NCBI GenBank assembly: GCA_025353105.1
Contig: JANXRG010000083.1
Location: 1 to 45,574, forward strand
Length of the DNA: 45,574 bases
Direction of reading: 5' to 3'
DNA from: Verrucomicrobiota bacterium
GTDB taxonomy: Bacteria; Verrucomicrobiota; Verrucomicrobiia; Chthoniobacterales; SZAS-18
Position 1 is the stretch's first letter; each line of letters starts with the position of its first letter. The position numbers were made by a program, and so were the translations under genes. The notes beneath the pieces are model-generated. The model had not been told where the DNA came from. It did not search any database and was given only the letters and a program-made list of their open reading frames with translations. Shown piece after piece: positions 1-45,574 of this stretch.

Positions 1-191
1 ACTGGACGATCGAGGATGCCGTGCAGCGCGGCGAGCTGGTGCGCCGGTGGCGGCGACCCGTTATGAATGCGTTCTCGTTGCATCGTGGCGACCCGTCCGG
101 ACGACACCTGCGGAGCCCGCGGCCTTTCGGCCCGGGACCGACTCGGTCTGGACCGGTCGGTCGATTTGTTACCATCACTCGCCGACCCTGA
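1..191 (+). other. possible 3' end of an upstream ORF
   Basis: The third forward frame is open from the window edge to a TGA at 189-191. It begins with the protein-like stretch WTIEDAVQRGELVRRWRR and then becomes Arg/Pro/Gly-rich, which is typical of non-coding GC-rich DNA. I do not recognise a family. It could be the tail of a gene that starts before the window or a chance open frame. The rest of the stretch up to the pyruvate kinase start holds only the inverted repeat listed separately. Confidence 0.2.
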
Positions 192-236
192 CAAGGGGCG
201 GAAACTGCGCCGGGCGCCTCTTTGAATGTCGAAGCG

Positions 237-323
237 CGAATGCCAAAGTCCGAATGAATGACGAATTTCCAAATTCGAACGACGATCGGCCTCAGCCATT
301 TGGCGTTTGGCATTCGGCATTCG
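237..323. repeat. imperfect inverted repeat of the CGAATG/CATTCG type
   Basis: CGAATGCCAAA at 237-247 is the exact reverse complement of TTTGGCATTCG at 306-316. The segment between them is rich in further CGAATG, GACGAAT and ATTCG steps, so the whole can fold as a long hairpin. It lies just before pyruvate kinase. An open frame runs through it in phase with the kinase, but the peptide it would encode is unlike any kinase N-terminus, so it is treated as intergenic. Confidence 0.6.
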
Positions 324-386
324 AACTTCGGAATATCAGATCGCGCCGTGACGCAATTCTCGACTTTCGAACCGCAACCTTTAACG

Positions 387-1880
387 ATGACCCCTATGGA
401 ATCCTCCGCCTTAAATCACCCGCCGAAGCGCGCGAAAATCGTCGCCACCCTCGGGCCGGCCAGCGACAGCGAGCAGGTGCTGCGCGACATGATCCGCGCC
501 GGCCTAAACGTTGTCCGGATTAATTTCTCGCACGCCAAGCCGGAGGCAACGCTCGCCACGATCGGCCGCGTGCGCGCGGCGGCTGACTCGCTCGGCGTGC
601 CCATCGCGCTGATGGGCGACCTGCGCGGACCACGCATCCGCGTTGGTGAAATGAAGGACGGTCAGATTGAAATCCCGACCGGCAGCTCGGTGGTGCTCAC
701 GGCCGAGCCCGTCATCGGGACGCCGGCGCGCATTTCCGTGTCGTTTGCCGGGCTCGCGGGCGACGTGCGACTTGGGGAGCGCGTGTTGCTGGACGACGGC
801 AACCTGATTCTCGCGGTGGAAGCGGTGAACGCAGCGGGGGAGATTTCCTGCCTGGTCACGCGCGGGGGCACGCTCTCCAGCCGGCGGGGCATCAACCTTC
901 CGGGCCAGCGGGTCAGTCTGCCGGCGCTCACCGACAAGGATTTGGTCGACGTCGAGTTCTCTGTCGCGCACGGCCTGGATTTTCTCGCGCTGTCCTTCGT
1001 CCAGTGCGCCGCCGACATCCGCTTGTTGAAGGAGAAGTTGAAGGAGATGAACGCGGACATTCCGATCATCGCGAAGATCGAAACCAAGGCGGCCCTGGAT
1101 GACATCGACGAGATTGCGGACGAGTCTTTTGGCGTGATGGTCGCCCGCGGCGATCTTGCGTTGGAATTGAGTGCGCAGGACGTGCCGATCGCGCAAAAGC
1201 GCATTATCGCGGCCTGCCGGCGGCGAGCCCGGCCGGTCATCACCGCCACGCAAATGCTCGAGTCGATGACGAATTCACCCAAGCCCACCCGGGCCGAGGC
1301 GGCCGATGTCGCCAACGCGGTGTTCGATGGCACCGATGCGCTCATGCTCTCGGGTGAGTCGGCCATCGGCAAGTACCCGGTCGAGGCCATCGCCACGATG
1401 TCGGCCATCGCGCACCGCGCCGAGCAGGCGTGGATGAACGGCGAAATTCCCCCGCCCCCCGAGGCGCCGCTGTCGGGCTCGTTGGAGGACGTCGTGGCGC
1501 ATGCGGCGACGATGATGTCGCAATCACTCCACACCGGCGCGACCGTCGCCTACACGATGTCCGGGTCGACCCCGCGGCGCGTGGCGTCGCACCGTCCGTC
1601 CTGCCCGATTCTGGCGCTCTGCACCGAACCGGCCATCCGACGCCGGCTGGCGCTGAGCTGGGGCGTCGAGAGCGCGCTGGTCGAGCGGATTCGCGGCACC
1701 GCCCACATGGTCGGCCTGGCGTGTGAACATTCGGTGGCGAATCTCGGCCTCTGCCCGGGCGACCTCATCACCATTGTTGCCGGCACGCCGTATCATGTCA
1801 GCGGCACGACCAACCTCATCAAGATCGAGAAAATCCCCGAAACACCGCCGGGTAACGCGCGCGGCGAAGCGGAGGTGTAA
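387..1880 (+). CDS. pyk: pyruvate kinase
   Basis: Catalyses the last step of glycolysis, phosphoenolpyruvate plus ADP to pyruvate plus ATP, in the cytoplasm. The protein is 497 aa, slightly longer than the usual 470-480. It opens with KRAKIVATLGPAS, the family's N-terminal signature, carries the active-site segment IIAKIETKAALDDIDEI, then the VMVARGDLALEL and MLESMTNSPKPTRAEAADVANAVFDG regions of the barrel in the correct order, and ends with the regulatory C-terminal domain. The start at 387 is preferred because the frame upstream encodes a repeat; an ATG at 396 is equally possible. No Shine-Dalgarno sequence is visible. It appears to stand alone. Confidence 0.95.
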   Translation: MTPMESSALNHPPKRAKIVATLGPASDSEQVLRDMIRAGLNVVRINFSHAKPEATLATIGRVRAAADSLGVPIALMGDLRGPRIRVGEMKDGQIEIPTGSSVVLTAEPVIGTPARISVSFAGLAGDVRLGERVLLDDGNLILAVEAVNAAGEISCLVTRGGTLSSRRGINLPGQRVSLPALTDKDLVDVEFSVAHGLDFLALSFVQCAADIRLLKEKLKEMNADIPIIAKIETKAALDDIDEIADESFGVMVARGDLALELSAQDVPIAQKRIIAACRRRARPVITATQMLESMTNSPKPTRAEAADVANAVFDGTDALMLSGESAIGKYPVEAIATMSAIAHRAEQAWMNGEIPPPPEAPLSGSLEDVVAHAATMMSQSLHTGATVAYTMSGSTPRRVASHRPSCPILALCTEPAIRRRLALSWGVESALVERIRGTAHMVGLACEHSVANLGLCPGDLITIVAGTPYHVSGTTNLIKIEKIPETPPGNARGEAEV

Positions 1881-1923
1881 GAATTCGTATTAATCGTAAA
1901 TAATTTGTATTCAACATATTACA

Positions 1924-1966
1924 CAATGGTTTGGATTTCCCCTGTGATTAAACTCAGAAACCATTG
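1924..1966. promoter_or_regulatory. 9-bp inverted repeat in an AT-rich leader
   Basis: CAATGGTTT at 1924-1932 and AAACCATTG at 1958-1966 are perfect inverted copies 25 bp apart, in the AT-rich gap between pyk and the secreted protein gene. No T-tract follows, so it is not an ordinary terminator. It may be an operator or a leader hairpin for the downstream gene; that is inference. Confidence 0.35.
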
Positions 1967-2061
1967 CGCGGGAATCGGGTATTGAACGTGGACGGGGCAG
2001 ATTTCCTGCTTCTTTCCTGAGATATTCCTTGCCTCTCCGCTCCGTTTCTCATCAAATCCCC

Positions 2062-3132
2062 ATGTCGAATATGACTGCGTTGCCCAATTCCATTCTTCGC
2101 TCGTTTGCGGGCGCCTTGTTTCTCGCCTCGGTCGCAGCCGTTTCCGGCCAGTCCGTGGTCACGGAACCGGTGGGCTTCACGACGCTCACGGTCGCGGCGA
2201 AACCGCCGGCGTCGCGTGGATTTACGTATGTTGCCCTCAACATGTTTCGTCCTACCGCGTACCGGTCAATTGTGCCCACGGTTTCAGCGCCCGGATCCAA
2301 TACCGTTTTGACGTTCCCAGCGAGTTCGTTCACGACCAGTCAATTTGCCGCCGGGACGGCACCCAATTATTCCCACTTCGTCGAGATTACGAACGGGACC
2401 GGCGCGGGCATCTTGGCTGATATTTCGGCGAACGACACCTCCACGATCACGCTGACAGAAGATATCAGCGCCATGGTCACGGCTGGAACCACCTCGATTA
2501 GGGTGCGGCCGCACTGGACTTTTGCCACTGCGTTGGGCGCGAACAATTCAGCCGGTTTCCAAGGCTCCAACACGCCTACTAACGCCGACGCACTTTCACT
2601 TTTAAATGGTGCGACGGGCGTGTTTACCAGCTATTTCTACAGCACCACAAATAATCGTTGGCAGCACGGTGGCGCCGATGGCAGCAATGACATCATTCGG
2701 CCGGATCAGTGCATTCAGGTCGAGAGGAAGGTGACCTCACCCGTAAGCTTCACTCTGGTCGGGGAGGTGAAGCTTGGCCCAACTGAAATCATGATCCAAG
2801 GCGGTGTCTCGCCGCAGAATTTCAATCTGGCTTCAAACCCATATCCCTTGAACTCTGTCACGCTCGCGGCTTCGGGACTATACACGGGGAATCCATCGAC
2901 GGGCGTGGTCGGTTCAAACACGGCGACTAATGCGGATACGCTCGGGATTTTGAATCCAGCCACTGGACTTATTACCAACTATTTTTACAGTACCGTTAAT
3001 AATAGATGGCAGTCGGGAGGCGCCGATGCATCCACGGTGGTTATTCCCGAAGGCGCTGGCGTGTTGATCACCCGGAAACTTGGTCGGGTTGGATTTTCCT
3101 GGATCGTTCCGCAGCCCGCGATGAACCTTTGA
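2062..3132 (+). CDS. secreted protein resembling the TIGR02597 family
   Basis: A 356-aa exported protein of unknown function. The N-terminus (residues about 1-30, ending AAVSGQ) is a Sec signal peptide, and the mature protein starts SVVTEPVGFTTLTV, which recalls the TIGR02597 family of Verrucomicrobiota. Two internal copies of a roughly 40-residue unit are visible at about 169-208 and 285-324, each with TNAD, YFYST and NNRW followed by GGAD; the protein is therefore partly duplicated. The start at 2062 was chosen because it directly precedes the signal peptide; 2071 is an alternative. The PEP-CTERM gene follows 32 bp downstream, so the two are probably co-transcribed. The family assignment is from memory of its sequence pattern. 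Confidence 0.7.
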   Translation: MSNMTALPNSILRSFAGALFLASVAAVSGQSVVTEPVGFTTLTVAAKPPASRGFTYVALNMFRPTAYRSIVPTVSAPGSNTVLTFPASSFTTSQFAAGTAPNYSHFVEITNGTGAGILADISANDTSTITLTEDISAMVTAGTTSIRVRPHWTFATALGANNSAGFQGSNTPTNADALSLLNGATGVFTSYFYSTTNNRWQHGGADGSNDIIRPDQCIQVERKVTSPVSFTLVGEVKLGPTEIMIQGGVSPQNFNLASNPYPLNSVTLAASGLYTGNPSTGVVGSNTATNADTLGILNPATGLITNYFYSTVNNRWQSGGADASTVVIPEGAGVLITRKLGRVGFSWIVPQPAMNL

Positions 3133-3164
3133 TTGCTTCTTCTGGACACGAACACATATCTAGC

Positions 3165-3779
3165 ATGAAAAAAATTCTTCTAACTGCGCTTTGCGTCTTG
3201 GTTGGCTTGATTGGAGCCCAGAGATCTGAAGCCGAGCAGGTGGATTTTGGAGCGATCGGCAACTTCATTCGGCTCAACAACAACACCCTTGTACCGAATG
3301 GTGACATTGTGATGCTTGGTTCGTTCCCGACTGGTTTCGACTTCACGGTGAATACCACGTTCGCGCAGCTTACCGCAGCCTTTACGTTGTACGGAACAAC
3401 CGTAATTGGCGATGCAGGGAGTGGATTTACCCCGGGAGAATTCTTCAGCTCGGCTGGGCCGGTTTTGCCTGGAGTCGCGGGAGACCGACTGTACATCTGG
3501 ATGTTTAATTCTGCCGTTCCCGCCAACGCAACGCAATGGGCTATTATCTCCAATCCGGCCGCCGCTTGGACGCGTCCGGTTTCCGGGCTGACTTTAAACA
3601 GCATCGATGCATCGGATGCTGGCACCTTTGTTCCGATCGGGGCCCTTGGTTCCATTAATGGCGGCACTTTTGATATTAGGCTCGGCATCGTCGTCATCCC
3701 GGAGCCGTCCGTCATGCTTCTCGGAGCACTCGGCCTCGGCCTTATGGCACTCCGGGCTCGCCGCGCTCGCGCGGCCTAA
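3165..3779 (+). CDS. PEP-CTERM sorting domain protein
   Basis: A 204-aa exported protein. Residues 1 to about 25 (MKKILLTALCVLVGLIGA...) are a signal peptide. The C-terminus is a textbook PEP-CTERM tail: IPEPS, then a hydrophobic helix (VMLLGALGLGLMAL), then an Arg-rich end (RARRARAA). Such tails are recognised by exosortase, which processes the protein at the cell envelope, often in organisms that make exopolysaccharide. The middle part has no motif I recognise. The ATG at 3165 was chosen because it begins the signal peptide; the frame is open further upstream inside the preceding gene. No exosortase gene is in the window. Confidence 0.85.
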   Translation: MKKILLTALCVLVGLIGAQRSEAEQVDFGAIGNFIRLNNNTLVPNGDIVMLGSFPTGFDFTVNTTFAQLTAAFTLYGTTVIGDAGSGFTPGEFFSSAGPVLPGVAGDRLYIWMFNSAVPANATQWAIISNPAAAWTRPVSGLTLNSIDASDAGTFVPIGALGSINGGTFDIRLGIVVIPEPSVMLLGALGLGLMALRARRARAA

Positions 3780-3780
3780 A

Positions 3781-5657
3781 CCGTTCAACTCCTCGTCGGA
3801 CGACCAGCCAGAATACAAAAGGACCGGCCAACTTCGGCTACCGCTACAATCTCGCGGGCCAGCGTGATCGCGTGACGCTGGCCGACGGAGGCCGCTGGGA
3901 TTACGGTTACGATACGCTCGGTCAAGTGACGGGCGGCTCGCGCAAATTCAGCGACGGGACAGCGACCCTCGGTCAACAGTTCGGCTACACCTTCGATTCG
4001 ATTGGCAACCGCACCCAGACGGTGACCAACGGACGCGCCGCATCGTACACGAACAATTTGCTCAACCAAATCACGACTCGGGCTGTGCCGCAGGTGCTCG
4101 ACGTCCTTGGGACGGCGAGCCCGCAGGCCATCGTGACGGTCAACGACCAGCCAACGCAGCGGCAAAACAACGGCTACTTCTACGCCGGCATTGACGTCTC
4201 GAATCGCTCGGTTGGTGGACCCGTCACCGTGAATATCAACGCGGTAAAATACAAAGGGACAGGTCTTTTGTGGTCTCTACGCTGGCATTGACGTCTCGAA
4301 TCGCTCGGTTGGTGGACCCGTCACCGTGAATATCAACGCGGTGGTTCCCGGCCGTTCACCCGCGGGGACAAACGTGGTGTCATCGCAGTCGGGCGCGGTA
4401 CCATTATCCAGGAATCCGGAGTCATTCGAGTATGATCTCGACGGGAATCTGCTTTTTGACGGGATCTGGGTATATACGTGGGACGCCGAGAATCGTCTTA
4501 CCCAAATGAAATTCTACTTGGATAAGAGCCCCGGGCCCGAAACCCAACTCGACTTCAAGTACGACGCCCTGGGGCGGCGCATCAGCAAGACAATGACCAA
4601 ATCGGCGGGTAAATCCGTGGTGACGAAATATGTTTACGATGGCTGGAATTTGGTGGCGGAACTGGATGTGGCAAATGGGCTGGTGCGTTCGTATTTGTGG
4701 GGCACCGACCTGAGTGGCAGCCCGCAGGGTGCCGGCGGGGTTGGGGGTCTGCTGGCTATTCGAAACGCGAGCCCGAAGACAAGCGACTACTTCGTGGCGT
4801 GCGATGGCAACGGCAATGTGAGCGCGCTCGTCAATGCGAATTCCAACACGGTCAGCGCCGCCTATGAGTACGGCCCCTTCGGAGAACTCATCCGCACCAC
4901 TGGTCCGATGGCGCAAGCCAATCCATTTCGTTGGAGCACAAAGTATCAGGACACGGAGAGCGGGCTCAGTTACTACGGGTACCGCTACTACAACCCCAAT
5001 ACCGGACGTTGGCTAAGCAGGGATCCGATTGAGGAGGAAGGGGGATTGAATCTGTATGGAATGGTCGGAAACGACACGATCAACCTCGTGGACCCGCTGG
5101 GTCTTGCAAGTTTAAGCATTAAGATGGGGAAGGCGGAGCTTCGTGACTGTGGGCAGTTCAAAATTCCCGCCTATTGGGTGATATTCCCTGCATCTCATGG
5201 AGCCGGCCAAATTGTTCAAAGCGTCACAATCACAGAACGGATTGCGAAATGCGGCGAGAAAAAGCTGCCCGAAGGCCGGCCATTCAAGAAACAAGAGGCG
5301 TTTCCGATCTTCATTAGGAAGGGCGCGGGCTTAGTTCCCGGAGGGGACGCGATCAATGTGAGCGACACCTTCGCATCAAACAGCGGCACAGGTTGTGACT
5401 GGGGAGAAATTGTAATTGAAGCTAGTGCTGTTTTCTATGAAGACGGCAAGTTACCACCTGCTTTTAGAGGTAATCCTAGAACCGGGTCGGGCATCCTCCT
5501 TTCAGTTTTGGGCCATCCGTATTTGAATCCAAGCGACTTCGGTGTCGGTGTCTCGGGGGCGAGTGACCCTGCTAGCCGGAGGGTTAAGATCACTTGGAAT
5601 TGCTGCGAAGGTTCACAGTCAAGGAAATCCGTGGATGCCTCGGATATTACAAACTAG
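3781..5657 (+). pseudogene. 5'-truncated, frameshifted RHS/YD-repeat protein gene
   Basis: Remnant of an RHS-family surface or toxin-delivery protein. The first segment (to about 4245) has YD repeats such as YRYNLAGQRDRV and YGYDTLGQVTGG. The second (4343-5657) has YDLDGNLLFDG, YDALGRRISK, YDGWNLVAE, then the core-closing block YYGYRYYNPNTGRWLSRDPI and LVDPLGLA. Both segments lie in different frames, separated by a 97-bp duplication-insertion; deleting it fuses them as VNINAV-VPGRSPAG. There is no start codon or signal peptide: similarity begins about 50 bp after the PEP-CTERM stop, so the 5' end is missing. After DPLGLA comes a variable C-terminal domain of about 180 aa with five cysteines that I cannot identify. 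It could still be expressed from an internal start. Confidence 0.8.
4179..4342 (+). repeat. 67-bp direct duplication flanking a 30-bp REP-like insert
   Basis: Bases 4179-4245 and 4276-4342 are 67-bp direct copies with one mismatch (C4186 versus T4283). Between them lie 30 bp containing ACAAAGGGACAGG and TCTTTTGT (4251-4271), nearly identical to the motif before the RAYT gene: 25 of 26 bases match between 4246-4271 and 6741-6766. The period is 97 bp, one more than a multiple of three, which explains the frameshift in the RHS gene. Confidence 0.9.
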
Positions 5658-6282
5658 AAAGCGATTCGATATGCCAGCTGCGTTGCTGTTACTTGGGCTA
5701 CTCCTATTCGCGCAAATCAGCTCAGGCAGAGACTTGACTCCCCCGGCTGATCCGACTGCATCAATTTGGGATTCAGGAGCGCGGAAGCTGGAGGTCGTAG
5801 AGGCGATAAAGGAATTTCGGCGCAATCCGCGTTCGACTCCAGATCGATTGCTTCAAGTTGTACGCAATCGCCGATTTCCAGCGTGGCATCGCCGGTTGTG
5901 CCTATTTGAGTATTTTTCCTCTCGAGGACACGATATCAAACTAAGCGCATTATTAAGGGATGTCCTCCCGCTTAATGTACTACGAGAAGAAAGCGTCTTC
6001 GCTTGGACCTCTGTTACTGCGTTACCGGAGCCATTCGCTCTGAGTCGACGATGGGATTGCGAGTACTACGCTTTGGAACCGAGGCTGCCGAGAGGTGACC
6101 GTTCGGCAATTGTATTGGAGGTGCAAGGCCGATGGGAGCCGCGCAGACCTATATCCTCTAGAGAGTTTCTCTTGCCGCAAAGTCCTTTCCTTATGTCAAT
6201 GCGGGGTTCCTTGTCTGGGCGGCAACTTATGGTTCTTCGAGTGGGTATTTTCGACGACGACGGCCTGTTCCCTAGCCGCTAA
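5635..6282 (+). CDS. small secreted protein downstream of the RHS gene
   Basis: A 215-aa protein I do not recognise. From the ATG at 5635 it begins with a basic stretch (MPRILQTRKRFD) followed by a strongly hydrophobic helix (ALLLLGLLLFAQ) and ISSGRD, a good Sec signal peptide. This start overlaps the RHS stop by 23 bp and has AAGGAA upstream; a second ATG at 5671 would leave the signal peptide without its basic part. The mature protein is Arg-rich with a single clustered Cys region (RRLCLFEYF, RRWDCEYYALEP). Its base composition is less GC-rich than the surrounding genes. Position directly behind a variable RHS C-terminus is where immunity proteins usually lie, but function is inference. Confidence 0.55.
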   Translation: MPRILQTRKRFDMPAALLLLGLLLFAQISSGRDLTPPADPTASIWDSGARKLEVVEAIKEFRRNPRSTPDRLLQVVRNRRFPAWHRRLCLFEYFSSRGHDIKLSALLRDVLPLNVLREESVFAWTSVTALPEPFALSRRWDCEYYALEPRLPRGDRSAIVLEVQGRWEPRRPISSREFLLPQSPFLMSMRGSLSGRQLMVLRVGIFDDDGLFPSR

Positions 6283-6289
6283 TGAGGAG

Positions 6290-6743
6290 TACCAAGGGAC
6301 AGACCTTCTGTAGAGATGGCAGGCCTCATTCATTCAGATGTTCCGGCCGCTGGCGCGGGAGGCGACGTGCGCCAGCCCCCGTGATAATCGCCTGAACCGC
6401 TCCGGCACGCCGGCTGCGAAGAGGCAGGCAGCCGTCCTGCCGTCGCTCGCGTTGTCCCGTGCCATGGCGGTCGCTGGTCACGGCGAACTGCTTGCGCACT
6501 CGCCGCGCCGCTTCCTTCGCTTTCGCCTGCGGCGGTCGCTCGCGTCCTCCTCCTGGCACCGGTGTGCTGCTCGCTCGTTCCTCGCTTGCGCTGCTCCCTT
6601 TTCGCTTCGCTCCATGCCAGCCGTCCGCTCACTCCCTCATGCACTCAGTCGGCTGCGGGGCGGGGCCGCGGCGGCTAGGCTAACGCCAGGAAAGGATCGC
6701 CCCTGCGCTCCTTCGCTTTCCGCGCTTTTTTGGTCTGGCTAAA
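6290..6743. other. GGGACAG motif copy and gene-free stretch before the RAYT gene
   Basis: TACCAAGGGACAGACC followed by TTCTGTA (6290-6312) is a diverged copy of the motif found at 6744-6768. The roughly 430 bp between the two copies are C/T-rich, with many CTCGCT and TTCGCT steps, and show no convincing gene on either strand. The stretch probably belongs to the transposase-associated repeat family; I see no other structure in it. Confidence 0.5.
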
Positions 6744-6812
6744 CTACAAAGGGACAGGTCTTTTGTAGAGCAATGGCTTGACCATAGCAGGTGAATTTCG
6801 TTTCTTTCCCCC

Positions 6813-7841
6813 ATGCGGCTGCCTCGACTGAAAGCCCCCGCGGATTTGCCGGTGGCGTTTTACCACTGTCTTTCCAGAGTGGTGAACCGGGACTTTGTCC
6901 TCGGGGACGTAGAGCGGGAGAAGTTCGTCGAACTGCTGCGCCAGTACGAGGCGTTCTGCCAGGTTCGCGTGGTGACTTACTGCGTGATGAGCAACCACTT
7001 CCACGTCTTGCTCGAAGTTCCGCAGCGACCCGCTGAGGTCGAACTCTCGGATGAGGACCTGCTCCAGCGCTTGAAAGCCATCTACAGCCCGCTGCAACTG
7101 GCCGAGGTCCGCAGCCAGCTCTCCATCTTCCGCACCAACGGCGAGGACGCGGCCGCGGACGCATACAAGCAAACGTACCTCAACCGCATGTGGGACGTCA
7201 GTGCCTTCATGAAGGTAGTCAAACAGCGCTTCAGCCAGTGGTTTAACCGGGTCCACAAACGCAAGGGCACGCTCTGGGAGGATCGCTTCAAGAGCGTGCT
7301 GGTGGAAGGAGCAGGCGAAGCCCTGTGGGCGATGGCGGCATACATCGATCTGAATCCGGTGCGCGCCGGCATGGTGGCGGATCCCAAGGACTACCGCTGG
7401 TGCGGGTATGCCGAGGCGACGGCGGGGCGCAAGGCGGCTCAGGACGGCCTGCGCGTGGTGGTGGAGGCACAGGCGGAACAGAACGTGGCGCCGGCGCGAG
7501 AGGTGCTTAATTTGTACCGCAGCCTGCTCTTTGTGGCGGGAGAAGAGGAAGGACTCGATGTGGAGACCAGGCGCGCGATGCGGCGGGGTTTCAGTCGAGA
7601 GCAAATCGACGGGACACTACGGGCGGGCGGGCGATTGACCTGGGGACAAATGCTGCGTTGCCGGGTGCGATATTTTTCTGACGGAGTGGCGTTGGGTACG
7701 CGGGAATTTGTGGATCAAATTTTTCACACGGAGCGACATCGTTTTTCGAGCGAACGAACGACCGGGGCCCGGCCCCTGCGTCGGTTGGAGGCGGGTGGGC
7801 TGCGCACGTTGCGTGATCTGCGCGTGCAACCGGTCGGATAA
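6813..7841 (+). CDS. REP-associated tyrosine transposase (IS200-like, Y1 family)
   Basis: A 342-aa HUH-type single-strand DNA nuclease that is expected to act on REP palindromes. The core starts with LPVAFYHCLSRVVNRDFVL and carries the metal-binding HUH motif in MSNHFHVLLEVP (H62, H64). The catalytic tyrosine is expected in AAYIDLNPVRAG (Y177, with N181 four residues on). The motif LWEDRFKSVLVE is typical of the family. The C-terminal 130 residues extend beyond the nuclease core, contain an Arg-rich stretch, and may hold a DNA-binding part. The gene is complete and lies between several matching palindromes. It starts at an ATG with no Shine-Dalgarno sequence. Confidence 0.9.
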   Translation: MRLPRLKAPADLPVAFYHCLSRVVNRDFVLGDVEREKFVELLRQYEAFCQVRVVTYCVMSNHFHVLLEVPQRPAEVELSDEDLLQRLKAIYSPLQLAEVRSQLSIFRTNGEDAAADAYKQTYLNRMWDVSAFMKVVKQRFSQWFNRVHKRKGTLWEDRFKSVLVEGAGEALWAMAAYIDLNPVRAGMVADPKDYRWCGYAEATAGRKAAQDGLRVVVEAQAEQNVAPAREVLNLYRSLLFVAGEEEGLDVETRRAMRRGFSREQIDGTLRAGGRLTWGQMLRCRVRYFSDGVALGTREFVDQIFHTERHRFSSERTTGARPLRRLEAGGLRTLRDLRVQPVG

Positions 7842-7932
7842 GTCCAACCAACGTCGGAGTGGCGACCATCCCATTGAAGGCCGGAGGTTCGCGCCGCCGC
7901 TGCCGCGTCGGCCTATCCCTACTTCGCATTAA

Positions 7933-7981
7933 CCGGGGGTCGGGGGACCCCGGCTACCATCGCCCCGTGGCGTTGCCACGG
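7933..7981 (-). repeat. GTAG-type REP palindrome plus second hairpin
   Basis: Read on the minus strand, GTAG (7957-7954) is followed directly by the palindrome CCGGGGTCCCCCGACCCCCGG (7953-7933). A GTAG tetranucleotide next to a palindrome is the known layout of REP sequences recognised by RAYTs. Beside it, CCGTGGC (7965-7971) and GCCACGG (7975-7981) form a second perfect 7-bp hairpin with a 3-nt loop. Both lie just downstream of the transposase gene. The remaining gap between that gene and the terminator has no gene. Confidence 0.7.
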
Positions 7982-8108
7982 CCGGATTGACGAAATTGGC
8001 GACGACGACTCAAAGGGACGACGACTCAAAGAAACAGGTCAGATCGAAGTTTTGGCGAGTTGGCAGGTTCAGTTGAGTTGGGCGGCGGGCAGCGCTTGGC
8101 TCGGACGC

Positions 8109-8143
8109 AAAAAAAGCAGCCGCCAGATTGCTCCGGCGGCTGC
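8109..8143 (-). terminator. intrinsic terminator of the TonB receptor gene
   Basis: On the minus strand, GCAGCCGCC (8143-8135) pairs perfectly with GGCGGCTGC (8124-8116) across a 10-nt loop and is followed by seven T residues (8115-8109). It lies about 28 bp after the receptor's stop codon. This is a classical Rho-independent terminator. Confidence 0.9.
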
Positions 8144-8171
8144 CGAGGATTGGATCTGGTCCGACTCCGCG

Positions 8172-11100
8172 TTAGAACGAATAGCGGAGGCCGAACTGCA
8201 TCTGCCAACGTGAGTCGATGTTCGCCACGCCGTTGGGGACGGAGAGCTCACCATCGCCCGGCGTGTAGCTGTAGACGGTCTTCACTCTGTTACTGTCCGT
8301 CGGGTCCGTGCCAGTTCCGATATAGCCAGCCAGGCCGGGCGTGCCAAAAACGCTTCCTCCATAGGTCTTGATGGTTCCGGATCGAGAGTTCAGCAGGTTC
8401 GGGAGATTCAGGATGTCATAGTAAAACTCCAGATGCCCCTTGTACGGCACCGGAATGTTCTGCGTAAACCGTAAGTCAATTCGGGTGATGAACGGATTCG
8501 TGCCACCGAAACGGGGAAGAATGCGCCCCCGATTGGCGCGCAGGAAAGGATTGCGTGAGATCAGGTCGTAGAACGCGGCCTCGCTCGCCAAATTCGCCGG
8601 CGTCTGGACGATGGCGCCGGTCACTGGGTTGACCGTCCCGATCCGAACCTGATTCGTGCCGGTGGGCACGTAGCTCAGATCGTTGTTGAACTGGTTATCG
8701 CCGTTCGCATCATTCGTGAACACAAAAGTGTACGGCGTGCCGCTGCGGCGTTCGAGAAACAGGCCAATCGTGGTTTCCCACTTCTTCTTGATCGCGAACT
8801 GATAGTCCAATGCGGCGATCCAGCGGTGGCGCGTCTCAAAGAACGACCGGCCCAGACCTGCGTTGTTGGGATTTCCGCTGATGGGATTAAACTCATAGTT
8901 TGAAAGCGCGACGCTGGAACTGGCATCGTTCACCGAATTGGCCCGGCTGTAGATGTACGCCGTCTTGAAATAAATACCGCTCTTGGTCCGCGGCAGTTCA
9001 AGAGTTATCGCGCCGCTGTAGGAATCACCCTTTGAGGTGTTGCTCATCAGGATGACGCTCGTGTAGTTCAGGCGCCGGTCCCCAGCTGGGAGGCCGTTCG
9101 GATTGGCCGCCGTTCGCAGATTCCGATTCCCGAAGACCGGTCGACCGTCCTGCAAGGTTCCGATTTGGTCCGTAAGGTTCAAGTTCTGAAACTGAACGGC
9201 CTCAAGCGCCTTCGTCCCGATGGCTTCAAGGGTCAGCACGAAGCCAAAGGGCAGCCGTTGATCGATCGCGAAGTTGCCACGCAGGTTCTGCGGGAAAACG
9301 AAGTTGTTGCTCGCCAGCGCGATCGCGGTCGTGGGCACCGGGTTCAAGCCGTTGGTGCCCGGCAGGGGCTGGTTGAATGGATCGGGACGGAACAACCCCG
9401 GAATCACCGGCGGCTGGCCATTGCCGCCAAAGCTCTGGTCGATGCGGCCGATATCCACGCCGGTGTTGCTGAATTGATTGGAAAGGAAGACGCGAGGAGC
9501 TGTGCCGTTGAAGATACCTATGCCACCGCGTATCACGGTGCCAATTTTGTACCACGGCCTGGCCGGGGCCGGGAGTCGGACCCCGCTTTTTGGATCGACC
9601 GTGTCATTGATATTTTCGGTGCTCGTGAAATCCGTCCCGAACACATTCCAGTTGTAGCCGAAGCGCGGTGAAAATACGACCTTGCTCTCGGGGAGTTGGC
9701 TTGTCTTCAGCCCGTAATCGGTGAAAAATTGCGGATTATAGAGCGGCTTACTGTCGAAGAGCGGCACATCCAACCGGACGCCGAATTGCAGCGACACGCG
9801 GGGCGTCACTTTCCACTCGTCCTGGACGTAGCCCCCAACGCTGAAATAGTCGAATTCCGCGATGGGCTGAGTGACGCCCGGAACATTGGAATAACTGAAG
9901 CGGTAGCGGGTCGGCGTGGCCCGGTCAAAATTCTGAATCCCAGTGAAGGCGGGGATGCCACGGGGCACATTGGCCGCGGTCGATCCGAAATCGTACGTGC
10001 CAAAAGCGTCCTGGATGAAGAGATTGCGGAACGCGTAATGATCGACTCCCACGCCGGCGCCGATGGTATGATTGCCGATGTAGTAGCTGGCGTTCAGGAC
10101 GGACTCGATGATGTCCTGATCAAGCGCATTCTCCTGGGAGCTTCGCTCCACGCCGAAGTTGATCCGAGTGCCGTTGGATACCTGAACCCCATTGATGTAC
10201 GGGAATGGAGTACTGACCGTGCGCTGGGTCGTCAGCGTATTGTAGGCGACGCGCGCTTCGGTGGTGAAGGTTGGCGTCCAGGTGCTGAAGAGCTGCCCAA
10301 CGAATGAATTGGATCGGAAGGGACGGTCGAACTGGAGACCGGTGAGGGCAAAATTGTTGGAGTTACGCGTGATACCGTCGGTGTAATCCGCGTTTACGTA
10401 TTTGTAGGTCAGCGTGAGCTTTTGACTCTTCGTGATGTTCCAATCGAGCTTCGCCGTGATCTTGTCGTCATTGACATTGTCCAGAATCGCGCCCGCCGTC
10501 CCGGGGTTGTAGCCATACCTGGTAGTGCTGATACTGATCACCTGATCGAACTGAGCCTGGGTGGCCGGGAAAGTCGTGCTGGACCCGATGGAACCGAGCT
10601 GCGGTTCCTTGCGTCGCTTGCTCTCGCCGAGGATGAAGAAGAAGAGCGTATCCTTGATGATCGGGCCCCCCAGACGGGCGCCGTAGGTGTATTCCTCAAA
10701 ATTATAAAGGGACGGGGAGATGGGCTGATCGACGCCCTGGCGGAATTTTCCGATCAGATTCGCGCTACGGTAGAAACCATAAATCGACCCACTAAAGGTG
10801 TTGGTCCCGCTTCGCGTAATCGCATCAATCGAACCACCGGTGAAACCGCTGTATTTCAAATCGTAGGGCGCCACGTTGACGCGAAACGTCTCGACCGCAT
10901 CGAGCGAAATCGGCTCGGCCCGATCCGTCAGGACGCCACTTGCCGAGAGACCAAAGGCGTCGTTGATGGTCGCTCCGTCCACCGTGATGTTGTTAAAGCG
11001 ATTGTTGGTGCCAGCGACGCTGCCGCCGACGACCTGTGGGGTCAGACGGGTGAAATCCTGCAGACTGCGCGAGATCGACGGGAGCTTGTCGATCTGCTGC

Positions 11101-11579
11101 CGGAGAACCGTTGTGGCCGGACCCGCGCGGGTGGGCGAGAAAATTTCGTCATCAATCTGCGACGCTTCAACGATCACGCGCGCGGGTTCCCCGGCGGTGA
11201 CAGGCCCGGCCGCAGGGGTGGCCGCTTGCGACGCGGAAAGCCTAATGTCGACCTGGGTGACCTGACCGATTTCCGCATACACGTTCGTGATGCGTTTTGC
11301 GTCACCGCCGCTGCTCGCGGTGACGGCGTACGGTCCACCGACCCGAACGTTGTTCAGATTGAAGAGGCCGTTAGACCGGGTGACGGTGCTATAACTCGTC
11401 CCCGAGGGAGTGTGGATGGCGACGACCTGCGCGCCCGCAACGGGTCTACCCGAGGTATCCGTCAATGTGCCCTGGAGGGCCGACGAGGTGACGCCTTGGC
11501 CATAAAGACCAGAGGTGGAGGTGAATGCAAGAGCGGCGCTGATGGCCGCGCTCGTAATCGAGCGGATGAGATTCCTCAT
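8172..11579 (-). CDS. TonB-dependent outer-membrane receptor, Oar-like
   Basis: A 1135-aa outer-membrane protein of the large TonB-dependent receptor type with an N-terminal carboxypeptidase-regulatory-like domain. Residues 1 to about 28 form a signal peptide (ending LYGQ). The regulatory-like domain follows (LQGTLTDTSGRPVAGAQVV ... GLFNLNNVRVGGPY, about 35-95), then a plug region (LPSISRSLQDFTRLTPQVV, ITVDGATINDAFG, GGSIDAITRSGTNTFSGSIY), then a long beta-barrel ending in the terminal aromatic WQMQFGLRYSF. The domain order matches the Oar-like receptors known from myxobacteria and acidobacteria. The substrate is unknown. It is transcribed alone, divergently from the M16 peptidase gene, and ends at an intrinsic terminator. 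Confidence 0.9.
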   Translation of the reverse strand: MRNLIRSITSAAISAALAFTSTSGLYGQGVTSSALQGTLTDTSGRPVAGAQVVAIHTPSGTSYSTVTRSNGLFNLNNVRVGGPYAVTASSGGDAKRITNVYAEIGQVTQVDIRLSASQAATPAAGPVTAGEPARVIVEASQIDDEIFSPTRAGPATTVLRQQIDKLPSISRSLQDFTRLTPQVVGGSVAGTNNRFNNITVDGATINDAFGLSASGVLTDRAEPISLDAVETFRVNVAPYDLKYSGFTGGSIDAITRSGTNTFSGSIYGFYRSANLIGKFRQGVDQPISPSLYNFEEYTYGARLGGPIIKDTLFFFILGESKRRKEPQLGSIGSSTTFPATQAQFDQVISISTTRYGYNPGTAGAILDNVNDDKITAKLDWNITKSQKLTLTYKYVNADYTDGITRNSNNFALTGLQFDRPFRSNSFVGQLFSTWTPTFTTEARVAYNTLTTQRTVSTPFPYINGVQVSNGTRINFGVERSSQENALDQDIIESVLNASYYIGNHTIGAGVGVDHYAFRNLFIQDAFGTYDFGSTAANVPRGIPAFTGIQNFDRATPTRYRFSYSNVPGVTQPIAEFDYFSVGGYVQDEWKVTPRVSLQFGVRLDVPLFDSKPLYNPQFFTDYGLKTSQLPESKVVFSPRFGYNWNVFGTDFTSTENINDTVDPKSGVRLPAPARPWYKIGTVIRGGIGIFNGTAPRVFLSNQFSNTGVDIGRIDQSFGGNGQPPVIPGLFRPDPFNQPLPGTNGLNPVPTTAIALASNNFVFPQNLRGNFAIDQRLPFGFVLTLEAIGTKALEAVQFQNLNLTDQIGTLQDGRPVFGNRNLRTAANPNGLPAGDRRLNYTSVILMSNTSKGDSYSGAITLELPRTKSGIYFKTAYIYSRANSVNDASSSVALSNYEFNPISGNPNNAGLGRSFFETRHRWIAALDYQFAIKKKWETTIGLFLERRSGTPYTFVFTNDANGDNQFNNDLSYVPTGTNQVRIGTVNPVTGAIVQTPANLASEAAFYDLISRNPFLRANRGRILPRFGGTNPFITRIDLRFTQNIPVPYKGHLEFYYDILNLPNLLNSRSGTIKTYGGSVFGTPGLAGYIGTGTDPTDSNRVKTVYSYTPGDGELSVPNGVANIDSRWQMQFGLRYSF

Positions 11580-11834
11580 GATGAACGGTGGGTAGGTTTG
11601 AGGCTTGCGTTTGATTACAGGATTTATTCTTGAACGCGAAAGTCAGATGATTTGTCTAAGACTGGTTCGACGTACGTTGACGCGGCAGAGGCGTGAGTGT
11701 TAGCGAGGGCAGGGCGTCACCGCAAGCGATAAAAACGCGGAAATTGCGAATCATTCGTCACCTGCGGAAAACCCTCTCACAAAACGTGCTCGGCCGATTG
11801 CGGGAGGTCCGGACCGGCGCTAAGTCTGCGGCCC

Positions 11835-13238
11835 ATGCGTGTCTCCCTTTCTTCCATTCCTCGGTTCCTCGCGACCGTGCTTTTGGGCGTCCTTTTGACG
11901 CAGGCTCCCGTCGCGTTCGGCCAGAAACCGAAGCATTCGGACACCCCTGCGGTCCTGGGCGGATCCCCAAAGATCAACTTTGTGGAGTACACCCTGCCCA
12001 ACGGCCTCCACGTGGTTCTGCACCAGGATCGCTCACTGCCGGTCGTCGCGAGCTATGTGCTGTATCACGTGGGCAGTAAGGACGAACGGGCCGACCGCAC
12101 AGGCTTCGCCCATTTTTTTGAGCACCTCATGTTTGAGGGGAGCGACAACATCGCTCGCGGCCAGATCGACAAGCTCGTTTCCGGCGCTGGGGGAAATCTG
12201 AATGCGTCGACGTCGTTCGACCAGACGGATTATTTTCTCAATCTGCCTTCGAACCAGATCAAGCTTGCGCTCTGGATCGAAAGCGAGCGCATGCTGCACG
12301 CCAAGGTTGACGAGGCGGGCGTTGAGACGCAGCGGGAGGTGGTGAAGGAGGAGCGGCGCCTGCGCTACGACAACCAGCCGTACGGCAGTTTGTTTGAGGA
12401 GCTGGCGAAAATGGTCTTTGGCGGCACGAACTACGCGTGGACCCCGATTGGATCGACCCAGTACATCGACCAAGCGAAGATCGACGAGTTCCGGGAGTTT
12501 TACAAAACGTACTACGTGCCGAACAACGCGACTTTGGCCCTCGCCGGTGACTTCGAACTCGAGGAGGCAAAGAAGTTGATCGCTGAATACTTTGGGCCGA
12601 TTCCGCGCGGGGCAAATCCGCCGCGGCCGGCGGTCGAGTTCAAGCCGCAGACGGACGCCAGCAAAGTCGTGGTGCAAAAGGGCAACACACCGCTGCCGGC
12701 CGCATTGCACGCCTGGCGGGCGCCGAAGGAAACGGACCCGGACGCATACGCCGTGGAAATGCTCGCGGACATTCTGGCGAGCGGCAAGAGTTCGCGGCTG
12801 TACCGGCGGCTGGTGGACCAGGAACAGGCGGCGGTTCAGGCGCAGGCCTTTCCGTTCATGTTTGAAAAGGGCGGCATGGTCGGCGTGTTTGCGGTCGGCA
12901 ACCGCGGCGTCGCTCTCGACAAACTCGATCTACTGATGGACGAGGAAGTGCAGCGCGTGATTCGTGACAGGGTCACGGAGGAGGAAATGCAAAAGGCGCG
13001 CAATGCGAAGGAAGCCCAGCTGGCGGGCTCGTACGGCACGATGGCGAGCCGCGCGCGCGGCTTGGCGCGCTACCACGTGTTCTACGGCGACACGAATCTC
13101 GTGAACACGGAGATCAGCAATTACCTCAAGGTCAGCCGCGCGGACATTCAGCGCGTGGCAAAGAAATATTTTACGCCGGAAGGCCGGAACGTCCTGCATT
13201 ACCCCGTGCCAGATGCGGCGCCACCTGCTGGAAAGTAG
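11835..13238 (+). CDS. M16 family zinc peptidase, catalytic subunit
   Basis: A 467-aa exported metallopeptidase. A signal peptide covers residues 1 to about 30 (VLLGVLLTQAPVAFGQ). The zinc site is the inverted motif HFFEH (H93, E96, H97), with the distal glutamate in VVKEERRLRYDNQ (E172 or E173). The fold continues with YVPNNATLALAGDF and the C-terminal half-domain including ILASGKSSRLYRRLVDQEQ. The second, non-catalytic subunit is encoded 495 bp downstream, separated by the inserted GxxExxY unit, so the two probably work together as a periplasmic heterodimer like other M16B pairs. The start is an ATG with no visible Shine-Dalgarno sequence. The upstream 255 bp are shared with the divergent receptor gene. 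Confidence 0.93.
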   Translation: MRVSLSSIPRFLATVLLGVLLTQAPVAFGQKPKHSDTPAVLGGSPKINFVEYTLPNGLHVVLHQDRSLPVVASYVLYHVGSKDERADRTGFAHFFEHLMFEGSDNIARGQIDKLVSGAGGNLNASTSFDQTDYFLNLPSNQIKLALWIESERMLHAKVDEAGVETQREVVKEERRLRYDNQPYGSLFEELAKMVFGGTNYAWTPIGSTQYIDQAKIDEFREFYKTYYVPNNATLALAGDFELEEAKKLIAEYFGPIPRGANPPRPAVEFKPQTDASKVVVQKGNTPLPAALHAWRAPKETDPDAYAVEMLADILASGKSSRLYRRLVDQEQAAVQAQAFPFMFEKGGMVGVFAVGNRGVALDKLDLLMDEEVQRVIRDRVTEEEMQKARNAKEAQLAGSYGTMASRARGLARYHVFYGDTNLVNTEISNYLKVSRADIQRVAKKYFTPEGRNVLHYPVPDAAPPAGK

Positions 13239-13249
13239 CGTTATGTTTT

Positions 13250-13726
13250 AACCACAGATTTACGCAGATTTACGCAGATTTTTGAGATGAACGGAGACAA
13301 GGATCCTCAGACATACGCAATCATCGGTGCGGCAATGGAGTTGCACCGGGAATTGGGTGGTGGATTCCTTGAGGCGGTCTATCAGGACGCGCTCGCGGTG
13401 GAATTTTTGGCGCGGAAGATTCCGTTCGAACGGGAGCGACTTTGCCCCGTGCGCTACAAGGGCGGCTTGCTACCTTCGCATTACGTGGCTGACTTCGTCT
13501 GTTTCGGGGAAATTATCGTCGAGCTAAAAGTACTAAAAGCGCTCTCGACCGCTGACGATGCGCAGGTCCTCAACTACCTCAAGTGCACCGGATTTCACCG
13601 GGCAATCCTGCTCAACTTTGGCTCACCGAGCCTTCAAACCAAGCGATTCGTCCTCGGATCCGAGAAGGTCGAAACTCCCCACTCCCCCGTCTTTTAATCT
13701 GCGCAAATCTGCGTCAATCTGTGGTT
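13250..13726. mobile_element. 477-bp unit: GxxExxY gene within 28-bp inverted repeats
   Basis: The left arm (13250-13277) reads AACCACAGATT then TACGCAGATTTACGCAG. The right arm (13699-13726), read on the other strand, is AACCACAGATT then GACGCAGATTTGCGCAG: 26 of 28 positions agree. The arms enclose exactly one gene, and the unit sits in the short gap between the two M16 peptidase genes, which otherwise would be about 18 bp apart. This looks like an insertion. No target-site duplication is obvious. Confidence 0.75.
13287..13697 (+). CDS. GxxExxY family protein
   Basis: A 136-aa protein of the GxxExxY family (TIGR04256 in my memory), whose biochemical role is not established. The name-giving motif is present in GGGFLEAVYQDAL (residues about 28-40), following IIGAAMELHRELG. 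The later part, YVADFVCFGEIIVELKVLKAL, has a D and an E-x-K arrangement that resembles the PD-(D/E)XK nuclease core, and QVLNYLKCTGFHRAILLNFG completes the family pattern. It begins 9 bp after the left inverted repeat and stops 1 bp before the right one, so gene and repeats form one unit. A nuclease function is inference from the motif pattern. Confidence 0.88.
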   Translation: MNGDKDPQTYAIIGAAMELHRELGGGFLEAVYQDALAVEFLARKIPFERERLCPVRYKGGLLPSHYVADFVCFGEIIVELKVLKALSTADDAQVLNYLKCTGFHRAILLNFGSPSLQTKRFVLGSEKVETPHSPVF

Positions 13727-13733
13727 CCTTCTC

Positions 13734-15170
13734 ATGATCATTCGCGTTCTTTTCATCGTGCTATCCACTGGGGCATTTTCGTTGTCGTCCGCCGCCGAGG
13801 TGGACCGGACGAAGCGGCCGGAGGCGGGGGCGGCGCCGGCGGCATCGTTCCCGGAGTTCACCGAGAAAATCCTCCCGAACGGACTCAAGGTCTTCATCGT
13901 CGAAAGCAAACGCCAGCCCACCGTCACCCTCCGGCTGCTCATCAAATCCGGCGATCTTTACGACGGCGACAAGACCGGCCTCGCCGGTCTCACCGCCTCG
14001 CTGCTCGACCGCGGCACGACGAGCCGCAACGCTCAACAGTTCGTGCAGGAGGTCGATTTTCTCGGCGCGCGGTTCGGCGCCGGCGCGGATGAGGACTCGA
14101 CGTCCGTTTCCATCTCCGGCCTCGTGAAATATCTGCCGAAGCTCGTCGATCTCTTTGCCGACGCCGTCATCCACCCGACTTTCCCCGCCGACGAACTCAC
14201 GAAGGAAAAGAAGAAGGTGATGTCCGCACTCGCGCGCGAAAAGCAGCAGCCATCGGTCCTCGCGGCCAAGCTGCGCGACCGGCTGATCTTCGGGACGCAT
14301 CCGTATGGCGCGTTTGCCACCGAGACGACGGTGGGCGCAATCGCGCGCGATGACATCGCGGGATTCCATACGGCCCATTTCATGCCGAACCGCGCGACGC
14401 TTGCCGTGGTGGGCGACGTCAAGGCCGCGACCGTGATGGCGCTTATCGAAAAGGCATTCGGGGATTGGAAGCCCGGCACCCCGCCGTCCGTCACGCTCCC
14501 GGAATTTCCCAGTCAGGATCAGACGGCAGTGTATCTGGTCGATCGGCCCGGCTCGGTGCAATCGACGGTGATCGTGGCGGCGCCCGGCGTGCCGCGGAAC
14601 AGCAGGGATTTTCCGGAGTTGAGCGTCGTGAATTCCACGCTTGGCGGCGGATTTTCCGGTCGGCTGTTTCAGAATTTGCGCGAGAAAAACGCTTTCACCT
14701 ATGGCGCCGGCTCGCGCTTTTCACCACAGCTCCTGGGCGGCCTCTTTTCTGCGAGCACGGACGTGCGCAATGACGTCACGCAGCCCGCCGTCACGGAGAT
14801 CATCAACGAACTCAAACGCATTCGCGAGCAGCCGATCGACGAAAAGGAACTTGCCATGCAACGGGACTATCTCGCGGGAAATTACCTTTTGAGCCTGGAG
14901 AGTCCGGGCACGACTGCGGCCCGCGTGCAGGAGATCGAGTTTTACGGCTTGACGGCCGATTACTACAAGACTTACGCGCGGCGCGTGACCGGTGTCACCC
15001 CCGAAAGGGCGAAGGAACTCGCGCAAAAATATCTGCGGGATGACAAACTCACGATCGTGGTCGTCGGCGAGGCGAACGAGATTAAACCGATGCTGGAGAA
15101 GCTTGCGCCGGTGACCGTGTATGACACCGACCTGCAGCCCGTCGCGCAGCCGGTCCCGGCGAAGCCCTAA
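13734..15170 (+). CDS. M16 family peptidase-like protein, non-catalytic subunit
   Basis: A 478-aa exported protein with the M16 fold but without the zinc motif: where HxxEH would be, the sequence is LAGLTASLLDRG (about 83-94). The C-terminal half carries the R/Y pair typical of the non-catalytic partner, in LFQNLREKNAFTYGAGS (R316, Y323). A signal peptide covers about residues 1-21 (ending SSAAE). It pairs with the catalytic subunit upstream; such split M16B enzymes need both halves, one giving the metal site and the other substrate contacts. The start is 7 bp after the inserted unit's right repeat, so any promoter or leader for it now comes from that unit or by read-through. Confidence 0.9.
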   Translation: MIIRVLFIVLSTGAFSLSSAAEVDRTKRPEAGAAPAASFPEFTEKILPNGLKVFIVESKRQPTVTLRLLIKSGDLYDGDKTGLAGLTASLLDRGTTSRNAQQFVQEVDFLGARFGAGADEDSTSVSISGLVKYLPKLVDLFADAVIHPTFPADELTKEKKKVMSALAREKQQPSVLAAKLRDRLIFGTHPYGAFATETTVGAIARDDIAGFHTAHFMPNRATLAVVGDVKAATVMALIEKAFGDWKPGTPPSVTLPEFPSQDQTAVYLVDRPGSVQSTVIVAAPGVPRNSRDFPELSVVNSTLGGGFSGRLFQNLREKNAFTYGAGSRFSPQLLGGLFSASTDVRNDVTQPAVTEIINELKRIREQPIDEKELAMQRDYLAGNYLLSLESPGTTAARVQEIEFYGLTADYYKTYARRVTGVTPERAKELAQKYLRDDKLTIVVVGEANEIKPMLEKLAPVTVYDTDLQPVAQPVPAKP

Positions 15171-15176
15171 AGAAGC

Positions 15177-15312
15177 GTCGAAGGTCGAGAGTCGAAAGAT
15201 GACGGCTAGAGATCCCGGCGCGCCGGTGCGCCGGACGTTTGCGATGCGCGCTCAGCCATCGTATCTGCTGCCCTCGCGCGCAGCGCGGTGACATAAGCTC
15301 TCGACCCTCGAC
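15177..15312. repeat. inverted repeat between the M16 pair and ileS
   Basis: GTCGAAGGTCGAGAG (15177-15191) and CTCTCGACCCTCGAC (15298-15312) are inverted copies with one mismatch, facing each other across about 105 bp. The segment between contains another palindrome-like stretch (GGCGCGCCGGTGCGCC). No gene is visible in it. It could be a small non-autonomous repeat unit; a T-box was considered and not found. Confidence 0.5.
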
Positions 15313-15319
15313 TTTCCGC

Positions 15320-18073
15320 ATGAATTACAAAGACACGCTCCGACTGCCGAAGACGGACTTCCCGATGAAGGCCGATCTCGTGAAGCGCGAGCCGGAGATC
15401 CTCAAGCGCTGGAATTCGGAGGACGTTTACGGGCAGATTGAGCAGGCGCGGGCGGGGTTGGCGACGTTCATCCTGCATGATGGTCCGCCCTTCGCAAACG
15501 GCGATGTGCACATGGGCACCGCCCTGAACAAGGTCCTCAAGGACATCGTGGTGAAATCCTGCTCGATGGCCGGTTTCCACGCGCCGTTTGTGCCGGGCTG
15601 GGATTGCCACGGCTTGCCGATCGAATTCAAGGTGGTGAAAGAGGCGCGCGGCCTCAGCCCAATCGAGGTGCGCCGGAAATCCGAGGCGATGGCGCGAAAG
15701 TATATCGCGGTGCAGATGGGACAATTCCAGCGTCTCGGCGTCTTCGGCGATTGGGCGAATTCGTACCTCACGCTGAACCCCACGTATGAGGCAAACGTTC
15801 TCCGCGCGTTCGGCGTCCTGGTTGAAAAGGGGCTCGTCTATCAATCGAAGAAGCCCGTGTATTGGAGCACCGGCGCGCTGACCGCGCTCGCGGAGGCCGA
15901 GGTCGAATATCAGGATCGCATCTCGCCCGCGATTTACGTAAAGTTCCCGGCGACGACCGGGAAGCTCGCCGCGCTCGGCGCCAAGGTGGTCATTTGGACG
16001 ACCACGCCGTGGACCCTGCCGGCCAATCTCGGCATCGCGCTGCATCCGGAATTCAAATATTCCGCACGACGTTGGCGCGATCCAAAATCGGGGGCGATCG
16101 AGACGCTCGTCGTCGCGGACGATCTCGCCGCGTCCTTCGCGCGGGAGACCGGGCTGGAGCCGGTGGGTGAGGCGCAGTGGAGCTTTCAGGGCAAGGACGT
16201 GGAGAACGAGAAGGCGGGCCATCCGTTCCTGCATCGCGCTTCATGGCTGATGGTCGGTGACCACGTTACGCTCGAGGCCGGCACCGGTTGCGTGCATACG
16301 GCGCCGGGCCACGGGGCGGACGACTACGTGATGGGCCGGAAGTATGGTCTCGCGATTCTCTCGCCGGTCGATGACCTGGGTCGCTTCACCGAGGAATGCG
16401 AAGTTCCGGAGCTGGTCGGGGTGAATGTCTTCGAGGCGAATCCGCCCATCATCGAGATGCTCAAGGAGCGGGGCGCGCTCGCTGGGGATAAGCTCGACCA
16501 TCATCACACGTACCCGCATTGCTGGCGCTCGAAGGTGCCGATCATTTTCCGGGCGGTGGAGCAGTTCTTCATCCGGCTCGACGACGAGAAGAATCATCTC
16601 CGCAATCAATCCCTCGCGGCGATCCGCGGGGTGCAATGGATTCCAGGGTGGGGCGAGAAGCGCATTTCGGGCACGGTCGAGTCGCGACCCGACTGGTGTA
16701 TTTCGCGGCAAAGAAGCTGGGGCGTGCCGCTGCCGGTGTTCTACGACGAAAGCGGCTCGCCGATTCTGCGCCCGGATTGGATCGAGAAAGTGGCGCAGCT
16801 CGTCGAGCAAAAGGGGACGAATGTCTGGTTTGATCCGGGCGATCCGAGTTTGGCGGGGGCACTCGATCTTCCCCCGGGCACCACGCGGCGGAACGACACG
16901 CTTGACGTGTGGATTGATTCCGGCGTGAGCTGGCTCGCGGTGGTGGAAAAGATGATGGGCCGCGACGGCCCGGCGGATCTCTACCTGGAGGCCACCGACC
17001 AACATCGCGGCTGGTTCCAATCGTCTCTCGTGATGTCCGTCGCCGTGCGCGGACGAGCGCCGTACAAGGCCTGCCTCACGCACGGTTTCGTCGTCGATGT
17101 CGACACGCGACGCAAGATTTCAAAATCGGAGCAAGGTCAATACGCGAAGCCGACCAACGCCGAATATTATTACGAGAAGTACGGCGCTGACATCGTGCGC
17201 CTCTGGGTGAGCAGCACCGACTTCACCGACGAAGTGCCGTTCGGCGAGGAGACGTTCAGCCGCCTGACCGACACGTATCGGCGCATTCGCAACACGCTGC
17301 GCATTCTGCTCGGCAACCTGCACGAGTTCGATCCGGCGCGCGACGCGGTCGAGGAGGGCCAATTCACCTCGATCGACGCGTGGGTGATGCACCGGCTTGG
17401 CGAGGTGGTCGCCACGTGTCGCGAGGCATACGCAAGTTACGAATTCCACCGCGTGTACCACACCATCAACCAGTTTTGCGCCGTCGATTTGAGCGCGCTG
17501 TACGTCGACCTCACGAAGGACCGGATGTACTGCGACCGCGTGGACTCGCCGCGGCGCCGGGCGACGCAGACGGTGATGCACCGCGTGCTCGGCGCGCTCT
17601 GCCGTCTCCTTGCGCCGGTGCTGGCTTTCACGGCGGAAGAGGCGTGGGGGCATTTCGGTGGCCGGTCGTCGATCCATGTGGAGACGTTCCCGGACGCCGC
17701 CGACTTCAACGTCGCTCAGGGCGGGACGGCCGCGGCGTTCATCGAGAAACTCATGCCGTTGCGCGAGAAGATCGGTCAGGCCATTGAACCCGCGCGGCAG
17801 GCAAAGCAGATCGGCAGTTCCCTCGAGGCCGAGGTCGTGCTTGAAATCGCGGACGCGTCGCTACTCGCTGGGTTGCAGGGGCGCGAACCGGAACTGGAGG
17901 AGTTTTTCATCCTCAGTTCGCTCACGCTTCGGCCCGGTCCGGAAACGAAGGCCGCGCTGACGCCCAGCGAGGCGAAGAAATGCGCGCGGTGCTGGCGCCG
18001 CCGGCGGACCGTGGGTCTCAGCGCGACGCAGCCTGAGCTTTGCGATCGCTGTGTGGACGCCGTGCCCGCTTAA
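15320..18073 (+). CDS. ileS: isoleucyl-tRNA synthetase
   Basis: A 917-aa class I aminoacyl-tRNA synthetase that charges tRNA-Ile with isoleucine in the cytoplasm. The HIGH signature is HMGT (H64-T67) in DGPPFANGDVHMGTALNKVL, and the KMSKS signature is KISKS (K599-S603). The editing domain lies between them, with WTTTPWTLPANLGIALHP at its start. The anticodon-binding region follows, and the C-terminus has a zinc knuckle (KKCARCW ... LCDRCVDAV). Length fits the bacterial short-type enzyme. The ATG at 15320 was chosen because MNYKDTLRLPKTDFPMK is the usual N-terminus. The next gene starts 16 bp after its stop. Confidence 0.97.
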   Translation: MNYKDTLRLPKTDFPMKADLVKREPEILKRWNSEDVYGQIEQARAGLATFILHDGPPFANGDVHMGTALNKVLKDIVVKSCSMAGFHAPFVPGWDCHGLPIEFKVVKEARGLSPIEVRRKSEAMARKYIAVQMGQFQRLGVFGDWANSYLTLNPTYEANVLRAFGVLVEKGLVYQSKKPVYWSTGALTALAEAEVEYQDRISPAIYVKFPATTGKLAALGAKVVIWTTTPWTLPANLGIALHPEFKYSARRWRDPKSGAIETLVVADDLAASFARETGLEPVGEAQWSFQGKDVENEKAGHPFLHRASWLMVGDHVTLEAGTGCVHTAPGHGADDYVMGRKYGLAILSPVDDLGRFTEECEVPELVGVNVFEANPPIIEMLKERGALAGDKLDHHHTYPHCWRSKVPIIFRAVEQFFIRLDDEKNHLRNQSLAAIRGVQWIPGWGEKRISGTVESRPDWCISRQRSWGVPLPVFYDESGSPILRPDWIEKVAQLVEQKGTNVWFDPGDPSLAGALDLPPGTTRRNDTLDVWIDSGVSWLAVVEKMMGRDGPADLYLEATDQHRGWFQSSLVMSVAVRGRAPYKACLTHGFVVDVDTRRKISKSEQGQYAKPTNAEYYYEKYGADIVRLWVSSTDFTDEVPFGEETFSRLTDTYRRIRNTLRILLGNLHEFDPARDAVEEGQFTSIDAWVMHRLGEVVATCREAYASYEFHRVYHTINQFCAVDLSALYVDLTKDRMYCDRVDSPRRRATQTVMHRVLGALCRLLAPVLAFTAEEAWGHFGGRSSIHVETFPDAADFNVAQGGTAAAFIEKLMPLREKIGQAIEPARQAKQIGSSLEAEVVLEIADASLLAGLQGREPELEEFFILSSLTLRPGPETKAALTPSEAKKCARCWRRRRTVGLSATQPELCDRCVDAVPA

Positions 18074-18089
18074 GAGGACCGATTGAATC

Positions 18090-19448
18090 ATGAATCCGCC
18101 CGGAGCCGACCCACGCGAGCCGGCGGATTTGAAGCGCGTGGTCTGGGCCTCGCTGGCGCTGCTCGCGATCGTTCTCGCGTCGCGCGTGCCATTTCTCGAG
18201 GCGGGCTACGGCGTCAACATCGACGCCTGGCGTGTCGCGTGGACGGCGCGACACATCGCCGAGACGGGCGAGTACGTGGTTTCGCGATTTCCCGGGTATC
18301 CGCTGCATGAAATTGCGGGCGCGCTGCTTTGGCGCGGCGGACCGGTCGCGCTCAATGGCTTGAGCGCGTTGGCGAGCGCATTGGCGGGATTGTTTTTCTA
18401 TTGGTACCTCCGTGCGAGTCGGGCGCCCCTGGCCTGGCTCGGCGCGCTCACGCTGGCGTTTGTCCCGGTCGTTTATGTCAACAGCGTCAGCGCCAAGGAC
18501 TATGTCGTTGCGCTCGCCTTCCTGATCGCGGCGCTGGGGGCGGCGAATGGGCGTCGTGCGATCGTCGCTGGCCTGCTGTTCGGTATCGCGATCGGATTTC
18601 GTCCGGCATCGATCGGGTTTGGCCTGCCGCTCGCGATGCTGCTGCTCGACGAACGCGACGACGGACCGCGCCCGTTCCGCGTGCTGGCGCGCTTTGCCGG
18701 GACCGCGTTGCTGACGGCCTTGCTGGCCTTCACGCCGGTCATCCTTCGTTACGGCGCGGGCTTTCTCCGCGGATATCCGTACGAGGAATCGTGGGCGACG
18801 GCCCTGCGCAACGCGAGCGTCGGCACTTGGGGAGCACTTGGTTGCGTCGGCCTGATGGTGGCCCTGACGGCCGCCGTCATCGTTCGCCCGCGCTCCGCGA
18901 TCCACGCCGGCGCCTCGCCAAAACAAAGCCTTGCGTGGTTGGCGGGGGTCATCGTTGGTTTCGCGTTGTTCGTCGCGATGCCCTACCAGTCGGGCTATTT
19001 GATTCCGGCGATCCCTTTCGTGATTCTACTGCTGGGCCGGTTTGCGCCCCGATGGGCCTTCGGTGTTTTCTGCGTTCTGACGATCGCCTCCTCCTTCATC
19101 GATTTCCGCGGGGTCCGCGTCGAACCTGGCGCCATCTTCGCGGATCACGCGCAGAGGAACGAGCAAATCCGCTCGACCGAAAAATTTGTGGCGGAGTCGG
19201 CAAAGTTTCCGGGCAAGATCGTGTTCGTGGTCGGCGGCCGACATGCCTTGATCAACGTCCTGCACCCGGAGCTCGTCCGGTTGGGCGATCATCATTTCGC
19301 GTACCTGCTCGATCGTCGCGCGGCCTCGGACTTTGTCGGCCGCGGCTACCGCATCGTTTGTTCCGCAGAGATCCGCCGCGCAAATCTACTTTTCGAAGGC
19401 GTCGATCTCGCGGAATTCGGCGCCGTGGTCTACGACGAGAACCCGTAG
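18090..19448 (+). CDS. polytopic membrane protein, unknown function
   Basis: A 452-aa integral membrane protein. I see about nine or ten hydrophobic helices, the first at about residues 18-33 (VVWASLALLAIVLASRV) and the last near 320-335. A periplasm-facing loop after helix 1 contains GYGVNIDAWRVAWTARHIAETGEY, a layout like that of GT-C glycosyltransferases, where an acidic residue follows the first helix. A soluble C-terminal part of about 110 aa ends the protein. The glycosyltransferase idea rests on topology only. It lies 16 bp after ileS on the same strand and is probably co-transcribed. Confidence 0.7.
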   Translation: MNPPGADPREPADLKRVVWASLALLAIVLASRVPFLEAGYGVNIDAWRVAWTARHIAETGEYVVSRFPGYPLHEIAGALLWRGGPVALNGLSALASALAGLFFYWYLRASRAPLAWLGALTLAFVPVVYVNSVSAKDYVVALAFLIAALGAANGRRAIVAGLLFGIAIGFRPASIGFGLPLAMLLLDERDDGPRPFRVLARFAGTALLTALLAFTPVILRYGAGFLRGYPYEESWATALRNASVGTWGALGCVGLMVALTAAVIVRPRSAIHAGASPKQSLAWLAGVIVGFALFVAMPYQSGYLIPAIPFVILLLGRFAPRWAFGVFCVLTIASSFIDFRGVRVEPGAIFADHAQRNEQIRSTEKFVAESAKFPGKIVFVVGGRHALINVLHPELVRLGDHHFAYLLDRRAASDFVGRGYRIVCSAEIRRANLLFEGVDLAEFGAVVYDENP

Positions 19449-19469
19449 CGCAGGGGCCGTGCCGCGGAC

Positions 19470-20351
19470 CTAGCGCGGTGCCTTGGTTGACGCGACGGCT
19501 TCGTTCAGGCCCGTCACGAGCTCTTTCAACCGTGGTAGATCCGCCTGTCGCAATCCGTCGCGGAGGAGGGCGTCCATGGACTTGAGATCCTGTGCGATGC
19601 GCTGGAGCAAGGGCGTGCCGCGCTTCCCGGCGAGTCCCGATTCGTCGAGCCGCGTGATGAAATAATCCAACAGGTCGGGCCGGAGGAGTTTTGCGGCTCG
19701 TTGCGGTGTGTAATCGGCCTGAACCGCGGCGGTCGAAGCTTCCAGGCCGCGCAACCAGCCGCCGAGCGCGATGAAATGCGCGATTTCCTCGTCCCGCAAC
19801 CGGACGAGGCCCGCCTCGACCTCGTGTTGCGCGCCGATCAGTTCCCGGCGCAATGCGTCCCACTTCCGCCGTTCCGCCAGCTCGCGGATGCTCTGACTGC
19901 GCCGGAGCATTTCCTCGTCCACGCCGAGCGCACGGGCCTGCTTGAGCAAGGCGCGGCCAAGGTTCGTGAATCCCTCGGAGACCTGGTTCTCCGCCATGAT
20001 CAGCCCATCGGCGACGAGCGCGCCGAAATTCATCGCGAGCTGAAAGCGGTTTGAATAGTTCCCTTCCAATCGCGTGCGATCGAATGCGTTGGGCGGGAGG
20101 CTGGGACGGAGAAACGCCAGATCCTCGATGATTTTCCCGAGCGATGGCGCGGTGTAGGCGTTCACGCCCATCTCCTCGCGGACGTGCGGATCGTCGACCA
20201 GATCGGCCGGGACGCCCGTGCCGAAAGCGATCGGCGCGATCGCGAGAATGAGGAAAATCCGGCAGGTGAGGGCCACGGGAATAAGATGGGCTATATTGGT
20301 TCCAACAACGGATCGATGCCGCGATTGGACGTCGAAGTAAGTGGATTTCAT
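19470..20351 (-). CDS. exported protein of unknown function
   Basis: A 293-aa protein that I do not recognise. From the ATG at 20351 a hydrophobic helix is present at about residues 21-40 (LIPVALTCRIFLILAIAPIAFG), a likely signal peptide or anchor, although the basic N-terminal region is long; an in-frame GTG at 20384 or a later start cannot be excluded. The mature part is mainly helical, with many Leu, Arg and Glu residues (NQVSEGFTNLGRALLKQARALG, EVEAGLVRLRDEEIAHF), suggesting helical bundles. It converges with the membrane protein gene (21 bp between stops) and diverges from the GT2 gene. Confidence 0.7.
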   Translation of the reverse strand: MKSTYFDVQSRHRSVVGTNIAHLIPVALTCRIFLILAIAPIAFGTGVPADLVDDPHVREEMGVNAYTAPSLGKIIEDLAFLRPSLPPNAFDRTRLEGNYSNRFQLAMNFGALVADGLIMAENQVSEGFTNLGRALLKQARALGVDEEMLRRSQSIRELAERRKWDALRRELIGAQHEVEAGLVRLRDEEIAHFIALGGWLRGLEASTAAVQADYTPQRAAKLLRPDLLDYFITRLDESGLAGKRGTPLLQRIAQDLKSMDALLRDGLRQADLPRLKELVTGLNEAVASTKAPR

Positions 20352-20478
20352 CACGAGAATCAGCCCGGGGGCACCCGCGCTCAACCGAACTGATACTTGA
20401 CCAGTTTCCTCATTCCCTCAAATTTCGCCTCCCGCGACCGCGCCGAATCCTGCGGCCCGGGCGGACGCGAGCCTTTCT

Positions 20479-21987
20479 ATGCACAGCGGTGACTTCAGTT
20501 TGTTCGGGCTGGCGTGGGCCCTTGCCTACGGGGTGCTGACGATCATTTTTCTGGTGTTCGGCCTGCACCGATTGTGGATCCTCTGCCTGTACCGGCGCCA
20601 CGGCGGTCGATCGGCGCCGCCGGCCGGACACTTCGACGCATTGCCGATCGTGACGGTCCAGCTGCCGATCTTCAACGAGTACTACGTCGCGTCTCGGCTG
20701 CTTCGGGCAGTGGCGTCGCTCGACTATCCGCGGGACCGGCTGGAGATTCAGGTGCTCGATGACTCGACAGATGAAACGCGTGAGCTCCTGGCCGAGGGCG
20801 TGCGGGCCTTGAGGTCTGAAGGCTTCGACGCGACGCACCTTCACCGGGCCGCTCGCACGGGCTACAAGGCCGGTGCGCTCGCGAATGGGATGCGGTCGGC
20901 GCGCGGGGAGTTGTTTCTCATTCTGGACGCCGACTTCGTTCCCGCCCCGGATTTGCTGCAACGCACCGTGCACTATTTCACGGACGGGAAGGTGGGCATG
21001 GTCCAAACGCGCTGGGGCCATCTTAACCGTGACGCCTCCTGGCTGACGCAGGCCGAGGCGGTGTTGCTCGACGGCCACCTTTTGCTGGAGCAGACCGCGC
21101 GCAGCCGAAGCGGACGGCTCTTCAATTTCAACGGCACAGCGGGATTGTGGCGGCGCGCCGCGATCGACGAAGCCGGCGGCTGGCAGCACGACACGCTGAC
21201 GGAGGATTTGGATCTGAGCTACCGCGCGCAACTGGCGGGATGGCGTTTCCTGTTTCTGCCCGATCTCGTGACGCCCGCGGAGCTCCCGGTCGACATGGCT
21301 GCCTTCAAGAGCCAGCAACACCGCTGGACGAAGGGATCGATTCAAACGTGCCTGAAACTGCTGCCCCGGGTCTGGCGCAGCCCGCTGCCATGGCCACTGA
21401 AGCTCGAGGCGTTCATCCACCTGACTTCGAATTTTTCCTATCTGGCGCTCGCGTTGCTTTGCCTGCTCATCCCACCGGCGTTGGGCGCGGAGCAGAATTG
21501 GACGCGGTTTTTTCTCGTCGACGTCCCGGTGTTTCTCGGCACCACGGTTTCCGTTGCCGCATTCTATCTGGTCGCACAACGCGTGCTGCGGCCCGACCGC
21601 TGGTGGCGGGAGGCTTGGTTGCTGCCGTGGGTGCTCGCGGTCGGTGTCGGTCTCTCGGTCAGCAATGCCAAAGCGGTGCTGGAGGCGCTCGTGGGCCACC
21701 AGACAGGCTTCTCGCGCACCCCGAAGTTTGCCGGGTCCGCCGCGGCCGCCCGTCGTTATCGTTCGACCGGCCACGTCCTGGTGCCGCTGGTCGAGCTGGC
21801 CTTCGCACTCTACTTTGGCTACCTGATTCACTTCGCGGTGCAGGTGGGCAGCTATCCGCCGCTTCCGTTCCTGGTACTTTTTTGTGTCGGCTTTTCCCAC
21901 GCGGGAATTGGCTCGATGTGGTTCCGGGTTTCGGATTGGCTCGACCGTCGGGGCAACCAACCGGCGGAAGCCGCGCCGGCGATTTGA
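20479..21987 (+). CDS. processive family 2 glycosyltransferase, cellulose synthase-like
   Basis: A 502-aa membrane glycosyltransferase that likely transfers a sugar from a nucleotide donor to a growing polysaccharide or a lipid. One helix at about 8-35 precedes the catalytic domain. The conserved residues are in order: VLDDSTDE (D94, D95), DAD (D150, D152), TED (D243) and QxxRW in QSQQHRW-like context [10 protein letters not shown] (Q279, R282, W283). Several helices follow (about 305-480). The layout is that of the cellulose synthase/CslA superfamily, which includes beta-glucan and mannan synthases. No c-di-GMP-binding PilZ domain is attached. The product cannot be told from sequence. Confidence 0.88.
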
Positions 21988-22065
21988 GACCGGCGGCCGG
22001 GAATGAGGACTTGAAAACAGCGCGACCTCGGAGATATGGTGACGGCTGGTTCCTGCCCTGAACAG

Positions 22066-22971
22066 ATGTTTTACTCCGCGCGCGCCGTCCTGTCCCTGTC
22101 CCTTGTCGCCCTTGCCTGCGGCCTGAACGCGTGCACCAACCTGGGAGGCGCCGTCGCCGACAGTCGCAATCAGGTCATCGTCAGTGTGCGCGACCAGCGT
22201 TTGACCGTCGTGAAGGCGGACTACACGCGGGAGACGTTTGCGATTTCGACTTCGAAATTCGGCCTCGGTGATCGACCGCGCAGCTACGCGACTCCGTTGG
22301 GCAAGATGGAAATCGCCGGCAAGATCGGCGCGGGGGCGCCCGCGGGAACCGTGTTCCATGGCCGCATCCGCACCGGTGAAATCGTCCCGGAGAATGCCCC
22401 GGGCCGCGACCCCATCGTCACGCGAATCTTGCGCCTGCGCGGACTCGAGGACCAAAATTCCCGCGCCGCCTCACGCGGCATCTACATCCACGGCACGCCG
22501 GAGGAAACCACAATCGGTGAACCGGTCAGCTACGGCTGCATTCGGATGCGATCGAGCGACGTGATTCGACTGTTCGATCTGGTCGGCGTCGGCAGCCCCG
22601 TGATCATTCTGGATTCGCCATTGAATCAGGCGGTCGCGGCCGTGGCCCCGCCGCCACCACCACCGCCGAAGACCGCACCCGCTCCGGCCGCCGACGCTGC
22701 CCCGGCGACCCCCATCGCGGAAATACCTGCCACCGTCGCCGTGCAAGCGCCACTGCCGCAGATTCCCGCCAAGCCGGCCTCGCGCGTGCTTTCGAGCGCG
22801 AAGCGGGGCAGCGACGGCGGCTGGGCGGGCGACCCGGAGAAACTTCTCGGTGCCTCGGCGATGCCCAGGAAAGCCGTCGCGAAGTCAAAGACACAGCCGA
22901 TGCAAGTCGCGCAGCGCGTCAAGCCGTCGGCGACCAAGTTGAGCCGGACGGAAGAGGGCGGGTCGCTTTGA
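22066..22971 (+). CDS. L,D-transpeptidase (YkuD domain) lipoprotein
   Basis: A 301-aa cell-wall enzyme. The N-terminus is a lipoprotein signal with lipobox LNAC (C23), so it should be anchored on the periplasmic side of a membrane. The YkuD domain covers about residues 36-183 and contains the catalytic signature IYIHGTPEE ... SYGCIRM (H142, C158). The enzyme is expected to form 3-3 crosslinks in peptidoglycan or attach proteins to it. After the domain comes a Pro/Ala-rich linker with seven consecutive prolines and a basic tail, which may bind the wall. The ATG at 22066 is preferred because it begins the lipoprotein signal; 22036 is an alternative. Confidence 0.88.
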   Translation: MFYSARAVLSLSLVALACGLNACTNLGGAVADSRNQVIVSVRDQRLTVVKADYTRETFAISTSKFGLGDRPRSYATPLGKMEIAGKIGAGAPAGTVFHGRIRTGEIVPENAPGRDPIVTRILRLRGLEDQNSRAASRGIYIHGTPEETTIGEPVSYGCIRMRSSDVIRLFDLVGVGSPVIILDSPLNQAVAAVAPPPPPPPKTAPAPAADAAPATPIAEIPATVAVQAPLPQIPAKPASRVLSSAKRGSDGGWAGDPEKLLGASAMPRKAVAKSKTQPMQVAQRVKPSATKLSRTEEGGSL

Positions 22972-23057
22972 GCCAGCTCGGCGCGATCGTTTGACAGCGG
23001 CGCCGATTGCCTCCACTCTTCGCCTCCCAAAATTTTCGATCCCAAAGCACATTTCCC

Positions 23058-23324
23058 ATGGCCAACACCAAATCCGCCGCCAAACGCGCCCGTCAAATCA
23101 AGCGCCGCTCGCTCAATAACAGCCGGGCGGGCAGCCAGGTGAAGTCGGCGAAGCGCAAGCTGCGCGATCTGATCAAAGCGGGCGACAAGACAGGTGCCGC
23201 CGAGGCCTACAAGGAAGTTTCTTCAGTCCTCGATCGCGCCGCGAAGCGGGGCGTGTTGCACAAGAATAACGCGAGCCGGAACAAGAGTCGCCTGCGCAAG
23301 GCGCTCAAGGGCCTGGCCGCCTGA
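23058..23324 (+). CDS. rpsT: 30S ribosomal protein S20
   Basis: An 88-aa basic protein that binds 16S rRNA in the small subunit. MANTKSAAKRARQIKRRSLNNS is the standard S20 start, and the C-terminal helix NNASRNKSRLRKALKGLAA is also typical. The start ATG is preceded by CACATTTCCC, with no Shine-Dalgarno sequence. It is monocistronic: a terminator lies 24 bp after the stop. Confidence 0.97.
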   Translation: MANTKSAAKRARQIKRRSLNNSRAGSQVKSAKRKLRDLIKAGDKTGAAEAYKEVSSVLDRAAKRGVLHKNNASRNKSRLRKALKGLAA

Positions 23325-23348
23325 GCGAATCCCACATCCATTTTCCCG

Positions 23349-23377
23349 GGCGCGAATCGCAAGGTTCGCGCCTTTTT
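23349..23377 (+). terminator. intrinsic terminator of rpsT
   Basis: GGCGCGAA (23349-23356) pairs with TTCGCGCC (23365-23372) around an 8-nt loop, followed by five T residues. Confidence 0.85.
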
Positions 23378-23404
23378 CTTTGACCGCGCGGTGGAGAGAG
23401 AAGG

Positions 23405-23511
23405 AACCACGAATTTTACACGAATGAACACGAATGGTCCGGAGTTCAAGCGGGACGCAGTCCGCCGTCTTCCCCAAAAAATTCGTGTCTATTCGTGTAA
23501 AATTCGTGGTT
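23405..23511. repeat. 107-bp hairpin-forming repeat at the 3' end of tgt
   Basis: The arms are 31 bp long with 29 matches. The left one (23405-23435) reads AACCACGAATTTTACACGAAT then GAACACGAAT; the right one (23481-23511) is its inverted copy. The 45-bp centre has no gene. Outside the arms, AGAAGG and CCTCT extend the symmetry. No open frame for a mobility protein is present, so this would be a non-autonomous element. Its right arm contains the final codons and the stop of tgt. Confidence 0.85.
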
Positions 23512-24655
23512 CCTCTCCGCCGGTCTTCACCCCGGGTCGTTCGCGGTAGGTCGCGGCAAATTTCGCGCGGAATTCGGCGAAGGAGCCGTCCTCGATGGCC
23601 GTGCGAATCCGCGCGGCGAGGCGCAGGTAGTAATGCAGATTGTGCAGCGTCACGAGTCTGATCCCGAGAATCTCCTCCGCCCGGATCAGGTGCCGCACGT
23701 ACGCGAGGCTGAACTCGCGGCAGCAAGGGCATTCGCAGCCGATCTCGATCGGACCCTTCTCGAATTCATACTGCTTGTTCCGGACATTGATCGTGCCCTC
23801 ATCGGTGAACGCCGCCCCGTGCCGGGCCAGCCGCGTCGGCAGCACGCAGTCGAACATGTCGAGGCCGCGCGCGACGAGTTCGACGATTTGCGGCGGCGTG
23901 CCGAGTCCCATGCAATAGCGCGGACGATCCTCCGGCAGGAACGGCACGGTGATCTCGGCGGCGCGCATCATTTCCGGAACCGGTTCGCCCACGCTGACAC
24001 CGCCGATCGCGTACCCCGCCCAGTCCATCGCGACCAGCGCGCGGGCGGATTCCTCGCGTAGATCGGCGAACGTCGCGCCCTGCACGATGCCGAAATGGAG
24101 CTGACCGGCAGGCGCGTTTGCGGTGGCCCACGTGCGGCATCGTTCCGCCCAGCGCAGCGTGCGCGCGAGACTTGTGGCGGCGTATTCGTGGCCGCACAGG
24201 TAGGGCGGACATTCGTCGAAGGCCATGGCGATGTCGGCCCCGAGCGCCGCTTGGATTTCCATCGAGGTTTCGGGACCGATGAACAGCGGCGAGCCGTCGA
24301 GGTGACTTTGAAAATGCACACCCTCCTCCTTGATCTGTCGGATCTTCGCGAGCGAGAAGACCTGGAAGCCGCCGCTGTCGGTGAGAAGGGGTCCGTTCCA
24401 GCGGATGAATTCATGCAGTCCGCCGAAATGGCGGATCACATCGAGGCCCGGGCGGATGGAGAGATGATACGTGTTCCCCAGGATGATTTGGGCGCCCACG
24501 GTGCGCAATTCATCGGGTCCGGCGCCTTTTACGGCGCCTTGCGTACCGACGGGCATGAAAATGGGCGTCTGAATGGTCCCGTGCGTCGTGCGCAATTCGC
24601 CGCGGCGCGCGCGTGAGGTGGCGTCAGTTTTGAGGAGCGTAAACGGTTCGGCCAT
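23489..24655 (-). CDS. tgt: tRNA-guanine transglycosylase
   Basis: A 388-aa enzyme that exchanges guanine-34 for the queuine precursor preQ1 in tRNAs with GUN anticodons. Visible are the catalytic aspartates in [10 protein letters not shown] (D93) and [14 protein letters not shown] (D269), the FGIVQGA segment, the GGVSVGEP loop and the zinc site GCECPCC (C307, C309, C312) with H338 in LHNLHYY. The ATG at 24655 gives the normal N-terminus. The last eight residues, EEPRILHE, and the stop come from the inverted repeat at 23405-23511, so the native end has been replaced. It is divergent from the ribosomal operon. Confidence 0.97.
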
Positions 24656-24765
24656 GGGGCGGGGAGGGGACGCCGAATCTAGGCGCAATGCGGGCGAACG
24701 CGAGGCGCATCATGGATCGCCCCGCGCACAGCGAAAATCGTCGGCGTTTCGAGGAGAAAAATTAC

Positions 24766-24793
24766 TTGCACGGAAGCCGAATCCGCCTAGTTT
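24766..24793 (+). promoter_or_regulatory. candidate sigma-70 promoter of the ribosomal superoperon
   Basis: TTGCAC (24766-24771) and TAGTTT (24788-24793) are spaced by 16 bp and fit -35 and -10 boxes. The start of transcription would give a leader of about 100 nt before rpsL. The region lies between the divergent tgt and rpsL genes. The match is good at -35 and moderate at -10. Confidence 0.5.
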
Positions 24794-24899
24794 CTGCGCC
24801 CCTGCGGGAAGCGTCCGACGATTCCGCCGTTCTTTTTCAGAGCGGCAGCTTTGTCTTCAGCGCCCAGCCTCGCGCCCCAAATCTTCCGCCGAAAAAGAC

Positions 24900-25307
24900 A
24901 TGCCCACCATCAATCAACTGGTTCGCAAAGGACGCAAGAAGGTGACTTACAAGTCGAAGTCGCCCGCCTTGAAGAACTGCCCGCAGCGTCGTGGCGTTTG
25001 CACGCAGGTCATGACCCGCACACCGAAGAAGCCGAACTCCGCGCTGCGCAAGGTGGCGAAGGTTCGCCTCACGAATGGCGTCGAAGTCATCGCCTACATC
25101 CCGGGCGAGGGCCACAATTTGCAGGAACACTCGATTGTCCTCGTTCGCGGCGGCCGCGTGAAGGATCTCCCGGGTGTGCGTTACCACATCGTCCGGGGCA
25201 CGCTCGACGCCACCGGCGTGGACAAGCGCCGGCGGAGTCGCTCGAAGTATGGCGCGAAACGCCCAAAGGCCGGCGGAGCCGCCGCACCCGCCAAGGGCAA
25301 GAAGTAA
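24900..25307 (+). CDS. rpsL: 30S ribosomal protein S12
   Basis: A 135-aa decoding-centre protein and the first gene of the superoperon. [12 protein letters not shown] (K43, K44) and [13 protein letters not shown] (K88, D89) are intact, so both lysines whose change gives streptomycin resistance in other bacteria are of the sensitive type. The C-terminus is slightly extended with [12 protein letters not shown]. The ATG at 24900 gives the standard [12 protein letters not shown] start. Confidence 0.98.
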
Positions 25308-25347
25308 CGCCCCCTCATACCATTTACCGCCCCCTCCGCTCTTTCCC

Positions 25348-25818
25348 ATGTCCCGTCGTCGCCAGACCATTCATAAGACCGAGAAGCTCGATTCGCGTTA
25401 TGCGAGTCCGCTCGTCTCGCGTTTGATCAGCACCGTCATGAAAGGCGGCAAGAAGTCGCTCGCGGAACGCATCGTCTACACCGCGATCGAAAAGAGCCGT
25501 GAGGGCTCGGATGCGGTCGACCCGCTCGAAATTCTCAATAAGGCGATCGAGAACACGAAGCCGCGCCTTGAAGTGAAGTCCCGCCGCGTCGGCGGTGCGA
25601 CCTACCAGGTGCCGGTGGAAATCGCGCCCGATCGCCAGCTCGCGCTTGCGATGCGGTGGATTGTCGGTTTCGCCGTGAAGCGCAAGGGCGGCCTCACCCG
25701 GGGACTCGCCTCCGAGCTCAAGGAAGCCGCCGCCGGCCAGGGTAACGCGATCAAGAAGCGTGACGACACGCATCGCATGGCCCAAGCCAACCGCGCCTTC
25801 GCCCACTTCCGCTACTAA
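25348..25818 (+). CDS. rpsG: 30S ribosomal protein S7
   Basis: A 156-aa protein that nucleates the head of the small subunit. MSRRRQTIHK is the usual start; NKAIENTKPRLEVKSRRVGGATYQVP is the family's signature. The upstream sequence CCGCTCTTTCCC is pyrimidine-rich and has no Shine-Dalgarno match. It sits 40 bp after rpsL and 71 bp before fusA. Confidence 0.98.
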   Translation: MSRRRQTIHKTEKLDSRYASPLVSRLISTVMKGGKKSLAERIVYTAIEKSREGSDAVDPLEILNKAIENTKPRLEVKSRRVGGATYQVPVEIAPDRQLALAMRWIVGFAVKRKGGLTRGLASELKEAAAGQGNAIKKRDDTHRMAQANRAFAHFRY

Positions 25819-25889
25819 AGCGGCCCGCCCGATGGCCGCAGTCCGCTGCGGCCGCCCGTTCTTTTTTCAACGCCAACCCCGAAGTCATT

Positions 25890-28067
25890 ATGTCCGCCAC
25901 CCTGGAAGCCAAGACCGCGACGAAGAATCCGAATTCCCCGGATCGCGCGTTCCCGCTTGAGCGTACGCGAAACATCGGCATCGCGGCCCACATCGACGCC
26001 GGCAAGACGACGCTGACCGAGCGCATCCTTTTTTACACCGGCATGATCCATCGGATCGGCGAGGTGCATGATGGCAACACCGTGACCGACTGGATGGAGC
26101 AGGAGCGCGAGCGCGGCATCACGATCACCTCCGCGGCGACGACCTGCAGCTGGACGCAGCGTCCGGAAGAAGGCGTGTTCAAGCTTTACGACGGCCTCAA
26201 GCAGCGCATCAACATCATCGACACCCCCGGCCACGTGGACTTCACGGCCGAGGTGGAGCGTTCGCTGCGCGTGCTCGACGGCGCCATCGGCGTCTTCTGC
26301 GCCGTCGCGGGCGTGCAGCCGCAATCCGAAACCGTCTGGCGGCAGATGACCAAGTACAACGTCCCGCGCATCGCGTTCGTCAACAAGATGGACCGCGTCG
26401 GCGCGAGTTTTGAAAACGCGATCAATGACATGCGCACCAAGCTGCATGCCAACGCGTGGCCGATTTTGATTCCGCTCGGCAAGGAGGATTACCTCAAGGG
26501 CCAGCTCGACGTGATCAATAATAAAGCGATCATTTACGCCGACGACGCAAGTTCGGGCTCGACGTATTCGGTCGAGGAGATTCCCGCCGAGCACCAGGCG
26601 ATGGTCACCAAGGCATTCAGTGATCTCGTGACCGCAATTTCCGACCTTGACGACGAAATCGGCATGGCGTTTCTCGAGGAGAAGCCCATCACGAAAGAGA
26701 TGCTCAAGGCCGGCATCCGCCGCCAGACCATTGCGAACAAGTTTGTGCCGGTCGTCGGTGGGTCCGCCTTCAAGAACAAGGGGGTGCAGTACCTCGTCGA
26801 CGCGGTCGTCGATTACCTGCCGAGCCCGATCGAAATTCCGCCGCAGGAGGCCCATGATCCGGATGACCTGGAGACGAAGATCCCCATGCCTCCGGACGAC
26901 AACGGAAAATTCTGCTCGCTGGCGTTCAAGCTCTGGAGCGATCCCTTTGTCGGCAAGCTCGTCTTCTTCCGCGTCTATTCCGGCAAGCTGACGAAGGGCG
27001 ATACGGTTTATAATCCCCGCACGAACAAGCGCGAGCGCATCAGCCGGCTCATCCAGATTCAGGCCGACAAGCGCCTCGACATCGACACGTGCTACTCGGG
27101 CGACATCGCCGCGATCGTCGGCATCAAGAATATCACGACGGGCGACACGCTCTGCGACGAGGATCATCCCATCCTGCTTGAGCCGCCGTCGTTCCCCGAT
27201 CCCGTCATCAGCATGGCGATCGAGCCGAAGACCAAGGTCGATCAGGAAAAGATGGGTAACGCGCTTCAGCGCCTCGCCGAGGAAGATCCGACGTTCCGCG
27301 TGCACACGAACGAAGACACCGGCCAGACGATCATCGCGGGCATGGGCGAGCTTCACCTGGAAATCATCCGTGATCGCATGAAGCGCGAGTTCAGCGTCGA
27401 GACCAACGCGGGCAAACCGCAGATCGCCTACCGCGAAACGATTTTGAAGTCCGCCCACGGCGTCGGCAAGCTCATCAAGCAGTCCGGCGGTCGCGGTCAG
27501 TACGGCCACGTCGAGGTCGACGTCCGTCCCGCGGCGCGCGGCAAGGGTCTCACCGTGGACAACAAGGTCGTCGGCGGCGTCATTCCCAAGGAATACATCC
27601 CGGCGGTCAAAAAGGGCATCGAAGAGGCCGTGCTCAACGGCGTGGTCGGCGGGTATCCCGTCATCGACGTCGAAGTCGACATCGTCTACGGCAGCTACCA
27701 CGACGTCGATTCGAACGAACTCGCCTTCAAGATGGCTGCGATCTTCGCGGTAAAGGACGCGTTCAAACACGCCAATGCGATCCTGCTCGAGCCGATCATG
27801 AAGGTCGAGAATTCGGTGCCCGAGGAATATCAGGGCGACATCATGGGCGACCTCAACCGCCGCCGTGGCCGCATCAACGGGATCGAGAGCAAGAATGGCC
27901 TGAGCATCGTGAACGCCGAGGTTCCGCTCGCGGAAATGTTCGGCTACGCGACCGCCATTCGTTCGCTGTCCAAGGGACGCTCCAGTTATTCGATGGAACC
28001 CAGCCACTTCGAGCAGGTGCCCGCCCAGGTGCTCGCCGAAGTGCTCGACAAAAAAGGCGACAAGTAA
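25890..28067 (+). CDS. fusA: translation elongation factor G
   Basis: A 725-aa GTPase that drives ribosomal translocation, slightly longer than the usual 690-705. The GTPase motifs are in order: AHIDAGKTT (G1), [13 protein letters not shown] (G2), DTPGHVDF (G3), NKMD (G4) and GSAFKNKG (G5). Domain IV is represented by [11 protein letters not shown] and ends with the usual [13 protein letters not shown]. tuf, which follows fusA in many bacteria, is not here; rpsJ comes next after 42 bp. Confidence 0.98.
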
Positions 28068-28109
28068 GCGCGCCGCTCCAGTCAACCTTTCACTTCTTCG
28101 CCTCCTTCC

Positions 28110-28421
28110 ATGACCACCGGCCAACGCATTCGCATCCGCCTCAAAGGTTTCGACCATCGGATGCTCGATCAGTCCAGCCTCGACATCGTCGAGACCGCCA
28201 AGCGCACGGGCGCCAAGGTCTCCGGTCCAATTCCGCTGCCGACGCGCATCGAGCGCTTCACGGTGAATCGCTCCCCGCACGTCGACAAGAAGAGCATGGA
28301 GCAGTTCGAAATCCGCACGCACAAGCGCCTGCTCGACATCATCGAGCCGACCGCGAAGACGGTGGATGAGCTCCGCAAATTAAACCTGCCGGCCGGCGTC
28401 GACATCTCCATCAAGATCTGA
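28110..28421 (+). CDS. rpsJ: 30S ribosomal protein S10
   Basis: A 103-aa protein of the small-subunit head and, in other bacteria, a partner of NusB in antitermination. [16 protein letters not shown] and [24 protein letters not shown] are diagnostic. This is the first gene of the classical S10 operon, joined here directly to the str genes. The 107 bp between it and rplC show no gene. The leader CTTCGCCTCCTTCC lacks a Shine-Dalgarno sequence. Confidence 0.98.
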
Positions 28422-28528
28422 CCAACAACCCATCGGTGCATGGCTCGCAAGGGCCGGAATCGTCAAGACTCCCAGCACCCCCAACCCCACGTCTCCCGCG
28501 GCCCCAGGCCCGGCGAAACCTCTGTATC

Positions 28529-29182
28529 ATGAGCATCGGACTAATCGGAAAAAAACTCGGCATGACCCGCGTCTATGACGACAAGGGTCGCATCACGCCG
28601 GTCACGGTCATCCACGTTGCGCCCAACGCGGTCGTGCAGCGCAAGACCCACGAAAAAGACGGCTACTCGGCCATCCAGCTCGCGGCCTTCGATCAGGCGG
28701 ATCACCGCATGACGAAGCCGATTACCGGCCATCTCAAGAAGAATGGCGTTGGTTCGAAGCGCAAGCTTCAGGAATTCCGCTGCGCGAACGATGAGGCCGT
28801 CTCCGCCGCCCCCGCCGAGGTCACGGTGAATCAATTTCAAGTCGGCCAGTGGGTCGACGTCATCGGCCAGAGCAAGGGCAAGGGCTTCCAGGGCGTCATG
28901 AAGAAACACAACTTCCACGGCCAGGGCGCGGCGCACGGCTCGAAGACCCATCGGCGCAACGGCGCCATCGGCAATCGTTCCACCCCGGGCCGCGTTTGGA
29001 AGAACATGGGTATGCCCGGTCACATGGGCGACGAGCGCGTGACGGCCCAGAATCTCAAGGTCGTGCAAGTGCGCGAGGAAGATAATGCGCTGCTTGTCAG
29101 CGGACCGGTTCCCGGCGCCGCCGGCAGCTATGTGTTCATCCGCGCCGCGAAGAAGAAGCCGCTTCCGGCCGCGGCGAAGTAA
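28529..29182 (+). CDS. rplC: 50S ribosomal protein L3
   Basis: A 217-aa early-assembly protein near the peptidyl transferase centre. GLIGKKLGMTRVYDDKG is the standard start, and HRRNGAIGNRSTPGRVWKNMGMPGHMG is the conserved loop. In that loop the residue methylated as Gln in E. coli appears to be Arg (GNRSTPG). The ATG at 28529 was chosen because it begins the conserved part. Confidence 0.97.
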   Translation: MSIGLIGKKLGMTRVYDDKGRITPVTVIHVAPNAVVQRKTHEKDGYSAIQLAAFDQADHRMTKPITGHLKKNGVGSKRKLQEFRCANDEAVSAAPAEVTVNQFQVGQWVDVIGQSKGKGFQGVMKKHNFHGQGAAHGSKTHRRNGAIGNRSTPGRVWKNMGMPGHMGDERVTAQNLKVVQVREEDNALLVSGPVPGAAGSYVFIRAAKKKPLPAAAK

Positions 29183-29206
29183 GATCACCCCCACTTTACG
29201 CCCCCT

Positions 29207-29851
29207 ATGAGCGCCACCATTCTCACCGTCGACGCCGCGAAAGCCGCGCATCTCGACCTCATCACCGACAAGCGTAAGGGCATGCAGGCCCTGCACGAGA
29301 CCATCGTCGCTTATCGGGCCAATCGTCGCGCCGGCACTGCCAGCACGAAGACCAAGGCCACCGTCTCCGGTTCCGGCAAGAAACCGTACCGGCAGAAGGG
29401 CACCGGCCGCGCCCGCGCCGGCTACATGTCCTCGCCCATCCGCCGCGGCGGTGGCGTCGTGTTCGGTCCGCATCCGCGCGACTATTCCAAGAAGACGAAC
29501 AAGGCCGTAAAGCGCCTCGCGCTCCGCAAGGCCCTGAGCGCCCAAATCATTGACGGCAACGTGCTCATCGTGGAGAATTTCAACATCAAGAAGGGAAAGA
29601 CGAAGGATTTCGTCGCGGCCGTGAAGAAGCTCACCGACGCCGTCAAAGTGTTGATCGTCTCGGGCGACTTCAGCCCGGCGACCTATCTCGCCGCGCGCAA
29701 CGTGCGGCCGGTGCAATTGATGACCGACGCCGAGTGCAACGCCGAGCACCTGCTCAAGTACGAGAAAATCATCGTGACCAAGAAGGCGCTCGACACGCTC
29801 GTGAAGCGCACGGTGCGCGCCGATCGCCGCGAGACGGCCGCCGCCGCCTAA
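29207..29851 (+). CDS. rplD: 50S ribosomal protein L4
   Basis: A 214-aa protein lining the exit tunnel. [38 protein letters not shown], the tunnel loop, is highly conserved; it is seen here from about residue 60. In E. coli L4 also represses its own operon, but no matching leader can be judged here. It lies 24 bp after rplC, behind a pyrimidine-rich leader. Confidence 0.97.
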
Positions 29852-29874
29852 CCCGAATTCCCGAGGCCAACGCC

Positions 29875-30159
29875 ATGAACGAACCCACCGACCTGATTCA
29901 AACCATCTGCCTGACCGAGAAGGCGACGCTGCTCAGCGACAAGGAAAACCAGTACGTTTTCAAAGTCGTCCCGCGCGCGACGAAACCGCAGATCAAGGAG
30001 GCGATTGAGGCGCTCTTCAAGAAGACCGTCATCAGCGTGAACACCGCCAATTACGCCGGCAAGAAGAAGCGCGAACGCCGCGCCGACTTCGGCCGCCGCC
30101 CGCATTGGAAGAAGGCCATCGTCACGCTCAAGGAGGGCGAGAAGATCGACCTCGCCTAA
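29875..30159 (+). CDS. rplW: 50S ribosomal protein L23
   Basis: A 94-aa protein at the tunnel exit, where trigger factor and SRP dock. ICLTEKATLL, YVFKVVPRATKPQIKEAIEALF and KKAIVTLKEGEKIDL follow the family pattern. The ATG at 29875 begins the conserved part and is 23 bp after rplD. A weak GAGG lies 9 bp before it. Confidence 0.97.
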   Translation: MNEPTDLIQTICLTEKATLLSDKENQYVFKVVPRATKPQIKEAIEALFKKTVISVNTANYAGKKKRERRADFGRRPHWKKAIVTLKEGEKIDLA

Positions 30160-30192
30160 GCCGCGAATCGCTTTACCCCAGCCGACCTACTT

Positions 30193-31044
30193 ATGGCTCT
30201 CAAATCCTATCGTCCCATCACCCCGACGCAGCGTTTCAAGATGACGCCGGCGTTCGACGAAATCACGAAAAGCAAACCCGAGCGTTCGCTGACCGAGCCG
30301 CTCCGCAAGAGCGGCGGCCGCAACAACACGGGGCGCCTGACCGTTCGCCATCGCGGCGGCGGCCACAAGCGCCGCTATCGCCTCGTCGATTTCAAGCGCC
30401 AGAAGTTCGGCGTGGAAGCGACCGTGCTGGCGGTGGAATACGATCCGAATCGCACGGCGCGCATCGCGCTGATCCAATATGCGGACGGCGAGAAAAGCTA
30501 CATTCTCTGGCCCGTGGGCCTCGCGGTCGGAGCCAAGGTGATGTCCGGGCCGAACGCCGCGCCCGAAGTGGGCAACGCGCTTCCGCTTAGCGCCATTCCG
30601 CTCGGCACGAACATTCACAACATTGAGTTCCGCCCCGGCCACGGCGGTCAGATTGCCCGCAGCGCCGGTCAGATCGCCGTGCTGAACAATCGTGAAGCCG
30701 GCTACGCGCTGGTGAAGATGCCCTCCAGTGAAATCCGGAAGATTCACGAGAATTGCTACGCGACCATCGGCCAGGTCGGCAACGTCGATCACATGAACGT
30801 GATCAGTGGCAAGGCCGGACGGTCCCGCTGGAAGGGTCGTCGCCCGACTGTCCGCGGCGTGGCCATGAACCCGGTTGATCACCCGATGGGTGGCGGTCAG
30901 GGCAAGAGCAAGGGCGGTGGCGGCCGGCATCATCCGGTCAGCCCGTGGGGCCAGCTGTCGAAGGGCTTCAAGACCCGCCGCAAGCACAAGCCGAGCGAAA
31001 ACTTCATCGTCGCGCGCCGCACCAAGAAGAAGAAGTCGTCCTAA
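30193..31044 (+). CDS. rplB: 50S ribosomal protein L2
   Basis: A 283-aa protein needed for subunit joining and peptidyl transfer. The conserved blocks [23 protein letters not shown] and, near the C-terminus, [17 protein letters not shown] with HHPVSPWGQ are present, including the histidine region tied to peptidyl transfer. The length is slightly above the common 273-277. It is 33 bp after rplW. Confidence 0.98.
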
Positions 31045-31072
31045 TCTCCAACTCGTAATCGTTTAAAGTCCT

Positions 31073-31351
31073 ATGGGAAGATCGTTGAAAAAGGGCCCCT
31101 TCGTTGAGGGCCATCTGCTCGAGAAAATCGAGAAGCTAAACAAGGAAAACTCGAAGAAGGCGATCAAGACCTGGTCGCGCCGCTCGATGATCGTGCCCGA
31201 TTTCGTCGGCCACACTTTCCTCGTCCACAACGGCAAAATCTTCAATTCGGTTTTCGTCACCGAGAACATGGTGGGCCACAAGCTCGGCGAGTTTTCCCCG
31301 ACCCGAACCTTCAAGAAGCATGGCGCACACACCGCGAAGGTCGCGAAGTAG
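31073..31351 (+). CDS. rpsS: 30S ribosomal protein S19
   Basis: A 92-aa protein of the small-subunit head. [19 protein letters not shown] and [18 protein letters not shown] are typical. It is followed not by rplV directly, as is usual, but by a 552-bp gap. The leader GTTTAAAGTCCT has no clear Shine-Dalgarno sequence. Confidence 0.98.
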
Positions 31352-31903
31352 TTCGTCCCCGAAATCCCCCCCGTCCCACCCCAGAATTTTCCCGGAGGAT
31401 CCCTGAATTCCCAAGGTGCCGCACCCGCGGCGCCCGGAGACAAACCAAGCGAATCAACCCCGGACCGCGCGCACGTTATGAGTCGCATCGTCCCCCCAGG
31501 CGAAAGATCGAGAGCCGATGCTGTTTGTCGCGCTCCATGCTTCCGCCGCTCGCCCTGGCAAGTCCGGGGCCGGAGGTGCCCACCGAAAGGTACTGGATCT
31601 AAAGTTGCCCAAGTCCCGCGTCCTTTCTGGCGGTGACGAAACGCAAAAGATTGTTGGAAAGCTTGTCGTCGGAACCGGAGCAGCGCTTCGTTTCCCCGCG
31701 GGTGCCGCCCAGCTTCGATCCCCGGCCGCCCCGCTTGTCTGCCGCGCCTTTCCGGCCATCGGGTCGAGGCCGGAACCCGGGTTGATTCCTGATGATTGTC
31801 CGGTTCCGACCGGAAAAATTCTCAAGATTTTAGAAGAAACTTTTTCAAATCCGATTACCTTCCCGGCCCTCTATTGCCTCCGCCTCACCCGACCCATCTG
31901 ATC
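31352..31903 (+). other. 552-bp gap inside the S10 gene cluster
   Basis: No recognisable gene lies between rpsS and rplV, although neighbours elsewhere in the operon are mostly 13-110 bp apart. A forward frame at 31518-31901 (127 codons) ends 2 bp before the rplV start, but its peptide resembles no family and its codon third positions are not clearly GC-biased as in the real genes. The last 110 bp are AT-rich and contain a small hairpin, TCCGGT-TCCG-ACCGGA (31799-31814), followed by A/T runs. The stretch could hold an internal promoter, a regulatory leader RNA, or a fast-evolving small gene. Confidence 0.5.
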
Positions 31904-32338
31904 ATGGAAGTCCGCTCCCTTTATAAATACGCCCGCATGTCGCCTTTCAAGGTGCGGGAACTCACCCGGGAAATCCAGGGCCTCCCGGCCTCGGAGGCGC
32001 TGGACATCATCAATTTCAGCCCGTTGAAGGCCTCGCGCCTCGTCGGCCAGACGCTGCGCAGCGCCATCGCGAACGCGGAGAACAACCACAACCTCGAAGT
32101 CGCGAAATTGATGATCAAGGAAGCGACCGTGGGCGAGGGCCCGACGCTCAAGCGCATCATGCCACGCGCGCGCGGCAGCGCGAGTCCGATCCGGAAGCGC
32201 ACCAGCCACATCAAGATCATCCTCACCGACGAACTCGAACTCCCGCTCCGGGGCAAAGCCCGCCGCGACGCGAAACTGACCGCCGCCAAGGCGCGCCGCG
32301 ATGCGCGCAAGCCGAAGACGACCAAAACCGCCGCCTGA
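31904..32338 (+). CDS. rplV: 50S ribosomal protein L22
   Basis: A 144-aa tunnel protein. YKYARMSPFKVRELTREIQG and LKRIMPRARGSASPIRKRTSHIKI are the family's N-terminal and loop blocks. The C-terminus is extended by about 30 basic residues (KARRDAKLTAAKARRDARKP). The ATG at 31904 starts the conserved part; the frame is open further upstream in the gap, but that peptide is not L22-like. Confidence 0.96.
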   Translation: MEVRSLYKYARMSPFKVRELTREIQGLPASEALDIINFSPLKASRLVGQTLRSAIANAENNHNLEVAKLMIKEATVGEGPTLKRIMPRARGSASPIRKRTSHIKIILTDELELPLRGKARRDAKLTAAKARRDARKPKTTKTAA

Positions 32339-32366
32339 TTTTTCTCCTCCAGCTCACCACTCTGCC

Positions 32367-33044
32367 ATGGGACAAAAAGTAAATCCGATCAGCTTCCGCC
32401 TCGCGTTGACCAAGGACTGGCGTTCGCGCTGGTACGCCAACAAAAAGGAATTGCCGGAGATGTTGCACGGCGACATCAAGATCCGCACATACGTGAAGAA
32501 GAAACTCGCGCTCGCGGCGGTCTCCAAGATCATCATCGAACGCGCGTGGAACAGCATCCGCGTGACGATCCACACCGCCCGCCCGGGACTGGTGATTGGC
32601 CGCAAGGGTGCGGAAATTGAGACGATGACGAAGGAGATTTCGGCGATGGCCGACGGCAAGCAGGTCAAGATCGACATCTTCGAGATCAAGACACCGGAAC
32701 TCGAGGCCCAGCTCGTGGCCGAGAACATCGCGCTCCAACTCGAGCGCCGGATTTCGTTCCGCCGCGCGATGAAGAAAGCGATGCAGACCACGATGGAAAT
32801 GGGCGCGCTCGGCATCAAGCTGCGGGCGGCCGGGCGGCTGGGTGGCGCGGAAATCGCGCGCGTCGAAACTTCGAAGGACGGCAAGGCCCCGCTCCACACG
32901 CTGCGCGCCAACATCGATTACGGATTCGCCGAGGCGAAGACGCTCTACGGAACGATCGGCGTGAAATGCTGGATCTGTAAGAAGGACGTCATCGTGCCGG
33001 AGAGTTCCACCACGTTGATCCCCACCGAAGCCGCGCTCGCCTGA
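32367..33044 (+). CDS. rpsC: 30S ribosomal protein S3
   Basis: A 225-aa protein at the mRNA entry site. MGQKVNPISFRLALTKDW is the universal start; the KH domain is marked by GLVIGRKGAEIETM. Near the C-terminus IGVKCWICKKDVI has a CxxC, unlike the usual VKVWIYKG; a metal role is speculative. The leader CACCACTCTGCC has no Shine-Dalgarno sequence. It is 28 bp after rplV. Confidence 0.98.
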   Translation: MGQKVNPISFRLALTKDWRSRWYANKKELPEMLHGDIKIRTYVKKKLALAAVSKIIIERAWNSIRVTIHTARPGLVIGRKGAEIETMTKEISAMADGKQVKIDIFEIKTPELEAQLVAENIALQLERRISFRRAMKKAMQTTMEMGALGIKLRAAGRLGGAEIARVETSKDGKAPLHTLRANIDYGFAEAKTLYGTIGVKCWICKKDVIVPESSTTLIPTEAALA

Positions 33045-33073
33045 TTCATCCCCGGAACCCCGACCCCACTTTT

Positions 33074-33079
33074 AAGGAG
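33074..33079 (+). promoter_or_regulatory. Shine-Dalgarno sequence of rplP
   Basis: AAGGAG lies 8 nt before the rplP ATG. It is worth listing because most other ribosomal genes in this window have no such element. Confidence 0.8.
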
Positions 33080-33087
33080 ATTACGTC

Positions 33088-33516
33088 ATGGCCCTGATGC
33101 CCAAACGAGTTAAGTACCGCAAAAGCCAGCGCGGCAGCCGCAAAGGCACCGCGTCGCGCAACGTCGACATTGCGTTCGGCGAGTACGCGCTGCAGACGCT
33201 CGAGCGCGCCTGGATCACGAACACCCAGATCGAGGCGGCCCGCGTCGCGCTGACGCGCAACATGAAGCGCAAGGGCAAGCTCTGGATCAAAATTTTCCCG
33301 GACAAGTCCGTCACGTCCCGCCCGCCGGAAACCCGGATGGGCAAGGGCAAGGGCGCGCCCGAGTACTGGGTGGCCGTGGTTCGTCCCGGGAACATCCTGT
33401 TCGAACTCGACGGCGTGCCCGAATCTGTCGCGAAGGAGTCCCTCCGCCTCGCCGCCACCAAGCTTCCAGTCCGCACCCGCTTCCTCAGCCGCCATCATGC
33501 GCCCGCCGCGTCCTAA
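33088..33516 (+). CDS. rplP: 50S ribosomal protein L16
   Basis: A 142-aa protein near the A-site tRNA elbow. [20 protein letters not shown] and [22 protein letters not shown] are diagnostic. It is the gene with the clearest Shine-Dalgarno sequence in the cluster (AAGGAG). It is 43 bp after rpsC. Confidence 0.98.
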
Positions 33517-33546
33517 TCCCGTTTCCCACTCCCATCGATCGACGCC

Positions 33547-33753
33547 ATGAAGGCCAAAGAACTTCTCGAACTCAGCAATGACGATCTCCATTTGAAGCGC
33601 AAGGAGCTGAAGATGGACAATTTCAACATGCGCCTGCAGCAGCAGCTCGGGCAGCTCGAGAAGCCGCACCGCATTCGCGAAAACCGGAAGGACATCGCGC
33701 GCATCGAGACCATCCTCACCCAGCGCAAGCACACGGCCGCCGCCGCGAAGTAA
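33547..33753 (+). CDS. rpmC: 50S ribosomal protein L29
   Basis: A 68-aa two-helix protein at the tunnel exit. [22 protein letters not shown] and [24 protein letters not shown] follow the family pattern. It is 30 bp after rplP. Confidence 0.95.
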
Positions 33754-33778
33754 TCCTGCTGCCCAGCCCTTTTCCAAC

Positions 33779-34066
33779 ATGAGCGATTCCACCACCGCCC
33801 CCGTCGCCGAGCCGACCGACAGCCCCGCCATCCGCAAGACACGCGTTGGCCAAGTCGTGTCCACGAAGATGCAGAAGACCATCGTCGTGCAGACCGTCAC
33901 GCGCGTGCCGCACGCCAAGTTCGGCAAGATCATCAAGCAACGGCGGAAGTTTTACGCCCACGACGAAGAGGGCAAGGCGCAGGAGGGCGACACCGTCCGC
34001 ATCCAGGAAACCCGGCCGCTCAGCAAACTGAAGCGCTGGAAGCTCGTGGAAGTTCTCAAGCATTGA
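33779..34066 (+). CDS. rpsQ: 30S ribosomal protein S17
   Basis: A 95-aa 16S rRNA-binding protein. [31 protein letters not shown] is the core. About 20 residues precede it ([20 protein letters not shown]), a small acidic extension relative to typical S17. It is 25 bp after rpmC. Confidence 0.96.
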
Positions 34067-34110
34067 GGCACCCGCCGACCCGTTGACGCAACTCCCAACT
34101 TTTCCGAACC

Positions 34111-34476
34111 ATGCTTCAAATCCGCTCCCGTTGCGATGTCGCCGATAATTCCGGCGCCAAAATGGCGACCATGATCGGTGTCATCGGCAAGTCCTCGCTC
34201 TACGCGGGGATTGGCGACGTCATCACCGCCAACGTCAAGGAAGCCAGCCCCGGCGGCACGGTGAAGAAGGGCGAGGTCGTTCGCGCCGTCATCGTCCGAA
34301 CGCGCACGCCGATTCGCCGGGCGGACGGCTCGTACCTGCGGTTTGATAACAACGCCATCGTGATCATCGACAAGGACCTCAATCCGCGCGGCACGCGCAT
34401 CTTCGGCCCGGTCGCCCGCGAGCTGCGCGACAAGAACTTCATGAAAATTATCTCCCTCGCCCCGGAGGTGCTTTGA
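34111..34476 (+). CDS. rplN: 50S ribosomal protein L14
   Basis: A 121-aa protein at the subunit interface. [25 protein letters not shown] and [18 protein letters not shown] with [16 protein letters not shown] are diagnostic. Its last codons carry GGAGG, which serves the rplX start. Confidence 0.98.
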
Positions 34477-34477
34477 G

Positions 34478-34759
34478 ATGAAAAAGCTGAAACGAATTCC
34501 CCAGCAACGCAAGTTCCACGTCCGCAGTGGCGACGTGGTTGAAGTGACCTCCGGCAATCACAAGGGCAAGACCGGCCGCATTCTCCGCGTCGACCGGCCC
34601 AAGCTGCGCGCCTTTGTTGAGGGCGTGCGCATGATCAAAAAGCACGTCAAGAAGTCGCCGAAGAACCAACAGGGCGGCATCATCGAAATGGAAGGCCCGA
34701 TCCACGTTTCGAATCTCAAGGTGCTCGAGAAGTACGTGCACGTTTCCGAAAAGAAGTAA
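34478..34759 (+). CDS. rplX: 50S ribosomal protein L24
   Basis: A 93-aa assembly-initiating protein, slightly shorter than the usual 100-105. [26 protein letters not shown] is the KOW motif. Its ATG is 1 nt after the rplN stop, so the two are probably translationally coupled; GGAGG inside the end of rplN lies 10 nt upstream. Confidence 0.96.
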
Positions 34760-34781
34760 CGACCCCGCGTCGCCCCGAAAT

Positions 34782-35342
34782 ATGACTCCCGCCCTTTTGA
34801 CTGAATATCGCGAGAAAGTCGTGCCCGCCCTCAAGGCGAAGCAAGGCTACAAGAACGTCCACCAGGTGCCGCGCCTGGACAAGGTGGTCGTGAACACCTC
34901 CGTCGCCTCCGCCCCGGACGTGAAGGCCGCCCTCGAGGATGCCAAAAAGGAAATGGAGATCATCACCGGGCAGAAGCCATCCGAGACGCGCGCCAAGGAA
35001 AGCATTTCCAATTTCAAGCTGCGCGAAGGTCAGCCAATCGGCGCCAAGGTGACGCTGCGCGGCGCCCGGATGTACGAATTCATGGAGCGCTTGATCAAGC
35101 TGTCGCTGCCGCGCATCCGCGATTTCCGCGGGGTGTCGCCGCGCGCCTTCGACGGCCACGGCAACTATACGCTCGGCGTGAAGGACCAGTCCATCTTTCC
35201 GGAGATCGAGCTCGACAAGATCAAGCGCAACATCGGCTTCGACGTAACGATTGTCACCACCGCGAAGACCGACGCCGAGGCCAAGGCGTTGCTGGCCGAA
35301 TTTGGTTTTCCCTTCAGCGACCGCCACAAGAAAGCGGCCTAA
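34782..35342 (+). CDS. rplE: 50S ribosomal protein L5
   Basis: A 186-aa protein that binds 5S rRNA and the P-site tRNA. NVHQVPRLDKVVVNTSV, ITGQKPSETRAKESISNFKLREGQPIGAKVTLRG and GNYTLGVKDQSIFPEI are diagnostic. rpsN, which normally follows, is missing: rpsH starts 18 bp after the stop. Confidence 0.98.
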   Translation: MTPALLTEYREKVVPALKAKQGYKNVHQVPRLDKVVVNTSVASAPDVKAALEDAKKEMEIITGQKPSETRAKESISNFKLREGQPIGAKVTLRGARMYEFMERLIKLSLPRIRDFRGVSPRAFDGHGNYTLGVKDQSIFPEIELDKIKRNIGFDVTIVTTAKTDAEAKALLAEFGFPFSDRHKKAA

Positions 35343-35360
35343 CGTTCGACTGCACGCACC

Positions 35361-35762
35361 ATGAGCTCCACTTCCTCCGACCCGATTTCCGACTTTCTGA
35401 CCCGTCTCCGCAACGCGGGGCGCGCCGGCCAGCAGGTCATCAAGCTTCCGCATTCCAAGATCAAGGCGGAGATCGCCCGCGTCCTCAAGAAGGAGGGATA
35501 CATCACCGATTTCACGGTGGAGTCGAGCGGGGTCCGCAAGCAGATCACGGTGGCGGCCAAGTACGTGAATGGTAAATTCGCGATCACCGGCCTGAAACGC
35601 GTCAGCAAGCCCGGACTTCGCCGTTACGTCGGCGCCGATGAAATCCCGCGCGTCCTCGGGGGCGCCGGCATTTCGATTCTGTCGACGCCCCGCGGCGTCC
35701 TCTCCGGCCGCGAAGCGCGCCGCCAGAATTTGGGCGGGGAACTTCTCGCGCTCGTTTACTAA
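35361..35762 (+). CDS. rpsH: 30S ribosomal protein S8
   Basis: A 133-aa 16S rRNA-binding protein and, in E. coli, the repressor of the spc operon. DPISDFLTRLRNAGRAGQQVIKLPHSKIKAEIARVLKKEGYI is the N-terminal domain; ISILSTPRGVLSGREARRQNLGGELLALVY is the C-terminal one. It directly follows rplE. Confidence 0.98.
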   Translation: MSSTSSDPISDFLTRLRNAGRAGQQVIKLPHSKIKAEIARVLKKEGYITDFTVESSGVRKQITVAAKYVNGKFAITGLKRVSKPGLRRYVGADEIPRVLGGAGISILSTPRGVLSGREARRQNLGGELLALVY

Positions 35763-35792
35763 TTTTCACTTTCACACCCAGCAAGCAACGCC

Positions 35793-36332
35793 ATGTCACG
35801 CATCGGAAAGAAACCCATTGAGCTGCCTGAAAAGGTCAAGGTCAACGTTGGCCCGGACGGCAAGGTTCAAGTCGAGGGTCCGAAAGGCAAACTCGAATAC
35901 ACCCTGCCCGCGCCCATCAAGGCGACGCTCGAAGGCAAAACGCTGACGCTGACCCGCGCCAACGAGGAGCGCCAGGTCCGCGCCTTCCACGGCCTCTCCC
36001 GCGCGCTGCTCCACAACATGGTGACCGGCGTGACCACCGGCTTCAGCAAGGACCTCGAAATCCAGGGCGTCGGCTTCAAGGCCGCGGTCAAGGGCAACAA
36101 GCTCGACCTCAGCCTCGGCCAGTCGCACGTGCTCCTTTTCCCCATCCCCGCCGGCATCAAGGTCACGGTCGCGGAGAACACCAAGATTAAGGTTGAGGGT
36201 TTCGATCGCCAGCTCGTCGGCCAGGTAGCCGCCAACATCCGCGCTCACTACCCGCCGGAGCCGTACAAGGGCAAGGGCGTCCGGTACGCCGGGGAGAAGG
36301 TCGCCCGCAAGGAAGGCAAGACCGTCCAATAA
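35793..36332 (+). CDS. rplF: 50S ribosomal protein L6
   Basis: A 179-aa protein near the factor-binding site. [17 protein letters not shown], the [14 protein letters not shown] repeat and the C-terminal [23 protein letters not shown] are all as expected. It is 30 bp after rpsH. Confidence 0.98.
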
Positions 36333-36359
36333 TTTCACCCCCCGTAAATTTCCCGTCCT

Positions 36360-36728
36360 ATGATTACGCCGATCAATCGCAAAACGAAGCATCGCCGCAT
36401 CCACGTGCGCATCCGCAAGAAACTCGCGGGCACCGCGGCCCGCCCGCGGTTGAGCGTGCATTTCTCCGGCAAGAACATCTACGTCCAGATCATCGAGGAC
36501 GGCGCCGGCCGCACCCTCGCCGCGGTCTGCACGACGGAGGAAAAATTGCGCGGCGACAAAGCCTCGCGCGCCAACGTCTCGAACGCCGAGAAGGTGGGCA
36601 AGCTGATCGCGGAACGCGCCAAGGAGAAGAGCATCACGAAGGTGGTGTTCGATCGCGGCGGTTTCAATTACCACGGCCGCGTCAAGGCCCTGGCCGACGC
36701 GGCGCGCGCGGGTGGCCTCGAATTTTGA
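36360..36728 (+). CDS. rplR: 50S ribosomal protein L18
   Basis: A 122-aa 5S rRNA-binding protein. [36 protein letters not shown] and the ending [26 protein letters not shown] are diagnostic. It is 27 bp after rplF, behind the leader ATTTCCCGTCCT. Confidence 0.98.
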
Positions 36729-36756
36729 TTTCTTAACGCAGCACTGACCGAAGCAT

Positions 36757-37302
36757 ATGGCAAACGACCGACCCAGACGCCGCGACGACCGCAACAAGGC
36801 CCAAAACGAATCGAAGGATGGCTTGACCGAAAAGGTCGTGTTCATCAATCGATGCTCGAAGGTCGTGAAGGGCGGACGCCGCTTCAGCTTCAGCGCTTTG
36901 ATCGTCACGGGCGACCGGAGCGGCAAGGTCGGCTGTGGCTTCGGCAAAGCCAACGAGGTCGCCGAGGCGATCCGCAAGGCGTCCGAGGCGTCGCGCAAGG
37001 GCATGATCAACGTCAGCGTGGTCGACAACACGATTCCCCATGAGGTGATCGGCGAACACGGCGGTGGACGCGTCCTCCTGCGTCCCGCGAGTCCCGGGAC
37101 GGGCGTCATCGCCGGTGGTGGCGTGCGGGCGGTCGTGGAGGCAGCCGGCATCAAAGATGTGCTCGCAAAGTCGCTGGGCTCGAGCAATCACGCCAACGTC
37201 GTCAAGGCGACCCTCGCGGCGCTCGCCCAGCTCCGGAAGCGTGGCGATATCATGAAGATGCGCGGTATTTCCATGGCGCCCGAAGCGGCCGCCGCGGTCT
37301 AG
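36757..37302 (+). CDS. rpsE: 30S ribosomal protein S5
   Basis: A 181-aa protein important for decoding accuracy. [31 protein letters not shown] and the [19 protein letters not shown] block identify it. rpmD (L30), often next, is absent: rplO starts 43 bp after the stop, and that gap is too short for it. Confidence 0.98.
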
Positions 37303-37345
37303 GCTCCGCGCGCGGCTTCAGCTTCAGCCCCGAAATTATCGATTT

Positions 37346-37852
37346 ATGCGAATCCAGGACATCCAAACAAACCCGCAGGCCACGCACCGGCGCAAGCGTC
37401 TCGGCTGCGGCGAAAGCTCCGGCCACGGCAAGACCTCCGGCAAGGGCCACAAGGGCCAGAAGGCGCGCTCCGGCGGCAGCATCCGGCTCGGTTTCGAAGG
37501 CGGCCAGATGCCCCTTTACCGCCGGTTGCCCAAGCGCGGCTTTAACAACAACGCGTTCAAGAAAAACATCCGCGCCATCAACGTCGAGGATCTCGCCGGA
37601 CTTCCCGACAGCGTGAAGACCGTAAATTTTGAGGTGTTACTTGAATACGGTTTCATCCGCGGCCAGGCTCGCAAGATTGACGGCATCAAGATTCTCGGCC
37701 GCGGCGATCTCGCCCGGAAGATCGACGTCAACGTCAGCCACATCAGCGCGCAGGCCCGCGAGAAAATCGAGAAGGCCGGCGGCTCCGTGACGCTCACCCC
37801 TTTGAAGACCAAGCGCGATGGGAAGAAAGTCCGCCCCGTTGCGGTGAAGTGA
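37346..37852 (+). CDS. rplO: 50S ribosomal protein L15
   Basis: A 168-aa protein of the large subunit. KRLGCGESSGHGKTSGKGHKGQKARSGG is the glycine-rich N-terminal block, and EGGQMPLYRRLPKRGF follows. It is slightly longer than the usual 145-150. A stem-loop lies 13 bp after its stop, before secY. Confidence 0.97.
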   Translation: MRIQDIQTNPQATHRRKRLGCGESSGHGKTSGKGHKGQKARSGGSIRLGFEGGQMPLYRRLPKRGFNNNAFKKNIRAINVEDLAGLPDSVKTVNFEVLLEYGFIRGQARKIDGIKILGRGDLARKIDVNVSHISAQAREKIEKAGGSVTLTPLKTKRDGKKVRPVAVK

Positions 37853-37865
37853 TTTCCTTCCGCTC

Positions 37866-37911
37866 AAGCGAGGAGCCGCCCGCCGTCGACTGACGGGCTG
37901 CCCTCGCTTTT
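37866..37911 (+). terminator. stem-loop between rplO and secY, possible attenuator
   Basis: AAGCGAGG (37866-37873) pairs with CCTCGCTT (37902-37909), and inside it GCCCG (37878-37882) pairs with CGGGC (37894-37898). Only four T residues follow in total (37908-37911), so termination would be partial. It may lower expression of secY and the genes beyond relative to the ribosomal genes. Confidence 0.5.
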
Positions 37912-37950
37912 CCCCATTCTAACGACCATCTCCCCGACCTTCGCGAATCG

Positions 37951-39453
37951 ATGATTTCCGCCTTCGCCAACATGTTCAAGATTCCGGAATTGCGCGCGCG
38001 CGTGCTGTTCACGCTGGCGATCATCGTGATCGTCCGAGTCGGGTCGCAGATCACTTCGCCGGGCGTAAACGTGGCGGTGCTCCACGAGTACTTCCTCAAC
38101 GAGCTCAATCAGAAAGCCGGCGGCAGCGTCGCGGCGCTCCTCAACATCTTCAGCGGCGGCGCGCTGGAAAATTGCGCGATCTTCTCGCTCGGCATCATGC
38201 CGTACATCAGCGCGTCGATCATGCTGCAGCTCCTCACGGCAGTCATCCCGCGCCTGAGCAAGCTGGCGCGCGAGGACGGCGGTCGGCAGAAAATCATGCA
38301 ATACACGCGTTACGCGACGCTGATCCTTTGCGTGTTCCAGGGCTACCTGCTGGCACTCTCATTTGAGAACCCGAATTCGAATCCGTTCCTCGGCGGCATC
38401 GGTGACACCATCCAGCGCCTCGGCATGCCGCTGGTCTCGCATCCAGGCATTGGCTTTCGTGTGCTGACCGTGCTCACGCTCACCGCCGGCACGATGTTGC
38501 TGATGTGGCTGGGCGACCAGATCACCGACAAGGGCATCGGCAATGGCATTTCGCTCATCATCACCGTCGGCATCGTGGCGCGGCTTCCGGCGGCGCTGAT
38601 TCAGGCGTGGCGCACGTTCGTCCCGAGCGGCGGGCAGTCCAGCCAGGTCAGCCCCTTCGTGCTCGTCTTCATGGTGGCATTCCTGATCATCGTCATCGCG
38701 GCGGTCATCGCGGTGACGCAAGCGCAGCGCAAGATTGCCGTGCAGTACGCCAAGCGCGTCGTCGGCCGCAAGGTCTTCGGCGGCCAGACGCAGTACCTGC
38801 CCCTCAAGGTGAACTACGCCGGCGTCATGCCCATCATTTTTGCGCAGGCCATCCTCGTGTTTCCCTCCACGATCATCGGCCTGCTGTTCCCGGACAGCCC
38901 GTTCGCGCGTCAGCTCGCGGCGATGCTGCAGGCCGGCTGGCTGCATTACACGCTCTACGGCGTGATGATTTTCTTCTTCAGTTATTTCTGGGTCGCCACG
39001 CAGTTCCAGCCCACGCAGATCGCCGAGGATTTGAAGAAGCAGGGTGGCTACATCCCCGGTCAGCGCCCGGGCAAGGCCACCGCGGAATTTCTCGAGTACA
39101 CGATGACGCGCCTGACTTTCGCCGGCGCCATCTTCCTGACGATCATCGCGATTCTGCCCGAGATGATCATGACGGCCTTGCGCGTGCCGTACACCACGGC
39201 ACAGTTCTTCGGCGGCACGAGTCTGCTGATTCTCGTCGGCGTCGTGCTCGACACGATGCGCCAGATCGAGACAAAGCTTATCGACAAGCAGTACGACAGC
39301 TTCTTCCGTCGCGCCCCATCCAACCGCAACCGTTATGCGGGGGGCGTGACCACCCGGGCCGAGGAGTCCGGCCAAGGCACGATGATCTGGCTTTACGTCG
39401 GTGCCGCGGTTCTGATTATCGGCGTGGTCGCCTACTTTTTTGCGCAACGCTGA
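37951..39453 (+). CDS. secY: preprotein translocase subunit SecY
   Basis: A 500-aa integral membrane protein that forms the Sec export channel. About ten transmembrane helices can be followed; MISAFANMFKIPELRARVLFTLAIIVIVRVG contains helix 1 and LGIMPYISASIMLQLL the conserved region after the plug. KVNYAGVMPIIFAQAILVFPS and PTQIAEDLKKQGGYIPGQRPG are standard. The protein is longer than the usual 435-445, mainly through loops (for example GGQSSQVS) and the C-terminal end. Its stop overlaps the first possible map start as TGATG. Confidence 0.98.
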   Translation: MISAFANMFKIPELRARVLFTLAIIVIVRVGSQITSPGVNVAVLHEYFLNELNQKAGGSVAALLNIFSGGALENCAIFSLGIMPYISASIMLQLLTAVIPRLSKLAREDGGRQKIMQYTRYATLILCVFQGYLLALSFENPNSNPFLGGIGDTIQRLGMPLVSHPGIGFRVLTVLTLTAGTMLLMWLGDQITDKGIGNGISLIITVGIVARLPAALIQAWRTFVPSGGQSSQVSPFVLVFMVAFLIIVIAAVIAVTQAQRKIAVQYAKRVVGRKVFGGQTQYLPLKVNYAGVMPIIFAQAILVFPSTIIGLLFPDSPFARQLAAMLQAGWLHYTLYGVMIFFFSYFWVATQFQPTQIAEDLKKQGGYIPGQRPGKATAEFLEYTMTRLTFAGAIFLTIIAILPEMIMTALRVPYTTAQFFGGTSLLILVGVVLDTMRQIETKLIDKQYDSFFRRAPSNRNRYAGGVTTRAEESGQGTMIWLYVGAAVLIIGVVAYFFAQR

Positions 39454-40268
39454 TGGATTTTGACGCGCGAACCCTGACGACCCGGAGCATGAGCATCGTC
39501 ATCAAGAACGCGCGGGACATTGAGCAGATGCGCCTCGCGGGACGCCTAGCGGGTGAGATTCTGGATCAGGTCGCCGATTTCCTCCGGCCGGGCGTCACGA
39601 CCGGCGAAGTGGATCAATTCGCCGCGCAACTCATGGTCGACGCCGGCTGCAAGAGCGCCTTCCTCGGCTACCGCGGATTCCCCGGGCACATTTGCATCTC
39701 GGTCAACGAGGAAGTCATCCACGGCATCGGCGGTCAGCGCCGCATCCAGTACGGCGACATCATCAAGCTCGACATCGGCATCTTCCGCAACGGCTGGGTG
39801 GGGGACAATGCAACGACCGTCCCGATTGGCATCATCACGCCCGAACTGCAAAAGCTCTTGGCCGCCACCGAAGAATCGCTCTACAAGGCGATCGCCCTCG
39901 TGCGCGAAGGGGTGCGGCTCGGAGACGTCTGCGCGGAGATCGAGGAGCACGTCATGCGGCAGGGTTACAGCGTGGTGCGCGAATTCGTCGGCCACGGGGT
40001 CGGCCGCAAGCTGCACGAGGATCCGCAGGTGCCGAACTACGGCAAGCGGGGGAGCGGCCCCAAGCTCAAGGCCGGCATGACGCTCGCGATCGAACCCATG
40101 GTGAACATGGGTGCGTCCGGCGTGCAGGTCCTGTCCGACGGCTGGACCGCGGTGACGGTTGACCGCTTGCCCTCGGCTCATTTTGAACACACGGTGCTCG
40201 TCACAAAGGGCGAGCCGGAGATCCTGACATGGCGCGAAAAGATTCTATCGAAGTTCAAGGCAAAGTGA
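39453..40268 (+). CDS. map: methionine aminopeptidase, type I
   Basis: A 271-aa cytosolic metalloenzyme that removes the initiator methionine. [24 protein letters not shown] is the usual N-terminal helix. Metal ligands are in [18 protein letters not shown] (two Asp), [14 protein letters not shown] (His), AIEPMV (Glu) and AHFEHTVLV (Glu). The ATG at 39453 overlaps the secY stop and suggests translational coupling; the ATG at 39489 ([10 protein letters not shown]) would give the more typical length. Its 3' end overlaps infA by 40 nt. secY-map-infA is a common gene order. Confidence 0.95.
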
Positions 40269-40447
40269 CCGAACTCCTGCCGAACACGATGTTTCGGGTT
40301 GAGTTGGAGGGGGGTCACAAGATCCTGGCGCACATCAGCGGAAAAATGCGCCTTCATTTCATTCGTATCTTGCCAGGTGATAGAGTTGTGGTAGAGATGT
40401 CGCCCTACGATTTGACCAAGGGCCGGATCACCTTCCGGCACCGTTAA
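40229..40447 (+). CDS. infA: translation initiation factor IF-1
   Basis: A 72-aa OB-fold protein that occupies the A site during initiation. [63 protein letters not shown] match the family along the entire length, so the start is firm. It begins 40 nt inside the end of map in another frame, an unusually long overlap. Confidence 0.98.
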
Positions 40448-40479
40448 ACGGAGGGCCTCGTCAGTTCAGCGTAAAACGC

Positions 40480-40512
40480 GCCGGCGGAGATATTTCCACC
40501 GGCTAATTTTTT
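40480..40512 (+). terminator. terminator-like hairpin between infA and rpmJ
   Basis: GCCGG (40480-40484) pairs with CCGGC (40499-40503); inside, GGA pairs with TCC across a mismatch. TAATTTTTT follows. It may stop part of the transcripts after infA. The gene order continues beyond it. Confidence 0.5.
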
Positions 40513-40550
40513 CCCCAAATCCAGAATTTAACGCCCTTCCCATTCGATTT

Positions 40551-40667
40551 ATGAAAGTCCGCGCTTCCGTCAAACGCATGTGCGAATCATGCAAGGTCAT
40601 CAAGCGCAAAAACGTCGTGCGCGTGATCTGCAGCGCCAACCCGCGCCACAAGCAGCGGCAAGGCTGA
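40551..40667 (+). CDS. rpmJ: 50S ribosomal protein L36
   Basis: A 38-aa protein starting [20 protein letters not shown] and ending [12 protein letters not shown]. The zinc ribbon is complete (C11, C14, C27, H32), so this is the zinc-binding form. The leader CTTCCCATTCGATTT has no Shine-Dalgarno sequence. Confidence 0.96.
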
Positions 40668-40697
40668 GTGGCTTCCAAATCTTAAATCTTAAATCCC

Positions 40698-41093
40698 ATG
40701 CCCCGCCTTCTTGGAGTTGATATCCCCGGTGAAAAACGGATCGAAGCCTCGCTGTCATACATCTACGGCATCGGCCCCGCGACCGCCCGCCGGATCCTCG
40801 AACAGGCCAGCGTCGACCCGAACATCCGTGCGAACAAGCTGAGCCCGCAGCAGGTGACGGAAATCATCAACACGATCCAGGCGAGCAAGCTCCCGATCGA
40901 GGGTGATCTTCGTCGCGAAATTCAGGCCAATCTCAAGCGGCTCCAAGGCATCAATTGTTACCGTGGGATCCGCCACCGCCGGGGCCTGCCCGTCCGCGGC
41001 CAGCGCACCTCGACCAACGCCCGCACCCGCAAGGGCCCGCGCAAGACCGTCGGCGTCCAGCGCGCCAAGGACACCAAGTCCGCCAAACCCTGA
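40698..41093 (+). CDS. rpsM: 30S ribosomal protein S13
   Basis: A 131-aa protein of the small-subunit head that touches the P-site t[28 protein letters not shown] and [28 protein letters not shown] are diagnostic. The leader contains a small tandem repeat (AAATCTT twice, then AAATCCC) right before the ATG. Confidence 0.98.
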
Positions 41094-41131
41094 TTTGTTT
41101 GCCATCGCCAGATTTTCCACCAATTTCCGTT

Positions 41132-41725
41132 ATGCCCGAAGAGACTGAACCGAACCCGACCGCCGCACCTGCTCCCGAAGCCGCCGCTCCCGCCGCGGCT
41201 GAGACCACCGCTGCTGCGACCGAGGCCATTCCGGCCGCCCCAAAGCCGAAAGCCCCCAAGGCCAGCGCCAAGAAGGAAGCCGCTGCTGTCGCGGTCGCCG
41301 AGCCGCCGAAGGAAAATCTTTCGCTCGATCCGAACGACATCGAGAAGCCGAAGATTGTCCGCGCGAAAGGCGCCAAGAATATCATTTCCGGCATCGTCCA
41401 CATCATGGCGACGTTTAACAACACGTCGGTCACGATCACGGACCTGAGCGGCAACGTCATCGGCTGGTCGAGCGCCGGCAAAGTCGGCTTCAAAGGTTCG
41501 CGCAAGAGCACGGCCTACGCCGCGCAGATGGCCGCGCAGGACGCCAGCCGCCAGGCGATGGGCCACGGCCTCAAGGACGTCGAAGTTCGCGTCAAGGGAC
41601 CCGGTGCGGGCCGTGAGTCCGCCATTCGCGCGCTCCAAGCCGTGGGCCTTGACATCACGATCATCAAGGACGTGACCCCCGTTCCGCACAATGGTTGCCG
41701 CCCGCCCAAGGCGCGCCGCGTGTAG
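41132..41725 (+). CDS. rpsK: 30S ribosomal protein S11 with N-terminal extension
   Basis: A 197-aa protein of the small-subunit platform; typical S11 is about 129 aa. The normal core begins near residue 75 ([28 protein letters not shown]) and ends [10 protein letters not shown]. The first 70 or so residues are Ala/Pro/Glu-rich, then Ala/Lys-rich ([20 protein letters not shown]), without predicted fold. The ATG at 41132 is 38 bp after rpsM, the normal spacing here, and no other ATG in frame lies before the core, which supports the long form. Confidence 0.95.
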
Positions 41726-41758
41726 TTCAAATCCCAGCCTTCCGCATCGCAACTCGTT

Positions 41759-42370
41759 ATGGCGCGCCTCTCCGGTCCCAAATCCAAAATCAGCCGTCGC
41801 TACGGCCTCCCCCTCTTCGGCCCCTCCAAGGCGCTGGAACGGAAAAATTATCCGCCCGGCCAGCACGGTCCGAAAGGCTCGCGCCGCAAGCAGAGCGATT
41901 ACTCCGTCGCGCTCGCCGAGAAGCAGAAGCTCCGCCTGATGTACGGCTTGATGGAACGCCAGTTCCGCGGCTATTACGAGACCGCGTCCGCCAAGCGCGG
42001 CGTCACCGGTGAGACGATGCTGCAACTCCTCGAGTGCCGCCTGGACAATGTCGTGTACCGCCTCGGCTTCGCCAATACCCGCCGCGCCGCCCGCCAGATG
42101 GTCGGCCACGGTCACGTGCAGGTGAACGGCCGGAAGGTCGACATCTCCTCCTATCAAGTGAAGCCGGGCGAAGTCATCGCCGTGCGCGAACGCGTGAAGT
42201 CCAAGCAGCTTGGCACGCGGGGCCTTGAGCTCACGCAGATCGTGCCAGTGCCCGATTGGATGACGGTGAATCGCGAAGGTCTCTCCGGCCAGATGACGCG
42301 CGTCCCGACCCGCGCGGAGATCGCGCCGGTGGTGAATGAGCAGCTCATCGTCGAGTTGTACTCGCGTTAA
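41759..42370 (+). CDS. rpsD: 30S ribosomal protein S4
   Basis: A 203-aa primary 16S rRNA-binding protein. MARLSGPKSKISRRYGLPLFG and the S4 domain RLDNVVYRLGFANTRRAARQMVGHGHVQVNGRKVDI are clear. The N-terminus lacks the four cysteines of the zinc form. It is the last gene of the superoperon: a terminator follows 28 bp after its stop, and rpoA and rplQ are not there. Confidence 0.98.
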   Translation: MARLSGPKSKISRRYGLPLFGPSKALERKNYPPGQHGPKGSRRKQSDYSVALAEKQKLRLMYGLMERQFRGYYETASAKRGVTGETMLQLLECRLDNVVYRLGFANTRRAARQMVGHGHVQVNGRKVDISSYQVKPGEVIAVRERVKSKQLGTRGLELTQIVPVPDWMTVNREGLSGQMTRVPTRAEIAPVVNEQLIVELYSR

Positions 42371-42398
42371 TCGGAGCGCGATTATTCGGTTTTACGAG

Positions 42399-42423
42399 AG
42401 GCAGGCCGCAAGCCTGCCTTTTT
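42399..42423 (+). terminator. intrinsic terminator of the ribosomal superoperon
   Basis: AGGCAGGC (42399-42406) pairs perfectly with GCCTGCCT (42412-42419) across a 5-nt loop, followed by four further T residues. Confidence 0.85.
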
Positions 42424-42749
42424 CGTTTCGTGGCACAGGCAACCTGCCCGTGAGGCTGCGACTTTGCCCGCACTCCGCCAGCTCGAATCGCATAGGCGTC
42501 GACGAGGCTGGATAGCGTATGGGATATCAGGCATCTCTTCCGCGAATTCTAGCGAGTGGCCCCTTGGTATGCCCATTTTGTCAAATGTAAATCTGTGGAA
42601 CGCTTCTCGACCCACCTCTTCCCATGATCAAACCGACTTCGAATGGCAAGTCGGCTTTGCGGATTCCTGCATCAACTCCGTGATTCTCCCAGTGGCCAGC
42701 TGCTCGATCCGAATTACGCGGTGATGCCCCGCCAACCTGGTACAGCCCG
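42424..42749 (+). other. stretch with no convincing gene, possible remnant
   Basis: The base composition is less GC-rich than the ribosomal genes. A forward frame at 42464-42724 ends with protein-like text (SSEWPLGMPILSNVNLWNA and DFEWQVGFADSCINSVILPV) but has no family I recognise, no leader and a repeat-like beginning. It may be the C-terminal remnant of a decayed gene. Nothing else is visible. Confidence 0.3.
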
Positions 42750-42890
42750 TCACTCCTTGGCTTTGGACTGATACGTCAGCACCTCGCGTTTCGCCGTGAT
42801 CCAGGCGGGGTTGAATGACGGAGGTTTGGGCGCGCAGAACGTTGTGGCGGCGAGCATGAGGGACGACGAGATGATGAATTGTTTAATCAT
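42750..42890 (-). CDS. 46-aa exported peptide downstream of the anti-sigma gene
   Basis: A short frame starting MIKQFIISSSLMLAATTFCA and ending in LTYQSKAKE. The first 20 residues look like a signal peptide: Lys at position 3, a hydrophobic core and a small-residue or Cys end, so secretion or lipid attachment at C19 is possible. The mature part would be only about 26 aa. It starts 14 bp after the anti-sigma stop on the same strand, which supports co-transcription. Function unknown; a chance frame cannot be excluded. Confidence 0.5.
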   Translation of the reverse strand: MIKQFIISSSLMLAATTFCAPKPPSFNPAWITAKREVLTYQSKAKE

Positions 42891-42904
42891 GAATTATCTT
42901 TTTC

Positions 42905-43312
42905 TTAGAAACTGCCAGAACGTTTACGGTTGATTGCATAGAGAATCCAAAAAAACACGGCGATCGCGGCGTAAATCAGGGCGGTCCCGGGTGCGTCGCG
43001 CAGACACCACCAGATCCGTCCGTCAATGTTCGAGATTGAAAACGGGGTGAGTGAAAAGAAAATGGCGAATCCGAGCAGCCACGAGCGGCGTCGCACGCGG
43101 CGACGGGCCTCTCGGAGCGATTGCACCTCCTCAAGGTCTTTCGCCGGCGGCACCGCTCCCAGAAGCGGGGCGCTCATGACTCGGCCTAGTTCCTCGGCGT
43201 GCTGCGGGTTGCGTTGCAGATACTCATCCACCAGCGCCCGCGTGTCCGCGCTGCATTCCTTCTCGATGTAGAGGGGGTAGAGGTCGTTGATGACATCCTT
43301 CGTTATATTCAT
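42905..43312 (-). CDS. putative membrane anti-sigma factor
   Basis: A 135-aa protein. The N-terminal cytoplasmic part (about 1-72) holds DVINDLYPLYIEKECSADTRALVDEYLQRNPQHAEEL, the layout of anti-sigma domains, though without the HxxxCxxC zinc motif. Two transmembrane helices follow at about 77-95 and 108-128, with a short loop between, and a basic end (NRKRSGSF). Its ATG overlaps the sigma stop as ATGA, the usual coupling of an ECF sigma and its anti-sigma. The partner assignment is by position and topology. Confidence 0.75.
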   Translation of the reverse strand: MNITKDVINDLYPLYIEKECSADTRALVDEYLQRNPQHAEELGRVMSAPLLGAVPPAKDLEEVQSLREARRRVRRRSWLLGFAIFFSLTPFSISNIDGRIWWCLRDAPGTALIYAAIAVFFWILYAINRKRSGSF

Positions 43313-43812
43313 GATTTTTCTCCGGTTTCAGGTTTTAGGAGCGCAGCGAGTTTTGCTCGCGCGCGGAACACTCTCACTTTGGCGGCCGCAACCGACAGGC
43401 CGGTCACGGCCGCGATATCTGCATAGGACAGTTCCTCTTCCGCACGCAGCAGGAGCAGCGTCCGGTCAATTTCCGGCAGCGCATGCACAGCCGCCATCGT
43501 TCGCTGGAACTCGTCGCGATTGGCCGCGACTTCGTCGGGCGAGGTCGCCGGGTCGGGCATCCCTTCCTCCAACGGCTCGTGACGCGACGCCCGGCGCCAC
43601 TGTTTGCGGTGGAGATTTCGCGCGATGGTGAAGAGGTACGCCTTCACGGTGTCCATCCTGGGTTCATTGGGTGCGGTCCAGGCTCGGACGAACGTCTCCG
43701 AGCTGATGTCGCGGGCGTCCTCGGGATTTCCTGACAACCAGTGCGCAAACCGATACACGTCGTCTGCATACTTGGCATACAGCTCGTGAAAGGTCGTTGA
43801 CCGGTCGTCCAT
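43309..43812 (-). CDS. ECF-type RNA polymerase sigma factor
   Basis: A 167-aa alternative sigma factor. Region 2 is YADDVYRFAHWLSGNPEDARDISSETFVRAW with the core-binding and -10 recognition parts (about 11-45). Region 4 is LLLLRAEEELSYADIAAVTGLSVAAAKVRVFRARAKL, a helix-turn-helix for -35 recognition (about 118-155). The ATG at 43812 is chosen because the protein then begins at region 2; an upstream in-frame start would add an unlikely 15 residues. It heads a three-gene minus-strand operon. The inducing signal is unknown. Confidence 0.93.
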   Translation of the reverse strand: MDDRSTTFHELYAKYADDVYRFAHWLSGNPEDARDISSETFVRAWTAPNEPRMDTVKAYLFTIARNLHRKQWRRASRHEPLEEGMPDPATSPDEVAANRDEFQRTMAAVHALPEIDRTLLLLRAEEELSYADIAAVTGLSVAAAKVRVFRARAKLAALLKPETGEKS

Positions 43813-43815
43813 GCT

Positions 43816-43846
43816 GATAGTACCCCGCAAGGTTGAAAAAGTTACA
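43816..43846 (-). promoter_or_regulatory. candidate autoregulated ECF promoter
   Basis: On the minus strand TGTAAC (43846-43841) is followed by a T-tract, and GTACTATC (43823-43816) comes about 17 nt later. An AAC-containing -35 element with a T-tract is common for ECF sigma factors. It lies directly before the sigma gene, so autoregulation is likely; the -10 element is less certain. Confidence 0.45.
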
Positions 43847-43883
43847 GAAGCGCGCAATGCAAGGCGATACCCGTCCGGTGACC

Positions 43884-44019
43884 TGACCTCCGAAAATGGG
43901 ACAGATTGAAACTGGAGTTTTGCTCAAAAAAAGGAGAGCAAAACCAGCTGAAACGAAGTCGATTCAGTGAGGAGCAAATTATCGGCATCCTGCGCGAAGC
44001 GGAAGCGGCGGCCCAGTGA
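43884..44019 (+). mobile_element. left-end stub of an IS3-family insertion sequence
   Basis: After a TGACCTCCGAAAATGGGACA end-like sequence at 43884 and an AAGGAG, the frame at 43948-44019 reads KRSRFSEEQIIGILREAEAA, the start of OrfA of IS3-family elements (IS407-like). It begins with CTG in place of the usual ATG and stops after 23 codons. The rest of OrfA, OrfB and the right end are missing. The element interrupts or borders the decayed kinase gene. Confidence 0.7.
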
Positions 44020-44525
44020 AGGCGGTGTGCGCGCGGCACCACCGTGATATTCGGAGGTTTGAGATCGAAATGCACGATTTGCTCAGGCGACACCGCGCCA
44101 AGCGCCGCAGCGATCTGGTCGGTTCGGTTTGGCGCCTCATCCGGGGGCAGCGGGTCAACAATCTTGAGCACATCTGCAAGCGAGTAGTCCGCTCCAAACA
44201 CCGTCGTGTAATTGGAATGGCTTCCCGTCGTGCAGCGTGATCACGGCCGCGATGTTCGGAGGGCGCATCTGGGCGGCGGCGCGCGCCTCAAGGAGGAAGA
44301 GAAAGCGTGCCCGCTCATTGCTCAGGAGATCCAGTTTGATGATCTTGAGCACGACGATGACGTACAGGCGCGTGTCGAAGGCCCGGTACGTGATGCCCAT
44401 CGCGCCGTGCTCCAGCTCCCAGCGCGTACCATCGGCCCGCGCCGGAACCTCATAATGATCGAATTGATCGAATCGAAGCGGCTCGCTGGGTATGCGTGAC
44501 GGGGGTTTCCTGTCCCGGCGCATGG
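44020..44525 (-). pseudogene. decayed Ser/Thr protein kinase gene
   Basis: Two minus-strand frames together resemble a eukaryotic-type kinase. The upstream one has the ATP loop and lysine region in ELEHGAMGITYRAFD and VVLKIIKLDLL, then EARAAAQMRPPNIAAV. The other, from about 44200 down, has SLADVLKIVDPLPPDEA and the catalytic loop IVHFDLKPPNITVV, in which the usual HRD is HFD. The frame changes near 44200, and the kinase stops at the IS3 stub, before the DFG segment. It is therefore broken and truncated. Confidence 0.75.
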
Positions 44526-44668
44526 TTCTGACAAGCGGAAGACGAAAATGGTGCAGCGACGTTGCTCGCGTTCCGACGCGCGTAATCCGCCCCAGCCGCA
44601 GCGAGGCCGGCTGAAACGCGGACGGCACGAAAGGTGGAACGCGACCTCCGGGCGCGTTTCCAATGGCA

Positions 44669-44691
44669 GAAACGTTTCGCCGAAACGTTTC
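44669..44691. promoter_or_regulatory. tandem LacI-type palindromes
   Basis: The 10-bp palindrome GAAACGTTTC occurs twice, at 44669-44678 and 44682-44691, separated by GCC. A central CG with AAAC/GTTT half-sites is typical of operators of LacI/GalR-family regulators. No intact gene starts right beside it; the remaining parts of 44526-44921 show no convincing gene. A minus-strand frame crosses the site (44322-44693 and further upstream) but resembles nothing known. Confidence 0.45.
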
Positions 44692-44921
44692 AAATTCTCC
44701 GGAATCGATCCGTCACCGACAGGGATCCGGCGGCTGACGTCGATCCGCCGCGCAAGGATTTCCTCGACCGAGGGCGGTCGTCCCGACCCCTCGCCAACGC
44801 GCCCGGAGATCGGGTTCCACCAGTCGATGGTGCCGGCTTCCAGTTCCGTTTAGATTGCTCGTCTACGGTCCGACGTGCGGACGGGAAAAAGCCGCGGTTG
44901 AACCGCTTGGTCTTTTCGTTT

Positions 44922-45574
44922 TCAGGCTTCGTGGTGGGGAACGGACAGAACGGCAATCGGTTCCACGGGCTTGAGCTGGATCACGACATTCGCCGCGGTG
45001 ATCAAGGCGCCGCCGATCACCAACGCGGATGTCGCCGTCTCGTTGGCGTAAACAAAGCCGCCGACAATCCCGAGCCACGCCGGCAGGCACAGTGCCATCA
45101 GGCTCGTCCAAATCGGCTCGGCGCAGTAGATCAATCCGGCCTCCGTCGCTGACAGGAAACGCTGCCACCGATTCATGAGACTGAAGGTCACCATCGTGCA
45201 CACCACGGTGAGCGTGACGAGATAGCCGAGAACGGCCGGGGCGCGTCCCGCGGTGATCCAGTCGGATGCGGTTTGCTGGGTGAAGAGCCCGACCGGCAAG
45301 CAGATCAGTGCCACGACCGCGAACATCACAATCGTGGCGTGCGAGGATCGGTTGTCGTGAAAGACGGGCCGCTCGAGCCAGAGGATTTGCCCCGCGAAGA
45401 ATAATGAGGCGATGATGGTTTCGATCTCTCCGCGTCCCATTCGGAGCGTGTGCCAGTTAATCCCGGAAAGAATGGCCATGCCGACAAACACCATCAGACA
45501 ACAGAGCACGACGCGCAGCGGGGGCAGCGCGCGATGTTGGAGCGCGACAAACAACGGCAGCATCACGCAGTAGG
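44922..45574 (-). CDS. EamA/DMT-family transporter, 5' end outside the window
   Basis: The C-terminal 217 or so residues of a multi-helix transporter; the frame stays open to the window edge, so the N-terminal part lies beyond. About seven hydrophobic helices are visible. LRVVLCCLMVFVGMAILSG ends the first EamA repeat; the second repeat ends with LSATEAGLIYCAEPIWTSLMALCLP and ALVIGGALITAANVVIQL, the classical EamA pattern (a small-residue helix, then EP, then GGxLI). Such proteins export metabolites or take up nutrients. The substrate is unknown. It is on the minus strand, away from the sigma operon. Confidence 0.88.
   Translation of the reverse strand, partial: YCVMLPLFVALQHRALPPLRVVLCCLMVFVGMAILSGINWHTLRMGRGEIETIIASLFFAGQILWLERPVFHDNRSSHATIVMFAVVALICLPVGLFTQQTASDWITAGRAPAVLGYLVTLTVVCTMVTFSLMNRWQRFLSATEAGLIYCAEPIWTSLMALCLPAWLGIVGGFVYANETATSALVIGGALITAANVVIQLKPVEPIAVLSVPHHEA

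Follow-up and report, generated by a model that had tools for sequence, protein, structure and literature searches.

An Apparent Gene Loss and a Candidate rplV Promoter in the rpsS–rplV Gap of a Verrucomicrobiota Bacterium

The rpsS–rplV interval

The window, that is, the whole 45,574-nt stretch of DNA analysed here, is one contig of a draft genome of 121 contigs, and the continuity of the sequence across the interval described below depends on the assembly. Within the S10 cluster, rpsS closes the upstream half and rplV opens the downstream half, with a spacing of exactly 552 bp between them (31352–31903, window coordinates). The features of the interval and its flanks are as follows.

31073–31351, + strand: rpsS, a 92-aa ORF with 72–88% identity to the rpsS of relatives; last gene of the S10 cluster's upstream half
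31352–31812, no strand assigned: non-conserved, non-coding stretch at the site of the relatives' coiled-coil gene; no remnant detectable
31518–31901, + strand: 127-codon frame with an ATG start, judged not to be a gene
31799–31814, + strand: small hairpin, TCCGGT-TCCG-ACCGGA, noted earlier; no T run follows, and it is not a terminator
31813–31903, + strand: genus-conserved AT-rich block, proposed as the promoter region plus 5′ leader of an rplV–spc transcription unit
31834–31839, + strand: AAGAAA, at the −35 position with 16-nt spacing; non-consensus and weak
31851–31871, + strand: 21-nt element CCGATTACCTTCCCGGCCCTC, identical to a sequence of this genome that starts 29 nt before rplK
31856–31861, + strand: proposed −10 hexamer TACCTT (TAnnnT), with T1, A2, and T6 kept in all three members of the genus
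31862–31869, + strand: proposed G+C-rich discriminator CCCGGCCC, common to the regions upstream of rplK, rpsN, rplM, rpsA, aspS, and tig in the genus
31904–32338, + strand: rplV, an ORF with 77% and 65% identity to two congeners; start of the downstream half

The first-pass annotation of this DNA described a 552-bp break in the cluster, and its boundaries are confirmed by the end of rpsS at 31351 and the start of rplV at 31904. The other features that it listed are likewise present: a small hairpin, starting at 31799; a 127-codon frame, at 31518–31901, that stops 2 bp before the rplV ATG; and an AT-rich end before rplV, the AT content being 60–72% between positions −100 and −50 with respect to rplV and 20–28% just upstream of that. 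The premise that the two genes usually lie almost side by side is true of the sampled Clostridia (9–80 bp) and of one family of the same order (9–28 bp) but fails for the phylum generally, in which intervals of 540–1060 bp with a gene are common. The gap is not an anomaly of an otherwise tight cluster; the site is one that normally bears a gene in the phylum.

A repeat or mobile-element insertion was considered as the origin of the gap and rejected, since the gap DNA occurs only once in the genome and contains only two short direct-repeat families. A terminator scan found none after rpsS.

The gene at the rpsS–rplV site in relatives

A search for rpsS succeeded in 52 of 57 relatives. A same-strand ORF, mostly of 240–315 aa, lies between rpsS and rplV in 39 of the 48 other same-order genomes in which a single contig bears both genes, the 39 including a doubtful 180-aa ORF (L022) with only a weak profile match. 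The nine genomes without the intervening gene are six of one family, with intervals of 9–28 bp, G050, with 9 bp, and two genomes of 0.9 Mb, with rpsS–rplV gaps of 148 and 313 bp. These losses are independent of the one proposed for the genome studied here. Phylum-wide, where the count was of same-strand profile matches starting at most 640 bp from the rpsS match, 35 of 110 genomes have a match just after rpsS. Loci with the family in the rpsS–rplV gap are L003–L031, L057–L075, and L137–L156. Records labelled Prosthecobacter, Chthoniobacterales, and Opitutae are among the named examples. The Opitutae have a shorter version, of about 112 aa, and its profile aligns with the family's C-terminal domain (hhalign probability 94.9, E 4.6e-8). 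Weak profile relatives also occur elsewhere in genomes that lack the gene at the rpsS–rplV site (L157–L161); these may be paralogues or convergent coiled coils.

Besides an N-terminus judged by eye to be hydrophobic, the protein has a long coiled coil, and its C-terminal domain is conserved and bears the motif GVKxGMPxxVxR...VVDVR. Going by that N-terminus, it is probably exported. Searches of Pfam, NCBIfam, and PDB sequences gave no convincing match to the family; FlgT_C is a weak Pfam hit (E = 0.041), below the Pfam threshold. The structure prediction for the full-length protein is poor (pLDDT 66), and its fold matches are generic. For the C-terminal domain alone, 84 aa, the prediction (pLDDT 91) is a six-strand β-domain that resembles the C-terminal domain of FlgT (3w1e, TM 0.75 on the query), although the identity between the two is only about 20%. 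Because the six-strand barrels of F1-ATPase match the predicted β-domain almost equally well, the resemblance to FlgT is generic. No papers on this intergenic family or on its site were found among the open-access papers searched, and, within that scope, the phylum-wide family appears to be undescribed.

Absence of the gene from this genome

The site that the gene occupies in 39 of the 48 relatives is without it here. Single-protein and profile searches of the whole genome found no match elsewhere, and a six-frame profile search of the gap (hmmsearch --max) found none there. A degraded remnant in the gap was also considered and rejected: the six-frame search was negative, and so was a frameshift-tolerant profile search, with scores of 14.3 (+ strand) and 16.6 (− strand) against a null of 15.5 (sd 1.9). 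In controls, the remnant test loses sensitivity past about 25–30% substitutions, and an older pseudogene would be missed. In nucleotide comparisons with relatives, 31352–31812 has no match, and only the block next to rplV aligned. As judged by these searches, the genome has lost the gene.

The two congeners available, G001 and G002, both retain it. In G002, it follows rpsS, and rplV is on a different contig. In G001, it precedes rplV, with other genes upstream, and a fragment of rpsS is on a different contig. Thus placed, the S10 cluster appears to be broken at the rpsS|rplV site in both of these fragmented drafts; the breaks may be partly assembly artefacts, as contigs end inside rpsS and 280 bp before rplV. 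Right after the coiled-coil gene of G002, at the position expected for rplV, there is a convergent ORF that was named by eye as PIN-like (L033:5187–5570).

The conserved block before rplV

The last ~90 bp of the gap are of a different character. Local alignment of 31813–31903 gave a score of 32 with G001 (null 10.8, maximum 20) and a score of 20 with G002 (null 10.0, maximum 19), the nulls being from 1000 shuffles per congener. Relatives of the same family and order that still have the gene at the site give background scores, and the conservation is limited to the three congeners.

The putative −10 and discriminator before rplV read TACCTT-CCCGGCCC here, TAACTT-CCCGGCCC in G001, and TACTGT-CCCGACCC in G002. 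At the −35 position there is AAGAAA here and AGGAAA in G001, neither of which matches TTGnnn, and TTGCGA in G002. A strict sigma-70 scan called no promoter here. An extra promoter had been one of three options raised for the gap, and it is the one that gains support, from a block present in three congeners whose −10 and discriminator are common to the putative promoters of other ribosomal-protein genes. We suggest that this end of the gap most likely serves the rplV–spc half of the cluster as a growth-type promoter.

The motif across the genus

Searching the genome with the rplV block located the match of the CCGATTACCTTCCCGGCCCTC region upstream of rplK. The derived pattern, TANNNTCCCGGCCC, has 22 distinct hits in three genus genomes. 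Eight immediately precede ribosomal-protein genes (rpsN, rplK twice, rpsA, rplV twice, and rplM twice), and three more are upstream of tig (twice) and aspS, the downstream genes having been named by eye from translations. The reversed control pattern gave 0–2 hits per strand and genome. When the three hits that had suggested the pattern are set aside, 5 of 19 precede ribosomal-protein genes, for a binomial P of about 3e-5 against an assumed background of 2%. Clean −35 boxes at 16 nt are found for some of the hits, namely TTGACA (rplM of G002), TTGACG (rplM), and TTGCAA (rplK of the genome studied here). Within the window, the region upstream of rpsL, read by eye, has TTGCAC-16-TAGTTT followed by CTGCGCCCC. 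We regard TAnnnT-CCCGGCCC, seen upstream of ribosomal and translation genes at L203, L209, L212, L215, L217, L229, L234, L248, and L250, as a candidate growth-type promoter signature of the genus.

The start of rplK is present on two contigs of the genome (C83:5403–5416 and C87:94–107 of G000), each time near a contig end. The doubling is probably an assembly overlap and not two genes.

The arrangement is like that of sigma-70 promoters of the E. coli rrnB P1 type in that a TAnnnT −10 is directly followed by a G+C-rich stretch and precedes genes for ribosomal proteins and translation. It is unlike them in that the promoter here is defined by sequence alone and in one genus, and the −35 of rplV is non-consensus. 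In E. coli, the G+C-rich discriminator makes initiation at rrnB P1 sensitive to ppGpp (PMC7483510). By analogy, the putative rplV promoter may be ppGpp-sensitive as well.

A proposal for the gap

Comparison shows that most relatives have the coiled-coil gene and that this genome does not; it also shows that the block before rplV is conserved in the genus and common to the upstream regions of other ribosomal-protein genes. We consider it probable that the gap is the product of a gene loss together with a genus-conserved rplV promoter that starts a separate rplV–spc transcript. In this proposal, the gene carried by relatives between rpsS and rplV has been lost in this lineage, leaving about 460 bp of unconserved DNA. 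On sequence evidence that is strong, the last ~90 bp would hold a promoter, with −10 TACCTT and the CCCGGCCC discriminator, of the type that the genus has in front of genes for ribosomal proteins and translation. A separate rplV–rpsC–...–spc transcript would then be tied to growth rate independently of the rpsJ–rpsS half. We infer that the block serves as the promoter of the rplV–spc half, keeping its growth regulation and making the link to rpsS dispensable. Because the rplV half would have an independent promoter, the physical link between the halves could be dispensed with, which would fit the broken clusters of both congeners.

Ribosomal-protein clusters are divided into separately transcribed halves in other bacteria, and the split proposed here resembles them. 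It differs from the internal promoters and split S10–spc clusters of other bacteria in its position, rpsS|rplV, which is the site of a lost phylum-specific gene.

Alternative readings

Each of the other readings considered accounts for a part of the gap. That it encodes a lineage-specific small protein (31518–31901), translationally coupled to rplV and replacing the lost gene, is suggested by the 127 open codons, by the stop 2 bp before rplV, and by a codon use that outscores the other two + frames. The length of the frame is no greater than chance, however: a frame of at least 127 codons is reached in 14.7% of dinucleotide shuffles on the + strand and in 28.7% on either strand. The codon score, from a training set of real genes only, is −0.11, lower than in all 49 chunks of 127 codons from real genes (mean 0.42) and, at the 69th percentile among wrong-frame chunks, typical of these. 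It has no homologue in 57 genomes, the two congeners included, and no Pfam match, and its final part overlaps the promoter-like block. The idea of an undescribed small protein, with chance length, non-coding codon use, and homologues in 0 of 57 genomes, is highly improbable. We give similarly little credence to a structured regulatory RNA, e.g., a ribosomal-protein leader controlling rplV. The last 150 nt do fold somewhat beyond their shuffles (z = −2.2, 5/200 shuffles), but the z-scores across the rest of the gap run from −1.1 to +0.6, and a start near 31868, if real, would leave most of that 150-nt fold outside the rplV mRNA. Rfam has no match to the gap at the gathering score, the one sub-threshold hit being at chance level (15.3 bits, where the gathering score is 65.3; E = 0.56). 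In the comparison for covarying structure, which had only three usable congener sequences, the consensus fold is weak, and most of its pairs are broken or gapped in at least one of them.

The two remaining readings dispense with a function or with the gap itself. If nothing in the interval were functional, it would be DNA decayed after the gene loss, with rplV supplied by read-through from rpsS. The lack of conservation and of coding signal in 31352–31812 agrees with this, as does the occurrence elsewhere in the order of gene loss with short leftovers. It is the last ~90 bp, conserved in the genus and matching sequences upstream of other ribosomal-protein genes, that make this reading improbable. 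An assembly artefact joining two separate cluster halves would be in keeping with the congeners, in both of which the halves are apparently on different contigs with other neighbours; yet the gene order is ancestral on both sides of the gap, the gap contains no N, the ratings of the genome are 97.6% for completeness and 0.04% for contamination, and, in any case, the block on the rplV side is conserved. An artefact is very unlikely.

Wider significance

By the reading that we prefer, the gap arose in an ordinary way, from the loss of a gene and the presence of an internal promoter, and internal promoters are already known from ribosomal-protein clusters. It leads, however, to a protein family that appears to be undescribed and that is encoded, phylum-wide, within the best-conserved bacterial gene cluster. 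We tentatively raise a broader possibility, to which we give somewhat less than even chances: the S10 cluster would long have borne, phylum-wide, an undescribed exported coiled-coil/β-barrel protein, an envelope component made in step with ribosomes, and the window would show its natural knock-out, in a genus whose rplV acquired a growth-type promoter of its own and whose cluster could then come apart. The genus also provides a case where the acquisition of a promoter may have preceded the break-up of the S10 cluster. No transcription-start map for this group was found among the open-access papers searched, and TAnnnT-CCCGGCCC offers a candidate sequence signature for its growth-type promoters.

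Elsewhere in the window, an 835-codon open frame lies antisense to fusA (25815–28322, − strand); it looks like a codon-bias artefact.
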